Shown in pieces: positions 1-59,948 of a stretch of DNA of 59,948 bases. Under the pieces are notes generated by a model that had not been told where the DNA came from, did no database searches, and saw only the letters and a program-made list of their open reading frames with translations. Both the position numbers and the translations under genes were made by a program. The DNA comes from Pedosphaera parvula Ellin514 (GTDB lineage Bacteria; Verrucomicrobiota; Verrucomicrobiia; Limisphaerales; Pedosphaeraceae), in the NCBI RefSeq assembly GCF_000172555.1, contig NZ_ABOX02000047.1:1-59948 (forward strand). Reading direction: 5' to 3'. How positions within the stretch are numbered: position 1 is the first letter of the stretch; every line of letters begins with the position of its first letter.

Positions 1-51
1 TGTGGCAATGCTTTCCCTCCGTGCTTCGTCCGCCCCGGCGGCAAACCTCAT
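1..51 (-). CDS. Partial downstream gene coupled to marR (start only)
   Basis: An ATG at 51-49 overlaps the TGA stop of the MarR gene by one base (TGATG), and the frame stays open for 17 codons to the window edge (MRFAAGADEARRESIAT). Such overlap usually means translational coupling, so this is probably the start of the gene controlled together with marR. Too little is visible to name a product, and it could be chance. Confidence 0.3.
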   Translation of the reverse strand, partial: MRFAAGADEARRESIAT

Positions 52-491
52 CACACCAGCGCCCCAAACGCCGGAAACCCGTTCAACGACCCCGCCAGCA
101 GCTCATTCAACTTCTGCGCCTTCCCCGGAGCCACCACTTCCTCGCTCAATACCTCTGCCGATTCCAGCGACTCCGCCAGCAACCGCTTCCCGCCCGCCGC
201 CAGCGCCACATAACTCACCCGCGCGTCATGCACATTCGCCTCCCGCTTCACCAGCCCGATCTTCTCCATCGGCGCCAGCATCCGCGTCACCCCCGACGCC
301 GTAATCCCCAGGCACTCCGCCAGGTCAATCCGGCGCATCCTCCCATTCGCACTCTGGCTCAGCGCGAGCAAAATCACAAAATCATTAAACCCCAACCCAT
401 GCCCCAGCCGCCCATCAAACCGCCGGGCCATGATCGCATTCACCCTCGCCAACCGCACAAACAACTGCAACGACGCACTCATTTCTTTCAT
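51..491 (-). CDS. MarR family transcriptional regulator
   Basis: A winged-helix repressor of about 146 residues, normal for MarR proteins. The N-terminal dimer helix (LFVRLARVNAIMARRFD) is followed by a winged helix: recognition-helix region around CLGITASGVTRMLAPMEKIGLV, then the wing with the family hallmark DARVSYVAL (DxR). MarR proteins bind short palindromes as dimers and are usually released by small phenolic or oxidant ligands; the ligand here is unknown. An upstream in-frame ATG at 521 lies inside the promoter (-35 at 523-528, -10 at 499-504), so I reject it. ATG 491, almost at the expected transcript start (leaderless), or ATG 482 is the likely start. A perfect palindrome in the promoter spacer suggests autoregulation. 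A partial gene follows with a 1-nt overlap. Confidence 0.85.
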   Translation of the reverse strand: MKEMSASLQLFVRLARVNAIMARRFDGRLGHGLGFNDFVILLALSQSANGRMRRIDLAECLGITASGVTRMLAPMEKIGLVKREANVHDARVSYVALAAGGKRLLAESLESAEVLSEEVVAPGKAQKLNELLAGSLNGFPAFGALV

Positions 492-498
492 AAGCTGC

Positions 499-528
499 AC
501 TATACTTGATATATCAAGCATTAGTCAA
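499..528 (-). promoter_or_regulatory. marR promoter with palindromic operator in its spacer
   Basis: Reading the minus strand, TTGACT (523-528) and TATAGT (499-504) are separated by 18 bp, a good sigma-70 type promoter. The spacer contains the 14-bp perfect palindrome CTTGATATATCAAG (505-518), the shape of a typical MarR operator. A dimer bound there would block RNA polymerase, giving autorepression. Confidence 0.7.
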
Positions 529-998
529 CAACCAATCCACAACAAACAACAGAGCTAGCACGCAAGCTCATCGTACAATTCCGTAGCAGCTCGACGTAAG
601 TCGGCTCACTCTAAGCCCCCTGAGCATAACCCATCCCACCATCGCATTCGCGCCCGCGACCCACGATCCAACACCCCGCGCCAGCCTTCGTCTAATGGTG
701 GAATGAGATTGCTTTTGCGCGAAGCGCACGTTTCTTGCTGGGCAACTAACTCGCAAGGCTTGGGAAGCCAGTCTGTCGAATTCTAGCAAGGCCCAAGATT
801 CCGTTCCTCTCTACTGCCTTCACTCGCGTAAGCGACCACGACATAACCCGCCGTGCCAGCAATCAATTTCAGGTAGGGACCATTGCCCGTCTGGAAAGAC
901 CTGCGCCGCTTCCCCGACCTCCCTTGCGCTTTAAAGAAATTCATCGTGCTCGCCGCATAGGCGACCATCCACCCAATCCCACCATGATGCTCACTACA
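522..998. other. 477-bp stretch without a convincing gene
   Basis: Apart from the marR -35 box at its left edge, I find nothing convincing between marR and the nucleotidyltransferase stop. Short minus-strand reading frames at 568-789 and 783-968 have no recognisable domain and no clear ribosome binding site. Confidence 0.5.
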
Positions 999-1919
999 TC
1001 ATGCTCGCCCAAGCTCTTCGAGCGGCTCAATGGCGAACGTGATCAACCGCCGGCCAATGTCGTTCAGTTGAGCCGCCGTGGTGTTGCGCCGGGAGAGCAA
1101 TCCGTTGGCGCACAGAAAGGTTGCTTCCTGCAAGTCTTCCCCGCTCGAGAGAAGTTTGCGCATTCCATCGCCGGAAGTAGCCGCAAGTTCACGCCACCGG
1201 TGCGGGAAGCACTGCGGCAAAGCTGCCCGCCACCGTTCCGACCATTCCTCTTCAATGGCGTCGTCGAGAGTCAACGCCGCGATAGCCAGAACCCGGCCAA
1301 GATCCTTGTTCCGACGCTTGTGCGGGCGGCCAAGATATTCCGTCCCTTCGATGGCATCACCATTGAAGGGACGATGTTCGAGGAGATTCGCCAACGCCAT
1401 CATTTCCGGCCGGGCGCAACGAATGCCGAACTTGGAAGCCGGCGCGTCGAAGGTTGCAATGCGGGTGAATTGAAAACTGGGCAGGGCGTAAGTGTCGCCG
1501 GACTTGAGCGGCAGCGGAGTCCAGACGCGCGTAGTCTGATTTTCCGAAGCGGGTTCGGTGAGCAGTTCGATGAACCATTCGCCACCGCCGGGCGGATAAA
1601 GTCGGACAGCGGGAAGTTTGTCTTCGGTGTCAGTCGCTTCGCCAGGTTTCGTGATCTTGCCGGTGAAATAAGGTTGCCAGCCAGCCGCCAGAAGCTTCTC
1701 GGCGACCGCCCGGCCCTTCTCGACCGCCGAAAGATGCGGTGAAAGAACACAATCAATGTCCTTCGTGCGAACACCGAATGATTCATCACCTTGGAAGAGC
1801 CAGTAGCCTGCCGCCAGACTACCGATGATGATAATGTTTGCATGCACGTCGCCCGGGATTGCGGCCGCAACCTTTTGCAGCACTTTTCTTGGCGAGACTT
1901 CTTTGATTTCGGGTTTCAT
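999..1919 (-). CDS. AbiEii-like nucleotidyltransferase, putative toxin of a type IV TA-like pair
   Basis: A 306-residue protein with the start of a nucleotidyltransferase fold: [14 protein letters not shown] (GS motif, near residues 30-43) followed by [10 protein letters not shown] (DxD metal-binding pair) and a later acidic strand WFIELLTEP that could supply the third carboxylate. The remainder is mostly helical, with no other domain I can name. The layout resembles AbiEii/MNT-type toxins, which transfer nucleotides to RNA or protein targets. It lies 48 bp downstream of an AbiEi-like winged-helix gene in the same orientation, which supports a toxin-antitoxin or abortive-infection role. Toxin activity is inferred, not shown. 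It could instead be a non-toxic housekeeping nucleotidyltransferase-like protein. Confidence 0.6.
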
Positions 1920-1967
1920 GATTATTGTGACGTCGCGTCAACCCTCATCAAGCAGCTTCCCTGCCAA

Positions 1968-3026
1968 TTACCGCGCCTGCGCCTTGGCCTCGAGATGATT
2001 TAGAAACTGGACGGCCTGCGCTTCCAAACGGGCTTCATGCAGGTCCAAAAGACATTCCACCGGATCAGTCCAGGCCAGTCCGCCGCTACGCGGGGAAAAC
2101 TGAGCATCAGCCTGGCGCACGGCATGAACCACGAGATTGGCTGGCGCTCGCGGGTCATCAATGCGCTTCAGAGCTGGATCGAGTTTCTCAATGAAATCAA
2201 GATTCATCCGCTTTCCCGGACTGTGCAGCGAGAGGTCAAGTCGCGGTGTGCCAACGAGGTCGAGTCCGGGATAATAATGTTTCGCACCGAGCACGCCGCC
2301 GATGGCGATCCCGGGCGGATTGAGTTTTTCCAACCGTCGGACATGCGATTCGGCTGAGCGCGGTTGGCCCGATTGATCTGCGAAACGCACAGTGGAACGG
2401 GCGCGGTCAGAGGTAGCCAACAGGCGGGCAAATTCTTCCTTCGGAAACCAGCGCAGAACCACGCGACGATCGGAGCGACGCTCCAACAAGCTCCCCAGAG
2501 GAGATAGCGCCCGGGCAACCGCCGGGTAAGAGCAACCTGCCGTGCGCGCCAGCCATTCCGATGTGACCGGTTCGCCCGAAGTGAGCCAGCGATGGAGCAG
2601 GAGCTTGAGAATGACAAAAGAATAGTCGGTACGGGCCGTGTTCGCTTTGCCCCGCTTGGTTTCGATAACCCCGGCAAGTATCGGTTGCATTTTTCCGTCT
2701 GGATCGTGCGGAATGCCGCTGATACGTCCTCCCGTGTGCAGGCAGATGGTGAGACGGTGCAAAACATCTTTGCGCAAAACTGTGGCGGCCCGTTTCCATT
2801 CGTCCCACAGCCGCTCCCTGGTGATGGGTGAGTCCGCCAGAACGACGTAGCCGCGCGCAACCGGATCTTCGCCGACCGCATAAGCCACTTCCATCAGGCT
2901 CGTGCGAACCGTGCGCAAGGCATCCACACCAAACTTCACTTCGATAAGTGCGTTGCCAACCCGGGCATCCACCTCGCGGTGACGCTGCGGACCTTTGTTT
3001 TGATTCAGATTGCCTCTCATCTTCAC
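1968..3026 (-). CDS. AbiEi-like winged-helix antitoxin/regulator with possible PD-(D/E)XK-like N-terminus
   Basis: A 352-residue protein in three parts. Residues about 15-120 include EVDARVGNALIEVKFG, an Asp then ExK on a strand as in PD-(D/E)XK nuclease-fold proteins, followed by a helix and the strand GYVVLAD. Residues about 145-205 look like a winged helix (EWLARTAGCSYPAVARALSPL, then a basic wing RRSDRRVVLRW). The C-terminus (GGVLGAKHYYPGLDL, later GLAWTDPVECLLDLHE) resembles AbiEi-type antitoxins. It precedes the nucleotidyltransferase gene, the expected order for an AbiE-type operon. The start is GTG (3026) or ATG (3020). Upstream are three copies of one half-site flanking a -10-like box, fitting autoregulation. 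The nuclease-fold call is my inference from the motif alone. Confidence 0.6.
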   Translation of the reverse strand: MKMRGNLNQNKGPQRHREVDARVGNALIEVKFGVDALRTVRTSLMEVAYAVGEDPVARGYVVLADSPITRERLWDEWKRAATVLRKDVLHRLTICLHTGGRISGIPHDPDGKMQPILAGVIETKRGKANTARTDYSFVILKLLLHRWLTSGEPVTSEWLARTAGCSYPAVARALSPLGSLLERRSDRRVVLRWFPKEEFARLLATSDRARSTVRFADQSGQPRSAESHVRRLEKLNPPGIAIGGVLGAKHYYPGLDLVGTPRLDLSLHSPGKRMNLDFIEKLDPALKRIDDPRAPANLVVHAVRQADAQFSPRSGGLAWTDPVECLLDLHEARLEAQAVQFLNHLEAKAQAR

Positions 3027-3032
3027 GACTTA

Positions 3033-3081
3033 ACTTGCAGGATACATATTACACCTGCAAGTAAATATTAAACCTGCAAGT
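3033..3081 (-). promoter_or_regulatory. Three-half-site operator of the AbiE-like pair
   Basis: ACTTGCAGG (3033-3041) is inverted relative to ACCTGCAAGT at 3053-3062, and the latter is repeated directly at 3072-3081 (19 bp spacing). On the minus strand a -10-like TAATAT (plus 3046-3051) lies between the inverted arms, so a protein bound to them would cover the promoter. AbiEi antitoxins are known to bind inverted repeats upstream of their own operon. Confidence 0.7.
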
Positions 3082-3083
3082 TA

Positions 3084-3533
3084 GCATGATGAGCATAATT
3101 CCATTTCTGGTGGCATTTCAGCATGATTTTCAAGTTTTCCTAGACGATTTGTGAGCCTTTCAACCAGGTTTAGGAGCGCTGGCATTTTCCCACAATCAAA
3201 TCCCATTCATTATGCCAATCGCGCACGCGGCCCAAGATCCACCACAAACAGGTCTGCGCGCGATTGGTTGAATAGCTTCAATGCTGCTTCATCATTCACG
3301 ACAACAATCTGGCAAGCTGGTGGACTTAATGGACCGTGAGAATTACATGGTTTGAAAATGAAATCTGAAAATTTCATAACCTTTTTGCTTCAGCCAGTCG
3401 AACACGGAACGTGGATGATTTTGCCTCCGAGGTTAAGCCGTCTGATCCGAAATTGTTGACAGGTGTAATTCTGATGCCCATTGTAAGCCGTCTCCAAAAG
3501 GGAGGCGACCAGCAATCAAATTAATTTAGGAAA
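3084..3533. other. Upstream region between the AbiE-like pair and the LamG/Ig gene
   Basis: A 450-bp stretch with one weak small reading frame (3210-3377, minus) and a TTGACA at about 3456 with no good -10 partner. A short direct repeat (TAAGCCGTCT) occurs twice near 3430-3495. I see no convincing regulatory structure for the LamG/Ig gene. Confidence 0.4.
3210..3377 (-). CDS. Possible small protein (55 aa), unknown
   Basis: An ATG at 3377 preceded by AAAAGG opens a 55-residue frame (MKFSDFIFKPCN..., ending ...DLFVVDLGPRARLA). It contains two hydrophobic strands, CQIVVVNDEAALKLF and ADLFVVDLG, suggestive of a small alpha/beta piece, possibly the remnant of a larger gene. The ribosome binding site is very close to the ATG. 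I recognise no family. Confidence 0.25.
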   Translation of the reverse strand: MKFSDFIFKPCNSHGPLSPPACQIVVVNDEAALKLFNQSRADLFVVDLGPRARLA

Positions 3534-4799
3534 ATGAGCAGAGCTTCTTCCATCAGAAAGATGATGCAGCGCATATTTGCGGTGGCATTTTTCACCATTG
3601 TTTTTACAATGACTGCAAAATCGACAAATGCTTCCCAACCGGCGAATCTGCCGGGCCTGATCAGCAGGTGGTCGGGTGAAAATAACGCACTTGATGATGT
3701 CGGTGGCCATGATGGTACTTTGCAGGGTGGCGTCAGCTATACTCAGGGCAAGGTGGGAGACGCTTTTCTAATCGATGGCGAAACTGGCAAGATTATTGTG
3801 CCTGACAGTCCGGCTTTCGAACTCACAGACTCGCTGACCATCTCCTGCTGGCTGTTCATTAACAGAAATAACGGTGGAGTTATTTTTTTCCGCGGGGACG
3901 CCCGTCCCGGTTTGGATCCTTATGCCTTGGGCACTGACGGAAACGGTTCCATTGCTTTTCATATCGGTTCGGCAACGGATAACGAAGACCTTTTCGCCCC
4001 GATTACTTCCGGTGAGTGGAATTTTGTCACAGCCGTTCTCGACGGCACAACCGGCTTGATGAAAATCTATATCAATGCCTCGCTGGTGGCACAAACTACC
4101 ACCACAGTTCGCCCGCTCGGGCCTCTGGACCCCGCATTGACACCCGGCATCGGAATCGGAAATGTGGCGGATTTTAACCTCTTCACCTTCGACGGTGCAA
4201 TCGATGAAATGAGCCTCTACAATCGGGCACTCACACAAGCTGAAATCAAGTTCTTATTTGGGGCAAATTCCAGACTGACAATCATCACACAACCTCAAAG
4301 CCAGGAGGCCAAGCCCGGTTCAGCGGTGGTTTTCTCAGTCGGTGCTGTGGGCATGGCTCCCCTCAAATACCAGTGGCGCTTTAACGGCATCAACATTCCC
4401 GGAGCGATAAAGAGTTCCCTGGTAATTCAACACGCGCAGAAATTCAATGCGGGCTCCTATTCGGTGGTGGTTTCAGATGCCACCGGCAAAATAACGAGCA
4501 ATAATGCCACCCTCGCTGTGGTCCCCGCAGCACCCCCTGTCATCATCATTCCCCCCACCGATCATTTTCTGTTTCCGGGGGCTACAGCCGTCTTTTCAGT
4601 GGTCGCTCGCGGATCAACACCCATGACTTACCAATGGCTCTTTAATGGCAGAATTATTCCGGGAGCCAATTCTTCCACACTGGTTTTGCCCAGGCTGACC
4701 AGGGCCAACGCAGGCCTTTATTCAGTGGTGGTGATGAATAGTCAAGGTATGGCAATCAGCCGCCAGGCCCATCTGAACATTCTCGCGTCTCAAAGATAA
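3534..4799 (+). CDS. Secreted LamG / Ig-like domain protein
   Basis: A 421-residue exported protein. Residues about 1-34 form a signal peptide (basic start, hydrophobic FAVAFFTIVFTMTA, then polar NASQP). Residues about 40-240 are a LamG/concanavalin A-like domain: LISRWSGENNALDDVGGHDG, a DSLTISCWLFI strand, and the closing GAIDEMSLYNRALTQAEIK typical of this family. Two Ig-like domains follow (about 250-330 and 335-420), each with the core YQWRFNG or YQWLFNG and AGxYSVVV. Such proteins in Verrucomicrobia are usually cell-surface or secreted and may bind glycans; no catalytic domain is visible. AGGAAA lies just before the ATG. It appears monocistronic. The target is unknown. Confidence 0.85.
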   Translation: MSRASSIRKMMQRIFAVAFFTIVFTMTAKSTNASQPANLPGLISRWSGENNALDDVGGHDGTLQGGVSYTQGKVGDAFLIDGETGKIIVPDSPAFELTDSLTISCWLFINRNNGGVIFFRGDARPGLDPYALGTDGNGSIAFHIGSATDNEDLFAPITSGEWNFVTAVLDGTTGLMKIYINASLVAQTTTTVRPLGPLDPALTPGIGIGNVADFNLFTFDGAIDEMSLYNRALTQAEIKFLFGANSRLTIITQPQSQEAKPGSAVVFSVGAVGMAPLKYQWRFNGINIPGAIKSSLVIQHAQKFNAGSYSVVVSDATGKITSNNATLAVVPAAPPVIIIPPTDHFLFPGATAVFSVVARGSTPMTYQWLFNGRIIPGANSSTLVLPRLTRANAGLYSVVVMNSQGMAISRQAHLNILASQR

Positions 4800-5319
4800 T
4801 TGAGCCGATACACCTTTAGCAGACAAGCCGTTGGGCACTCTCCCGTCAGCCAAGAGCATGCCTCGATGGCCGCCAACGTGATTCCACCGCTACAGGTTGG
4901 GAAGACCATAACCCCCATGACTGGCACATCGGCTCCATTATCCATGTGCTCCACGGCAGGTTTGCTTTGCCACTGAACCCCGCATCAAATGGCAGTTCGG
5001 CTCCTACAGAGAAGTGATGTTCTCCAACCACTCAACCGTCATTCGTACACCTAACGCATACTATTCCATCGAAGTGCCAGGCCCCGTTCCGCTCGCCCTC
5101 CTTTTCTCCCTCGGCTCAGCAGCCCTTTGGACTATCCTCCGCGCCCGCCATCGAGTGCCAAAATTTCTAGCCGGAAAGTTCCCACTCCTTTCTTTCGACT
5201 TACCATTCTTCAAATAGGTTCAGCATTTCAGTATACACTTTCTGAAATTGAAACAACTCCCCAAAACGCTATGCTCCAAAATGGCCCGACTTTAAGTTGG
5301 TTGAACCGACCACCCATCA
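4800..5319. other. Intergenic stretch with decayed coding-like fragments
   Basis: This 520-bp stretch has no intact gene. A frame at about 4862-5016 reads without a stop (...WEDHNPHDWHIGSIIH...), and another at 5014-5217 ends in a PEP-CTERM-like tail. They are in different frames, which suggests the remnant of one exported protein gene. Confidence 0.4.
5014..5217 (+). pseudogene. Possible remnant of a PEP-CTERM type exported protein
   Basis: The frame contains EVPGPVPLALLF, a hydrophobic stretch of about 17 residues and then RARHR: a VPxP motif, a transmembrane segment and an arginine-rich end, the order of PEP-CTERM sorting tails. There is no signal peptide or body domain in frame, and it continues about 20 residues past the basic cluster, which is atypical. 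I read it as decayed, with low confidence. Confidence 0.25.
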
Positions 5320-5322
5320 TTG

Positions 5323-6152
5323 ATGACTCTGCCGCGCCAAATTCGTCTGCTTACCGTCACCGACCTGCATCGTTCTGCCTATCGATGCAACGCCCTGGTT
5401 CAAGCGATTCGACAACATGAACCCGATATCGTCGCTTTCGTCGACGATTTCCTGGGCAGCGACAAACATGGGCTGGACTTGCATACCATCAACGAAACAG
5501 CCCGAATCATCAGTGAACTTCCAGCCAGACATCTGCTGTTCACGCGCGGCAATCATGAGGATTCTCAAGGGCAGGAATTCGTCTTTGCCTGGCCCATGAA
5601 AAAACGCTCACTCATTGCATTGCATGGCACCGCGATCACCCTTGGCCCGCTGGTCATTGTCGGCTTCCATGTTCTCTCGGCTGGGACCTCCCCTAGTGCG
5701 AAACACTGCCAAAACAGGGAAACGAACTTACCTACGACCATGCTCTCTCAGGGCGCCAACCGTTGCCTGCCACCGATGTCTGGCTCCCGAGATTGATGTG
5801 CGACCTCGGTCCTCCCAGCCGCACCATCTGGCTGATGCATGAGCCACCACTATCGCACCCGCTCGCCACTTCCATCGCTCAAAACCGGGACTGGTATTTG
5901 GCGCTGCAACGCTTCTCTCCCCTGCTGACCCTCTCCGGCCATGACCATAACACCCCCATACAAAACAATATTTGGCATGTGCATACTGGACAGACCACCT
6001 GTGTGAACGTCGGTCAAGGAACCAGCGACCTCCACTACTGCCTGATCGACTTTCAATTTCAAAGCGACCAACCCTCTTTACCTGCTGCCATCACCCTTCA
6101 CGCCTTTCCTCAAAACCAATCGCATCAAATTACCTTACGCCTTGGCACCTGA
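5323..6152 (+). pseudogene. Calcineurin-like metallophosphoesterase, frame-broken
   Basis: Metallophosphoesterase motifs are spread over two frames. Frame 1 (from ATG 5323) has TDLHRS (DxH), VAFVDDFLG where the family has GD, and RGNHED (GNHE). The second frame has WLMHEPP and LSGHDHN (GHxH). Together they make one enzyme of about 275 residues of the binuclear metal phosphoesterase fold; the substrate cannot be told. The shift is a missing base near 5666, where GGCTTCCATGT would keep the family-like GFPC if it carried one more C. An in-frame TAG at 5694-5696 also interrupts the second frame. The D-G-D motif is weak as well (V-D-D). Either real decay or two sequence errors. There is no signal peptide, so it would be cytoplasmic. 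Confidence 0.7.
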
Positions 6153-6210
6153 CTTCCGGAACCAGCTTCAGCTTACTACCACTGGCATGAGCCTTGCTAA
6201 TTAACCTCCG

Positions 6211-6831
6211 ATGGGTGCAAGAGTTTTTCCCATAAGAATTGCCTTTGGCGTACTCTGGCTGCTCGCAGTCGGAGCCGGCTTCGTCGTGATGTTGAATTAC
6301 CAGAACGCCAGCGGCCGCGTCGGCACCACGCCAAATCATTGGCCGGCGGGGACCCGGCTGACACTGGACCGCACCCACAATACTTTGATTATGTTCGCTC
6401 ATCCCCAATGCCCATGCACCAGGGCGAGCCTCGAAGAACTGAACCGCCTCCTGGCCCGGTCCCGGGGCAGCGTCTCCGCGCAGGTGGTCTTCTTCAAGCC
6501 CGGCAAATTTACCGATGACTGGACACGAGCTGGTTTGTGGCGGAGCGCGGCGGCCATTCCCGGCGTGACGGTGCATGAGGATCTCGACGGCGCGCAAGCG
6601 CATCTGTTTGGGGCTGAAACGTCCGGTTATGTCCTCCTTTATGACACCCATGGGCAATTGCTGTTCCGTGGAGGGATCACCGGCGCCCGTGGCCATGCCG
6701 GCGATAACGCCGGTGAAAATGCCGTGGTTTCGTTATCGGCCGGACAAAATGTAACTTTGAAGCAAACACCAGTCTACGGATGCTCGTTGCTGGGTGGATG
6801 TGAAACTTTACCTCAAGGAACTGCCAGGTGA
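6211..6831 (+). CDS. RedB-like thioredoxin-fold membrane-anchored protein
   Basis: A 206-residue protein with an N-terminal membrane anchor (about residues 8-29, AFGVLWLLAVGAGFVVML) and a thioredoxin-like domain outside the membrane. The redox site is the unusual AHPQCPCTRAS, a CxC pair instead of CxxC. A second cysteine pair near the end (VYGCSLLGGC) may form its own disulfide. This pattern fits RedB-type proteins, known from planctomycetes and relatives, whose substrate is unsettled. The gene ends in GTGA, overlapping the GTG start of the sensor kinase, so the two are translationally coupled. I infer that it reports or edits the redox state for that kinase. Confidence 0.75.
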   Translation: MGARVFPIRIAFGVLWLLAVGAGFVVMLNYQNASGRVGTTPNHWPAGTRLTLDRTHNTLIMFAHPQCPCTRASLEELNRLLARSRGSVSAQVVFFKPGKFTDDWTRAGLWRSAAAIPGVTVHEDLDGAQAHLFGAETSGYVLLYDTHGQLLFRGGITGARGHAGDNAGENAVVSLSAGQNVTLKQTPVYGCSLLGGCETLPQGTAR

Positions 6832-8837
6832 ATCCGCCAATGTCCAACATAACCTCGCTCGCCGACACACTCCCCGCGCGCATTGCCGAGCTGTTCAAAG
6901 AACAACAGCAAAGCATCGTCAAGCACACGGACCTCATCTTTGCCCGATTGATGATGTGCCAATGGATTTTCGGCGTGGCACTGGCCCTTTGGATTTCGCC
7001 CCGCACCTGGACGGGCACCGTCAGTCAGACACATTTGCATGTATGGGCCGCCGTGCTTTTGGGCGGAGCGATCACCAGCGTGCCGGTCCTGCTTGGCCTG
7101 ACACAACCGGGAAAAACCATGACCCGCCATGCCATCGGCGTCGGGCAAATGTTAATGTCAGCCTTGTTGATTCATTTGACAGGCGGACGGATCGAAACCC
7201 ACTTTCACGTGTTCGGCTCACTCGCCATTCTTGCATTCTACCGCGATTGGAAGGTATTGATCTCAGCCTCGGCAGTTGTCTATCTGGATCACGTTCTGCG
7301 AGGAATCTTCTGGCCCCAATCCGTCTACGGCGTGCTCTCGGCTCCGATATGGCGCTCGCTGGAACACGCAGGTTGGGTGGTATTTGAAGTGACATTTTTG
7401 ATCATTTCCATCCGCAAGAGTTTAAGCGAAATGCTCCTCGTCGCGGAGCGGCAGGCCAGATTGGAGTCTCTGAAGGAAGGCATTGAGCAGACTGTGGCTG
7501 AGCGCACTGCGGATCTGACGCGTGAAAATACCGAGCGCCGCCAGGCCGAGGATCAACTCCGGAGAAGCCAGGCCCAACTGGCGCAGGCACAGCAGATCGC
7601 ACACATGGGAAGCTGGGAATGGGACCTTGTGGAAAACAAAGTGACCTTCTCCGAGGAAACACAACGATTATACGGACGGAAACCGGAGGAATCCGGTTCT
7701 TCCATGGAAAGCTGTATGAAACAGGTGCATCCCGATGACCTGCCCCGGGTCAACAAGATCATGGCGGAAGCGTTGCGGAACCGCCAATCGTTTGTTTGTG
7801 ATCACCGGGTGGTTCTGCCCGGCGGCACGGAACGGATCATGCAAGGACGTGGAGAACTCCTCCTGAACAGTCAGGGCGAACCCATCCGGATGTTCGGCAT
7901 CGTGCAGGACATCACAGAAGCAAAACGCGCGGCGGAAGCGCTTCACCGCAGCGAGGAACAACTGCGTCAATCACAAAAAATGGAAGCCGTCGGCCGGTTG
8001 GCTGGTGGGGTGGCGCACGATTTTAATAATTTGCTCACGGTGATCGGCGGCTACTGCGCACTGTCTCTGCGACAAATAGACGAAGCGCATCCCCTGCAAA
8101 AAAGCATCGCTGAAATTCAAAAAGCCTCCGAACGCGCCGCTTCCCTGACCAGCCAGTTATTGGCCTTTAGTCGAAAGCAGGTGCTCCAGCCGCGCGTCCT
8201 GCAACTCAATGAAGTGGTTCGCGGCATGGAAAAAATGTTGCGGCGTCTGATTGGCGAGGACATTGAACTCTCCACCGCCTTTGATTTATTGTTGGGACAC
8301 GTGAAAGCCGATCCCGGCCAGATCGAGCAGGTCATCATGAATCTCGCTGTCAATGCGCGTGATGCCATGCCTCGCGGCGGCAAGCTCACCATCAGCACCG
8401 CAAATATCACCATCGATCAAAAGACCCACTTTCGGAATCGCACCTTGGATGTCGGCGACTATGTCCAGATCGCCCTCAGTGACAACGGCGTAGGCATGAC
8501 CGAGGAAGTCAAGTCGCACCTGTTTGAACCGTTCTTTACCACCAAAGGGTTGGGCAAAGGCACGGGTCTCGGTCTGGCGACCTGCTACGGCATCATTTGC
8601 CAGAGCAATGGCGACATCCGCGTGTACAGCGAGCCGAATTCCGGCACCACGTTCAAGATTTATCTGCCGCGCACCGACGCGAAATTGGAGCCCACGGCAA
8701 ACCCGGAATCAGGGCGTCTGCCGAGCGGGTACGGAATCCATACTCGTGGTGGAGGACGATGCGGCAGTGCGCAAACTCGCGGTCATCATACTGCGCGAGC
8801 GCGGTTACCAGGTGCAGGAATCCAACAACGCCTTTGA
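6828..8837 (+). CDS. Membrane PAS sensor histidine kinase (kinase part of a frame-split hybrid kinase)
   Basis: Residues about 35-205 hold roughly six membrane segments including [22 protein letters not shown], a conserved sensor-membrane signature of PVC and myxobacterial kinases. A coiled coil (about 205-250), a PAS domain (about 255-365, [12 protein letters not shown]), a HisKA motif [11 protein letters not shown] with the phospho-acceptor His near 397, and HATPase boxes (N box [12 protein letters not shown]1 DNGVGM, G2 GKGTGLGLA) follow. After TTFKIYLPR the frame drifts into an unrelated tail. The receiver domain continues in the next frame from about 8728, so one extra G in GGG (8727-8729) probably splits a hybrid kinase. 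The start is GTG 6828, coupled to the thioredoxin gene, or ATG 6840. Confidence 0.85.
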
Positions 8838-9147
8838 AGCCCTCGAGTTGATCAGAAGGAATTTGCGCTTCGACCTGGTGATCACCGACGTCATCATGCC
8901 CCAAATGAGCGGCAAAGACCTCCACGATCAAATCAAAAATCAACTTCCTCAAACCAGGGTACTGCTTATGTCAGGTTACACCGATGACGCGCTTGCCCAC
9001 CACGGTGTCCTGGATGAGGGAATATGCTTCCTGGAAAAACCATTTTCACCATCGCGACTCGCGCGAAAAGTCCGCGAGGTTCTTGACGCTCCAGTGCAGC
9101 ACCCATTCCACCCAAATGGTGACAAGCCTGAACCATTGAACGTTTGA
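8728..9147 (+). CDS. Response-regulator receiver domain (C-terminal part of the split hybrid kinase)
   Basis: This frame reads [19 protein letters not shown], then DLVITDVIMPQMSG (phospho-acceptor Asp), LLMSGYTDD and FLEKPFSPSRL (conserved Lys). It is a complete receiver domain of about 120 residues with the acidic pair, Asp and Lys in place. No start codon or ribosome binding site is sensible at its front. Removing one G from 8727-8729 joins it smoothly to the kinase as ...[12 protein letters not shown] therefore treat it as the C-terminus of the upstream kinase rather than a separate gene; a longer frame from 8524 is a shadow of the HATPase region. It would shuttle phosphate within the hybrid protein. 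Confidence 0.8.
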   Translation, partial: GTESILVVEDDAAVRKLAVIILRERGYQVQESNNAFEALELIRRNLRFDLVITDVIMPQMSGKDLHDQIKNQLPQTRVLLMSGYTDDALAHHGVLDEGICFLEKPFSPSRLARKVREVLDAPVQHPFHPNGDKPEPLNV

Positions 9148-9242
9148 GACACATTGCCTCAGCTATTGCCAGCTTCCGCCTAACGCCCATTCAGCTTCAC
9201 ACCACTTTTCGACACCCTGAATCCGCAACGAACAAACAACCA

Positions 9243-9752
9243 ATGAACGAGGCGCGCCCAAAACAGTATCTCTGGAAACAATCCCTCGGCGCAATTCTCT
9301 GGGGACTCTGCTTCGTCCTCGCTCCATTTGAAATTCCTGTTTACGGAGCCATCCTCTGGCTGCCCGCTCTTATCTGGCTCGAACGCCTGCGCACAAAACG
9401 CTACGGCTTCTGGCCCGGTGCCCTTTGCCGTTTTGCCGTGGTGCTCAGCATCGTTGTCATCGCCGCAAAAGCACCGCTCAAAAGGGAAGACCACCACGTT
9501 GGCCCGCTGCCCAACAAGCAGGTCACATTTGCCGAACTCGTCGCGGCTCAAATCATCTACCCGCCATTCGGCTCCAACCACTACTCTCTAAAGATCACCC
9601 TCCCTTCCACCAATCCCACAGTTCGCGAAGTCATGCACGCCATCACGCAACAAACCGGCATGCGCGCTTCCATCTTTCATTGCGCCAGCGGTGCCACCAT
9701 TCTCCACGGCAGTGGCGGCGGCTCCATCCGCGTCTCGGAGCCTCTGAAATAG
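9243..9752 (+). CDS. Hypothetical membrane protein with C-terminal extracytoplasmic domain
   Basis: About 169 residues from ATG 9243 (MNEARPKQYL). Two closely spaced hydrophobic segments (about residues 12-40, SLGAILWGLCFVLAPF and ILWLPALIWL, and about 55-70, FAVVLSIVVIAAKA) are followed by a soluble part of about 95 residues. That part has PTVREVMHAITQQTGM, reminiscent of the small secretin/STN-type fold, and ends in a glycine/serine-rich stretch. No Shine-Dalgarno is visible, and an upstream in-frame ATG at 9144 is possible but less natural. I recognise no family and assign no function. It lies 95 bp after the receiver fragment, so co-transcription with the sensor kinase is possible. Confidence 0.6.
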   Translation: MNEARPKQYLWKQSLGAILWGLCFVLAPFEIPVYGAILWLPALIWLERLRTKRYGFWPGALCRFAVVLSIVVIAAKAPLKREDHHVGPLPNKQVTFAELVAAQIIYPPFGSNHYSLKITLPSTNPTVREVMHAITQQTGMRASIFHCASGATILHGSGGGSIRVSEPLK

Positions 9753-9807
9753 GCAGGCGCTTCGCACCACACCTCGAAATCAACCAGCCGCCAGCCCATT
9801 TCGACAG

Positions 9808-10008
9808 TTATTCCGGCCTTACCGGGATAAACTTTCCGGTCGTTTCATCCTCAATTTCAAAACGGTATTCGTACGATGCGGTCAAAGCCCGGCAGAATCG
9901 TTGGTGCTCATCCGTTTGAATATCAGTGACTTTGAAAGGAACCTTGCTGCGCGCAAAGTCCACACAATCGCCTTTCCACAACGGCGTCAGGGTGGAGGTG
10001 GTTTCCAT
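9808..10008 (-). CDS. Small hypothetical protein (66 aa)
   Basis: A soluble 66-residue acidic protein starting METTSTLTPLWKGDCVDF and ending in IEDETTGKFIPVRPE. AAAGAG lies six bases before ATG 10008; an ATG at 10029 in the same frame would add seven residues but has a badly placed ribosome site. Alternating strands (VPFKVTDIQ, YEYRFEIED) suggest a small beta-rich fold. No family recognised. It is transcribed divergently from the BlaI-type gene, with 186 bp between them. Confidence 0.5.
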   Translation of the reverse strand: METTSTLTPLWKGDCVDFARSKVPFKVTDIQTDEHQRFCRALTASYEYRFEIEDETTGKFIPVRPE

Positions 10009-10162
10009 ATAATTCTCTTTAGTCTGCATGCTTCAGAATTCCATATATTACAGCGCCACTTACTCTTCCGCCATGGGGAATGATGGAAGCCATTTATTAT
10101 CGTAATCCCTCTGCTCCACCTCCAACCCGCGACTTCTGAATTGCACAACCAAAACATTTTAT

Positions 10163-10207
10163 TTGACTCTACTATACTCATAGTAGTATCTACTATATCA
10201 ATAGTAG
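10163..10207 (+). promoter_or_regulatory. Two tandem BlaI-type operators in the blaI promoter
   Basis: CTACTATACTCATAGTAG (10169-10186) and CTACTATATCAATAGTAG (10190-10207) are both perfect 7-4-7 inverted repeats, centres 21 bp (two helical turns) apart. A -35-like TTGACT (10163-10168) directly precedes the first, which fills the promoter spacer. The arms resemble the TACTA/TAGTA-type sites of BlaI/MecI repressors, so the pair should repress its own operon until BlaI is inactivated. Confidence 0.8.
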
Positions 10208-10215
10208 GTGTTCCT

Positions 10216-10626
10216 ATGATCAAACGCGAACCGTCCAAACTCGAAATGCAGGTCCTCTCTGTCCTCTGGCAGTGCGGCCCCTCCACCGTGCGCGATGTCC
10301 TCGATGCCATGTCCGATGGCAAGACCCGCGCTTACACCACCATTCTCACCGTCATGCAGGTGATGGAGAAAAAAGGTCTCGTCTCCCATACCGCCCAGGG
10401 CAACACCCACATCTACGCCGCCGCCATCTCCCGCGAACAGGTTGCCGGTCCGCTCCTGAAGGAACTCGTGCGGCATCTCTTCGGCGGCAGCCGCGTCTCC
10501 GCCCTGCAACATCTCCTGCAGGAAAACGAAGTCAGCCCGGGCGAAATGGACGAAATCAAGCAACTCATCGCCACCCACGAAAAAGAGCAGTCCTCCAACC
10601 AGCCCAAAAGGAAGAAGCGTTCATGA
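10216..10626 (+). CDS. blaI: BlaI/MecI family transcriptional repressor
   Basis: About 136 residues from ATG 10216 (MIKREPSKLEMQVLSVLW), normal for BlaI/MecI. The winged helix spans about residues 8-75 (STVRDVLDAM, then RAYTTILTVMQVMEKKGLV, the recognition helix and wing region, and GNTHIYAA). The C-terminal part (about 75-125) is the dimerisation helix region, with a basic tail KRKKRS. AGGTG sits six bases before the ATG; an upstream in-frame ATG at 10141 would run through both operators and is rejected. The stop overlaps the ATG of the BlaR1-like gene (ATGA), the usual coupled pair. In known systems BlaR1 leads to cleavage of the repressor; the inducer here need not be a beta-lactam. Confidence 0.88.
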   Translation: MIKREPSKLEMQVLSVLWQCGPSTVRDVLDAMSDGKTRAYTTILTVMQVMEKKGLVSHTAQGNTHIYAAAISREQVAGPLLKELVRHLFGGSRVSALQHLLQENEVSPGEMDEIKQLIATHEKEQSSNQPKRKKRS

Positions 10627-11225
10627 ATTCACTGCTGCAGATTCTTGCCTCACCCGCCTGGATTTATCTGGTCAAGGCACTCCTGCACACTTTATGGATC
10701 GGCGCACTATTAGCTCTACCGTTGGCACTATTGTTGCGCCGCAGTTCCAATCCTTTTCTGCGCTACCGGCTCTGCCTGATCGCACTGCTCGGAATTTTAT
10801 TTGGTGGCCTTATTTCCTGGTCCGTGCTCAATCCAAAGACTTCCACGGTCATGACCTCCGCCGCCCTCACTCCCGCACTCAAATCTCAAACTCAACCCGC
10901 CGCCCCCAGTCTGATCCCCGCGCCTGCAGCAACCGCCTCCGCTCCCTCACTGTCGGCCACCAGCCCATATCACCCACCCATCAACTGGATTCCCTGGCTC
11001 GCCCTGCTCTGGCTCACCGGCGCCTCATTCATGCTCCTTCGCGCCGCGGTCCAGGTCGCCTGCGCTGAATCCTTCCGCCGCCGCACTCAACCACTGGCTG
11101 ATCCTGCGATCCTTGCGCTGGTCGAACAGGCTCGCAAGCAACTCAACATCCTTCGCCGCATTGGCATCGTTGCCTCGGAACAACTCACTTCCCCGGCAGT
11201 TAGGGCATCCTCGTGCCCACTTTGA
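10623..11225 (+). CDS. BlaR1-like M56 protein, N-terminal membrane part (frame-broken)
   Basis: Starts at ATG 10623 inside the blaI stop. It carries at least three hydrophobic segments: residues about 8-38 (IYLVKALLHTLWIGALLALPLALLL), about 45-65 (YRLCLIALLGILFGGLISW) and about 120-140 (WIPWLALLWLTGASFMLL), as expected for the membrane part of an M56/BlaR1 antirepressor. Between them is a long Pro/Ala/Ser linker. It ends ...LTSPAVRASSCPL because of a one-base loss near 11200; in the -1 frame GILVPTLIFPLSLL continues, which is the next typical BlaR1 stretch. The true product is therefore this plus the following entry. Confidence 0.75.
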   Translation: MNSLLQILASPAWIYLVKALLHTLWIGALLALPLALLLRRSSNPFLRYRLCLIALLGILFGGLISWSVLNPKTSTVMTSAALTPALKSQTQPAAPSLIPAPAATASAPSLSATSPYHPPINWIPWLALLWLTGASFMLLRAAVQVACAESFRRRTQPLADPAILALVEQARKQLNILRRIGIVASEQLTSPAVRASSCPL

Positions 11226-14020
11226 TTTTCCCTCTCTCGCTTCTGACGACGCTCCCACAAACCAACTCCAGCTCATCATCCTCACGAACTGGCCACGTTC
11301 GCCGCGACGATTATCTCGCCAATCTCTGCCAGTTGCTCATCGAAGCCATTCTTTTTTTCAATCCCGCCGTCTGGTGGATCAGCCGTCAAATGCGAATCGA
11401 ACGAGAAGCGTGCTGCGACGCCCTGGCCATCAATCTCGTGCCCGACCGCGCCGCCTATGCCCATGCCTTGGCTCACGTCGCGGAACAGCGCCTCCTTACG
11501 CCTAAAACGGCTCTGGCCTTTGCCGCTGACCAAAACCCTTCGAGCCTCAAGGACCGCATTCAACGCCTCCTCATTCCCGGCTACCGTCCTTCAATGCGTT
11601 TAACTTGGACTGCGCTATTTGGTTCCCTCCTACTCGGCAGCGCCCTGTTGATTCTTTCCGCCCTTGGCACTCAATGGACCGTTCACGCCGCTGCCAAATT
11701 GCTTTCTCCCCAGGAACGCATCGCGCGCATCGAAAAAAGCATGCAGGACCTCGGCCAGACGTTCCAGGATTCCATCCGTGACGAGTTAAAAATTCCATTT
11801 CAGGCCACTGTTAAAACCGCCGATGGATCACCTCTCCCCGCTGAACGCTCCGCGAATTTTACACTTATTAACCGGTCACAGAAGTCCAGTTCCATTATTT
11901 ATATTGCCCCGAATGGCCTCTGCACCAATTCCCTCCCACGCGGCACTCTCTTCTTCTCCGCCTGCGCTGAAGGGTATGCACCCGGGCGTATAGGACCGAT
12001 CAACACCCGCTCCAGCAATCGCGTGGAAGGATTGGAACTGGTCCTCGACCGAGGTTTTCCAATAACGATCCATCTGACCGATGCCGACTCTCGCAACCCG
12101 ATCCCTGACGCCGACATCGCCGCCGCTTTCTATCTCCCTTCCAGAGCCGACGGGAATATCAGCAATCCCATTCACATCAAAACAGACTCTCGAGGCAACG
12201 CCGTGCTCGAACATTGCGGCACGCTGCTTCTGGTGGCTCGTGTGCAAAAGGAAGGTTATGAAACAGTCGAAAAAGAAGTCGACACCTTGACCCCCAATCA
12301 GGTTTTGGAAATCTCCACGCGCCCCGCACTCGCGATTGCGGGCACCGTCCTTGAAAAATCCACGAGCAAACCTCTCGCTGGTGCCTCCATTTATGTGCTG
12401 CACAGCGACAATGCTCTTTCCGTCCACAGCGTCACCCCCTGGGAACCGAGTTCCCCGTTGGCCACCACGGATGCTGAAGGCAAATTCCAACTCGCTCAAC
12501 TCCCGCGTCAGGGCCGCTACGAACTTCTGATCCAGGCCGACGGTTACCGCCAGGCCGTTATTTCCAAAGTGACCGCCGGCCAAACCAATCTCCAGGTCTC
12601 GCTGACTCCCCCCACGGTGCTGCACGGCAAAGTCACCGGCGATTTGTCCGCTCTTTCCAAATCCCGCAGCAAACCTGACTTGCACTATAGCGTCGTTTAT
12701 ACCATCAATGGCCTGAACCTAGGCTCCTATGGAGATTCCGTCCCCCTCGATATCAAAGACGGCGTCGGTTATTTCGAACTCACCAATTACTCCGCTGGCG
12801 ATTTGGACTTCAGTAGCAGTTTCGGGGGCTACAACGAGAACGCCCGCGCTGAATTTTATCCTCGCGACAGCTCAAACACCGATGTCTCCATCGTTTTGGA
12901 AACCCCTGCCACCCCGCCCAAAACGCGCAAGGTGATCGTTCGATTCCAAAGCCAGCAAAACATTTCCCCCAAGGGCACTGTCTTCTTGGACCTTCCGTTG
13001 CGCACACCGAACAGCTCCGCACGAAAAGAAATCGAAATCCAAAACGGTGAAGTCCAATTTGACAGCCCGGTGGGACATGAGTTCTACCTCCAGCCCGGTC
13101 ACATGGTTGGATATTGGTTCGATCGTTTTTGGAACATTCATGTTGATGACCTCCCCGGTCCGCTTGTCACCAATGTCAACGTTATCCCTGCTGGAGCCAT
13201 GTACGCCCAAACACGCAACCCGGACAACTCGCTTGCCAGCGATGTGATGTTTTCGGTCAAGGAAGTGAAGCCCTCCCCGCTCAGGTCTTCAGGGTTACCT
13301 GCCATTCCTCTACCGGACGGTTTCTCAAGTGGCCCTCGCAAATTCGTGGCCACACCACTTCCTCTGGGAGGCACCTATCAAATCCTGACCTGGCGCAAAA
13401 ATAATTTTGCCGTCAGCGAACACATCCTTCTCACCGAGGAAAACCCGGATTACCACATAGACCTCCAATTGAAAAATGGCGTACCCCTCCCTGGCCAAAT
13501 ATTATCCAATTCTGGCGAACCAGTTGCCGGCGCGTCCGTTGTGACCTACTTTCACTGCGAAGGCTCCGGCTTCGGTGGAGGACCCATCTTCACCGACGAA
13601 AATGGCCGCTTCACTGCTGAAGACTGCAGTCCCACCCAGGGCGAATATTCCCTCGAGGTACACAGCCCCGGATTTATGGCAGAACAAGTGAAGGTCGATT
13701 TCAACAAACTCCCAATCATTATCACGCTTCAGCCTGGCCTGAAACTCTCCGGCCGCGTCATCGAGATCGGCTCAAAACGTCCTCTCATCCATGCCCGGGT
13801 CCACGCCTTTGCTAAGGAGGCAAAATACCCTCAGCTAACCACCCTCACCGACGAGCAAGGCAACTTCACCTTCGACGAAATGAGTTCCGTCTCTTACAAC
13901 ATTTGGGTTGAGGGCGGCAGCTCTTATAATTGGGTTGAGGGCGGCAGCTCTCGGTCCGGCTTCCCCTTCCTCAAACCCGGCCAGGCTGCACCCGCAACCA
14001 TCGAGGTTAATGTTCGGTAA
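11213..14020 (+). CDS. BlaR1-like M56 protein, C-terminal part with carboxypeptidase-regulatory-like domains
   Basis: This 935-residue continuation begins with the end of the M56 domain: HVRRDDYLANL, FFNPAVWWISRQMRIEREACCDALA, typical of BlaR1. The zinc motif HELAH should directly precede HVRRDDY; instead the frame reads NSSSSSSRTG. Three single-C losses (near 11260, 11282 and 11293) explain this and restore the frame. A membrane segment follows (about 125-150). Instead of a penicillin-binding sensor, about 700 residues form repeated beta-sandwich units of the carboxypeptidase-regulatory/CnaB sort (SKPLAGASIYVL...TTDAEGKFQLAQLP; SGEPVAGASVVTYF...TDENGRFTAEDC; RPLIHARVHAF...TDEQGNFTFDEM). A 27-bp tandem duplication lies near the end. 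The substrate sensed is unknown. Confidence 0.75.
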   Translation: MPTLIFPLSLLTTLPQTNSSSSSSRTGHVRRDDYLANLCQLLIEAILFFNPAVWWISRQMRIEREACCDALAINLVPDRAAYAHALAHVAEQRLLTPKTALAFAADQNPSSLKDRIQRLLIPGYRPSMRLTWTALFGSLLLGSALLILSALGTQWTVHAAAKLLSPQERIARIEKSMQDLGQTFQDSIRDELKIPFQATVKTADGSPLPAERSANFTLINRSQKSSSIIYIAPNGLCTNSLPRGTLFFSACAEGYAPGRIGPINTRSSNRVEGLELVLDRGFPITIHLTDADSRNPIPDADIAAAFYLPSRADGNISNPIHIKTDSRGNAVLEHCGTLLLVARVQKEGYETVEKEVDTLTPNQVLEISTRPALAIAGTVLEKSTSKPLAGASIYVLHSDNALSVHSVTPWEPSSPLATTDAEGKFQLAQLPRQGRYELLIQADGYRQAVISKVTAGQTNLQVSLTPPTVLHGKVTGDLSALSKSRSKPDLHYSVVYTINGLNLGSYGDSVPLDIKDGVGYFELTNYSAGDLDFSSSFGGYNENARAEFYPRDSSNTDVSIVLETPATPPKTRKVIVRFQSQQNISPKGTVFLDLPLRTPNSSARKEIEIQNGEVQFDSPVGHEFYLQPGHMVGYWFDRFWNIHVDDLPGPLVTNVNVIPAGAMYAQTRNPDNSLASDVMFSVKEVKPSPLRSSGLPAIPLPDGFSSGPRKFVATPLPLGGTYQILTWRKNNFAVSEHILLTEENPDYHIDLQLKNGVPLPGQILSNSGEPVAGASVVTYFHCEGSGFGGGPIFTDENGRFTAEDCSPTQGEYSLEVHSPGFMAEQVKVDFNKLPIIITLQPGLKLSGRVIEIGSKRPLIHARVHAFAKEAKYPQLTTLTDEQGNFTFDEMSSVSYNIWVEGGSSYNWVEGGSSRSGFPFLKPGQAAPATIEVNVR

Positions 14021-14196
14021 GGCAGCAGCGTCCAACTCGGTTCAGCAACTCCATAACCGATCAAACGTCTCGAGAATTGCAGAGGAACCAAGGCCTTCAC
14101 CAAACGCAACACGCTGCACGTAACAACCTTTGCCACAAAGCCACCCTTGCATCCCTCTCACATCTGGCTTAGTACAGAAATAGGAGAGTAGATCTT

Positions 14197-14433
14197 ATGG
14201 CAAAAAAATTTAGACTCGCATCGTCACGGGAGGCGGAACAACGCAAGATCACCCAGGCCATCAAAATGATGCTTAGGGGCGAAAGCTCAGCCCACGGACG
14301 CCGCACGAATCCAAAGGCTGTGCGGCACAACGAACTCGAAACCGATTTCATCCCCGTCGTGGAAAGCATCAAGCAACCCCACAAATTCCGTCGCGGCCGC
14401 CATCATCCTCCGCCATCATTCAAAAAGGCCTAA
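14197..14433 (+). CDS. Small basic hypothetical protein (78 aa)
   Basis: A 78-residue, strongly basic protein (MAKKFRLASSREAEQRKITQ...) with a His/Arg/Pro-rich end (RRGRHHPPPSFKKA). AGGAGAG precedes the ATG at a sensible distance, one of the better ribosome sites in the window, which supports it being real. There is no membrane segment and no recognised domain; the charge suggests nucleic acid or ribosome contact, but that is a guess. It stands alone between the BlaR1-like gene and a convergent hydrolase gene. Confidence 0.5.
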   Translation: MAKKFRLASSREAEQRKITQAIKMMLRGESSAHGRRTNPKAVRHNELETDFIPVVESIKQPHKFRRGRHHPPPSFKKA

Positions 14434-14510
14434 GCCCTTGTTTGCACAGTTTGCTGAGCGAGGGAATTTGGTTTCAGAACTTCTCTGCAACCAATTGCCT
14501 TTCCCAGCCA

Positions 14511-15365
14511 CTATGGTTGTTGTCGTGTCACTGTCGGTTCACGACGACTCCTGCTTTGTTCAACGATCTGCCGAATGCTGTTGATGACCAGCTTTGGTTC
14601 TTCAAACGGGATGCCATGTTCGCTTTTCTTCGTTATAATGTGTTGCCCATGGGGCAACTTTCCAATCCACTCCGTATGGAACTTCAGCCATGCCTGATGG
14701 ACTGTTGTGTATTCCTGCTTTTCTTTTTCGGTCATTAAACTGTAAAAAACCGGTATCCGCATTCCGGTGATCAGGACAACCGGAATACCTGCCGGCACCC
14801 GGCTCTCGTGCGCCTGAACCAGACTGGTCCGGAAATCTTTCCATGCTTCATCGTGCCCTTCGGCATGGTTGGGATCGCGGGCCTGCATCCAAGCCATGAA
14901 CTCTTCCTGGGTTGGGTCTGCCAATACCATGCCCACGACCTCTTCGGGATACATGTCGGCAAAAACACGATTGAGCGGACCGCCGAAGGAATGTCCCACG
15001 AGAATGTAAGGCGGCGGCACATGTGCGTTCCGAAGCGCGGTATGGAGTTCGCGGGCGACTTGTCGGGCATCGCGCGGCTTGGGACCCGGTGCGGACCAGC
15101 CAATGCCCGCGCGGTCATAGGAAACCGTCGTCGTGAGCTTGCTCACCGCTGGTTGAACCCGTTCCCAGGCTTCGAGCGACCCACCGGCTGCGGTGCTTCC
15201 GCCGGCTTCAAATACCACTGCGGGACTGCCATGGCCCGAGATGAACATGCGCAGCTGATGTCCCCCAACGTCCACGTTTTTAAACGCGAAGCTCCCCGGA
15301 TCCAGCGCCAGACAAATTGCGATGACGCTGAGAACCATCGCCGGAATCGTCAGGGTTTTATTCAT
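14511..15365 (-). CDS. Secreted or membrane-anchored alpha/beta hydrolase
   Basis: About 284 residues from ATG 15365 (MNKTLTIPAMVLSVIAICLAL, a signal peptide or anchor). It has the alpha/beta hydrolase order: oxyanion region VVFEAGG, SYDRAGIGWS, nucleophile elbow VGHSFGGP (Ser near 126), VLADPTQEEF (candidate Asp region) and a C-terminal KKSEHGIPFEEP, the catalytic His. The reaction is ester or amide hydrolysis of an unknown substrate. In-frame codons upstream of 15365 overlap the permease gene and look unnatural. Its start lies 13 bp after the permease stop, so it is probably the last gene of the ABC operon. Confidence 0.8.
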   Translation of the reverse strand: MNKTLTIPAMVLSVIAICLALDPGSFAFKNVDVGGHQLRMFISGHGSPAVVFEAGGSTAAGGSLEAWERVQPAVSKLTTTVSYDRAGIGWSAPGPKPRDARQVARELHTALRNAHVPPPYILVGHSFGGPLNRVFADMYPEEVVGMVLADPTQEEFMAWMQARDPNHAEGHDEAWKDFRTSLVQAHESRVPAGIPVVLITGMRIPVFYSLMTEKEKQEYTTVHQAWLKFHTEWIGKLPHGQHIITKKSEHGIPFEEPKLVINSIRQIVEQSRSRREPTVTRQQP

Positions 15366-15378
15366 AAGCGGGTGAAGG

Positions 15379-17037
15379 TTACAGATGCCGGTTTTTCGCG
15401 AGCGCCCCGGGCGCAAGCCCCAGGCGCGCCAGTGGAAAAACCAAAAATGCGGCGAGCAGGAAAAGATGTGCGAGACGATGAACATCAAATGATGGGCGTG
15501 CCAGAATCGCCAGGGTGAGGAAACAGAGCGTAGCGCCAAACCAGATGAACAGGTATTGCCGTGTGTGGCCGGGAGAAACTTTGTTCCAGGAAAAGACCGC
15601 GAACCAGAGCTTGCCAACCACCATGAAAACGAGGAGCCAATTGATCGCGCGAAGCACCACGGCTATCACCAGGTCGGGACGACTTTCAATTTCTCGATCT
15701 AGCGCATCCGACCAGATGGCAGAGGCCAGAAGCACCAGCGCCAGTACGATCACCTGCAACGCGGCGGAGCCGAAATAGTAAGCACGGTTTCCTAACAGCC
15801 CCACCCATAACCCTGACACCAGGCATCTCCAGGTGAGAACCATGATGCCGACGAAAGATAAAACCGCGATCATTTGCCAGGAATGCGGGTAGGACATACG
15901 GAACTTGGCCAGGCCTGGCGTCAGGCGCGTGGTGTCCGCCCAGTACGAAAGCCAGAACCAAAGAAACGCGAGGACAAGCAGCCAGGTAATCGCGACACTG
16001 AGAGCAGCCACTTTCATTTTGGCGGCGACAAATTCGCTGGCGGGTAGAGGCCGAATCGCCAAAAATTGCGGGAACGAAAAATTCGTGGACCAGAACTCAC
16101 ATTTGATGAAGCCTTTGCCAATAACGAATGCCAGAATGAAGGGCATGTTGAAAAGTTGGTGCAGTATGTCGTTCGTATCTCGAGGATCGTGGCGATTGAG
16201 CCAGGCGACGGGGGCGAAAATTGCGACGATTACAAAACCGGTGCAGACTGGCAGCAACCAACCGGCACGCCGCCATTCGAACCAAAACTGGGCCGCAGCC
16301 GGGGAAGCGAAATCCTTTCTGCGTCTCGGCAAGGTGTCCGCGATGCGATTCAAAAGTATTTTGATCCAACTCCGTCGGTGCCCGCCACCGCACCTTTGCC
16401 TGGCCACCGTGGCCCAGGCGATCATGAATGCGACGACTGCCATCCCAACCACGAGCGCGCTTAAACGTCTTTCCAAAAACCACGGGGAAGGATTGTCCCT
16501 GGCGAAAAAAGGCAGACAAGCAACCACGATGCTGCTCACGCCTCCGAAACTGAGAGCAACAATTCGCATGATCCGGAACCCCGCCAGGCTCCAAAGTGCC
16601 GTTTGATAAAAAACCACGTACGCACCGAGTATGACCGCAAGCCATTCTGGCATGAGAATTTGCTGGTGAGTCCAAACGAGTTTTATCCAGGCGAGGTAAA
16701 CCACCTCCACCGATGCCACGCCGAGGAGCATGGGCAGCGCCACCAATTGCCAGGTTCGGACGGGCAGCGCAAATAGACGATAGGGAAATCCGTTCCAATC
16801 CTTTGTCGAATTGAATTCGGTATAATTGAAAATCCCCATCAGGAACAGAAAGGACATCACCATCAGCAATCCAAAGAAAGGAGAAAACTGCGCCCGGCTT
16901 GATTCGGTCAGACCCAGCCTATCCAGAATCAGCAGATTGATGAGCGCGCACGCGGAAACGCATCCAATGGCGACCCATGCGGAGCGACGACTCCGTTGCC
17001 AAATTTCCCACACCAGGGCTGCAATGGGTGAATTCAT
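15379..17037 (-). CDS. ABC transporter permease
   Basis: A 552-residue protein with about a dozen hydrophobic segments in two halves, e.g. WVAIGCVSACALINLLIL, LLMVMSFLFLMGIFNYT, LPVCTGFVIVAIFAPVAW and near the C-terminus LFIWFGATLCFLTLAILA. There is no nucleotide-binding domain. Length and layout fit the large permeases paired with YtrB/CcmA-like ATPases. Its ATG overlaps the stop of the ATPase gene (ATGA at 17034-17037), so the two are translationally coupled and surely form one transporter in the cytoplasmic membrane. The substrate is unknown; export is more likely, as no binding protein is encoded nearby. Confidence 0.85.
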   Translation of the reverse strand: MNSPIAALVWEIWQRSRRSAWVAIGCVSACALINLLILDRLGLTESSRAQFSPFFGLLMVMSFLFLMGIFNYTEFNSTKDWNGFPYRLFALPVRTWQLVALPMLLGVASVEVVYLAWIKLVWTHQQILMPEWLAVILGAYVVFYQTALWSLAGFRIMRIVALSFGGVSSIVVACLPFFARDNPSPWFLERRLSALVVGMAVVAFMIAWATVARQRCGGGHRRSWIKILLNRIADTLPRRRKDFASPAAAQFWFEWRRAGWLLPVCTGFVIVAIFAPVAWLNRHDPRDTNDILHQLFNMPFILAFVIGKGFIKCEFWSTNFSFPQFLAIRPLPASEFVAAKMKVAALSVAITWLLVLAFLWFWLSYWADTTRLTPGLAKFRMSYPHSWQMIAVLSFVGIMVLTWRCLVSGLWVGLLGNRAYYFGSAALQVIVLALVLLASAIWSDALDREIESRPDLVIAVVLRAINWLLVFMVVGKLWFAVFSWNKVSPGHTRQYLFIWFGATLCFLTLAILARPSFDVHRLAHLFLLAAFLVFPLARLGLAPGALAKNRHL

Positions 17038-17954
17038 GGTTGGGTCGGGTTCACTGCCCCGGCATGGGCCACGAATATTTCGTTGAGCGATGCTGCCTGT
17101 TCGTCAACGATCCGCGCGCCAAGTTTTGCGGCGAGAGCCGGCAATGCCTGGCGCGCGCCGTTGCACATCACACTCCATTCCTTCCCCTTGCCACTCACGT
17201 TCAACGCGCCGGCGATGACTGGCGCGGTCTCCTGGGCGTTTTCAAAATGAAGGGTGAACCGGCGATGCTGCGCTTTGATTTCGTCGAGCGAACCGAACAG
17301 CACCAGCTTTCCCTGATGCAGCATGGCGATGTGGTCGGACACGCGCTCGATTTCCTCAAGCAAATGGGACGAAAAGAACACCGTCCGCCCTTCATCGGCA
17401 ACCGTGCGGATAACCGCCTCTAAAATATCGCGGCGCACCAGGGGATCCAGGCCGGAACTTGGCTCGTCCAGGAGCAACAGGTCCGGGCGATGCGCCTGGG
17501 CCGCAAGCAAACCGGCCTTGGCCATCTGACCTTTGGAAAGCGTGCTCAACCGCTGCGCCGGGTTCAAGCCGAACTGGCGCAGCAGGTTTTGGGCATAAGC
17601 CTCGTCCCACTGGGGATAGAATGCCTTCGTATAACGCAACAACTCCTCGACGCGCATCCAGCCGGGAAGATCCGGTTGCTCAGAAAGGTAGCCAATGTGG
17701 CCAAGAACGCCGACCGGGTCAGTCACCGGGTCGCGATCAAAAACCCGCACCGTGCCGGCCTCCGCCCGCAGCAAGCCGAGAATATGTTTGATGAGCGTGG
17801 TTTTGCCGGCACCGTTTTCACCTACGAGTCCAAAGACGCCGCCCTTCGGAACATAGAGTGACACATTGTCCAGGGCGGTTTTGGCGCCAAAATGACGGGA
17901 CAAGTCGGTGATGGCCACCACGGACTCAGCGGACGATGGCGAGGGGAATTTCAT
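17034..17954 (-). CDS. ABC transporter ATP-binding protein
   Basis: About 306 residues from ATG 17954. The nucleotide-binding domain has Walker A GENGAGKTT (about 45-53), the Q-loop region YLSEQPDLPGWM, signature LSKGQMAKAG (about 136), Walker B LLLLDEPSSGLD (about 155) and the switch His in FFSSHLLEE. The C-terminal 80 residues resemble the regulatory extension of YtrB/CcmA-type ATPases. It energises the permease encoded next. An in-frame GTG at 18005 overlaps the stop of the truncated GntR gene (GTGA), which would be the coupled start in an intact ytrA-type operon; both starts are possible. A strong promoter with a palindromic operator lies at 18190-18221. Confidence 0.9.
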   Translation of the reverse strand: MKFPSPSSAESVVAITDLSRHFGAKTALDNVSLYVPKGGVFGLVGENGAGKTTLIKHILGLLRAEAGTVRVFDRDPVTDPVGVLGHIGYLSEQPDLPGWMRVEELLRYTKAFYPQWDEAYAQNLLRQFGLNPAQRLSTLSKGQMAKAGLLAAQAHRPDLLLLDEPSSGLDPLVRRDILEAVIRTVADEGRTVFFSSHLLEEIERVSDHIAMLHQGKLVLFGSLDEIKAQHRRFTLHFENAQETAPVIAGALNVSGKGKEWSVMCNGARQALPALAAKLGARIVDEQAASLNEIFVAHAGAVNPTQP

Positions 17955-18001
17955 TTTTGTGATTGGAATTGCATGGTTTCGTAGCGCGCGCGACAGCAAA
18001 A

Positions 18002-18157
18002 TCACCTTGTGGAGAGCCCCATGAAGTGCGAGGCTTCAGCAAAGAGGGAATCCTCGCCCCCTGCCAGCCACCCCGGGGCGATCAGATGCTTTACAAGATT
18101 GCTAATCTGAATATAGATGAGCACGCCGTCATTGGATGTGATGTGAATTTGCGCCAT
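18002..18157 (-). pseudogene. Truncated GntR (YtrA-like) regulator
   Basis: A 51-residue frame from ATG 18157 starts like YtrA-type GntR regulators: HITSNDGVLIYIQISNLVKHLIAPGWLAGGE matches the usual P-IY-QI...IKxxIxxGxLxxGE pattern. Just after GGE the frame departs from the family. One base over, RIPSL appears where LPSVR should be, and then similarity ends. The rest of the winged helix and the effector tail are missing, although the operator-promoter upstream and the ABC genes downstream are intact. I read it as a frameshifted and deleted regulator. Confidence 0.6.
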
Positions 18158-18189
18158 GTTCTTTGTCGGTAAATTGCAACGTGTGTATT

Positions 18190-18221
18190 AGTGTATTAAT
18201 ACACTTTTAAACCAATGTCAA
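18190..18221 (-). promoter_or_regulatory. Strong promoter of the ABC operon with palindromic operator
   Basis: On the minus strand TTGACA (plus 18216-18221) and TAATAC (plus 18193-18198) are exactly 17 bp apart. A 16-bp perfect palindrome AGTGTATTAATACACT (18190-18205) covers the -10 box, the expected place for a GntR/YtrA dimer. This is the best sigma-70-like promoter seen in the window. Confidence 0.75.
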
Positions 18222-18252
18222 TTCTGTTTTTGAAGCAACATCATGGCATCAC

Positions 18253-19134
18253 ATGCACCTCAATATTGCCGTCGTCCAATTTGAAATTGAGCAGTTCGCT
18301 CCTGAAAAGAACCTGGCGAAAGCGGAACGCTTCATCCAGGAGGCCTGCACACAGGGCGCTCAGGTCATCGTCTTCCCCGAAGACTTTCTTACAGGTCCGT
18401 TGCCGGGCCGCATCGACTTGGCCGACTTCGATCAACGTTACGTCAAACGCTTTCAAGAACTGGCCGTAAAATTTGGCATCGATATCGTCCCCGGCTCCAT
18501 CATCGAGGTGGATGATAATGGTCTCTATAACACAACTTATTACATCGATCGTTCAGGCAAAATCCTGGGCCAATACCGGAAGATCAACCTCTGGCTCACC
18601 GAGCGTCGCTACTTGCAACCGGGACGTCAGGCGATTGTTTGCTCCACCCGTTTCGGCAAAATTGGCCTCGCCATCTGCTGGGATCTGGCCTTTCCCGAAT
18701 TATTCCGCGCCATGATCATGCAAGGTGCGCAGATTGTATTTTGTCCCAGCTACTGGTCCTACGAGGATGCCGGCGTCGGCCAGCGGCACAATCCTGATTC
18801 CGAAGCCCTGTTCGTCGATGCGCTCTGCACTACGCGCGCCTTTGAGCAAAATATTATTCTGGCATTCGCGAACACTGCCGCATCCCTCGGCGCCAGCGCA
18901 GTTCAAACCACGCCCCTTGGCCATTCCCAAATTACCGTCCCATTCAAAGGCCCGCTGCAACGCTGCGATCACAACCGCGAAATGCTTTTTGTTCAAACCG
19001 TGGATACCGCCATCCTCACCGACGCCGAAACCGCCTACGAAATCCGTTGCGATCTGAAAAAGGGACTTCCGCTCACACCAGCTTCGATGGAAACCTTTTC
19101 GCCCTCAATCACTCACCCACAATCTCCAGCCTGA
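18253..19134 (+). CDS. Carbon-nitrogen hydrolase (nitrilase superfamily)
   Basis: A 293-residue cytoplasmic enzyme with the nitrilase-fold triad: Glu43 in VIVFPEDF, Lys110 in YRKINLW and Cys142 in LAICWDLAFPE. A fourth motif (FCPSYWSYED) follows. Such enzymes hydrolyse amides or nitriles through a thioester on the Cys; the substrate cannot be read from the sequence. The sequence around Lys (RKINLWLTERRYLQPG) is typical of the amidase branches. Its start is about 30 bp from the ABC operon promoter on the other strand. It converges with the next gene, the two stops being one base apart. Confidence 0.88.
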   Translation: MHLNIAVVQFEIEQFAPEKNLAKAERFIQEACTQGAQVIVFPEDFLTGPLPGRIDLADFDQRYVKRFQELAVKFGIDIVPGSIIEVDDNGLYNTTYYIDRSGKILGQYRKINLWLTERRYLQPGRQAIVCSTRFGKIGLAICWDLAFPELFRAMIMQGAQIVFCPSYWSYEDAGVGQRHNPDSEALFVDALCTTRAFEQNIILAFANTAASLGASAVQTTPLGHSQITVPFKGPLQRCDHNREMLFVQTVDTAILTDAETAYEIRCDLKKGLPLTPASMETFSPSITHPQSPA

Positions 19135-19135
19135 T

Positions 19136-21331
19136 TTACAATCCAAGCTTCTCTCGATAAGGCCAAACCCAATCGTCGGCTTCCAAATCCACTGCACCGT
19201 CCTTCTTCGACCCGGCAACACCGCCATCATCCTTCTCATTCCAACCAATAGAGTAGAGCTTGAATTGGCCTTTCTCCGCTCGATATTTCAATGGCTGTCC
19301 GCCAACGATATCATGGGGCAACTTTTCCATGAATTTCGGCACGAGCGATTCCAGGTTTTCTGGGTATTGCCCATGAACAAAATGGTAACGTTCCAACGCA
19401 CATACGACCAGCGCCTCATTTACGAGCGTTTGATTTCGGGCGAGCACTTGAATGCCTATTTTAAAATTTGGGATTACCTGGGCCGCCAAAATTGTTTCCG
19501 GCCAACGCTTGCCCATGGAACTTTCAATTTTTCTGAATGAGCTTTCAGCCGCTCGGGGCAGCACGAGGTGATTGGTTAAATCCAGCCCATCCAGCATCGA
19601 TAGGTTCATCCTCCCCATGTTGACCATGTTCTGATATACCCAACCACGCGGCGCGAAACTCAGAAACACGAACATGGGATCTTTGAGTTTGTCCCTAAAG
19701 GTGGTAGAGCTGCTGGGGAAAGGCCTGTACACCTTGTCATACTGTTCGGGTGAGGTGTGTTCCAAAGTATAACAAGAAGCCACCCGCGCAGTCTCGAATC
19801 CAGCCGCCAAATAGGGCAGCAAATCGATTTCCCCAAGCTGTTGCTGCAAGACGGCCAGTTGCGGTTCTTGCCACGCCTGCAAACGCAACCCGTCCGCAAC
19901 CACCCCCACGTAGATTCCCCGCACGGCCACATTGATCATCGCCGCCGCCAGTGTCATCGCCTTGTTCATGGGCCGGCCTTCCAGCATACGACAGAGATCA
20001 TTCATCATCGTCAGTTCCTCCAACGCCTTCTCTGGTTGTCCCAATAACAAGTAACACTGCGCCCTTTGTGCCAGTGTTTGCGGCACCACTCTTACCGCAA
20101 CAAAATTTGGAATCGGCATGGCATTTGGAATCTCATAAGAGCCCACCATTTGAGCGTAAGGCCGCTTCAATCCTTCCCTCATCGTTGCAAATTCAGGCTC
20201 AAACTGATCGCTCCACGCCAGATAGTCGGCCGCGCCCACGTGCGTCGGAGGATTCAACGATACCCTGAACACGTTGCTCCCGATCAATTTCGCCTGCGGT
20301 CTGCTAAGAAATCTTGAACCGTACATGCGCTGGTTGCCGGGAAAGAATCCTGCGATTTCATCACTCCTTGGGACCTCCTCCGCCTTCACCACGATCCGCA
20401 CCGGCTTGGGACCCTGCACTGCCCGTGAATAAATCGTGTATCCTTGAGGTGCCACCAAACTCGGACCGGATGGAGCGTTGGTATCAGCCTCAACCCAATC
20501 CTGGAAAACTTTTTTTAACCTTTCACGGACCTCCGGCTCGGCAGAAGGGGCCAAATCCTTTTTCGTGATGCGTGCCACGCCCGTTTTGGAGTCCTCAACC
20601 AATCGAAGATTGTAATTTTTCAGCAACTCCTGCAACGCCTGATGCCCGGTGACGTTCGTCCATCTTAAGGAAACGGGCGCATCGAGGAACAAGCTCCCAT
20701 CAGCATTCCGTTCGTAAACTACTTTGGAGTCCAGCAGGTATTTTACTCCGGCTGCATGTGCAATATTTGTGATCGCGTCCGATAATCGAACCTCGTTCAT
20801 GACAATGAGTGGAATAATGGAATTCGACGATCCAGCCACACTTGCCACGTTGGTCTCCGCCATCGCCAGCACTGGCGGATTATAACTCAACACCAAGTCA
20901 GCCTCTCCAGCAGCAACCACGGCATTCGGCGGCACAATGGTGATTTCGGCCATCGCATTGCTCCCTCCACCCTGATATAAGCCGGAGAGACCTGCTGTCA
21001 TGCCCATCGGCACGCCAATGGTTCCACCACTTTTCACAAACCAGGGACTCATGTTTGGCGCGCCAAAAACGTTTTCGTCCACCGGAACCGGCGAAGGAAT
21101 AAAAGTGGCCCAATCGAGTGCCTTGCCCTGCGCTCTCATTTCACTTTTATAATTGTCCCAAGCTTGCTTTCCCCGCCAATCTTCTTCGCAATAAAAAAGG
21201 GCGACCAACACAATTAATCCAGCCAGCACGGCCATACCCCACTGCGCCAGCGACCAATGCCACATCCACCGCATCAGCCGTCTTATTCGAGACGGTTCAT
21301 TCGTCTGCACTGGAGATTCAGATTTGCTCAT
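19136..21331 (-). CDS. Large membrane-anchored protein of unknown function, paralog A
   Basis: A 731-residue protein. Residues about 1-30 are cytoplasmic and basic; about 32-50 (WGMAVLAGLIVLVALFYC) form one membrane anchor; the remainder should be outside the membrane. Around 170-270 a short domain (PLIVMNEVRLSDAITNIAHA... then VSLRWTNVTGHQALQELL) looks like the small STN/secretin N-domain fold. The middle and C-terminal parts are mostly helical (LAQRAQCYLLLGQPEKALEEL), TPR-like in places, ending with IVGGQPLKYRAEKGQFKLYSIGWNEKDDGG, a tail I associate with verrucomicrobial surface proteins. It is a tandem duplicate of the next gene upstream, with which it shares its 5' leader. The function is unknown. 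Confidence 0.75.
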   Translation of the reverse strand: MSKSESPVQTNEPSRIRRLMRWMWHWSLAQWGMAVLAGLIVLVALFYCEEDWRGKQAWDNYKSEMRAQGKALDWATFIPSPVPVDENVFGAPNMSPWFVKSGGTIGVPMGMTAGLSGLYQGGGSNAMAEITIVPPNAVVAAGEADLVLSYNPPVLAMAETNVASVAGSSNSIIPLIVMNEVRLSDAITNIAHAAGVKYLLDSKVVYERNADGSLFLDAPVSLRWTNVTGHQALQELLKNYNLRLVEDSKTGVARITKKDLAPSAEPEVRERLKKVFQDWVEADTNAPSGPSLVAPQGYTIYSRAVQGPKPVRIVVKAEEVPRSDEIAGFFPGNQRMYGSRFLSRPQAKLIGSNVFRVSLNPPTHVGAADYLAWSDQFEPEFATMREGLKRPYAQMVGSYEIPNAMPIPNFVAVRVVPQTLAQRAQCYLLLGQPEKALEELTMMNDLCRMLEGRPMNKAMTLAAAMINVAVRGIYVGVVADGLRLQAWQEPQLAVLQQQLGEIDLLPYLAAGFETARVASCYTLEHTSPEQYDKVYRPFPSSSTTFRDKLKDPMFVFLSFAPRGWVYQNMVNMGRMNLSMLDGLDLTNHLVLPRAAESSFRKIESSMGKRWPETILAAQVIPNFKIGIQVLARNQTLVNEALVVCALERYHFVHGQYPENLESLVPKFMEKLPHDIVGGQPLKYRAEKGQFKLYSIGWNEKDDGGVAGSKKDGAVDLEADDWVWPYREKLGL

Positions 21332-21420
21332 AATTGGGACACCGCCTGGGTCAAAAACTCACTCTGCCTGCGTTTCTACAGCTTACTCCAGGATCAGGAG
21401 CAGCAACTATGCCCTTACAT
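21329..21420 (-). repeat. Conserved 92-bp leader, copy A
   Basis: The 92 bp from the start codon of paralog A upstream match copy B (23703-23794) at about 84 of 92 positions with no gaps, by eye. The stretch GGAGTAAGCTGTAGAAACGC (minus strand) is identical in both. It probably carries a shared promoter or RNA leader. Confidence 0.8.
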
Positions 21421-21503
21421 TTTCGACTCTTGAGGTTGGAATGCCTCAAGACTAAGCCCCCGTGAACCAGAAATAAAATCTGTCCGTTCTGACTTGGAAG
21501 CGT

Positions 21504-23705
21504 CTAATAAGCCAATTTCCCACGGTAAGCCCAGACCCAATCCCCATTTTCCAAATCCGTATTGCCTTCTTTGTTCAACGCAACAGCACCCCCATCATCC
21601 TTTTCATTCCAACCAATGGAATAGAGCGCGAACCGGCCTTTCTCCATGCGATACTTGAGCGGCGCTCCACCGACAATATCATGCGGAATCACCTGAAGAA
21701 ATTGCGGCACCAGCGCCTCCAGTGTCTCTGGATAACATCCATGCAGGAGATAGTAACGCTCCAACGCGCAAACAATCTGCGCTTCGTTCACCAGCGTTTG
21801 ATTTCGAGCAGCCACGTGAAAGGCTCTGCCATAGCTCGGAACTATCTGAGCCGCCATCAATGTTTGAGGTGATGGCCGGCTCCTGGCCAGCTCCCATTCA
21901 TTGAATAAGGCATCTGTCTGTCCCGCCAGAACCAGACGGTTTGTCAGATCTATTTTTTCGATGGCTTTGCCGTCCATTTTCCCAATGTTGATCATGTTCT
22001 GATATCTCCAGCCACGCGGTATAAAGGTTAGAAATAAAAAGACAGGATCCTTGAACCTATCCTGCCAGCTAGTGGCGCTTGCGGGTGAAGGAAATTTATA
22101 CATCCTGTCAAATTCTTCAGGTGTGAGGTTTTCCAGCGTCTGACAATCAACCACCCGCCAGGTCTCAAGCCCTCCCTTCAGGCAGGACAACAAATCAACG
22201 TCATTAAGTTGTTCTTGAAGCACGACTAGTTGCGGCTCACGCCACGATTGCAGCCGCAATCCGTCGGCGACGACGCTCACGTAAATTCCCCTCACGGCCA
22301 CATTGATCATCGCCGCCACCAGTGTCACCGCCGTGTTCTTTGGCCGGCCTTCCAACATGCGGCAAAGATCGTGCATCATCGTCAGTTCATGCAATGCCTT
22401 GTCTGGCTCCCCCTGCAACAAATAGCACTGCGCCCGTTGCGACAAGGTGTGGGCCAACACTCGCACCGTCACAAAGTTCAGCATCGGCATCGCATTCGGG
22501 TCTTCATAGGAACCAGACATCCTGGCATAAGGCCGCTTGAACCCTTCTCGAATGATCTCGAACTCAGGCTCAAACTGATCGCTCCATGCCAGGTAATCAG
22601 CCGCGGTCACATGATTCCCCGGACTCATCCATACCTTGAATGTGTTACTCCCCGTCGACTTCACCCGCGGATTGCTCTGGAAGTTCGCGCCTGAAGCACG
22701 CAGATTACCTGGAAAGAACGCCACTATCTCGTCGGTGGGGGGAACTTTTTCGGCTTTAATAATAATGCGCACTGGCTTGCCATGTCTCACCGGGTTCTTA
22801 TGCAACGTGAACATGAGGGCTGCGGTCAAACTCGGCCCGGTAGCAGCATTGGTATCTGTTTCAATTGCCGCCAAGGCGATTTTCTTCAACCGTTCACGCA
22901 CATCCAGCCCCACGGCAGGTTTCATGTCTTTGCTGAAGATTCGAGCTCTAAGCGTTTTGGGGTCTTCGACCAATTGAAGATTGTAATTCGCCAAAACAGC
23001 CTCCAGCGCCACGCTCCCGGTGAGGTTCGTCCATCTCAATGAAACTTTCGAGTCCAACAGCCAACTCCCATCTGCGTTGCGTTCAGCCTCCGCTTTGGGA
23101 TCAAGCGTGTAGTTTATTTTCGCCTCTTTGGCGAGATTCTTTATCGCATCAGATAATGGAACCTCATCCATGACGATCAATGGAATGATTTGGTTCGTGG
23201 TCTGCGCCACATTCGGAGCATTCGTTCCAGACAAGGCAAAAGCCAAAAGCGGTGGGTGATAGGCCAGCACCAAATCCGCCTCCCCGCTCGCAATTTCCGA
23301 ATCGGGTGCCAAGACCGTTATCTCCGCCATCGTGTTGCCATACTCATCCTGGTTGAAATTGGACATTCCGCTCAGACTCAACGGCATGCTCGCGCTCCCA
23401 TTCCTCTTGACGAACCACTCGCTCATGTTCGGGGCCGCGAAAACATTTTCATCCACTGGCACTGGTGGTGGAACATGAGCCGCCCAATCGAGCACCTTCC
23501 CCTGCACTGCCATCTCACGCTTGTACCGTTCCCACGCCCATTTTCCCCGCCCATTTTCCTCACAGTAAAGAAGAGCCACCAACGCGATGAAACCGACCAA
23601 AAGCACCACGCCCCATTGCAAGGTCGACCGCGTGCCCATCCAGCGAAGCAACCGCTTCATCCGTGATGGCCCATCCGACTTCATTGGAGTTTCAGTTTTG
23701 TTCAT
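21504..23705 (-). CDS. Large membrane-anchored protein of unknown function, paralog B
   Basis: A 733-residue tandem paralog of the preceding entry, colinear over its whole length and roughly half identical by eye. It has the same layout: a basic cytoplasmic start, one anchor (about 34-52, GVVLLVGFIALVALLYC), an STN-like segment (LSDAIKNLAKEAKINYTLDP, VSLRWTNLTGSVALEAVL), a helical middle (LSQRAQCYLLQGEPDKALHEL) and the ending YSIGWNEKDDGG. There are no catalytic motifs I can name. A short inverted repeat, CTTGAGG/CCTCAAG at 21429-21450, lies about 55 bp past its stop without a T-run, so at best it is a weak terminator. The two copies may assemble together. Confidence 0.75.
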   Translation of the reverse strand: MNKTETPMKSDGPSRMKRLLRWMGTRSTLQWGVVLLVGFIALVALLYCEENGRGKWAWERYKREMAVQGKVLDWAAHVPPPVPVDENVFAAPNMSEWFVKRNGSASMPLSLSGMSNFNQDEYGNTMAEITVLAPDSEIASGEADLVLAYHPPLLAFALSGTNAPNVAQTTNQIIPLIVMDEVPLSDAIKNLAKEAKINYTLDPKAEAERNADGSWLLDSKVSLRWTNLTGSVALEAVLANYNLQLVEDPKTLRARIFSKDMKPAVGLDVRERLKKIALAAIETDTNAATGPSLTAALMFTLHKNPVRHGKPVRIIIKAEKVPPTDEIVAFFPGNLRASGANFQSNPRVKSTGSNTFKVWMSPGNHVTAADYLAWSDQFEPEFEIIREGFKRPYARMSGSYEDPNAMPMLNFVTVRVLAHTLSQRAQCYLLQGEPDKALHELTMMHDLCRMLEGRPKNTAVTLVAAMINVAVRGIYVSVVADGLRLQSWREPQLVVLQEQLNDVDLLSCLKGGLETWRVVDCQTLENLTPEEFDRMYKFPSPASATSWQDRFKDPVFLFLTFIPRGWRYQNMINIGKMDGKAIEKIDLTNRLVLAGQTDALFNEWELARSRPSPQTLMAAQIVPSYGRAFHVAARNQTLVNEAQIVCALERYYLLHGCYPETLEALVPQFLQVIPHDIVGGAPLKYRMEKGRFALYSIGWNEKDDGGAVALNKEGNTDLENGDWVWAYRGKLAY

Positions 23706-23794
23706 AATTGGGACACCACCCGAGTAAAAAGCGCACTCTGCCTGCGTTTCTACAGCTTACTCCAGGATCGAGAGCAGCAACTATGCCCTTACAT
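23703..23794 (-). repeat. Conserved 92-bp leader, copy B
   Basis: Copy B of the gap-free 92-bp repeat ends at the start codon of paralog B. Six of about eight mismatches lie in the 30 bp next to the gene; the distal 60 bp differ at only two positions, so selection or gene conversion acts on the distal part. Confidence 0.8.
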
Positions 23795-23931
23795 CCCCGC
23801 TCAATTCATAAAGTTGCTGACTTTCACCCACTGTGGCCACTTCAGGCTTCCCCAGCAATGTTGACAGCCCATGAATACCATTCCTAAGCTTCACGTCACA
23901 TAGCCATTGATCAATCTTTACGCACCGCAAT

Positions 23932-25689
23932 ATGAGTTCCGATTTTCCGCATCCCAGTTCTCAACTCAGCCACAAAGGAATTTTTTTTCCAAACTGGAGA
24001 AGTCTTTCCACTCACGTTTTCGCTCTTCTTTTTCTCGGCCAGGTGACCGGCCATGCTGACCCCAACGCTGCTCCAGCGAAGGATAAGGAGGAATATCGCC
24101 GCTTTGCCCTCGATCATCACGGGAATCCCCAACTCGGCAGGAAACTTTTTGCAGATACTCGGGTCGCTTGCACCAAATGTCACACCATTGATGGATCGAG
24201 CAGCAATGTCGGGCCGGACCTGGCTTCGGTGGGCAACAAATTCTCCCGCACTGAATTGATGCAAGCCGTGCTGGAACCGTCCTCCACCATCGCCGTGGGA
24301 TACACGACCACCATCGTCGAAACCAAATCCGGCGAAGAATTTCAAGGGGTCGTCAGGGAAGACGGAAGTGCCTGGATGGATCTCATGGGACCGGAGAAAA
24401 AAGTTTCGCGCATCGACAAGCGGGACATCCAGGGCCAACGCACCAGCAACGTCTCTCTCATGCCTGAAGGCCTGCAATCTTCAATGTCATTGGAGGAATT
24501 TACCGATTTAATCGACTATCTTTCCTCATTGAAACTGGTTTCCCAAGATATGGCTGCCAGCGGAGCCCCAAGTTCCATTCCTGCCATCAAACAACCCATC
24601 GGCATCATCCCTTTTCAATCGGAACAGCACAAGTTTGATCACCCCTGCTGGTTCGGACAAGTTCCGGGACTGAAAAATGGATTCTTAATCCTTGAGCACA
24701 AAAAAGGTCGCATCTGGCTGCTTGAGAAGAATGGCACCACCGAAACCAAAACTCTCTTCGCCGATCTGCATGAGGAAATCCGCCCGGGCGAAGCCACGGG
24801 CTTGCTCGGCCTCGCCTTTCATCCGGGTTTCCGCCACAACCGTAAATACTATCTCCAACACCAAATCCAGGAAAACGGCCGCATCTCATCCGTCGTCATC
24901 GAGCGACAGGCCGATGCCAGTTTTAAAAAGGATTCCGGTCAGGCGTCTCGCCGTCTCATAAAAATTCCCTGCTCAACCGATGTCCATTCCGGCGGCGGCA
25001 TTGAATTCGGTCCTGATGGTTTCCTCTATATCGGCATGGGCGATACCGGTCCGCAAGGCGACCCGCAAGGTCATGCCCAGGACCTCGGTCAACTCCTCGG
25101 AAAAATGTTGCGCCTCGATGTGGATCATTGCACCGGCGACAAGCTCTACGCCATTCCACGCGATAATCCGTTTCTTAAGCAGGAAGGCGCACAGCCGGAA
25201 ATTTGGGCCTATGGCTTCCGTGAACCGTGGCGGTTCACCTTCGATTCCAAGACTGGCGATTTGTGGCTTGGCGACGTGGGCCAGGATCGCGTGGAGGAAG
25301 TAGACCTCGTCCATTGCGGCGGAAATTACGGCTGGAATGTTTACGAAGGCACTCAGAAATTCTCCACCCACTATGGCAAGGAGGGAGCCAGCTACCAGCA
25401 ACCGGTATTTTGTTACCAACGCAACTATGGCGCCTCCGTCACGGGCGGCTATGTGTATCGCGGGAACAGGCGTTCCTCATTTTACGGTGTTTACATTTTT
25501 GGCGACTTCAACTCCCACCGCATTTGGGGATTGACCCAGGAAAAAGGCGAGCTGAAGGAAATCCGCCAGCTTGGCATGTCACCTCAAGGCATTGCCTCCT
25601 TCGGTCGCGATGCCAAAGGAGAGCTCTTTATCGTCGGCTACGAGGGAAACATCTACAAACTGGATCTGGAGCAAGGCGATTTTCGTTAA
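23932..25689 (+). CDS. Secreted PQQ-type sugar dehydrogenase with N-terminal c-type heme module
   Basis: A 585-residue exported protein. A hydrophobic export segment (about 28-42, THVFALLFLGQVTGHA) is followed by a c-type heme module with CTKCH (Cys80, Cys83, His84) and the PVC-type heme-binding pattern (GPDLASVG, TVVE-like strand GYTTTIVETKSGEEFQGVV, LMPEGL near 185, a distal Met region). From about 215 a six-bladed propeller of the glucose/sorbosone dehydrogenase family follows (GLLGLAFHPGF, SGGGIEFGPDGFLYIGMGD, WAYGFREPWRF, GGNYGWNVYEG). It probably oxidises a sugar or alcohol in the periplasm and passes electrons to its own heme. The same heme module sits at the other end of the next gene's product. 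Confidence 0.85.
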   Translation: MSSDFPHPSSQLSHKGIFFPNWRSLSTHVFALLFLGQVTGHADPNAAPAKDKEEYRRFALDHHGNPQLGRKLFADTRVACTKCHTIDGSSSNVGPDLASVGNKFSRTELMQAVLEPSSTIAVGYTTTIVETKSGEEFQGVVREDGSAWMDLMGPEKKVSRIDKRDIQGQRTSNVSLMPEGLQSSMSLEEFTDLIDYLSSLKLVSQDMAASGAPSSIPAIKQPIGIIPFQSEQHKFDHPCWFGQVPGLKNGFLILEHKKGRIWLLEKNGTTETKTLFADLHEEIRPGEATGLLGLAFHPGFRHNRKYYLQHQIQENGRISSVVIERQADASFKKDSGQASRRLIKIPCSTDVHSGGGIEFGPDGFLYIGMGDTGPQGDPQGHAQDLGQLLGKMLRLDVDHCTGDKLYAIPRDNPFLKQEGAQPEIWAYGFREPWRFTFDSKTGDLWLGDVGQDRVEEVDLVHCGGNYGWNVYEGTQKFSTHYGKEGASYQQPVFCYQRNYGASVTGGYVYRGNRRSSFYGVYIFGDFNSHRIWGLTQEKGELKEIRQLGMSPQGIASFGRDAKGELFIVGYEGNIYKLDLEQGDFR

Positions 25690-25959
25690 AAATTGAGGTG
25701 AATATTTCTTAAATTGTTTATGCGCAGTAACTTGAGCGCTTTTATCTCTCCGCGTCGCTTATTAATATTTGCTTAATTAGTTATTTTTTATTAAACGATA
25801 ACCGCTTATCCCTTAATAAGATTTCTGTAATTAAACTTAGTTTAATTACCAAGGATACTCACCATTCAGGAAGCGCAACCTGTTCTGTCAATCATCCTTG
25901 CATTGAAGAACTTTTCCTTTCTCCCGTCTGAGTATTCAGTCATAAATTGTCATCTAAGC
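25690..25959 (+). promoter_or_regulatory. AT-rich intergenic region with a 10-3-10 inverted repeat
   Basis: This 270-bp gap is much more AT-rich than its surroundings. It holds a perfect inverted repeat, GTAATTAAAC tta GTTTAATTAC (25827-25849), and a weaker CTTAT...ATAAG just before it. There is no T-run after the stem, so a protein operator or regulatory site for the downstream dehydrogenase is more likely than a terminator. The regulator is unknown. Confidence 0.5.
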
Positions 25960-28900
25960 ATGAACTTAAAATCGCTAACGGCGTTACGCCTGGCTTGTGT
26001 TGTTTCGCTGGGTCTTCTTCCCTCCACCACTCTCCTGGCCCAGGGCAACGGCGCTTTGGATGACATCATCCGCAAGACCGATCCGCTGACGCCTGAGCTG
26101 GAACAGAAGTCGTTTCATCTGCCGCCCGGCTTTGAAATCCAGCTCGTCGCCTCCGAACCGGCCATTGGCAAGCCCATGAACATGGCCTTCGATGCCCAGG
26201 GCCGCCTCTGGATTACTCAATCGCGCGAATATCCTTTCCCCGCCCCAACCAATGCTTTCGGCCGCGACGCCATCAAAGTCATTTCCGGCTTCCAACCAAA
26301 CGGCTGGGCGACAAATGTCAGCACTTTCGCCACTAACCTGAACATACCCATCGGCCTCTATCCCTATAAGGATGGCGTAATCGCGTTCAGCATTCCTTAC
26401 GTTTATTCCCTGCAGGACACCAATCACGACGGCCATGCTGATACGCGCGACATCATCATGGGCACCTATGGCTTTGATCGAGACACCCACGGCCTGACCA
26501 GCGCTTTCCGGCGCGGCTACGATGGCTGGATTTACGCCGACCACGGCTACCACAACACCACCACCCTTACGGCCAAGGATGGCAGCACCATCACGATGAA
26601 TTCCGGCAATTGTTATCGCTTCAAGCCGGATGGCTCTCACGTGGAGCAACATAGCTGGGGCCAGGTGAACCCTTTTGGCCTGATGTTCGATCCTCTCGGC
26701 GATCTTTGGTCCGCCGATTGTCATAGCAAACCAGTGTATATACTCCTGCGCGGCGCTTATTATCCCAGCTTCGGCAAGCCGAACGATGGTCTCGGTTTCG
26801 GTCCCGAAGTTGTTCCATACTTCCACGGCTCGACCGCCATCGCCGGCATGGTCTATTATGCCACCACCAATTTTCCCGCCGAATATCAAGCCACCACTTT
26901 CATCGGCAACGTCATGACCTCCCGGATCAATCGCGATTCCTATACTGCGCATGGCTCGAGCCGCCCGGGCAAGCCAGAGCCCGATTTCATGACTTGCGAT
27001 GACCCCTGGTTCCGTCCGGTTGACCTTCAACTCGGGCCTGACGGTGCGATTTACGTCGCCGATTTTTACAACCGCATTATCGGTCATTATGAAGTGCCAC
27101 TCGACCACCCGGGTCGTGACCGCGAACGCGGCCGAATTTGGCGCATTGTGTATACCGGCAAGGGTGTTTCATCAAACGAGTCCGCCAACATCAAACCCAC
27201 CTCACCTGAGCAGTTAAATCTCGTCAAAGCCTCCACGAAGGAACTCATCGCCGCCATTGGCCACCCCAACATCACTACGCGCATGCTGGCGATGAATCAA
27301 CTCGTCGATCGTATCGGCCAGCCAGCCGTCAAGCCGGTCGCCAGAATGATGCGCGACAAAAAGGCCAATTCCTTCCAAAAAATCCATGGCCTTTGGGTTT
27401 TGCAACGTCTCGGTGGACTGGATGAAAAAATCCTCACTGCTGCCGCCAAAGATTCAGATCGCGGTGTGCGCACTCACACCATGCACGTTTTGTCCGAAGT
27501 GACTTCTCTTACCGCGGAACAGCGCCAATTGCTGCTCGCCGGGTTGCACGACACAGATGGTTTTGTTCAACGCGCCGCTGCCGATGCCTTCGGCCGCCAT
27601 CCGCAATTTGAAAATATCCGGCCCTTGCTGGATGAACTTACCCGCATTCCTGCGGATGACGACCAGCTCCGCCATGCCACTCGCATGGCGCTCCGCAACC
27701 AGCTCCGCGACACCAAAAGCTACACTCAACTCTCCGCCGGCAGCCTGAGCGAAGCGGATGCACGTGCCATTGCCGACGTTTCAATCGCAGTGCAGTCACC
27801 GGATTCCGCAAAGTTCCTCATAGGCTTCATTGCGAAGTATTCCGAACCTCGCGAAACCCTGGTCGCGCACGTGAAACATATTGTTCTTTATCTGCCGCAG
27901 GACGAACTCCCTGCTCTCGCAAAGGTTGCCCAGGCCTCCTTTGGTGATGATTTGGATTTGCAGCTCACCATCTTCAAATCCATTCAGGAAGGCACGGCAC
28001 AACGGGGCGGCACCTTGCCCGAAAACATTCGCGAATGGGCCTCGACCCTTGCTTCCAAACTTGCCGATTCCGTCGAGAAGGGCAGTTCCGGCTGGACCAG
28101 CACCCCTATCGAAGGCATGGGACCAACCCCTTCCCCCTGGTGCGTGCAATTACGCAAATCCAATGACGGCGACGAAAGCTCGCCCTTTCTGAGCAGTCTG
28201 CCACCCAATGGCGAACAATTGACCGGAATACTCCGTTCCAAACCATTTACCATCCCCGCCCAATTGACGTTCTTCATGGTTGGTCACGATGGCCGCACTG
28301 GCAAACCGGTACAAAAGAAAAATTTCATCCGCCTGCGCTCGGCTGAAACCGGAGAACTTTTGAAGGAAGCATCTCCTCCGCATAACGACACGGCGCGCAA
28401 ATATAATTGGGATCTCAGCAGTTTCTCCGGCAAACAGGGCTACTTGGAATTGGTGGATGGGAACAACGGCGATAGTTTTGCCTGGCTCGCCGCCGGCCGT
28501 TTCACACCCGCCATTGTGCAAATGCCGGAGCTCGACCCGCGCCAGATTGCCGAACGCCAGCGCACCACGGCCCAAGTGGCACGCAATCTCAAGGTGACTG
28601 CACTCGCACCACAACTCACCCAATGGCTTGCCGCCAAAACCACCGATGTTGACGCGCGCGAACTCTGCGCCCGCGCCCTTCTCTCATTTGATCCAATCAG
28701 CTCCGTCACATTGATCAGCGGTGTCCTTAACGATGCCGGAGAACTCATGGCTCTACGCGAAAAAATGGCTGAAGTTCTCGCTCAACAAAATTCCCCGGCC
28801 GCCCGCACTGGCTTGATCACTGCCTTGCACACCGCTCCTGAGCGCCTGCAAATTCGCCTCGCCATGGCTCTGGCCAGTTCGCCGGAAGGGGCGGAAGCCC

Positions 28901-29529
28901 TGTTGCAACTGGTGTCCGATAAAAAAGTCTCCGCCCGCCTCGTGATGGAGCGCAAAGTAAAGGAACGCTTGGCCGCCACCAAGGTTCCTAATCTGAACGA
29001 TCGCCTGGCCCAGCTCACCAAGGGCCTTGCGCCGATCAACGATCAAATTCAAAAAATTATCGATCAACGCCATGCCGCGTTTAATCCCGCCAAAGCCACC
29101 GCGGCAAAAGGCGCCGAGGTCTTTGCCAAAAACTGCATGGTCTGCCATTCCATCGATGGCAAGGGCGCCTTGGTCGGCCCGCAATTGGATGGTGTGGGCG
29201 GTCGCGGTCTGGAGCGTTTGATGGAAGATGTGCTTGACCCGAATCGCAACGTCGACCCTTCATTCCGCTACAGCACCATCAATTTAAAGGACGGCGAAGT
29301 CATCAGCGGTCTGCAACGTCGTGAAGAAGGCGAGGTAATCATCTTTGCCGACGCCACCGGCAAGGAAGTTTCGGTGGCCAAGAAGGATATTCAAAGCCGC
29401 ACGGAATCCGAATCCTCCCTCATGCCCGACAGCTTTTCGGAAGTCATACCGGTGGAAGATTTCAACAACCTCATGGCCTTCCTGCTCGCGCACGGATCAT
29501 CGAAGCAGGTCTCGAAAGCCGGTCATTAA
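25960..29529 (+). CDS. PVC-type membrane-bound dehydrogenase with HEAT repeats and C-terminal c-type heme
   Basis: About 1189 residues from ATG 25960 (MNLKSLTALRLACVVSLGLL, signal peptide). The propeller region (about 45-390; PPGFEIQLVASEPAIGKPMNM, GRLWITQSREYP, YVADFYNRIIGHYE) matches the putative membrane-bound dehydrogenase family common in Planctomycetes and Verrucomicrobia. HEAT-like helical repeats follow (about 405-570), then a long helical region. CMVCH at about 1059-1063 binds heme c, followed by the PVC heme-binding tail (GPQLDGVGGRG, DPNRNVDPSFR, LMPDSFSEVIPVEDFNNLMAFLL). It acts outside the cytoplasmic membrane, probably oxidising a sugar or alcohol. An in-frame ATG at 25903 gives a poorer N-terminus. 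Confidence 0.88.
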   Translation: MNLKSLTALRLACVVSLGLLPSTTLLAQGNGALDDIIRKTDPLTPELEQKSFHLPPGFEIQLVASEPAIGKPMNMAFDAQGRLWITQSREYPFPAPTNAFGRDAIKVISGFQPNGWATNVSTFATNLNIPIGLYPYKDGVIAFSIPYVYSLQDTNHDGHADTRDIIMGTYGFDRDTHGLTSAFRRGYDGWIYADHGYHNTTTLTAKDGSTITMNSGNCYRFKPDGSHVEQHSWGQVNPFGLMFDPLGDLWSADCHSKPVYILLRGAYYPSFGKPNDGLGFGPEVVPYFHGSTAIAGMVYYATTNFPAEYQATTFIGNVMTSRINRDSYTAHGSSRPGKPEPDFMTCDDPWFRPVDLQLGPDGAIYVADFYNRIIGHYEVPLDHPGRDRERGRIWRIVYTGKGVSSNESANIKPTSPEQLNLVKASTKELIAAIGHPNITTRMLAMNQLVDRIGQPAVKPVARMMRDKKANSFQKIHGLWVLQRLGGLDEKILTAAAKDSDRGVRTHTMHVLSEVTSLTAEQRQLLLAGLHDTDGFVQRAAADAFGRHPQFENIRPLLDELTRIPADDDQLRHATRMALRNQLRDTKSYTQLSAGSLSEADARAIADVSIAVQSPDSAKFLIGFIAKYSEPRETLVAHVKHIVLYLPQDELPALAKVAQASFGDDLDLQLTIFKSIQEGTAQRGGTLPENIREWASTLASKLADSVEKGSSGWTSTPIEGMGPTPSPWCVQLRKSNDGDESSPFLSSLPPNGEQLTGILRSKPFTIPAQLTFFMVGHDGRTGKPVQKKNFIRLRSAETGELLKEASPPHNDTARKYNWDLSSFSGKQGYLELVDGNNGDSFAWLAAGRFTPAIVQMPELDPRQIAERQRTTAQVARNLKVTALAPQLTQWLAAKTTDVDARELCARALLSFDPISSVTLISGVLNDAGELMALREKMAEVLAQQNSPAARTGLITALHTAPERLQIRLAMALASSPEGAEALLQLVSDKKVSARLVMERKVKERLAATKVPNLNDRLAQLTKGLAPINDQIQKIIDQRHAAFNPAKATAAKGAEVFAKNCMVCHSIDGKGALVGPQLDGVGGRGLERLMEDVLDPNRNVDPSFRYSTINLKDGEVISGLQRREEGEVIIFADATGKEVSVAKKDIQSRTESESSLMPDSFSEVIPVEDFNNLMAFLLAHGSSKQVSKAGH

Positions 29530-29555
29530 TAAGAATGCAGGTGCGGTGTCCGGGT

Positions 29556-30878
29556 CTATTTACCGGGCATCGCGCTGACCGAATTGGTCGGGACATCGAT
29601 GCGTTTGAGCGCTTCCTTCGCCGGCTCGCGCAAATGCGCCTCGTGAGTGGCCAGCACTTCACGCAGTAAAGGCACCGCTTCCTTCGCCGCCGGACCAATC
29701 TCTCCCAGCCTCTGAATTGCGAAGTCTTCGAACATGGATCGCTTTTTTATCAACTCCATCATCGCCTGCAATCCCGCCCGATTACCCGGGTCGGCCCACA
29801 GCACCTGCGATGCCGCGTTCGCGACCAGGTTTTCGTTGGTGGTCTGCAATGCTTTTTCCAATCGAGGCACATAAAATTCCTTGGCCGCTCCCAAGGTTTT
29901 CAAACCAATTGCCGCACGCGTTGAGACGTCCGTCTGAGCATCACTGATAACCGAAACCAGCGCGGGCAACACGGCTGAAGAATTGGTTCCAATTTCAATT
30001 AAAGCCTGTACCGCAACCGACCGATGTTTGGAATTGGAATTGTTTGTGAGCGCGCTTAGCAAAAAGTTGAGCTCCTCGGTCTTGTCGGGATCGATTGTGC
30101 AGATTGCCTGGGCCAGGACGCATTTCGTTTCCCAGTTGGTTGTGGCGAGAAATGCAGGCTGCAGCAGTGGCAACGCGGCCGCTGCATTGGTGCGAATACT
30201 CCCTAACGCTGTCGCAAAACGTAAATACCCGCTGCTTCCGGAAGGCTGTTCGCCAAGGAGTTCTATTAGCGTTGGAACAGCCGCTTTTGACTTTGCTCCC
30301 TGGAAACGTAACGACTGCAAGGCGAGTGTCTGCCCCCACGTATCACCCTTCCTGAATTCTTCAATCAGATGAGGCACCCCTCGTTCAGCCCCTTCACCCA
30401 AACCGCCCAATAGAAAAATTGCCTGGCGATGTTTGTATGTATCCTTTTCACTCAGCCGCTTCTCTATTTCAGGCAACAGCGCTTCTGCAGGCGGCTTCAT
30501 GTCGCAAATCGCCTGCGCAGCCTCTTCCGCAATGGTTTGGCTGTTGACGTAGAAAGGCAAATCCCATGATTGCGGCAAAACACCAAGAGCGCCGTAAAAA
30601 AACTTTCGCAGCTTGGTGTCTGGCTTTACCTCAAAAGACTGCTTTAAAAGATAAGGCAGCGCATTAGTTCCCAGTGCTTTTAACGCCTCCTTCGCTTCCT
30701 CATGATCCCCCTCATCCCACCGCGTCCGCGAACTGGATTGATAGTAGCGCCGAAACCATTGGCTCACCGTCCGCCCGGCATACTTCGCCTCGCGCGCACG
30801 CTCCCATCGTTGCCAGATAAAAAGGATAACCAGGAGTACAACGACTCCGATCAAAACTGTCCGCCATTGTCTGGTCAT
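29556..30878 (-). CDS. Membrane-anchored HEAT-repeat protein
   Basis: A 440-residue protein with one N-terminal anchor (about 7-22, VLIGVVVLLVILFIWQRW), then a short conserved element (AKYAGRTVSQWFRRYYQS) and about eight HEAT repeats (e.g. AVPTLIELLGEQP, AVLPALVSVISDAQTDVSTRAAIGLKTLG, AKEAVPLLREVLATHEAHLR). HEAT arrays serve as protein-binding scaffolds; no enzyme domain is visible. Its ATG overlaps the stop of the following entry's gene (ATGA at 30875-30878), so the two are co-translated and probably form a pair at the outer face of the membrane. Partner unknown. Confidence 0.8.
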   Translation of the reverse strand: MTRQWRTVLIGVVVLLVILFIWQRWERAREAKYAGRTVSQWFRRYYQSSSRTRWDEGDHEEAKEALKALGTNALPYLLKQSFEVKPDTKLRKFFYGALGVLPQSWDLPFYVNSQTIAEEAAQAICDMKPPAEALLPEIEKRLSEKDTYKHRQAIFLLGGLGEGAERGVPHLIEEFRKGDTWGQTLALQSLRFQGAKSKAAVPTLIELLGEQPSGSSGYLRFATALGSIRTNAAAALPLLQPAFLATTNWETKCVLAQAICTIDPDKTEELNFLLSALTNNSNSKHRSVAVQALIEIGTNSSAVLPALVSVISDAQTDVSTRAAIGLKTLGAAKEFYVPRLEKALQTTNENLVANAASQVLWADPGNRAGLQAMMELIKKRSMFEDFAIQRLGEIGPAAKEAVPLLREVLATHEAHLREPAKEALKRIDVPTNSVSAMPGK

Positions 30879-32074
30879 GGAATCTCAGTTGATTCGATTT
30901 TCTTCAATGCTCCCTCTGCCGCTTCCCGCACATTGCTATATTCATCCTTGAGCGCTTCCTTTAGAGCAGGAACAGCCTCCTTTGCCGCCGGACCAATTTG
31001 CCCCAATGCAATCGCCGCCTTTCCCCTGACCCGGTTATTTTTCTCTGCCTTCAAAATTTCCAGCAGCGCCGGGACTGCTGGTTTCGATTGATCTCCATAG
31101 GCTCCAAGGAATCCGGCTGCGCTCCATCTCACGCTCTCAACTGGATTTTTCAATTCCTCAATCCGAAATGGAACAATCGCATAGGCCTGATGGTCAATCT
31201 TCCATAAGGCATCCGCCGACATGTAGCGGACCTGCCGGTCGGCCTCGGTCCTTTCCTCAACCCGTTCTTTCAGCCGGGCGATCGCCGCGCCAGCCTTGCT
31301 GCCTGTAAGCCCCAACGACTCGGCGCTACACTTCCGCGCGAGACTGTTAGTGCCACCCAGCTCCTCTATCAAACGAGGAATCACCTTCTCATTCTGTTCG
31401 GCAAGTTTCACCAGTGCCTGGATGGCTACAGGGGCCATTTCGCTCTCCTGCAAAGCCGCGACCAAAATGTTCAAGACTTCGGGATTATTCCTGCCTGCCA
31501 CTCCCAGCAGCCCCAATATTTTCACTCGGACTAATTCGTCTGAATAATAAATAAAGAAGCGCTGCCCACTGACTGCCGGGCCGCGGGGAATGGTGCCAGT
31601 TGTGGTCTTCCTTTCGCGCAATTTTGAATAAAAGGGAATCAGTTCTCCAACAACATTGGTTGCGCTTGGCCCTAACTGGGCCAGCAAAAGAGCGGCATCT
31701 CCGCGCCTCCCGTTCCAATCAGTCTCCGCCGGCACAATCCGCTTCACCCAACTGGGCCAGTTTAAACGGTGGGTGGCATACCATCTCTCCCATGAATCCG
31801 CCCGCTTCAACCGTCTTACGAGGAAAGGGGCCGCCGCAGATCCCATGCTTCGAAAAGCCTCCCGTGGATCACCAGGCGGAGTGCTCTTCTGAACAGGTAA
31901 ATATCCCTGGGAGTGGACGTTGAACCAAAAGTCTACATCTTTTCCTCCGTAGCTCGGAATAGGTTGCGGCGACCAAAATATAAAAAGCAAAACCAACGCG
32001 CCGCTTAACAACGCGAGGCCAAACCACAACCTGTTTTTTTTGGTCTTCACACCTTGTGGAGAAGGCGGGACCAA
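30875..32074 (-). CDS. Membrane-anchored HEAT-repeat protein, first of the pair
   Basis: A 399-residue protein with the same plan as its partner: an anchor (about 15-34, LWFGLALLSGALVLLFIFW), the element SYGGKDVDFWFNVHSQG, then HEAT repeats. The last ones are the clearest (AVPALLEILKAEKNNRVRGKAAIALGQIG, AVPALKEALKDEYSNVREAAEGAL). The G-K/R-x-V/x-x-W-F element before the repeats recurs in both, so they are related. It starts the two-gene operon. No catalytic motif is seen. Confidence 0.8.
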   Translation of the reverse strand: MVPPSPQGVKTKKNRLWFGLALLSGALVLLFIFWSPQPIPSYGGKDVDFWFNVHSQGYLPVQKSTPPGDPREAFRSMGSAAAPFLVRRLKRADSWERWYATHRLNWPSWVKRIVPAETDWNGRRGDAALLLAQLGPSATNVVGELIPFYSKLRERKTTTGTIPRGPAVSGQRFFIYYSDELVRVKILGLLGVAGRNNPEVLNILVAALQESEMAPVAIQALVKLAEQNEKVIPRLIEELGGTNSLARKCSAESLGLTGSKAGAAIARLKERVEERTEADRQVRYMSADALWKIDHQAYAIVPFRIEELKNPVESVRWSAAGFLGAYGDQSKPAVPALLEILKAEKNNRVRGKAAIALGQIGPAAKEAVPALKEALKDEYSNVREAAEGALKKIESTEIP

Positions 32075-32246
32075 CAGTCACATGACTCAAGGGAACCCAG
32101 CCTTTTCTCTTAGGCCAAGGCTACTGCGCTCGATTTGGTTGAGTCAACCCGCAAAAACCTGAGTCAATCCCGCACCGGCTTCAAAATGGGCGTGGCATGG
32201 CAATTGCTTCACCCGCGTCACACACCAGCAGGTCCGGTTGCCCCAC

Positions 32247-33389
32247 TCATTTCCCGAATGAAATCTCGATTTCGTAAGTATCACTCCCATTGGGATTATC
32301 CACGAAACGCACCCATAAAGCTTCTTTCTCAGCCCACATCGTGGCCAGGTCCCGGCCTTTTCGGTTCACAATTTTGGCTGTCGAAAAGTCCACAGATTTC
32401 GGTAAGAAAGTATTCGTCCCCTCATTTTTTATCACCTCATCCTGCTGGGGAAACCATGAAACATTGTTCAGCATGACCCTGCCCGGCAGCAGACGCCCTC
32501 CATGCTGCAAGGTTGCGCCGCCCGAATTGATAATAAAGCAATCACTGCCGTCGATTTCCGCCGTGATTTTTAAAGTCGCCGGAATCGATGCGATTGCTTT
32601 GGCGGGTTTTGGATTGGACACATGGAAATGCACTTTAAACTCATATTCATCCGCTCCGTTTTGGATATCATCGATATAAACAATCAAAGCATTCTCCGCC
32701 CGTTCCAATGCCACGACCCCGCGCCCGTGGATTTCCTCCAAATCCACCGAGTCCAGGGAGAATGTTTCGGGTAAAAATTTTGATGCCCCGGCTGAGGTCA
32801 GATAGTTTTTCTCCCGGGGATTCCATTGTGCTCCATTTACTTCGACCGCTCCCTGCGGCCAGTCCCAATGAACATGCTCCCAAAGCGCCCCGTCTCTCGT
32901 GATCGTAATCTTATCCGAGCCATCAATCGTTCCTTTAAAATGGAATACCGCTTCGGGAATTTCCGTTGTCGATGGTTTGCTGGTGTTTGTTAATTTCGCC
33001 GGACTGGTGCCCAAAGGTGGGATGGTAACATACCGCAATTCACTGGAGAGCACGCTGGCGGTCGCAGACTGAGGAGTGGACTTCAAGCGGAAGAATTGCA
33101 TCCCGTCTGGCTTCGGCAATGTGAAAGCCACATCGCCCCCACCGGAAGGGACCTCCAAAATCGCCTTCTCCTCCCATTGCGTCTCAAGGCTGGGCCGCAT
33201 TTCCAGTATCACCTGACCCAGTCCGGGTGGAACGGACGCCGCCAATATCACATTCGTGCCCTCGCTCCGGATGGAAGTGATGACCAATTGAGTATTCCGC
33301 GGCACCTCGGCAGCCATTGCCAGGAAGGCAACAACCCCAATGCTCAAGATCCCACCAAGAGGCCCCACACGTAACCTATTTAATCTCAT
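32247..33389 (-). CDS. Secreted protein with two copies of an unnamed domain
   Basis: About 380 residues from ATG 33389, preceded by GGAAGA; an upstream in-frame codon at 33416 is less likely. There is a signal peptide (about 1-27, LGGILSIGVVAFLAMAAEV), then a beta-rich region (about 30-120) that fits a small Ig-like fold. Two copies of an unfamiliar domain of about 105 residues follow (about 150-260 and 265-375). The shared pattern is IDGSD...W or L-x-H...P...N...W-x-P...FLP...D...GR...A-x-x-L-V...DxxxGxDxYEhxhxF. Such domains may bind carbohydrate, but I have no direct evidence. It stands alone; the next gene upstream is divergent. Confidence 0.75.
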   Translation of the reverse strand: MRLNRLRVGPLGGILSIGVVAFLAMAAEVPRNTQLVITSIRSEGTNVILAASVPPGLGQVILEMRPSLETQWEEKAILEVPSGGGDVAFTLPKPDGMQFFRLKSTPQSATASVLSSELRYVTIPPLGTSPAKLTNTSKPSTTEIPEAVFHFKGTIDGSDKITITRDGALWEHVHWDWPQGAVEVNGAQWNPREKNYLTSAGASKFLPETFSLDSVDLEEIHGRGVVALERAENALIVYIDDIQNGADEYEFKVHFHVSNPKPAKAIASIPATLKITAEIDGSDCFIINSGGATLQHGGRLLPGRVMLNNVSWFPQQDEVIKNEGTNTFLPKSVDFSTAKIVNRKGRDLATMWAEKEALWVRFVDNPNGSDTYEIEISFGK

Positions 33390-33690
33390 AAGAATCTTCC
33401 TGCCACATTCATTCAAAGTGAGCTTGCTGCGGCCTCATTTGTTCAAGGAATGAGAATGGTTTTGGCTGCTGGCAATTCATACACCCTGGGGTTATTTTAT
33501 GCAATACAAGCCTTCCTTTTCACCAACTGTCACCAGTTCATGCCACGTTCAAAACAGGCTTAAAATAAGGCTTTTTGCTTAATTTGGAATTGACATCAAG
33601 CCCTTAAAAAGCTGTCATCTACCCTATCGCCGTCGCCTTTACCACCCCTGAAGGGGAATCAGTGCCTCGGCATAACTTTTTTGAAAGCTA
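33390..33690. other. Divergent upstream region of the secreted protein and the Gfo/Idh/MocA gene
   Basis: This gap of about 300 bp holds the candidate promoter at 33590-33618 and a run of short A/T tracts. I see no operator-like palindrome. Confidence 0.5.
33590..33618 (+). promoter_or_regulatory. Candidate promoter of the Gfo/Idh/MocA-MFS operon
   Basis: TTGACA (33590-33595) and TGTCAT (33613-33618) are 17 bp apart, about 70 bp before the oxidoreductase ATG. The -35 is perfect and the -10 is fair. Confidence 0.5.
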
Positions 33691-34800
33691 ATGAGTGATA
33701 AAAAAATCAACGTGGCCATCGTCGGCCTCGGTTTCGGAGCGGAGTTCATTCCCATTTATCAACGCCACCCCAACGCCAACATGTACGCCATCTGCCAGCG
33801 TACGCAGGAAAAACTGGATCAGGTTGGCAATCAGTACGGGATCGAAAAGCGTTACACCAGTTTCGAAGATTTGCTCAAGGACCCGAATGTCGATATGGTC
33901 CACATCAATTCTCCGATCCACATGCATGCCCCTCAGAGCATCGCAGCTTTGAAGGCGGGCAAGCATGTCGCCTGCACCGTTCCGGCAGCCACCAGCATCG
34001 AGGAATGCAAGCAGATCGTCAAAGCCGCCCAAAAGGCGAAGAAGAATTACATGATGATGGAAACCGTCGTCTATTCGCGCGAATTCCTGTTCGTCCGCGA
34101 ATTGCGCGACACCGGCAGGCTTGGCCGCATCCAGTTCATGCGCGGTTCCCATCTCCAAAACATGCAAGGCTGGCCCGGTTACTGGGAAGGTTTGCCCCCG
34201 ATGCACTACGCCACACATTGCATCAGTCCGTGTCTCGCTATCGTTAAAGGAGAGGCAGATTACGTCTCTTGCATCGGTTCTGGCCGGATTTCTGAGAATT
34301 TAATCGCCAAATACGGATCCCCGTTCTCCTTTGAATCCGCTCATTTCAAGATCCGCAACCAGGATGTCGGCTTCGAAGTCACCCGCTACCTGTTTGATGC
34401 CGCCCGTCAGTACACCGAGAGCTTTGACGTCTATGGCTCGGACACCTCCTTTGAATGGCAATTGATCGAAGGCGAAGAACCTGTTCTCCATCTCGGCGGT
34501 GAAAAAGTGGAAAAGGTGAAGGTGCCTGATTACGCGCACCTCTTGCCGGAACCGATCCGCCGCTTTACGACCAAAGGAGTTTATGACGATGAACACGCTC
34601 ACCTTTCCTTCATCCAAGGTGGCGGCCACGGAGGCTCGCATCCGCACTTGGCCAATGAATTTCTCATGAGCATCGTTGAAGGCAGGGCATCTTTCCCCGA
34701 TGTCTATCAGTCCGTGAACTGGACCTGTGCAGGAATTTGCGCGCATGAATCGGCCATGCGCGGGGGTGAAATCGTAAAGTTGCCGGACTTCCGCAGTTAA
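33691..34800 (+). CDS. Gfo/Idh/MocA family oxidoreductase-like protein lacking the EKP lysine
   Basis: A 369-residue cytoplasmic protein. The N-terminal Rossmann domain ([11 protein letters not shown], then [34 protein letters not shown]) is normal for NAD(P)-dependent sugar oxidoreductases. The conserved CEKP motif, whose Lys is needed for catalysis, reads CTVP, so Lys is Val. The C-terminal domain keeps a His-rich strand ([12 protein letters not shown]) where the family's catalytic His sits. This suggests a changed reaction, such as a dehydration, epimerisation or lyase step, or a regulator; I cannot say which. It is followed 25 bp later by an MFS permease, so it probably serves the use of an imported sugar-like compound. 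Confidence 0.85.
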
Positions 34801-34825
34801 AAGAACACAAACAGAACTAACGTAT

Positions 34826-35215
34826 ATGGATAAAGCAAACGGCATCGCGCCCAACGCAAAACGTCTTCTCTTTGCCGGGTTTATGGCCATTTTGGCTGCT
34901 GGCATTGGGTTTGGCATTCGCGGGGGCATCTTCGGCGATTGGGTGAAGGCATTTAATTTCACCGGATTGCAAATCGGCCTGATCGGAGGAGCAGGCTTCA
35001 CCGGATTCTGCTTCGGCATCATTATCGGAGGCATCATCGTCGATAAAATCGGTTATGGAAAACTCGTGGCTGCAGCCTTCGCGTTCCATGTCGTCTCCGC
35101 GCTCGTGACCCTTCGGTGCCAGCAACGGCATGGCCCCCCAAACGGCGTTCGTCTATCTCTGGACAGGCACGTTTTTATTCGCGATCGCGAACGGCACATT
35201 GGAAGCCGTGGCTAA
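34826..35215 (+). CDS. MFS transporter, N-terminal part (frame-broken)
   Basis: The first three membrane segments of an MFS sugar-type permease: [23 protein letters not shown], then [25 protein letters not shown] (with the family loop DKIGYGK after it) and [17 protein letters not shown]. After this the frame leaves the family ([14 protein letters not shown]...). One extra T or C in CCTTCGG near 35116 explains it; without it the sequence reads [18 protein letters not shown] in the next entry's frame. Confidence 0.8.
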
Positions 35216-36473
35216 TCCACTTGTTGCCACCTTGTTTCCAAATAATCGAACCCATTATCTCAACATTCTGCATGCCTCCTGGCCGGCGGGCATGGTGCTT
35301 GGCGGCTTCGTCCACACTGCGCTTGGCAGTCAAAGCTGGAAGTTGCAGTTAGGCTGCTTCCTGATTCCTGCAGCCATCTATGGAGTTCTTTTCCTCGGTC
35401 AGAAGTTTCCAAAATCGGAAGCCTCGGCCAAGGGTCTTAAATTGGGCGAAATGCTCCGTGATGTCGGCATTTTGGGTGCCGCCGTGGTCGGTTTGTTTAT
35501 TTTCCTCTTCTTCAAAGATGGTCTTGGACCGCTTCTGGCTGGTTTCACCGGCAACGAAACTTTCTTCGGCGGCCAAACCTGGTTCTATATTTCAGCTGCG
35601 GTTGGCGGCGCAATCCTCCTAATGTTCGGTGGAGCGAGTCGCTGGACATTGGGTGCTCCATTATTGTTTGTGCTCTTCATCACACATGTTCTGGTTGGCG
35701 CGGTCGAGTTGGGAACAGATGGCTGGATTCAAAATATTGAAGACGCGATTCTCGCTCCGGGCGATGGCACCAAACTGTTCATCTTCACCTCAGCGCTCAT
35801 GTTCGGCCTCCGATTCTGTGGACATTTTATCGAGCACAAGCTCGGTCTAAAACCAGTTGGTATTTTGGTTGTTTGCGCCATCCTTGCCTGCATTGGCTTG
35901 AACATGGTCAGCAATGTCACCAGCTTCGCTGGAGCCCTGCTGGCTCTCACAGTCTATGCTCTCGGCAAGACTTTCTTCTGGCCTACGATGCTCGCAGTCA
36001 CTTCAGATCGATTCCCGCGTTGCGGCGCAGTCGCGATTTCGATCATGGGTGGCTTGGGCATGATGTCAGCAGGTTTGGTGGGTTCTCCAGGGCTCGGTTA
36101 TGCCAAGGACCGTTTCTCCGGTGAAACGCTGCAACATGCAAATCCTGCCATTTATGCCGAATACAAGGCTCCCACCCCCAGCAAGTGGCTTATCTTTAGT
36201 GAAGTTCACGGCATTGATGGCCAAAAGTTGGAAGCAGTTAATGCTATACCGGCTGACAAACGTACCCCCGATCAACAGACGGTGGTGAGCGCCTACATCT
36301 CGGGTAACCGGGAAACCTTGAAGGTGGACTCTATTATACCCGCGACCATGGCAGGCATTTATCTGCTGCTGCTGATCTATTTCAAAACCCAAGGCGGTTA
36401 TAAGGTCGTTCACATTGCCAGTGAAGGGGACTCCGCGAAAGATGCTCCACGTAAGGAACCTCAAACTGCATAA
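35130..36473 (+). CDS. MFS transporter, main part
   Basis: From [17 protein letters not shown] the remaining nine or so membrane segments of an MFS permease follow (e.g. [68 protein letters not shown]). The conserved EAVANPLVA and [12 protein letters not shown] resemble fucose/nucleoside permease relatives. A hydrophilic loop (about 36150-36320) separates the last segments. Together with the preceding fragment it makes about 548 residues. It imports the substrate handled by the oxidoreductase encoded 25 bp upstream; a perfect terminator follows. The true start is 34826. Confidence 0.85.
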
Positions 36474-36496
36474 GCAGCCGGATCACTGATTCTGAT

Positions 36497-36524
36497 GGGC
36501 GGCCAGCAATGGCCGCCCTTTTTT
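36497..36524 (+). terminator. Rho-independent terminator
   Basis: GGGCGGCC (36497-36504), loop AGCAAT, GGCCGCCC (36511-36518), then six T. A perfect 8-bp GC-rich stem closes the oxidoreductase-permease operon. Confidence 0.9.
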
Positions 36525-36550
36525 ATTTCCCTGAAATATCAGTGCTCAAC

Positions 36551-37132
36551 TCAGGATTGATAAAACCGTTGCGATTCCGTCTGGAATATCTTGTTGCCAC
36601 TGAGTGCCGCTGCTATCGAGACACCCTGGTTTAGGCAAATTTGAATCGCACGATCATCGTAGAATCGGATCAATCTGAAATCCTTCTGATTCGTAACCTC
36701 CATGTGCCCCAAACCATGCTTCACCGCCCAGGCTTGGATGATTGGAATATTGGCAGCTTCACACGCACGCGCTGAAAATATCTTCACCGTCACGCCTGCT
36801 GCCTTCAGGCTATGGATCATCTCAATCATGGCCATCACCGGTTCGCCAATAGGATAAGGCGGCTCGAAATGTCCCGGATTATCGGTGCGTGACAACGTGC
36901 CATCCAGGTCCACGCCCACCCAGTCTTCGTTCGGCACAAAGGTTGGCTGGTCATTAACATCAAATTCCACCCAGACTCCCTGGCGGCCGTTGGGTCCTGG
37001 TCCGCTCTTAATTTTTAAAGGTCCCATAATTGTTTGCGCAAGAAATTCATTCCACTGGTTTGGCGTGCAAAGGGATTTCGTTATTGACGCATCTCTGGAG
37101 AGAACTGAATCATAATCCGCGTTGATTGACAC
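36551..37132 (-). CDS. HAD-like phosphatase-type protein
   Basis: A 193-residue protein. From about residue 70 it has HAD motif I VGVDLDGTLS (Asp nucleophile and DxD), motif II KIFSARAC (Ser) and motif IV RFYDDRA (acidic pair); the cap is minimal. The N-terminal 70 residues (SLCTPNQWNEFLAQ, GVWVEFDVNDQP) are outside the fold. Similar short HADs act as phosphatases on small molecules or nucleic-acid ends; the substrate here is unknown. It starts at GTG 37132 or at a later Met (MGPLKIK), and its start region overlaps that of the divergent glycosyltransferase gene by some 10 bp. Confidence 0.7.
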   Translation of the reverse strand: MSINADYDSVLSRDASITKSLCTPNQWNEFLAQTIMGPLKIKSGPGPNGRQGVWVEFDVNDQPTFVPNEDWVGVDLDGTLSRTDNPGHFEPPYPIGEPVMAMIEMIHSLKAAGVTVKIFSARACEAANIPIIQAWAVKHGLGHMEVTNQKDFRLIRFYDDRAIQICLNQGVSIAAALSGNKIFQTESQRFYQS

Positions 37133-38756
37133 TGTAAAAACGAAATCCGTGAAGGTGCCTGCCTCGCGTTCTTTATCACCCTTGTGGATCTATGGACTGT
37201 TGATTCTGATATTGCTGGTTACAGCAGCCATTCGTTTCCGCTTGCGCGAACTGCCCTTGGAACGGGATGAAGGGGAATACGCCTACGCCGGGCAACTCAT
37301 GCTCCAGGGCATTCCACCCTATCAACTCGCCTACAACATGAAGTTTCCGGGAACCTACGCTGCCTATGCTCTGCTTATGGCCCTGTTCGGGCAGACCCCA
37401 ACCGGGATCCATCTCGGACTTTTGATTGTTAATGCTGGAGCCATTTTGCTGGTTTATTTTTTAACCGCACGGCTATCGGATAAAAGAGCGGGACTCATTG
37501 CAGCAGCCCTTTATGCCTATCTTTCACTCAGCGCGGAAGTCCTGGGTCCAGTGGCTCACGCGACTCATTTTGTCATTCTCCCTGCACTGGGAGGTTTGCT
37601 GCTGCTCCTGCATGGCATTAATCGCCGATCCAGTCTGAGCCTCTTTGCGAGCGGAGTGCTACTGGGGTTTTCCGTGCTCATGAAACAACACGGTGCATTT
37701 TTTATTTTGTTTGCGGGAAGTTACTTGATCTATCGCAACGCACGTCCACTCAAATTGAGGCAGCTTGGCGTGCAGGCAACAATGCTTGCTCTGGGAATAG
37801 CCACTCCACTGGCACTTACGGTGCTTCTGCTTTGGAAAGCGGGCGTTCTGGACAAATTCTGGTTTTGGACGATCAAATATGCGCGCGAGTATGCGACTGA
37901 ATACCCCGGGAATTTGGAGGTGTTTAAGAACCTGGCGGGCAGCACTCCTCACGTGCTATACCCACTGGCATGGGCTGCAGTGCTGGGTCTGGTGATTCTT
38001 TGGCGCAAAGCGGATCGCACGGTGGCGATATTCTCCACCGGATTTTTTGTTTGTTCTGTCCTCACGATTTTTCCAAATTTCAATTTCCGCCCCCATTACT
38101 ATGTTCTTTTATTACCGGCAGTCGCCATGCTGACCGGGGTATTGGTCATCTCCGCCCGGGAATATCTCCTGCGCGCGCAGAGCAGAATTCCCGCTGCCCT
38201 GCCAGTCGCTCTGCTTTTAATTTTCCTCGCCGGACGCCTTTTCCATGAACGCGCGCTCTTCTTTCAATCCTCACCTGCTCAAGCCTGCCGATTGCTTTAT
38301 CCACGCAGCGCCTTTCCGGAATCCGTACAGATCGCCCAGTATTTGAAAGCCCATTCCCCCGACAATGCGCGCATTGCAGTCCTGGGTTCGGAACCGCAAA
38401 TTTATTTCTATTCACAGCGACACTCCGCCACGGGATACATCTATACCTACGCCCTGATGGAACTACAGCCCTATGCTTTGCAAATGCAGCGGGAACTGAT
38501 CAGTGAAATCGAAACCACCCAACCGGATTATATAGTGTCCGTGGAGGACGGAGATTCCTGGATCGTGCGCCAGACCTCCGAGCCGCTCATCTTCAACTGG
38601 TCAGCAAAGTATTTGCAAACCCATTACAATAAAGTCGGCCTCCTTGAGATTCTTCCGGATGGCCAATCCAGTTTGCGTTGGGGTGATGACATCAAAACCA
38701 GCCGGAAGGTCATGGATGTTTACCTGAACATATTTAAGCGAAAAGATTCGAACTAA
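37122..38756 (+). CDS. GT39-type membrane glycosyltransferase (PMT/ArnT-like)
   Basis: A 544-residue protein with about 11 membrane segments. The first loop has the acidic motif RELPLERDEGEYAYAG, the catalytic feature of ArnT/PMT-like glycosyltransferases, followed by GIPPYQLAYNMKFPGTYAAYALLM. A C-terminal soluble part (about 385-540; ARIAVLGSEPQIYFYSQRHSA) lies outside the membrane. It should use a polyprenyl-phosphate sugar and an acceptor in the periplasm; neither is known. It starts at TTG 37122 or GTG 37149, and no ATG is available. It may belong with the surface-glycan genes to the right, though DnaE intervenes. Confidence 0.8.
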   Translation: MIDTVKTKSVKVPASRSLSPLWIYGLLILILLVTAAIRFRLRELPLERDEGEYAYAGQLMLQGIPPYQLAYNMKFPGTYAAYALLMALFGQTPTGIHLGLLIVNAGAILLVYFLTARLSDKRAGLIAAALYAYLSLSAEVLGPVAHATHFVILPALGGLLLLLHGINRRSSLSLFASGVLLGFSVLMKQHGAFFILFAGSYLIYRNARPLKLRQLGVQATMLALGIATPLALTVLLLWKAGVLDKFWFWTIKYAREYATEYPGNLEVFKNLAGSTPHVLYPLAWAAVLGLVILWRKADRTVAIFSTGFFVCSVLTIFPNFNFRPHYYVLLLPAVAMLTGVLVISAREYLLRAQSRIPAALPVALLLIFLAGRLFHERALFFQSSPAQACRLLYPRSAFPESVQIAQYLKAHSPDNARIAVLGSEPQIYFYSQRHSATGYIYTYALMELQPYALQMQRELISEIETTQPDYIVSVEDGDSWIVRQTSEPLIFNWSAKYLQTHYNKVGLLEILPDGQSSLRWGDDIKTSRKVMDVYLNIFKRKDSN

Positions 38757-38800
38757 CCGCGCCCTCGTGTCCGACACAAAACATCAGCCAAGCTAAGAAA

Positions 38801-41800
38801 TTATTCGTCGCCGTTATCCGAACCGCCCTTCTTCTCCCAGCGACGCTGAGTGCGTTCAGGCAGGGAAGTATCCACTTTTACAAAATAGGTTTGATCGCCG
38901 AATTGCTCAGCAGCCGCTTTTTCGAGTTTCAACGAAGGCGTCACAGAATACTTCTCATGCGTCTCGATATAAACGTATTCGCCGGTTGCCTGACGGAAAC
39001 GCAAAAATAACGGGCATCGTCCCGGATGCGCCGTGGCCAGTTCGAAGAGTGATTGAATCTTATTCTCATCCAGATGGGCGGCATCGAGGCGGAAAAATAC
39101 CTGCTTGGTGTATTTCCTTGGCGCATCTTCCAGCAACATGATTTCCTGTGGAAAAATTTTCGGCTTATCTTCTCCCGCACTCACTTCGCCGATCACGAGC
39201 AGCGCATTGTTCACCACAAACAGGTGTCGATACTTGTCGTAATTCTCGTTCATGCAAAGGAGTTGAACCGTGCCGTCCAAATCCTCCAGCGTCACCATGG
39301 CATAAGGCTTGTTGCTCTTTTTGGAAACCCCTTGCTGCACCACCGACACCAAACCACCGATGCGGGTCAGTGCCCGATTCTCCAACTTGGGCAGTTCGGC
39401 GATCTTCGTCAGCGCATACTTTTCGAGTAGTGGAACATAGGGATTGATCGGATGACCGGTGACATAGAATCCAAGCAGTTCCTTCTCCGCCTGCAACAAC
39501 TCGTGCTCGGGCCATTCAGGCAGCTTGGCGACCACTTCCGGCTTGTCCTCCCGGTTTTCTTCCAGCATGTCGAACATGGAACTCTGCCCACGTTGACGAT
39601 CTTGAATGATGCCTGCGGCACGGGTCAACGCCTTGTCGATATGCGCGTACATGGTCGACCGGGTTTCCTTAAATGCATCGCACGCACCGGACTTGATTAG
39701 CGCTTCCAGCACCTTGCGATTGACGGTGCGAATATCCACGCGCTGGCACATATCTCCCAGCGAAGTAAATTCCCCACCCGCTTTGCGCGCATCCAGAATG
39801 CTTTGCACCGCAATTTCACCAACGCCTTTGATCGCCGCCAAACCGAACCGAATCACCTCGCCATTCCGCGCCGGCGCGAACGCCACCTGGCTTTCGTTGA
39901 CATCGGGCGGCAGCACTTCAATACCCATCGAACGCGCTTCCGCGATGAACTCAGTCAACTTGCTCGTGTCCGCCATGTCGTTCGTCATCATGGCGCTGAG
40001 GAATTCCACCGGGTAATTCGCCTTCAGATAAGCGGTCTGATAGGCCACGATGGCATAAGCAGCGGCGTGCGATTTGTTGAAACCGTAACCGGCAAATTTT
40101 TCAAGCAAATCGAAGATCTGGTTTGCCTTGGCCGCCGGAATTTTATTAATGCTGGCGGCACCTTTCACGAAGGTCTCGCGCTGCTTCTGCATTTCCTCGA
40201 CCTTTTTCTTGCCCATCGCGCGACGCAGCAAATCGGCGCCGCCGAGCGTGTAACCGGCGAGATACTGAGCCGCCTGCATCACCTGCTCCTGGTAAACCAT
40301 GATCCCGTACGTCTCACTGCAAATTTTTTCGAGCAGCGGATGCTCATATTCAATCTTCACCTCGCCATGACGGCGCTTGATGAATTCCGGAATCAGGTCC
40401 ATCGGACCGGGGCGATAAAGCGCCACCAACGCCGTGATGTGCTCGACCGAACCAATCTGGAACTTGCGACACAAATCGCGCATGCCACCAGATTCCAACT
40501 GGAACACACCCAACGTCCGCGCGTTGTTCAGCAGGTCGTAAGTCTTCTTGTCATCGAGCGGCAGGTTGTCGATGGGAACATCAACGCCCTTGGTCGCTTT
40601 GATCATCTCGCAGGTATTGCGAATGACCGTCAGCGTCTTCAACCCGAGAAAGTCCATCTTCAGCAGGCCGAGTTCGCCCACTGGATTCATCGCGTACTGC
40701 GTGACCAATGTACCCTCTTCGTCCTGCTTCAGCGGCAGCAGGTTCACCAATGGCTGGTCGCCGATGACCACGCCGGCCGCATGCACGGAAGAATTGCGCG
40801 TGATGTCTTCCAGGGCAAAAGCCGTATCAATCAATTCGCGCGTCACCTCTTCAGTATCGTAAGCGGCCTTGAGATCCGGCGATTGCTTCAACGCCTTGTG
40901 CAAGTCCATCTTCAGTTCGTTGGGAATCATCTTGGCGAGACGATCGCAATCGCCATAGCCAAGTCCCATCACACGACCCACGTCACGCAGCACCGACTTC
41001 GCGCCCATCGTGCCGAACGTCACGATTTGCGCCACGGACGAATTACCATACTTCTTACGCACGTACTCGATCACGTCCGCACGGCGGTCATCAGCAAAAT
41101 CGATGTCGATGTCAGGCGGATTAACACGTTCAGGATTGAGGAATCGTTCGAAGAGCAGTGCATAGCGGATCGGATCGACGTTCGCGATTTCCAACAAATA
41201 GGTGACGAGCGAACCGGCAGCGGAACCACGAGCCACGCAGGAAATACCTTGTTCACGTCCGTACCGCACGAAATCACCGACAATCAAAAAGTAACTGATG
41301 AACCCGGTCTTCTCGATGACCTTCAATTCCATCTGCAAACGATCAATCACTGCCTTCACCGCTTCCTTGACCGCAGGATCTTCCAGATTGGTTATGGGTT
41401 CGTCCACATGATGGCCGTTTCCATTACCTTGAACTTTAGCGTCAGGACTTTGGACTTTATAGGTCGGCAGGCGACGCGCATCGTCAATGCCTTCCACGAT
41501 GAATTCCTGGCCTTCCGCCCGCACATGCATTGTGTAACGGCGATGCAAACCTTCAGCCAGCAGCTTGCGTAAATATCCCTCGCGAGTATAAGCCTCGGGT
41601 GGATCGAACACGGGATAATGCAACTTGCCAAATTCAACTTCCAGGTTGCACTTCTCAGCCACTTCGAGCGTGTTTTGCACTGCCTCGGGGATCTCGGCAA
41701 AACGCGCCTTCATTTCCTCGGCGGAGCGCAGATAGAACTGCTCCTCCACATATTTCATGCGCTTGGTGTCAGCCAACTGGGTTTGCGTGCCGATACAAAT

Positions 41801-42475
41801 CAAACAGTCGTGCGCATGCGAATGCCCTTTTTCGATGTAATGAACATCGTTGGAAGCGACGAGCTTCAGCCCAAATTCCTTGGCCCATGGAATCAGATGT
41901 TTATTGACCTTCGCCTGTTCGGGGATGCCGTGGTTTTGCAGTTCGAGATAAAAGTTTTCCGCCCCAAGTGTTTGCTTGAACCAATCAATGCCATCACGCG
42001 CCTTCTGAAGATTGTCCTTCATGATGGCTTCCGGAATTTCACTCGCCAAACAACCGGACAACGCAATCAAGCCTTCCTTGTTCGCGGCGAGGATTTCCTT
42101 ATCAATACGCGGCTTGTAGTAATAACCTTCGAGATGCGCGGCGGTGACCAACTTGATCAGGTTCTTGTAACCGATCTCATCCTTCGCCAGCAGAACCAGG
42201 TGGTTATAAACATCGCGACCACCGTTGGCGCTTTTCTTTTCAGTGCGACTATGGGGAGCGACATAAACTTCGCAACCGATGATCGGCTTGATGCCCTTGT
42301 CACGCGCGGCTTTGTAGAAATCGATGGCACCAAAGAGAACCCCGTGATCGGTGATGGCCAGGGAAGGAAATTTCAACTCATGCGCCTTGTCCATCAACCG
42401 GTCAAGCCGGCAGGCACCATCGAGCAGCGAATACTCGGTGTGCAGATGTAAATGGACAAAGTCAGCGTGCGACAT
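38801..42475 (-). CDS. dnaE: DNA polymerase III subunit alpha
   Basis: A 1224-residue replicative polymerase. The PHP domain is at the start (HLHLHTEYSLLDGA, ITDHGVLFGAIDFYKAA). The catalytic core shows GSAAGSLVTYLLEI and PPDIDIDFADDRR (about 447-460, catalytic Asp) and GYGFNKSHAAAYA (about 800). A helix-hairpin-helix and the OB fold (about 1030-1080, IGGLVSVVQQGVSKK, VTLEDLDGTVQLL) complete it. It is slightly longer than the E. coli enzyme (1160), partly through a hydrophilic insertion near 325-365 that includes GNGNGHHVDEP. The start at ATG 42475 has no clear ribosome site. Housekeeping; apparently transcribed alone. Confidence 0.97.
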   Translation of the reverse strand: MSHADFVHLHLHTEYSLLDGACRLDRLMDKAHELKFPSLAITDHGVLFGAIDFYKAARDKGIKPIIGCEVYVAPHSRTEKKSANGGRDVYNHLVLLAKDEIGYKNLIKLVTAAHLEGYYYKPRIDKEILAANKEGLIALSGCLASEIPEAIMKDNLQKARDGIDWFKQTLGAENFYLELQNHGIPEQAKVNKHLIPWAKEFGLKLVASNDVHYIEKGHSHAHDCLICIGTQTQLADTKRMKYVEEQFYLRSAEEMKARFAEIPEAVQNTLEVAEKCNLEVEFGKLHYPVFDPPEAYTREGYLRKLLAEGLHRRYTMHVRAEGQEFIVEGIDDARRLPTYKVQSPDAKVQGNGNGHHVDEPITNLEDPAVKEAVKAVIDRLQMELKVIEKTGFISYFLIVGDFVRYGREQGISCVARGSAAGSLVTYLLEIANVDPIRYALLFERFLNPERVNPPDIDIDFADDRRADVIEYVRKKYGNSSVAQIVTFGTMGAKSVLRDVGRVMGLGYGDCDRLAKMIPNELKMDLHKALKQSPDLKAAYDTEEVTRELIDTAFALEDITRNSSVHAAGVVIGDQPLVNLLPLKQDEEGTLVTQYAMNPVGELGLLKMDFLGLKTLTVIRNTCEMIKATKGVDVPIDNLPLDDKKTYDLLNNARTLGVFQLESGGMRDLCRKFQIGSVEHITALVALYRPGPMDLIPEFIKRRHGEVKIEYEHPLLEKICSETYGIMVYQEQVMQAAQYLAGYTLGGADLLRRAMGKKKVEEMQKQRETFVKGAASINKIPAAKANQIFDLLEKFAGYGFNKSHAAAYAIVAYQTAYLKANYPVEFLSAMMTNDMADTSKLTEFIAEARSMGIEVLPPDVNESQVAFAPARNGEVIRFGLAAIKGVGEIAVQSILDARKAGGEFTSLGDMCQRVDIRTVNRKVLEALIKSGACDAFKETRSTMYAHIDKALTRAAGIIQDRQRGQSSMFDMLEENREDKPEVVAKLPEWPEHELLQAEKELLGFYVTGHPINPYVPLLEKYALTKIAELPKLENRALTRIGGLVSVVQQGVSKKSNKPYAMVTLEDLDGTVQLLCMNENYDKYRHLFVVNNALLVIGEVSAGEDKPKIFPQEIMLLEDAPRKYTKQVFFRLDAAHLDENKIQSLFELATAHPGRCPLFLRFRQATGEYVYIETHEKYSVTPSLKLEKAAAEQFGDQTYFVKVDTSLPERTQRRWEKKGGSDNGDE

Positions 42476-42621
42476 GTGCTTAGTTTAATGTCCGTGGTCA
42501 GTGTCGCGCAAGACTTGGCGGGGAAAAGATATTCGCATTTTAAACGGCTGATTGTGAGTAACTAATCGAGTGATTTAAGAAGAGTGATAAAGTCACTGCA
42601 AAGTTGGCCGCAGCAGGATAC

Positions 42622-43188
42622 TTATTTCCTGGCAGGAGCCTTATTAACAGCCCGGATTACATCAAGTTCTTCGGTTTGAAAGCCATCATCTGGAAGCAAA
42701 CTTAAAATGAAAGATGTTTTGCCTTCCACGTAGTCGTCTATCGAATCGGCAAACTTAAGGGCGAGACTCTTTTTGGGTTCTCCGTATTGAGAACGGGCCT
42801 TTGCATCCTGTCGCAAACGATCACGCAGCAGGAGATGGTTCTTGAGGGCGGTACAACCTTGCAAACACACATATAAATTATGTTTGATGGCGCCCTCGGG
42901 AGCACGGAAGGCGTCCCGTCCCTCAATTCCCAGGGAGCCACGATGCTCATAGCCTAGCTTCCGAAGTCGCTCGATAACTGGAGCCAGTTGTTGATGGGAT
43001 GAAATGACGATGTCGATATCAATGATAGGCTTCGCAGGTAACCCCACCACCGACGTGCTCCCGACATGCTCAATGGACAACGCGACATCAGAGACCGCAC
43101 CCCAAATTCTCCTCTTTAATTCCTCAAAATGATTGGCCCATTCCGGATTGTAGTCCTCAACAATAATTTTCTGGGATGCATTGGACAT
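42622..43188 (-). CDS. GrpB family protein (nucleotidyltransferase-like fold)
   Basis: A 188-residue protein of the GrpB/UPF0157 family: IVEDYNPEWANHFEELK at the start, then IEHVGSTSVVGLPAKPIIDIDIVI (GS motif plus DxD) and LGYEHRGSLGIEGRDAF. The DxD suggests an active nucleotidyltransferase fold, but the family's reaction is not settled. It lies 22 bp downstream of the epimerase gene on the same strand and may be co-transcribed with it, without an obvious functional link. Confidence 0.85.
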   Translation of the reverse strand: MSNASQKIIVEDYNPEWANHFEELKRRIWGAVSDVALSIEHVGSTSVVGLPAKPIIDIDIVISSHQQLAPVIERLRKLGYEHRGSLGIEGRDAFRAPEGAIKHNLYVCLQGCTALKNHLLLRDRLRQDAKARSQYGEPKKSLALKFADSIDDYVEGKTSFILSLLPDDGFQTEELDVIRAVNKAPARK

Positions 43189-43210
43189 AAATCAGAGTCA
43201 GCAGTGAAAA

Positions 43211-44152
43211 TCATTGCTGGCGATAAAACTCCAGCGTCCGTTTCAGCCCTGCCTGCCAGTTCACTTTTGGCTCGTATCCAAGCGCCTGCTTTGCCGCTGA
43301 AATATCGGCTTGCGAGTGCTTCACATCGCCTAAACGGGCGGGCTCAAATCGCGGTTTCAAGGACTGGCCAGTGAGTTGGTTCAGTTCGCGAAATAGTTGC
43401 AAAAGGGAGATGCTCTGACCAGCCGCGATATTGAAAACCTTGCCGATAACCTTGTCGGACGGAGCCTCGGCGGCAGCGAGATTGGCCTGAATCACGTTTT
43501 CGATATAGGTGAAATCGCGGGATTGCAATCCGTCACCATAGATGGTTGGTGGCTGGCCTTGCAGCATGGAGGTACAAAACTTCGCTATCACGCCGGAATA
43601 CGGGGAATCGAATGCTTGTCGCGGCCCAAATACGTTAAAGTAGCGGAGACTCACCGTCGGCAGGTCATACAACTGGTGGAAAAGCTGGCAGTATTTTTCG
43701 GCAGCAAATTTCTGCAGGGCGTAAGGCGAGAGCGGGGCTGGCGGCATGGATTCATGCTTCGACGTCAGCGGGCTATCTCCGTAAATCGAGGAGGAAGAGG
43801 CAAACAGGAAACGTTTTACTCCTGCAGCCCGCGCCAAAATAAGCAGCCGCAACGTGCCATCGACATTGTGTTGGTGGGTTTCCAGCGGCTTGGCTACGGA
43901 AATTGGAACCGAAGTCATCGCCGCTTCATGAAAAACCCATTCGCAGCCCTGAATAAGATCTTTTACGAGCAGTTCGTCAGCGACATCGCCTTGGATACAT
44001 TCCAGATCATCGCTGCTGCGCTTCCAATCCAGATTCGAAGTTTTGCCCGAGGATAGATTATCGAGCACCACCACCCTGGCACCGCGACGGCAGAGGGCTT
44101 CGGCTAAATGCGAGCCGATGAACCCTGCCCCGCCGGTAACCAAAACTTTCAT
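43211..44152 (-). CDS. NAD-dependent nucleotide-sugar epimerase
   Basis: About 313 residues from ATG 44152. Rossmann motif TGGAGFIGSHL at the very start, then VVLDNLSSGK, SSSSIYGDSPL and catalytic YALQK (Tyr144, Lys148) of the short-chain dehydrogenase fold; VSLRYFNVFGPRQ and KVFNIAAGQSISLLQL are typical of UDP-sugar 4-epimerases (WbpP/GalE-like). It should interconvert a UDP-hexose or UDP-HexNAc pair. The ATG overlaps the stop of the aminotransferase gene (ATGA), so they are coupled. An in-frame extension upstream to 44236 lies inside that gene and is rejected. It probably supplies sugar for the surface glycan. Confidence 0.9.
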   Translation of the reverse strand: MKVLVTGGAGFIGSHLAEALCRRGARVVVLDNLSSGKTSNLDWKRSSDDLECIQGDVADELLVKDLIQGCEWVFHEAAMTSVPISVAKPLETHQHNVDGTLRLLILARAAGVKRFLFASSSSIYGDSPLTSKHESMPPAPLSPYALQKFAAEKYCQLFHQLYDLPTVSLRYFNVFGPRQAFDSPYSGVIAKFCTSMLQGQPPTIYGDGLQSRDFTYIENVIQANLAAAEAPSDKVIGKVFNIAAGQSISLLQLFRELNQLTGQSLKPRFEPARLGDVKHSQADISAAKQALGYEPKVNWQAGLKRTLEFYRQQ

Positions 44153-45258
44153 TGGTTGAAGAATTGTTTGATGGTGGAAGCGACGCGTTGGATTTGCTCG
44201 TCGGTCAGCTCCGGATAAATCGGCAACACCAGGCACTCGCGCGCGGCTTGCTCGGCAATCGGGAAATCACCCGGTTTGTAGCCAAGCGAAGCGTAGCATT
44301 TCTGCAAATGAAGCGGGAGCGGATAATGCAGGGCGGACCCAATCTTATGCGCTTCCAAGTGCTTCTTGAGATCGTCGCGGCTCGGGTGGCGCACTGTGTA
44401 GAGATGATAAATGCTTTCGGCGTAAGGCCCTTCGGCAGGCAGACGCAACGGAGTGTCGGCCAACAGTTCATGATAACGCATGGCCACGTGGCGGCGCTCA
44501 CGATTCCACTTTTCCAGATACTTGAGCTTCACGCCGAGGACGGCACCTTGAATGCCTTCCATGCGGTAATTATAGCCCACCTCATCGTGGTAATAGCGCA
44601 CAGTCGATCCATGCTCGCGCAATGATTTTGCACGAGTCGCAAACGCATCGTTATTGGTGACCAACGCACCGCCTTCACCGCAGGCACCCACGTTCTTGGT
44701 GGGATAAAAGCTGAAACAGGAAATTTCGCCAAACGTGCCAATCTTTTTTCCCTTGTACTTGGCCCCATGAGCTTGGGCGGCATCTTCGACCAGCGCCAGG
44801 TTGTGTTTGCGGCAAATTTCGAGCAAGGGGTCGAGGTCGCATGGTTGACCGTAGAGATGAACCGGCAGGATGGCTTTGGTGCGGGGAGTGATCGCTTTTT
44901 CAACCAGTTTGGGATCAAGGTTGAAGGTTGTCTCATCAATATCCACATAAACCGGCGTGGCACCACAGTAAGAGATGGCCCAACTGGTTGCGACAAAAGT
45001 GTAAGGGGTGGTGATGACCTCGTCGCCCGGCTTCAAATTCAGGAGCAACATGGCCACATGGAGAGCGGAGGTGCCGCTATTGAAGCCCAAGGCATGTTTG
45101 GCATCACAATAGGCCGCGAAATCTTTTTCGAATTGGACGACATCGGGTCCAAGGCAAAAAGTGCAATTATCCAGAGCTTTAGCGATAACTGCGTCAATTT
45201 CCTTGCGTAACGGCCGCATTTGGGCCGCCAAATCCAGATATGGAATGGGTTGATCCAT
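44149..45258 (-). CDS. DegT/DnrJ/EryC1 family nucleotide-sugar aminotransferase
   Basis: A 369-residue PLP enzyme: GFNSGTSALHVAMLLL binds the phosphate, VEDAAQAHGAKYKG contains the Asp and FSFYPTKNVGACGEGG the Schiff-base Lys (about 188). GYNYRMEGIQGAVLGVKL is the usual family dimer signature. It transfers an amino group (typically from Glu) to a keto sugar-nucleotide, giving an amino sugar. It is coupled to the epimerase by a 4-bp overlap, so the pair makes one modified amino-sugar precursor. It is divergent from the exporter gene. The exact product cannot be told; keto-sugar dehydratases are not in the window. Confidence 0.9.
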   Translation of the reverse strand: MDQPIPYLDLAAQMRPLRKEIDAVIAKALDNCTFCLGPDVVQFEKDFAAYCDAKHALGFNSGTSALHVAMLLLNLKPGDEVITTPYTFVATSWAISYCGATPVYVDIDETTFNLDPKLVEKAITPRTKAILPVHLYGQPCDLDPLLEICRKHNLALVEDAAQAHGAKYKGKKIGTFGEISCFSFYPTKNVGACGEGGALVTNNDAFATRAKSLREHGSTVRYYHDEVGYNYRMEGIQGAVLGVKLKYLEKWNRERRHVAMRYHELLADTPLRLPAEGPYAESIYHLYTVRHPSRDDLKKHLEAHKIGSALHYPLPLHLQKCYASLGYKPGDFPIAEQAARECLVLPIYPELTDEQIQRVASTIKQFFNQ

Positions 45259-45456
45259 TATAAACTATATTACTTTCTGAAACACCCGCAGACTCACCAG
45301 CGAGAACCGCAAGGACGTTTCTTGCTTATGCAATTCCCCTTGGTAACATGGAACCTGCCTTTAAAGCAATCACGGCGGCGAAAAACGTCGTCCAAAGTGG
45401 CTGCAAAATAGTTGACACATGGCCCGAAGCCTCAACTATGTAAAAGGCAATATTTG

Positions 45457-47328
45457 ATGAATAATCTGAAGAGCATTTTTAAGTTTGGTTGGCCTTATCT
45501 GCGCCGTTATAAGGGGCGCTTGATGGCAGGCATCCTGTTGGGGTTCCTGTTCGGCGCTTCCAATGCCAGCTTTATCTGGGCGACCAAGACTTTGTTTACG
45601 CGCCTGACGCCGCCGGCTGAGTCGACTGCGATGCCCGACAGTAAAAAAACCCCGGGAATTTTTTCTGAACAGGCAAAGCAAATCCAACAGACAGTTGAAA
45701 CAGTCGTCGATCCCTGGCTGCCTAGGATTAATACCGAGCTGAAGTGGCGGCAAATTCTGGGCGGCTTGCTATTGCTGCCGATCCTGGTTTTCTTTCGCGG
45801 CAGCGTAGGTTATCTGAACAGTTATTGCATGGCCTGGGTCAGTGAACGGGTCATCAAAGATCTGCGCCTGGACTTGCTCCACAAGCTGAACTCACTTTCG
45901 ATGGATTTCTTCAACAAATCCACCCTCGGCGATTTAATGGGAAGGGTAAATGGCGATACCCAGGCGCTTTATCGCTGCATGAGTTTGGGCTTTTCCGATC
46001 TGATCAAGGAACCGATAACAGTTGTCGGGGTGGCAGCCGGGCTTTTTTGGATGGACCCCAAACTGACGCTGCTTTCACTGATGTTTGTACCCACCATTGT
46101 TATTCCGATTCGCATTCTTAGTAAAAAGGCCAAGAAGGCATTCAAATCGAGCGTGCAGGAAGGCATCGGGCAGGACAGCCTGGTTGTGGAAGTCTACAGT
46201 AGTATTCGTGTCGTTAAAGCATTCTGCCTCGAACCCTTTCAGATGCAGCGTTTCAAAGGAATCTATGAACGTTTGGTTCGTATCGGAATGAAGAGTGTGC
46301 AGGCCAAGGAACTGATCAACCCGATCATCGAAACCCTTTCCGTAATGGGCTTGGGCGTCGTTATCATCTTCATTTGCAAAACCCATCGCGACATTCCTCA
46401 TATGGCTGCCTTTTTGGTTGGTATCATTAGCATGTATACCCCCATTAAAAAGCTGGGCGGCATCCCTGTGTATTTTCAGCAGGCAAACGTGGGGGCAGAG
46501 CGGTTGATTCAGCTTTTTGCGCTCCAGCCTACCGTTAAGGAAAAAGTAGACGCCATTCCGTTAAAGAGCTTTCAGAAAGCGATAACCTTTGAAAATGTGA
46601 CCTTCGCTTACGAAGGAAAAGGACCCGCTCTCAAAAACTTCAGCCTGACGATACCGCGAGGTATGAAATTAGGTATCGCTGGCGAAAGCGGCTCAGGCAA
46701 GAGCACTTTGGTAAGTTTGACTCTTCGTTTCTACGACCCTGTTTCCGGCGTCATCAAGATCGATGGTCATGACGTGCGGGAACTTTCAGTCACCGACATG
46801 CGCTCACAAATGGCGCTGGTAAGCCAGGATATCGTGCTATTCGATCAGACCATTGCTGAGAACATCGCCAATGGGAAACCGGGTGCCAGCCGCGAGGAAA
46901 TCGAGGCAGCTGCAAAAGCTGCTTACGCCCATGACTTCATCATGGCGCTGCCAAAAGGTTACGATACTCGCCCGGGCGAAATGGGAAAAAACCTTTCTGG
47001 CGGCCAGAAACAGCGCCTTTGCATTGCGCGGGCATTTGTGCGCAATGCCCCGATACTCATCCTGGATGAAGCAACCGCCAGTCTGGATGCCAAGGCTGAA
47101 GGCGAAGTGCAGGCAGCCATCGATCGATTGGCAGAACACCGGACCGTTATTTGTATCGCCCATCGCCTTTCCACTTTGACCAACACGGATAAGATCATTG
47201 TCATGGACAATGGCCGCATCGTCGAAGAAGGACATTTTGATGAGTTGCTCCATGCGAATGGAACCTTTGCCAATCTGGCGCGCAAACAAGGCATCCACGC
47301 AAAATCCAAATTAGTGGCCCAGCGGTAG
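45457..47328 (+). CDS. MsbA-like ABC exporter (lipid or glycolipid flippase type)
   Basis: About 623 residues from ATG 45457; an upstream in-frame codon at 45412 is less likely. The N-terminal transmembrane domain (about 15-345, six segments) is followed by the ATPase with Walker A GESGSGKST (about 409-417), Q-loop MALVSQDIVLF, signature LSGGQ (about 513) and Walker B ILILDEA (about 533), and the H-switch IAHRLS. A full half-transporter works as a homodimer. A soluble loop with Pro/Lys/Thr between segments 1 and 2 (ESTAMPDSKKTPG) is longer than in MsbA. Its place at the head of the glycosyltransferases suggests it flips a glycolipid or lipid A-like precursor. Confidence 0.88.
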   Translation: MNNLKSIFKFGWPYLRRYKGRLMAGILLGFLFGASNASFIWATKTLFTRLTPPAESTAMPDSKKTPGIFSEQAKQIQQTVETVVDPWLPRINTELKWRQILGGLLLLPILVFFRGSVGYLNSYCMAWVSERVIKDLRLDLLHKLNSLSMDFFNKSTLGDLMGRVNGDTQALYRCMSLGFSDLIKEPITVVGVAAGLFWMDPKLTLLSLMFVPTIVIPIRILSKKAKKAFKSSVQEGIGQDSLVVEVYSSIRVVKAFCLEPFQMQRFKGIYERLVRIGMKSVQAKELINPIIETLSVMGLGVVIIFICKTHRDIPHMAAFLVGIISMYTPIKKLGGIPVYFQQANVGAERLIQLFALQPTVKEKVDAIPLKSFQKAITFENVTFAYEGKGPALKNFSLTIPRGMKLGIAGESGSGKSTLVSLTLRFYDPVSGVIKIDGHDVRELSVTDMRSQMALVSQDIVLFDQTIAENIANGKPGASREEIEAAAKAAYAHDFIMALPKGYDTRPGEMGKNLSGGQKQRLCIARAFVRNAPILILDEATASLDAKAEGEVQAAIDRLAEHRTVICIAHRLSTLTNTDKIIVMDNGRIVEEGHFDELLHANGTFANLARKQGIHAKSKLVAQR

Positions 47329-47330
47329 GC

Positions 47331-48146
47331 ATGAGCGTCGGCATTGTCATCCCGGTTTTTAACCAGTTGAATTACACGCAAGGTTGCCTGGAAAGCCTGC
47401 GGAAAACCATTAGTCCTGACGTTGTCATTGTAATCGTCAATAATGGTTCGTCTGATGGCACGACAGCATTTCTTTCCACCTGCACCTCGGCAACGATCAT
47501 CAGCAATCCGGAAAATAAAGGCTGTGCTGCCGCCTGGAATCAAGGGGTGAAAGCAACCACTGCAGATTGGGTTGTCATTCTGAACAATGATGTTCTTCTG
47601 AGCTCAGGCTGGCTGGAAGGATTGGTGGCGTTCGCAGAGCAAAATGGCCTCGACATCGTGAGTCCCGGCATTCGCGAAGGCGAATTGAACTACGATTTGG
47701 AAACCTACGCGCAACAGTTCGTCAATAACACAGGCAAAGCCGTGCGCTTCGGCGTGGCCAATGGCATCTGCTTCATGGTACATCGGCGGGTGTTCGAGAA
47801 AGTCGGCCTTTTCGACGAAAACTTCCGCATCGGCCAGTTTGAAGACTCGGATTTTTTCAAGCGGGCACAGGCCGCAGGATTCAAACTGGGCACCACAGGT
47901 CGATCATTCATTCATCATTTTGGTTCCATCACGCAAAACTCCATTCGCGAAAGCAAAACCGTGAGGCCGTACGAAGCGGAAAACCGGGCGTATTTTCGCA
48001 AGAAATGGAAACTGAACTGGCTCGCTCGCCGCCTGCAAAAGCTGAGACAAAAAGCGCAGGCCGCCTCCTGGCGAGCCAGGGAATTACGAGAGTGCGGCCA
48101 TTCCTTGATGGAAAAGTGGCGCGCCGGCAAATTGGAACACCATTGA
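47331..48146 (+). CDS. Family 2 glycosyltransferase (rhamnosyltransferase-like)
   Basis: A 271-residue GT-A enzyme: GIVIPVFNQLNYTQGCLESL, VNNGSSDGT, ENKGCAAAWNQGV and the metal-binding VILNNDV (NDx in place of DxD), then GQFEDSDFFKRAQAAGF, the acceptor-side motif. The C-terminal 60 residues are basic and helical, possibly for membrane contact. ATG 47331 lies three bases after the exporter stop, so they are co-translated. It adds one sugar to the glycan; donor unknown. Confidence 0.88.
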   Translation: MSVGIVIPVFNQLNYTQGCLESLRKTISPDVVIVIVNNGSSDGTTAFLSTCTSATIISNPENKGCAAAWNQGVKATTADWVVILNNDVLLSSGWLEGLVAFAEQNGLDIVSPGIREGELNYDLETYAQQFVNNTGKAVRFGVANGICFMVHRRVFEKVGLFDENFRIGQFEDSDFFKRAQAAGFKLGTTGRSFIHHFGSITQNSIRESKTVRPYEAENRAYFRKKWKLNWLARRLQKLRQKAQAASWRARELRECGHSLMEKWRAGKLEHH

Positions 48147-48156
48147 GGCTCCTGGG

Positions 48157-49233
48157 ATGAAACCTGCCAATTTCCCAAAAAATCCTTCGTTCCTGATCGT
48201 CTCCTTGAGATTTATTGGCGATGTTCTCCTTTCAACGCCGCTGGCTGTTTCGATCAAAACGCATCTGCCCGATGCCACGGTGGATTACGTGGTGTTCAAG
48301 GGCACCGAAGGCGTGCTGGCCAAAAATCCCTACGTCCGCCAGGTTCACACCATCGAGCCCGGAACGTCAGGTTGGCGGACGGCGCTCCGGATTTTGCGGC
48401 GTTATGACTATTCCATCGCCGGAAATCCGTCGGATCGCAGCACATCGTTCACCCTTTTCGGCGGACGCCACTCGGTGGGGTTTTACATTTACAAACGGCA
48501 GGATTGGTGGAAAAAACTGTTTCTGACTCAATGCAATCCGCTGGCTCTGGAACACACCGTTCCCTTGATGCTGTCACAGTTGGATTCACTGAAGATTCCC
48601 CGTATCTCGCGAGTGGTCATGGGACACGATGAGGCGGATGCCAATTTTGTCAGGGAACAACTGGGTGAAGAGGATTACATCCTGCTGCATCCATTCACAC
48701 GCCAGGCTTACAAGTACTGGCCCGCCAGACATTGGGCTCAACTGGCGGATTTGATCCAGAGACAAACAAGCTTGCGCGCTATTTTCACGCGCTCTGGATT
48801 TGCTGCGGATGAGAAGCAATTTCAGGACATTGAAGCGGCTGCAGGCCGCAAATTGATGTCATTTCCAAAATCTTTCACGTTAACGCAACTAGCCGCAGCC
48901 ATTCATGGTTGTCGCACTTATGTGGGCGTAGATACCGTGGCAACTCACATGGCGGCAGCTTTGGAAGTTCCCGTAGTGGCGCTTTATGGACCGACGATGC
49001 CGGATCGTTGGGGACCTTGGCCGAATGGATATGCCACTAACGCACCTTACGCTCCGTCCGGACGCATCCAAAAAAAGCAAAATATTACCGTGCTCCAGCA
49101 ATCATGGCCTTGTGTGGCGTGCAATAAGGAGCAATGTCTGCTGAGCAAAAGCACTAGGATGGAATGCCTGGAAAGTCTTTCGCCCGAAACGGTGTTGGAA
49201 TCAATCAGGATTGACACTCCGCTCGCCGTCTGA
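48157..49233 (+). CDS. Family 9 glycosyltransferase (heptosyltransferase-like)
   Basis: A 358-residue GT-B enzyme: FLIVSLRFIGDVLLSTPLA at the start, then ILLHPFTRQAYKYWPARHWAQL and VGVDTVATHMAAALEVPVVALYGPT, the ADP-heptose transferase signature with the D-T-x-x-x-H triplet. The C-terminus has a Cys cluster (CVACNKEQCLL) that could form disulfides or bind metal, as seen in some members. Inferred role: adding heptose or a similar sugar to lipid A core or another surface glycan. It is 11 bp after the GT2 gene, the same operon. Confidence 0.88.
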   Translation: MKPANFPKNPSFLIVSLRFIGDVLLSTPLAVSIKTHLPDATVDYVVFKGTEGVLAKNPYVRQVHTIEPGTSGWRTALRILRRYDYSIAGNPSDRSTSFTLFGGRHSVGFYIYKRQDWWKKLFLTQCNPLALEHTVPLMLSQLDSLKIPRISRVVMGHDEADANFVREQLGEEDYILLHPFTRQAYKYWPARHWAQLADLIQRQTSLRAIFTRSGFAADEKQFQDIEAAAGRKLMSFPKSFTLTQLAAAIHGCRTYVGVDTVATHMAAALEVPVVALYGPTMPDRWGPWPNGYATNAPYAPSGRIQKKQNITVLQQSWPCVACNKEQCLLSKSTRMECLESLSPETVLESIRIDTPLAV

Positions 49234-49572
49234 CATTTATTGGCTTTGGATGTTGAGAGTAAGGTGTAACTGCTTTACTTGGGAAAGAGTCTTCTCTACA
49301 GGAGTGGAGCCCAAGGGATTGTAGGGTAGACACCCCATGGCCCGTGCCCGGTGGCTGGTTAGACTTTCTGAACGCACTCGAGGCGGCGAAAGCCAAGCCG
49401 GTTGAAAACGCGGGTCTGGATCTCAGAACACCGTAGAGTTCAATGGCTATAAAGCATAAAATGTACGATGAGGAGCGGGTTGTGCAACCGTTGAACTCCA
49501 GCATTGGAAGCGAGGAGGGATTCCTTGTTTTGGCAGCAACAAATTTATCCCAATGTCATTAAAAGATAACTT
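49234..49572. other. Intergenic region with a possible structured RNA element
   Basis: A 339-bp gap in the glycan operon. It contains an inverted repeat GAGTTCAATGG (49436-49446) / CCGTTGAACTC (49488-49498), 11 pairs with one G-U in RNA, enclosing 41 bases. A small inner hairpin is also possible (GCAT/ATGT around 49454-49464). No T-run follows, so it is not a standard terminator. No coding frame is convincing. Confidence 0.4.
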
Positions 49573-50736
49573 ATGAACACTGGCGCTACCCCTTCCCTTA
49601 ATTTGGAGGGCACATTGTTCACTGACACCAAGGCCCCGGCCCAGGCCGGACGCGTTGACCGTTATCAGGAAGCTCCCGCGGAGGCCGCCGCTCCCTCAGG
49701 CATCGCCACTGTCTCGGCCGGGGAACTGGCATCGCCGCTCCAAAGGCGGTTGTCCCCCGCAAGTCCACCCGCCACAATTCCCGTTCGCATGCCGAAAGTC
49801 AGCATCCTGGTTCCCACCTATAATTACGCTCGTTACCTGCGTGAAACGATCGAGTCGGTACTGAACCAGGATTTCGAGGATTTTGAATTGATCATTGTGG
49901 ATGATTGCTCCTCAGATAACAGTCATGAAGTCATCGCGCATTATGCAGCGCAGGACGGGCGGATTCGCTATCAGATCAATGCCAAAAATCTGGGCATGGT
50001 GGCGAACTGGAATTATTGTCTCTCCCTGGCGAAGGGGGAGTATATCAAATTTTTGTTTGGTGACGATACGTTGGCCGACCGGCAGGCATTAACGAAGATG
50101 GTCCGCATGCTGGAGGAAAATCCTTCAGCAGTACTCGCGGTCTCGGCACGGAATATTCTTGATGAACATTCGCAGGTGATCGAAATCATGGATCACCTGG
50201 GCACGAATGGCGTGCAGTTGGGGCAGGACGTCATCGTGCGCTGCCTGGAAAGCAATGCCAATCTGATCGGTGAACCCTCCGTGGTGCTGATGCGCAAGTG
50301 CGACACCGCACGTGGCTTCAACCCCAGCTATCGCCAGCTCACGGATCTTGAAATGTGGTTTCACCTTCTGGAAAAAGGCAACGCGATTTACACTTCCGAA
50401 CCACTTTGTTCCTTTCGCAAGCATCCACAGCAGCAGACAGAAGTTAACAAGGTCCAACAAATCGGCGAAAAAGAGCAACTGGTCCTGCTCACCGAGTTTT
50501 ATAAACGCCCATGGGTGAAAACCCCGGAACGCCGCAAACTGCTCTTCTCCCAGCTTTATTGGTTGCGGAAGAATGCGAAAAAGGGCCAGGGATGCTCGGA
50601 ACTGGAACACCGACTCGCAAGCTGTTTGGGAGATGGATGGTACGCCTGGCTTTACTTCCTCCATAAGTTGTGCCGGCCGGCACAGAACCTTCAAAGGTTT
50701 TATTACAAGCGCATACTGCGACGCCCCGTGAAATAA
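49573..50736 (+). CDS. Family 2 glycosyltransferase with Pro/Ala-rich N-terminal extension
   Basis: A 387-residue protein. The catalytic GT-A domain begins at MPKVSILVPTYNYARYLRETI (an internal ATG at 49789 would start here), with IIVDDCSSDNS, KNLGMVANWNYCLSLAKGEYIKFLFGDDTL (DxD-like DD) and RQLTDLEMWFHLLEKG. The first 72 residues are low-complexity (Pro, Ala, Glu) and may be a true disordered tail or an over-long start. ATG 49573 is preceded by AAAAG only weakly. It belongs with the surface-glycan genes; sugar unknown. Confidence 0.85.
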   Translation: MNTGATPSLNLEGTLFTDTKAPAQAGRVDRYQEAPAEAAAPSGIATVSAGELASPLQRRLSPASPPATIPVRMPKVSILVPTYNYARYLRETIESVLNQDFEDFELIIVDDCSSDNSHEVIAHYAAQDGRIRYQINAKNLGMVANWNYCLSLAKGEYIKFLFGDDTLADRQALTKMVRMLEENPSAVLAVSARNILDEHSQVIEIMDHLGTNGVQLGQDVIVRCLESNANLIGEPSVVLMRKCDTARGFNPSYRQLTDLEMWFHLLEKGNAIYTSEPLCSFRKHPQQQTEVNKVQQIGEKEQLVLLTEFYKRPWVKTPERRKLLFSQLYWLRKNAKKGQGCSELEHRLASCLGDGWYAWLYFLHKLCRPAQNLQRFYYKRILRRPVK

Positions 50737-50768
50737 CCACGGTGCCGGGCAGAGCCAATTGCCGGCTT

Positions 50769-51863
50769 CTAACAATCCGCAAATTCGGCCCAGGGAGCGC
50801 GCTGACCAATGAGTTGATTCAACTTCCGCACGTCTTCCCGATAAAATTGAGCGAGCCGTTTGTGTGCCTCCATGGGCATTTTCTTTTCCGAATCAGGTTT
50901 GGTATTCCAAATCATGTACCAGAAGAGAAAACGTCTCTCGAAAGGAAATTGCAGGCGCAGCGGAAGGAAGCTTAGAAATCTGCGAAACCAAGGGTGTCTC
51001 GCCAGGTCAGCTTCGGCCAATGGAATGCGCCTCCTGGTGCCGCCCACATGGTAATGTTTGCCAAGATTTGCCGGGGAAAAATCCTCATCCAGCTCCAAAA
51101 AGCGCATGACCTTTTTCAGCACCGTGGCGGGATCCTTTTTCAATTCATCGGTAAATAAAACCAACAACTGCTCCCTGGGAAACACTTTGTAATATTCCTC
51201 GAGTATGAGGCTGTATTCACCCATGGCGACATAGCCATTGTCCTCCGTCCCCGGGAGGAACAGACGCTCCCGGTCAACGGTTTCAGCCTTGAGCTTATCA
51301 TCAACAACTTGAAGAAAGTCGCGCGATTCAATCTCACGCTTGACCATCATTTTGTAATGGGAATAAGCGCGCTCGATGGGATTGCGCAGCAAAGCGATCA
51401 ACTTTACGTGAGGCATCTGGTCGAAAATGCGCCGGGGTACTTCCAGGCTGGTCATGTAGGCGGGAGTCGATTTACCCCACATCTTTTCCGGCGGAGCCTC
51501 GTTGAAAAACAAATCCGAATACCATTCCCAGCCCTTCGCGCAATATTCCGAGTTGGTGAAAAAAGGGATTTCCTTTTCCGGCAACATGTAGAGTTTTGGG
51601 TGCCGCTCCAGATATTTGTGCAGCGAAGTGGTGCCGGATTTCTGCGCCCCGATGATCATGAAATCCAGCTTTGTCGCACGTCCCCCGTTCGTCCGATGGT
51701 TTAAGGATGCCTGCATTACAGCTTCATTTTTACAAGGTTCAGCCTGCTTAGTAGAAATATCGACCAGGGACGACTTTCCCAGGGCAATAGTGGAATCACC
51801 ATGGAAGGAGGAGTGCCCCAAACCTTCGGGCAGGCTTTCAGAAAAACTACTTTTATGCAACAT
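50769..51863 (-). CDS. Sulfotransferase
   Basis: A 364-residue PAPS-dependent sulfotransferase. GAQKSGTTSLHKYL (near residue 72) is the 5'-phosphosulfate loop, with the catalytic base likely in the following HPKLYMLPEKE region, and LLRNPIERAYSHYKMM is the 3'-phosphate site. FTDELKKDPATVLKKVMRFLEL is also typical. The sequence resembles heparan-type glycan sulfotransferases. A later start at ATG 51716 (MQASLNHRT) would remove 49 non-conserved residues and is plausible. It lies on the opposite strand within the glycan cluster and probably sulfates that glycan; no PAPS synthesis gene is in the window. Confidence 0.88.
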   Translation of the reverse strand: MLHKSSFSESLPEGLGHSSFHGDSTIALGKSSLVDISTKQAEPCKNEAVMQASLNHRTNGGRATKLDFMIIGAQKSGTTSLHKYLERHPKLYMLPEKEIPFFTNSEYCAKGWEWYSDLFFNEAPPEKMWGKSTPAYMTSLEVPRRIFDQMPHVKLIALLRNPIERAYSHYKMMVKREIESRDFLQVVDDKLKAETVDRERLFLPGTEDNGYVAMGEYSLILEEYYKVFPREQLLVLFTDELKKDPATVLKKVMRFLELDEDFSPANLGKHYHVGGTRRRIPLAEADLARHPWFRRFLSFLPLRLQFPFERRFLFWYMIWNTKPDSEKKMPMEAHKRLAQFYREDVRKLNQLIGQRAPWAEFADC

Positions 51864-52076
51864 CGTACTGTAATTTTTGCAGCCACGGCGGTTTGTCGAA
51901 TATGGGGTAATGACCTACCCACAGTTAAATCGTTACCTGCTTTTTTATTATAAACATTAAACATCAGAAAGCGTCCGGCTTTGCACCCGCTGAAATTCTC
52001 GAGTCAGAACCCCGGGCATCTTTCCATGAAGAACAACCTTGCTTCCTTGCATCGAACCGAATAGTTCATATCCCTT

Positions 52077-52844
52077 ATGACGCCCGTTTCGGTCGTGGTA
52101 AACACATTAAATGAAGAAGCCAACCTGCCCGGTTGTCTCGAAAGTTTGCGCTGGGCCGATGAGGTGGTGGTCGTGGACATGCACAGCATAGATCGCACAG
52201 CTGAAATTGCGACCGCCTTTGGCTGCCGGGTTTTCCAACATGAACGCACCGGTTACGTCGAACCAGCCCGCAACTTTGCGATCGCGCAGGCAAAAAATTC
52301 CTGGGTTCTGGTGGTGGATGCTGACGAACGTGTTTCACCTGGACTCGCGACTTGGATTAAGGACCATCTGGGCAGCATCTCCGCAGTGGCTTTTCGCATT
52401 CCCCGACGCAATTTTTATAGCGATCGCTGGATCACTTGTTGTGGGTGGTTTCCCGATGAGCAGCTGCGGCTGTTTCAGCGTGATTACGTGCGTTACTCCG
52501 ATCGCATTCACCGCGCTCCAACGGTGGAGGGTTCGGTAATAACCCTGCCCCTGCACGGCGAAGCCTTTTTTGCTCATTATGGGTTCAACACCCTTGAAGC
52601 GCGCGTGGAAAAGGACAACAAATATTCGAGCATTACCGCTCAATCCATGTTTCAGGAAGGTCGCCGCATCGGGGCCTTTGGGCTTTTAACGCGCACGGTA
52701 TGGGCTTTCGTCACCGCCTACTTGTTTCAGGGCGGCATTCGGTTTGGGACTTTGGGTGTCAGCCTGGCTTGGGAGCGGGCATTTGCCACGTTTTTAAAAT
52801 ATGCCAAGCTGTGGGAATTGCAGCAGAAGCACAAATCTTCTTGA
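52077..52844 (+). CDS. Family 2 glycosyltransferase (WaaE/KdtX-like)
   Basis: A 255-residue GT-A enzyme: SVVVNTLNEEANLPGCLESL, DEVVVVDMHSIDRTAEIA, YVEPARNFAIAQAKNSWVLVVDADERVSP (DAD metal site), and the branch hallmark RRNFYSDRWITCCGWFPDEQLRLFQR with its W...GW...D...RLF pattern. The C-terminus (AFVTAYLFQGGIRFGTLG) is membrane-leaning, as in the WaaE group. Known WaaE proteins add glucose to the LPS core heptose, which fits the nearby GT9, but this is inference. ATG 52077 has no clear ribosome site. Confidence 0.88.
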   Translation: MTPVSVVVNTLNEEANLPGCLESLRWADEVVVVDMHSIDRTAEIATAFGCRVFQHERTGYVEPARNFAIAQAKNSWVLVVDADERVSPGLATWIKDHLGSISAVAFRIPRRNFYSDRWITCCGWFPDEQLRLFQRDYVRYSDRIHRAPTVEGSVITLPLHGEAFFAHYGFNTLEARVEKDNKYSSITAQSMFQEGRRIGAFGLLTRTVWAFVTAYLFQGGIRFGTLGVSLAWERAFATFLKYAKLWELQQKHKSS

Positions 52845-53027
52845 ATGCCAGAACGGGTCAACCCGTCTATTCATCCAGTGAACTGCATTGGAAGTACGTC
52901 AACGCACGTTTATAAATCTTTAGTCTCCCCCTTGCGCAGACGACTCTCTTCTGCTCCTTTAACTGCAAACATTGTCCGGACTGACAGGAGGTCAGGACGC
53001 AAAAAACACAGTAATTAAATTGAACCA

Positions 53028-53342
53028 ATGAATTCGAATACTTCCGCCCCGGGATTTCAAGATCGCTATTCTTCCAAGAAAATGGCCAAGCCGGTTAATT
53101 TTATTTATTTTGCTCCACAGGCACAAAGTGTTTTCCTCATCGGCGACTTCAACGACTGGGATCCCAATGCTTTTCCAATGAAAAAGCAGCCCGACGGTGC
53201 CTGGCTCATTCAAATTCCCCTTCCCCATGGACATCATCATTACCAATATCTGGTGGATGGGAAGCCAGTCCTGGACCCGAAGGCGCAAGGCATCGCCCGG
53301 AACGAGAAGAACGAGAAGGTCTCGCTTCTGGCAGTCAGTTAG
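53028..53342 (+). CDS. Small stand-alone CBM48 (glycogen-binding-like) protein
   Basis: A 104-residue protein that is almost all one CBM48/AMPK-beta-type domain: VNFIYFAPQAQSVFLIGDFNDWDPNA, MKKQPDGAWLIQIPLPHGHHHYQYLVDGKP and a short tail. The W and K/N residues used to bind alpha-glucans are in place (FNDW, YQYLVDGK). There is no signal peptide, so it acts in the cytoplasm. Related small proteins are common in Verrucomicrobia; a role in sensing glycogen or a glucan precursor is inferred. It stands between a GT2 gene and the acetylation pair, with 183 bp before it. Confidence 0.85.
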   Translation: MNSNTSAPGFQDRYSSKKMAKPVNFIYFAPQAQSVFLIGDFNDWDPNAFPMKKQPDGAWLIQIPLPHGHHHYQYLVDGKPVLDPKAQGIARNEKNEKVSLLAVS

Positions 53343-53426
53343 CGTGCTTTGCAGACCGTTCCAAAGTCACTTTTCGACACATTCTGATTGAATTAAAGGG
53401 GACAAAACCTTGTAGTATCAGGCTGC

Positions 53427-54881
53427 ATGGTTTTCAGTTCGCCCATTTTTTTATTTCTGTTTTTGCCGATAGTGCTGACGATTTATTCCTGTCTGCCGGG
53501 GATTCGTCTGAAAAATGCCTGGCTTCTATTGGTCAGCCTGGTTTTTTATGCCTGGGGTGAGGCGGTCTTCGTTTTGTTGATGCTCTGTTCCACCCTGATG
53601 AACTACGGCCTGGGTTTATGGGTGGATAAGGTGGCGGAACCCAAACGCAGGAAATGGGCGGTGGGCCTGGCGGTCGCCATCAACATTGGACTGCTGGCCT
53701 TTTTCAAATATGCCAATTTCTTTGTTGATAACCTGAACCCCTTGTTAAGCTCACTGGGATTGGGGCTTATCAACTTTCCTAAAATACGTCTGCCCATTGG
53801 TATTTCCTTTTTCACCTTTCATGCGCTTTCGTATGTCATCGACATTTATCGCCGCAAGAGCCGGGCGGCGCGCAATCCGTCTGACACGGCCCTCTACATT
53901 TTCTTTTTCCCGCAACTCATCGCCGGCCCGATCCTGCGCTGGAGCGCCATCGCGCCGCAAATTGCCCAGCGCCTGGTTACCCGTGCCAGTTTTACTGAAG
54001 GGATACGGCGGTTTGTGGGTGGCATGGCCAAAAAAATGATCGTGGCCAATGCAGTGGCCATTCCCGCCGATCAGATTTTCGCGCTTCCGGCTGCGGAACT
54101 TTCCCCCGTGGTGGCCTGGTTTGGTGCCATCTGTTATACACTCCAAATCTATTTTGACTTTTCCGCCTATTCGGACATGGCCATTGGCATGGGAAAAATG
54201 TTTGGTTTTGAGTTCATTGAAAACTTCAACTATCCCTATATTTCCCAATCCATCAAAGATTTCTGGCGACGCTGGCATATTTCACTTTCCTCCTGGTTCC
54301 GCGACTATCTTTACCTTCCCATGGGCGGAAACCGCTGTTCCACCGGCCGGAATTATTTCAACCTGGTCACAGTCTTCTTTCTTTGCGGGCTTTGGCATGG
54401 AGCGAGTTGGACGTTCGTTGTCTGGGGCCTTTATCATGGATTGTTCCTGGTCCTCGAACGGACGCGCTTTGGCACTCTCATGGATTCGCTGCCACGGCCA
54501 GCGCAGCATATTTACACCCTGGTTGTGGTCATGGTGGGCTGGGTTCTATTTCGTGCCGATGCCTTTCCGCAGGCGATGGCTTTTCTAAAGTCGATGTTCG
54601 GTTTGAGCGGCGCAACCATAGCCAGCCAGCCTTTGGCCCGATATTTGAGCCGCCAGGTTGCCTGGTCAGTTTTGATTGGTGCGATCTTTTCGATGCCATT
54701 TTGGCCTTGGTTCAAGCAACGCTGCGCAAACCTGGTTAAATCCCTGCCGCATCCGGTGCAACCAGCGGCACAAGTCTTTGGCCTGGTTATTGAACCCGTG
54801 ATGTTGACTGCCCTGATGCTTATCTCCGCGGCGTGGTTGGCGGGAGGAACATACAACCCGTTCATTTATTATAGATTTTAA
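53427..54881 (+). CDS. MBOAT family O-acyltransferase (AlgI-like)
   Basis: A 484-residue membrane protein with about ten segments. Family hallmarks: FFPQLIAGPILRW, DFWRRWHISLSSWFRDYLYLPMGGNR, and GLWHGASWTFVVWGLYHG, with the catalytic His at about 324. AlgI-type proteins pass acetyl groups across the membrane to a partner that acetylates the polysaccharide. The partner is the SGNH protein encoded five bases after its stop. TM segments near the start (FLFLFLPIVLTIY) are normal. Length is standard for AlgI (about 480-520). Confidence 0.92.
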   Translation: MVFSSPIFLFLFLPIVLTIYSCLPGIRLKNAWLLLVSLVFYAWGEAVFVLLMLCSTLMNYGLGLWVDKVAEPKRRKWAVGLAVAINIGLLAFFKYANFFVDNLNPLLSSLGLGLINFPKIRLPIGISFFTFHALSYVIDIYRRKSRAARNPSDTALYIFFFPQLIAGPILRWSAIAPQIAQRLVTRASFTEGIRRFVGGMAKKMIVANAVAIPADQIFALPAAELSPVVAWFGAICYTLQIYFDFSAYSDMAIGMGKMFGFEFIENFNYPYISQSIKDFWRRWHISLSSWFRDYLYLPMGGNRCSTGRNYFNLVTVFFLCGLWHGASWTFVVWGLYHGLFLVLERTRFGTLMDSLPRPAQHIYTLVVVMVGWVLFRADAFPQAMAFLKSMFGLSGATIASQPLARYLSRQVAWSVLIGAIFSMPFWPWFKQRCANLVKSLPHPVQPAAQVFGLVIEPVMLTALMLISAAWLAGGTYNPFIYYRF

Positions 54882-54886
54882 GTGGC

Positions 54887-56059
54887 ATGACAAAATCCAC
54901 CCTGGAAAAAATTAGCAAAACCACTCAGTGGGTGATCATTGCCCTTTTTATCGGTTTACTTTGGTTGCCGGCACTGGATTCTTATTTTCATTTGGATCGT
55001 GCCCCCATTCCAAACGAAAAGCGCGCCCCGGCATCCTTCCCCAGCTTCAACGCCAGTTTGGACGGCATCCGAAATTTTATCAGCGGTTTGGATGCCTATT
55101 ATAACGACCATTTCGGTTTCCGAAAACAGCTGGTCAAGTGGGATCGTCGCTGGCGGCGTGATTGGTTCAAGGAATCGTCCCTGGCCGACGTGGTTATCGG
55201 TCGTGACGGCTGGTTGTATTACTCAGGCGAACGGATGATTGAAAATTTCCGCGGCATGAGTCAGTTCGAACCCAAGGAGCTTAAAGACTGGCAGACTTTG
55301 TTGGAGAGCCGCCGCGATTGGCTCGCGAAGCGGGGAATTCGTTATATTTTTGTAGTGACCCCGAACAAAGAGTCCGTTTACCCCGAAGCATTGCCGGGAT
55401 GGATGACCAAGGTTCGGCCCGCAACGAAACTGGATCAGTTCCTGGCTTACATGAAGGCGAATTCGACAGTGGAGGTTGTGGATTTACGCCCCTGCCTGCT
55501 GGAAGCGAAAAAGAATTGTCCGGTCTATCAGTTTACCGATACGCACTGGAATTTTTATGGCGGCTTTGTGGCCCATCAGGAGCTGATACGCGCTCTTTCG
55601 CATCAGATGCCCCGGCTGGAACCCTTGTCCTATGATCAGTTCAAAAAACACACGGAAGATCAACCGGGGGGTGACCTGGCGGTAATGTTGGGGCAGGAAA
55701 AAACCATGTTGGAAAAGGATTTTCCCACCTTATTGCCAAACCCGGAGCTTCCGAGATTAAAAATCGACACGGACTTGCAGCTCATTCCCAATAAAAAATG
55801 GCCCAAGCTCACCGACCCGACGATCACAACCAATTCCAAAGGGACCGGAAAAGCCATTGTCTTTCGGGACTCATTTTCCGGAAGCTGGATTCCCTTCCTG
55901 GGCTATTACTTCAACCAGGTCTTCTACCTATGGGAATACCATTGGGAACCTGCCTTCATCGAACAGGAAAAGCCTGAGGTGGTCATCGATGAGATGCTGG
56001 AACGATTTCTTTATAAGGAAAACGCTACGAAGCTGAAAAATCTCGACGCGTTGCAGTAG
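54887..56059 (+). CDS. AlgJ/AlgX-type SGNH-fold acetyltransferase
   Basis: A 390-residue protein with one N-terminal anchor (about 15-30, WVIIALFIGLLWLPAL) and a periplasmic SGNH-type domain. LADVVIGRDGWLYYSGE is the family entry motif; TDTHWNFYGG carries the Asp-His pair (about 218-220) and VFRDSFSGSW the Ser (about 329), completing the triad of AlgJ/AlgX acetyltransferases. It takes acetyl from the MBOAT protein and modifies the exported glycan. The start lies five bases after the MBOAT stop. No carbohydrate-binding C-terminal module (as in AlgX) is visible. Confidence 0.9.
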   Translation: MTKSTLEKISKTTQWVIIALFIGLLWLPALDSYFHLDRAPIPNEKRAPASFPSFNASLDGIRNFISGLDAYYNDHFGFRKQLVKWDRRWRRDWFKESSLADVVIGRDGWLYYSGERMIENFRGMSQFEPKELKDWQTLLESRRDWLAKRGIRYIFVVTPNKESVYPEALPGWMTKVRPATKLDQFLAYMKANSTVEVVDLRPCLLEAKKNCPVYQFTDTHWNFYGGFVAHQELIRALSHQMPRLEPLSYDQFKKHTEDQPGGDLAVMLGQEKTMLEKDFPTLLPNPELPRLKIDTDLQLIPNKKWPKLTDPTITTNSKGTGKAIVFRDSFSGSWIPFLGYYFNQVFYLWEYHWEPAFIEQEKPEVVIDEMLERFLYKENATKLKNLDALQ

Positions 56060-56076
56060 TCTGCCAGACGGAAGAC

Positions 56077-56583
56077 TTACTCGCCTCCCTGGGAGCGCAA
56101 TTTTGCCTGGGCGCGTTGTTCCGAAAAGAATTGCTGCAGCAATGAACGGCATTCCTGCTCCCTAACACCATGGGTGATTTCGGCCCGATGATTGAGCGTG
56201 GGAAATTGTAACAAATTCATCGCACCACCCGCGCCGCCTCCCTTGGGATCGCTCAGGCCAAAGACCACCCGCGACAGCCGGACATGCACAATGGCCCCGG
56301 CGCACATGGGGCACGGTTCCTTGGTCACGTACAAGGTGCACTCATTCAACCGCCAATCGCCCACGGCGGCTTCGGCCTGGGTTATGGCCAGCATTTCGGC
56401 ATGGGCAGTGGCATCTTTCAGGGTTTCAACCTGGTTGAAGGCCCGGGCAATGATTCTGCCCTCCCGCACGATCACCGCGCCGATGGGAACTTCTTCCCGA
56501 TCATAGGCTTTCACCGCCTGACGCAGGGCTTCGCCCATGAAATAATTGTCGCTTTGCAGGTCAATGATCGGTTCTTCGGCCAT
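56077..56583 (-). CDS. tadA: tRNA-specific adenosine deaminase
   Basis: A 168-residue zinc deaminase: TAHAEMLAI (zinc His near 61 and the catalytic Glu) and EPCPMCAGAIVHVRLSRVVFGLSDPKGG (two zinc Cys, near 91 and 94), then HRAEITHGV. The pattern is that of TadA, which converts A34 of tRNA-Arg to inosine. Length is normal. A guanine deaminase is the main alternative and less likely. It converges with the acetyltransferase gene. Cytoplasmic, housekeeping. Confidence 0.9.
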   Translation of the reverse strand: MAEEPIIDLQSDNYFMGEALRQAVKAYDREEVPIGAVIVREGRIIARAFNQVETLKDATAHAEMLAITQAEAAVGDWRLNECTLYVTKEPCPMCAGAIVHVRLSRVVFGLSDPKGGGAGGAMNLLQFPTLNHRAEITHGVREQECRSLLQQFFSEQRAQAKLRSQGGE

Positions 56584-56603
56584 AATAAATTGTGCGGTGA
56601 GGG

Positions 56604-57110
56604 TCAGGATTTGGAAGCGGGAATGGATTCTTCAATGGTCCAGTGGTTGCGCCCTTCGTCGTGACAATGACAATAAGCGGCGAAGAATCCACCACGGTGC
56701 CGCCAAAATAACGGCCAGATTTGTTCCACATCCGTTCCCGGCATTTTCAGGGAGGACAAGGCCTCACGTGGGAAAAACTGAAACGCACCTTCGCGGTGTG
56801 GTGGCGGCAAGGTCTTCAGCCTGGGTTTTACTTCGAACAGGAACATCAGCCAATGACTTTGCCCCAGGTATCCGTGTTCGGCAATGATCCCGGTCAAATG
56901 GAGGTCAGTCGGTTTCAACTCCAACCCAATCTCCTCGAATGCTTCGCGGCATCCACAGGCATAAGGGGATTCACCAATCTCGGTATGCAATTTACCGCCA
57001 CAGGGGCTCCATAGCCCCAGGTTTGGTTCCTGCGCTCGTTCCAACAGCAGCACCTCATCGCGTTCATTGAAGCAATAAAGCAGCGTGGCAATTTTGTAAG
57101 GCAAAGCCAT
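56604..57110 (-). CDS. Nudix hydrolase
   Basis: A 168-residue enzyme with the Nudix box at about 37-60 (GGKLHTEIGESPYACGCREA then FEEIGLEL; G-x5-E-x7-REUxEExGU). The start, YKIATLLYCFNERDEVLLLERAQ, and WLMFLFEVKPRL fit the MutT/8-oxo-dGTP and related branch. It would hydrolyse a nucleoside diphosphate-linked compound; substrate undecided. The stop lies 20 bp before the tadA start, so they are probably co-transcribed. Confidence 0.88.
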   Translation of the reverse strand: MALPYKIATLLYCFNERDEVLLLERAQEPNLGLWSPCGGKLHTEIGESPYACGCREAFEEIGLELKPTDLHLTGIIAEHGYLGQSHWLMFLFEVKPRLKTLPPPHREGAFQFFPREALSSLKMPGTDVEQIWPLFWRHRGGFFAAYCHCHDEGRNHWTIEESIPASKS

Positions 57111-57274
57111 TAAAGAAGTGAAGCACGCACCCGTTTAGCGGGCAAGCGGAAGCCACCGTTTATACCAGCTCAAGTTTCACCGACAAAATCACGGGCTACG
57201 GCCAAAACCAATTGCTGAAACTTCTGAAATGACAAACAAAACACTCCTTGCGGCCTATTGAGCGGAGGTTTCAT

Positions 57275-58054
57275 TCAGGGGCTCAACGGGTCACTCAACC
57301 GGTCACGATGCGGCAAATGGTCACGATTCCACCGAACCAAAGCCGCATCGCTGGTGTCTTCGAAAAGAAATTTCACCGTCGGCGATTCAACGTGGCCGTC
57401 ACAGAATAGCACGTTCAGCTTGCCTTGGTGCCGTCCTGAAGCCCCACGCTGTTCCAGATACTTCAAATCTTGGCGCATGAAATCACGCCCACCACGAATA
57501 CCGTCACCAACCGCCATCATATCACTTGGGCAAACCACATCTGATTCTTTGATTGGCGCAATTTGGAAAGGTTTCTGATGATAGTAACCGTATAGGCCAA
57601 GCGCGGCATGTTTCGGGTCCATCGCAGCAGGACCATTGTAGCCTACGGGAGCAACGCCAAAAGAGTTGTAAGCGTAGGAAGCGGTAGCTCGTGTGATACT
57701 GCCTGCCGACCAGCCTGCAGTCCGTTTCGCTGATGGACATTGCCATACACCCTCAGAGTAAAAATTGGTTTTAGGTTGGGAATCGTCAAACCCGCCGCGT
57801 TCCAGTTGATATACCCAAGTTCCTGAATTCTCGCCGTTCGTCCTTCCATAATACGAAGGATAAGCATGATTATTAGCAACAAAGTTTTGAAGGCCGATGC
57901 CGATTTGACGTTGGTTGTTAACACAATGAATTTGTCGTGCCCGCGCCATGGAGCGGCTCAGCGTTGGAATCAAAAGCGCGGCCAGAATTCCGATGATGGC
58001 GATGACCACCAGCAGTTCAACCAATGTGAAGCCCTCTTGATTGTTCCTTGGCAT
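57275..58054 (-). CDS. Type II secretion/pilin-like prepilin with H-X9-DG motif
   Basis: A 259-residue pseudopilin. NQEG|FTLVELLVVIAIIGILAALL has the peptidase cleavage Gly before Phe9 (with Glu at +5 after it) and the hydrophobic helix. The C-terminal half holds RHQGKLNVLFCDGHVE, exactly H-X9-DG, the signature of the very large prepilin families of Verrucomicrobia and Planctomycetes. The mature part carries WQCPSA and YAYNSFG, typical of these proteins. Role: a surface or secretion-apparatus protein of unknown specific function. A prepilin peptidase gene is not in the window. Confidence 0.88.
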   Translation of the reverse strand: MPRNNQEGFTLVELLVVIAIIGILAALLIPTLSRSMARARQIHCVNNQRQIGIGLQNFVANNHAYPSYYGRTNGENSGTWVYQLERGGFDDSQPKTNFYSEGVWQCPSAKRTAGWSAGSITRATASYAYNSFGVAPVGYNGPAAMDPKHAALGLYGYYHQKPFQIAPIKESDVVCPSDMMAVGDGIRGGRDFMRQDLKYLEQRGASGRHQGKLNVLFCDGHVESPTVKFLFEDTSDAALVRWNRDHLPHRDRLSDPLSP

Positions 58055-58276
58055 ACCTGATTAGACCTGCTTGCCGCGATTTCGTCACGTCTGTTTTACA
58101 CATCGCCCTTGGGTTTTGGCACGCTGGCACCGTTCCCAAAGTTACTACGGCGGCGCATAATCACAATTCAAGGTTGGTACGATTGTGTATTGGCGACGTT
58201 TAAACCGTTTGACGATGTTGAAGGCCAGAACGGTCTGGAATCGGGTGGGAATGGGCGGGCAAGCCGAAGCCACAGC

Positions 58277-58786
58277 TTATTCCGAGGACTCACTGCGACG
58301 AAACCAATTCAGAAAAATCAGGATGATGCCGCCGATAAACGCGGCAAAGTAGCTGGCAAAATGCGCCCACCAATCGGCCACAAATCCCATATGATGCGAA
58401 GGGGGTATGACCTCCGCTAGAAAATCAGGCAACTGAATCGAGCCGCGCATGGCCAGCACATAACCCATCAGACCAGCCGTCAAAGCAAGGCAACCCATGA
58501 AGCCAAGCAGGCGAAAGAGCGGCGATACGATTTGTTGGGCTGTCAGTTTGGGTTTTTTACCCAATCGCGCCGCCATGGCGAGCGGCACCCCCAGCAACAA
58601 CCCCACCCACCAGGTGGCTACCACACCCCAAAATAAACCCAGGAGAGTCGGCGAATTCGTATTGAGCAGTGGAGGATGGCCAACGGTGAAGTATTCCACG
58701 CAGACTCTGGCGGTAAATTGGTCGTGAATGACCCCGTAGCCAACGGCGGCAAGGATGCAGGTTAAAACTATTTTCAGAAACTCCAC
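58277..58786 (-). CDS. Hypothetical four-segment membrane protein
   Basis: A 169-residue protein with four hydrophobic segments: about 3-20 (IVLTCILAAVGYGVIH), 48-70 (LLGLFWGVVATWWVGLLLGVPLA), 90-112 (LFRLLGFMGCLALTAGLMGYVLA) and 140-160 (FASYFAAFIGGIILIFLNW). Between the first two is a loop with a Cys and DQFTARVCVEYFTVGHPP. No known domain or charge motif is recognised. Similar small proteins occur in Verrucomicrobia, without known function. The sequence runs to the stop without any break. Confidence 0.75.
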   Translation of the reverse strand: MEFLKIVLTCILAAVGYGVIHDQFTARVCVEYFTVGHPPLLNTNSPTLLGLFWGVVATWWVGLLLGVPLAMAARLGKKPKLTAQQIVSPLFRLLGFMGCLALTAGLMGYVLAMRGSIQLPDFLAEVIPPSHHMGFVADWWAHFASYFAAFIGGIILIFLNWFRRSESSE

Positions 58787-58839
58787 TTACCATTCTACAC
58801 CACAACGCAAGACTTGTTGTGAAAAAAATTCGCGAACCG

Positions 58840-59948
58840 TCATTTTTTTCCAACACAGTACAAATTCTGCCCGGTGCGAATGAAAAGATGACCATCAGCA
58901 GCGACAATGGAGGAGCGAATGGGTTCTTCACCCATTTTGAAGGAAGAAAGAATTTTAAATTCATTACCGGCATCCAAAACCACGACTGAACCATTTTCGC
59001 TGATGCAATAAATCTTTCCGTCCGCGCCCGTGGGTGAAGAACGGAATGTTTCACGCACACCCAGACTTCCCTGCCATTTCTTTTCGCCAGTTTTTGGATC
59101 CAGGCAGGTCATCACATACTTGTCACCATCCAGGACGAACAGTTTGCCCTTATAGAATAGGGGTGTGGCTACGTCGGTAGGGTTTTCCTTGAAGGTCCAG
59201 GCGACGTTGGAGTCGGTAATATTTCCTTTTCCATCATCCTTGATGGCAAAGACTGGTTCACGTTTGGGAGCGCAGGCATAAACAAGCCCGTCAGCAGCCA
59301 CCGGGGAGGGAACAATGCGAAACCAGGGATCATTTTTTGAGTTCAGGCCGCCGCAACGCCAGATTTCTTCGCCGCTTTTGGCATCGTGAGCCGTTGTGCA
59401 ATTTCCACCCACGATGAGGATTTCAGTCTTTCCATTATGTTCGTAAGGAATGGGTGAGGAATAAGCTTCATTTGATTCCTTGAGAGCATCCGAAGGGCGC
59501 ACGTGACGATAAATGTTTTTGCCAGTTTTGGCATCGACACACAACAGGTAGGATTCGCGCTCCTCCTTGCCATCATTGGCATGGGTGTAATCGGGCGGGA
59601 CTGGATTGCGTTCGAGCACCTGGATGTAGAGCCGGCCTTTGTAAAGCAGCGGGCTGGAGCCATAGAGCCACATGTTGGCGATCCTTCCGTATTCCTTGCC
59701 GATGTTACGAGACCAGAGTTGTTTGCCCGAGAAATCATACGCCGCGACATCGCCCGTGCCGAACATGGTCACCACGATCTTTCCATCAGTGACGGGTGAA
59801 GGCGAGGCCATGTTGTTCCGACCTTTTTCCCTGTCACCCTCTGCCACCTTCTGTTGCCAGCGCACTTTGCCATCCTTCGCATTGAGACAAATGAGATTGA
59901 GATTCTTTTCGGCGTCGGGACTGGTAACGAAAATGTAATCATCCCAAA
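58840..59948 (-). CDS. PQQ-type beta-propeller repeat protein (partial, N-terminus outside the window)
   Basis: At least 369 residues; the frame is open to the window edge (WDDYIFVTSPDAEKN...), so the start lies outside. It has repeated beta-propeller blades with the typical tryptophan-docking turns: TGDVAAYDFSGKQLWSR, LLCVDAKTGKNIYRHV, CTTAHDAKSGEEIWRC, MTCLDPKTGEKKWQG, IYCISENGSVVVLD. These fit PQQ-repeat/WD40-like propellers of the BamB or outer-membrane dehydrogenase sort; cofactor binding cannot be judged without the N-terminus. Export is likely, given the family. Substrate unknown. Confidence 0.85.
   Translation of the reverse strand, partial: WDDYIFVTSPDAEKNLNLICLNAKDGKVRWQQKVAEGDREKGRNNMASPSPVTDGKIVVTMFGTGDVAAYDFSGKQLWSRNIGKEYGRIANMWLYGSSPLLYKGRLYIQVLERNPVPPDYTHANDGKEERESYLLCVDAKTGKNIYRHVRPSDALKESNEAYSSPIPYEHNGKTEILIVGGNCTTAHDAKSGEEIWRCGGLNSKNDPWFRIVPSPVAADGLVYACAPKREPVFAIKDDGKGNITDSNVAWTFKENPTDVATPLFYKGKLFVLDGDKYVMTCLDPKTGEKKWQGSLGVRETFRSSPTGADGKIYCISENGSVVVLDAGNEFKILSSFKMGEEPIRSSIVAADGHLFIRTGQNLYCVGKK

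Follow-up and report, generated by a model that had tools for sequence, protein, structure and literature searches.

Two diverged tandem paralogs of Pedosphaera parvula share a near-identical 89-nt leader that may be a duplicated promoter

Genes A and B form a tandem pair on the minus strand of contig C47 of Pedosphaera parvula Ellin514, the whole of which (59,948 nt) was analysed and is called the window below. The genome searched is a draft of 7.41 Mb in 102 contigs that is 95.9% complete. B lies transcriptionally upstream of A at a spacing of 172 nt (Table 1); the neighbour on the 3' side of the pair is a convergent carbon-nitrogen hydrolase gene (18253-19134, plus strand) and the one on the other side a divergent GSDH-type gene (23932-25689, plus strand). 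Elsewhere in the window the frame of a PAS histidine kinase overlaps that of a response regulator (6828-9147), and after this kinase/regulator pair come frames encoding BlaR1-type peptidase domains (10272-14020). Among the titles returned by a literature search none was on genes A and B.

Table 1. Features of the A/B locus, in coordinates of the window
Feature	Position	Strand	Remarks
Gene A	19136..21331	-	731 aa; N-terminal helix, STN/secretin-N0-like domain, helical region
Gene B	21504..23705	-	733 aa; tandem paralog of A
STN-like domain of A	20537..20881	-	residues 151-265
Leader A	21332..21420	-	89 nt directly 5' of the ATG of A
Leader B	23706..23794	-	89 nt directly 5' of the ATG of B
Most conserved part of leader A	21361..21419	-	-30 to -88
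Most conserved part of leader B	23735..23793	-	-30 to -88
Candidate Shine-Dalgarno stretch of A, AGGCGG	21342..21347	-	from the duplex with the anti-SD letters
Candidate Shine-Dalgarno stretch of B, GGGTGG	23716..23721	-	
Perfect 8-bp hairpin TCTTGAGG/CCTCAAGA	21428..21451	-	between the stop of B and leader A
Candidate -24/-12 (sigma-54-like) site GGGCATAGTTGCTGCT, leader A	21399..21414	-	at -83
Candidate -24/-12 (sigma-54-like) site GGGCATAGTTGCTGCT, leader B	23773..23788	-	

The two proteins share 433 of 733 residues (59%) and thus differ at 41% of them, so that the divergence described in an earlier sequence-only reading of this DNA was confirmed, its estimate of about half of the residues being somewhat too high. 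About 0.68 changes per site separate A from B in the protein tree, and the coding sequences have a nucleotide identity of 66%. At fourfold sites 88 of 195 positions match (45%), with 29% being expected at full saturation.

Modelling of A with AlphaFold2 from a 17-sequence alignment (mean pLDDT 72.7, pTM 0.61) resulted in one long N-terminal helix, which probably serves as membrane anchor, a small alpha/beta domain at about residues 171-257, as well as helices and a small number of strands at the C-terminus. A Pfam search of A gave no family at E ≤ 0.001, the STN match being absent and a TPR match being weak (0.027). Residues 151-265 are 43-50% identical to G031, L023 and G004 (G, L and C numbers are our handles for genomes, loci and contigs), and as this STN-like domain is common to these three it predates the A/B duplication. 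The same stretch is 50% identical over 106 columns to a PilQ-like secretin encoded on contig C4 of the same genome, which has the Pfam matches Secretin and Secretin_N plus a sub-threshold STN match; this suggests an old capture or exchange of the domain between A and the secretin. In a Foldseek search with the model of A the N0 domain of PilQ (PDB 4ar0) was the top match (E 0.011, none reaching ≤ 0.001), and sequence and fold similarity together place an STN/secretin N0 domain in A. Unlike in a secretin, a pore domain was not found in A, which would instead be anchored by its N-terminal helix. We infer a membrane-anchored periplasmic role of A near the pilus or type II secretion machinery. One paralog, on contig C25, shows a weak, sub-threshold GspG match close to its C-terminus, with none in A.

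The leaders of A and B align without gaps and are identical at 81 of 89 positions up to the last matching base. Genes and leaders lie where the sequence-only reading had placed them; its ungapped near identity holds, and its count of about 84 of 92 positions is to be corrected to 81/92. Conservation is strongest farthest from the gene, as had also been noted there, since 57 of 59 positions match from -88 to -30 and 23 of 29 in the proximal 29 nt (Fisher p = 0.014). 5' of -89 the identity of A and B falls to 1-3 of 10 per block, giving the common stretch an abrupt edge. The hairpin between the stop of B and leader A is possibly a terminator, although without a T run.

If the leader evolved as an average gene site, chance would yield 57/59 matches with a probability of ~1e-8, and 79/88 or more with one of ~2e-7. 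With genes that are only 66% identical, 88/195 matching fourfold sites and ~0.68 changes per site, the leader is more conserved than the average gene site. A patch inside the genes, at alignment codons ~440-480, is nearly as alike, its best stretches reaching 77/88 and 54/59, so that the distal 59 nt of the leader surpass the best gene patch by a small margin; the earlier claim of a leader more conserved than the genes is thus valid on average and, by that margin, for these 59 nt. Synonymous identity in the patch (19898-20020 in A, 22269-22391 in B; up to 77/88 nucleotide identity) is marginally unusual, with p ranging from 0.03 to 0.2 by window size, and it is possible that this is a second conversion patch.

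We searched for the leader outside the pair at three levels. A search of the own genome (7.41 Mb) with the leader DNA at E ≤ 0.001 returned no full-length copy beyond these two, and with the distal 63 nt at E ≤ 10 only short words appeared besides A and B. The best third match of the own genome (C25:31350, E 0.12) falls within a frame of 483 aa whose product resembles a radical-SAM protein. In eight genomes of the family the leader retrieved only A and B at full length at E ≤ 1, with short weak matches in four other genomes, and a sequence-only profile of the leader at the same threshold gave no third full-length copy and short weak matches in two genomes. The search of 320 genomes of the order, including the own one (E ≤ 0.05, two first-look candidates scored per genome), revealed no full-length copy in the 319 others, eight genomes having short words. 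The nine other matches of this search comprise 18-32 leader letters with E values of 0.006-0.05, five of them being located on leader letters 14-33; exact words of at least 18 letters occurred five times, with about three expected by chance. Thus, further copies of the distal 60 bp, for which the sequence-only reading had proposed to look, were found at full length neither in the own genome nor in the family or the order, indicating that the leader is specific to the A/B pair. To the extent of these searches this is the first of the two outcomes that the sequence-only reading had named as speaking against its interpretation. This bears on the idea that a dispersed or mobile repeat landed by chance in front of both genes: the sharp upstream edge at -89 would agree with such an element, but a third full-length copy is missing from the draft and from the order, and distance and orientation to the ATG are equal for both genes. 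We find this idea hardly credible.

Comparison with the relatives of A and B gave a similar picture. The upstream regions of L023, L024 and L025, 19 upstream regions of relatives (G004 counted twice) and a set of 21 tails and upstream regions overlapping these 19 all lack similarity to the leader clearly beyond chance, and an inheritance of the leader from relatives was rejected on this basis. The best match of a relative, in G007/L024 (GCAGGCAGATTG), was equalled by 28 of 300 shuffles and, in another comparison, by 11 of 200. Leader conservation was likewise seen in none of the three measurable single-locus pairs of the protein family. The leaders match at 28/89 positions in the L036 pair (66% amino acid identity), where a short local match scored above all 100 shuffles, at 28/89 in the L165 pair (45%) and at 18/89 in the L078 pair (39%), which is not adjacent. 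L105, L108, L166 and L167 were left out of this count, having fewer than two usable genes after filtering for ATG start, length, motif and upstream length.

The leader might also be the remnant of another gene, either the tail of the small gene located in front of relatives or a short ORF on the antisense strand. The small-gene tails of relatives often end PRSER-like and one leader frame reads KRRQSEF; moreover, a plus-strand frame runs across each leader (43 codons for A, 59 for B), and both frames contain TLPAFLQLTPGS. Yet the best score of the leader against the 21 upstream and tail regions is the one reached by 28 of 300 shuffles, stops interrupt most minus-strand leader frames, and most substitutions in the plus-strand frame, as read by hand, alter the amino acid, all of which makes a gene remnant very improbable.

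The protein family itself is widespread, with a relative at E ≤ 1e-30 in 66 of 146 sampled genomes of the order. We fetched 15 loci around the closest matches and read their neighbourhoods, finding by our own reading an ECF-like sigma frame upstream in ten (L076-L081, L084, L085, L088 and L089); in L082 the last part of a frame of this kind was recognised by eye, L075 and L086 have none, L083 is ambiguous and L087 is cut short. Two sigma proteins were compared with family models and both match sigma-70 regions 2 and 4. As to the small proteins, three were compared in the same way: zf-HC2 and anti-sigma models match that of G007/L024, G007 being a genome of the same genus as the own one; the protein from C82 has a sub-threshold zf-HC2 match and no family gene after it in the stretch read, and the one from C25 gave no family-model match. 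In the own genome both paralogs on C25 have sigma and small-gene neighbours, whereas A and B have not: a sigma gene with a small anti-sigma-like gene was not found directly upstream of the pair, and none of the 14 own-genome matches of a relative's sigma protein is located on the A/B contig. A and B form a clade in the tree (100/100) that L023 and G004 join at 93/88 (not starred), 10 of the 24 inner branches being unresolved. Neither L023, which is located on a 5.9 kb contig, nor G004 has a sigma-like frame next to the gene.

Many relatives are preceded by an ECF-like sigma gene, so that A and B appear to be members that departed from this operon. They resemble the ECF sigma/anti-sigma operons of verrucomicrobial relatives in that the same protein family is encoded downstream of the sigma and small genes there, and differ from them in lacking such neighbours and in having leaders without the TTGAACCTTT motif. 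An exact TTGAACCTTT is absent from the window, the sole 17-mer site of the own genome being on C25. ECF-like sigma genes of this family (L146-L164) have a strongly conserved promoter-like motif, TTGAACCTTTTCTCGCC-N4-GCATTCCACT, at a distance of exactly 39 nt from their ATG on the 5' side. It occurs at 19 sites in 18 of 320 genomes, with one match for the reversed control; 17 of the 19 have an ATG at +39 that opens a sigma-like frame by our own reading, or 14 if an ORF of >120 aa is required. The own-genome site is on contig C25 near 3405, in L105/L157. The motif has the appearance of a self-regulated ECF promoter whose leader is very short. Of the two exceptions, L156 (G004:C27:127188-127204) lies upstream of a frame with the prepilin-type motif GFTLIELLVVIGILAL, where a pseudopilin gene may be under the control of this ECF promoter as well.

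For A and B, we tentatively favour the reading that the leader is a duplicated promoter plus 5' UTR, carried along in the tandem duplication and providing each gene with its own start signal. It is supported by two near-identical leaders, their fixed distance to the ATGs and the sharp upstream edge. The ancestor of A and B would have been duplicated in tandem together with the 89-nt leader, the edge at -89 probably marking the breakpoint of the duplicated unit, and each gene would obtain its start signal from its own copy. The promoter would be located in the distal part (-88 to -30) and may belong to the -24/-12 sigma-54 type, with transcription starting near -57; the 29 nt next to the gene would be an ordinary UTR with a Shine-Dalgarno stretch. 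A and B would thus have left the ECF-sigma operon and would run from their own promoter, with the near identity of the leaders, as compared to 59% for the proteins, being due to a promoter kept under purifying selection, to conversion of the leader, or to a combination of the two.

The sequence-only reading had proposed a special promoter, for instance one for an alternative sigma factor, and the near-invariant part of both leaders indeed carries a -24/-12-like site, GGGCATAGTTGCTGCT, at -83. The full consensus of sigma-54 promoters is YTGGCACG-N4-TTGCW. By hand count GGGCATAGTTGCTGCT meets 8 of its 13 letters and misses 5, with GG at -24 and GC at -12, 10 nt between them, and GGCA and TGCT cores in both leaders. 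Using a hand-written sigma-54 matrix, the site scores 11.06 bits, a value reached at 16 of 119,866 window positions, both leaders included, in 31 of 2000 random 93-nt stretches (1.6%, before counting the other promoter types searched) and in 3.9% of random 300-nt stretches. RpoN is encoded in the genome (PF04552 match with 201 bits, contig C12), and the canonical sigma-54 pattern occurs 19 times in it versus 10 times for the reversed control, a mild enrichment. On the other side of the comparison, five consensus letters are missed and an enhancer site or activator was not found: 5' of -89 the leaders share no word beyond chance, the longest having 7 nt with 96 of 200 shuffles containing one as long. 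Among 15 upstream regions of relatives and paralogs none reaches 11.06, G004 being nearest with 10.86. A sigma-70 promoter was tried and rejected, as the best hexamer pairs in the leaders agree at 7 and 8 of 12 positions and the scan tool listed none. The special promoter thus has the site in the near-invariant part and the encoded RpoN in its favour, and the 8/13 letters and the 31/2000 random stretches against it; the sigma-54 reading of GGGCATAGTTGCTGCT is suggestive, no more. A fuller scenario of sigma switching, in which the A/B clade left the ECF operon and, once duplicated, both copies came under a compact sigma-54-type element, with almost all bases between -88 and -30 being constrained by overlapping regulator sites, seems decidedly unlikely to us.

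A promoter alone would be expected to constrain 57 of 59 consecutive bases only rarely, and this uniformity fits gene conversion better. Tandem and other duplicated bacterial genes can undergo concerted evolution by gene conversion, and the A/B pair resembles such cases in that adjacent paralogs have a block far more alike than the rest. Applied to this locus, for which the sequence-only reading had also considered conversion, a short tract around the leaders would have been transferred between the two genes well after they had arisen by duplication, the sequence itself having no special function. A and B are tandem genes located close together, and near identity is uniform over 59 nt and then drops to 23/29, to 24/30 in the first ten codons, to 42/60 in the first twenty and to 66% in the genes, a stepwise fall as expected of nested tracts centred on the leader. 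The gene-internal patch, with its raised identity and marginal excess of identical synonymous codons, points in the same direction. What sets the pair apart from known cases is that its block is short and non-coding, with unevenly distributed substitutions and no third lineage. The uneven substitutions (2/59 versus 6/29, p = 0.014) speak against conversion and, together with the conserved spacing, fit selection; in addition, the start of the tract would have to coincide with the start of homology, and the first 90 codons show no rise in synonymous identity (9 matches at 24 fourfold sites). No ortholog carrying the leader was found in the 319 other genomes of the order, and selection, conversion or both may keep the two copies alike. 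We consider conversion of a functionless tract a serious possibility, if a less probable one than the duplicated promoter.

The sequence-only reading had also named a regulatory RNA. The leader would then be a structured 5' UTR, i.e. an attenuator, a protein-binding element or an sRNA target, and its distal GGGCAT would pair with GTGTCC close to the start codon. None of the eight substitutions conflicts with the alifold consensus: three retain a pair by a one-sided change and the remaining ones are located in loops. Pair probabilities in the long helix, which brings the two best-conserved ends of the leader together, are 0.73-0.98 for A and 0.34-0.45 for B; those of an inner hairpin are 0.97-1.00 and 0.43-0.79, respectively. 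However, the folding energies of the single sequences are no better than those of shuffles (z -0.30 and +0.32), the same holds for the distal part (z +0.29 and +0.57), and under each of three null designs most of the 1000 alignments (677, 780 and 616) had an energy at least as good as the consensus energy of -18. The minimum-energy folds of A and B differ, the best fold of B lacking the long helix, and two copies with eight differences offer no compensatory pair. Rfam covariance models did not match the leader even at E ≤ 5. The structure check proposed earlier thus yielded plausible helices that fit every substitution, but energies that do not exceed the nulls; an RNA structure in the leader is weakly supported at best, and unsupported rather than disproved. 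As the fold joins the conserved leader ends with moderate pair probability it leaves some room for a regulatory RNA beside the promoter, although we regard such an RNA as unlikely.

In summary, the observation made from the sequence alone is confirmed and its interpretation is supported in part; the duplicated promoter is the best of several readings, with gene conversion being a close rival and the RNA reading being weakly supported. The leader is a real and fairly ordinary feature, seen in a single genome, and does not represent a novel type of element. If conversion made the leaders alike, the locus would be a clean case of homogenisation confined to the leaders of old tandem paralogs. If sigma switching occurred, the genes would have retained their protein under a different sigma factor. 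A promoter function of the leader would make it a ready reporter for a widespread verrucomicrobial family of uncharacterised membrane proteins and would suggest that members of this family can leave ECF control.
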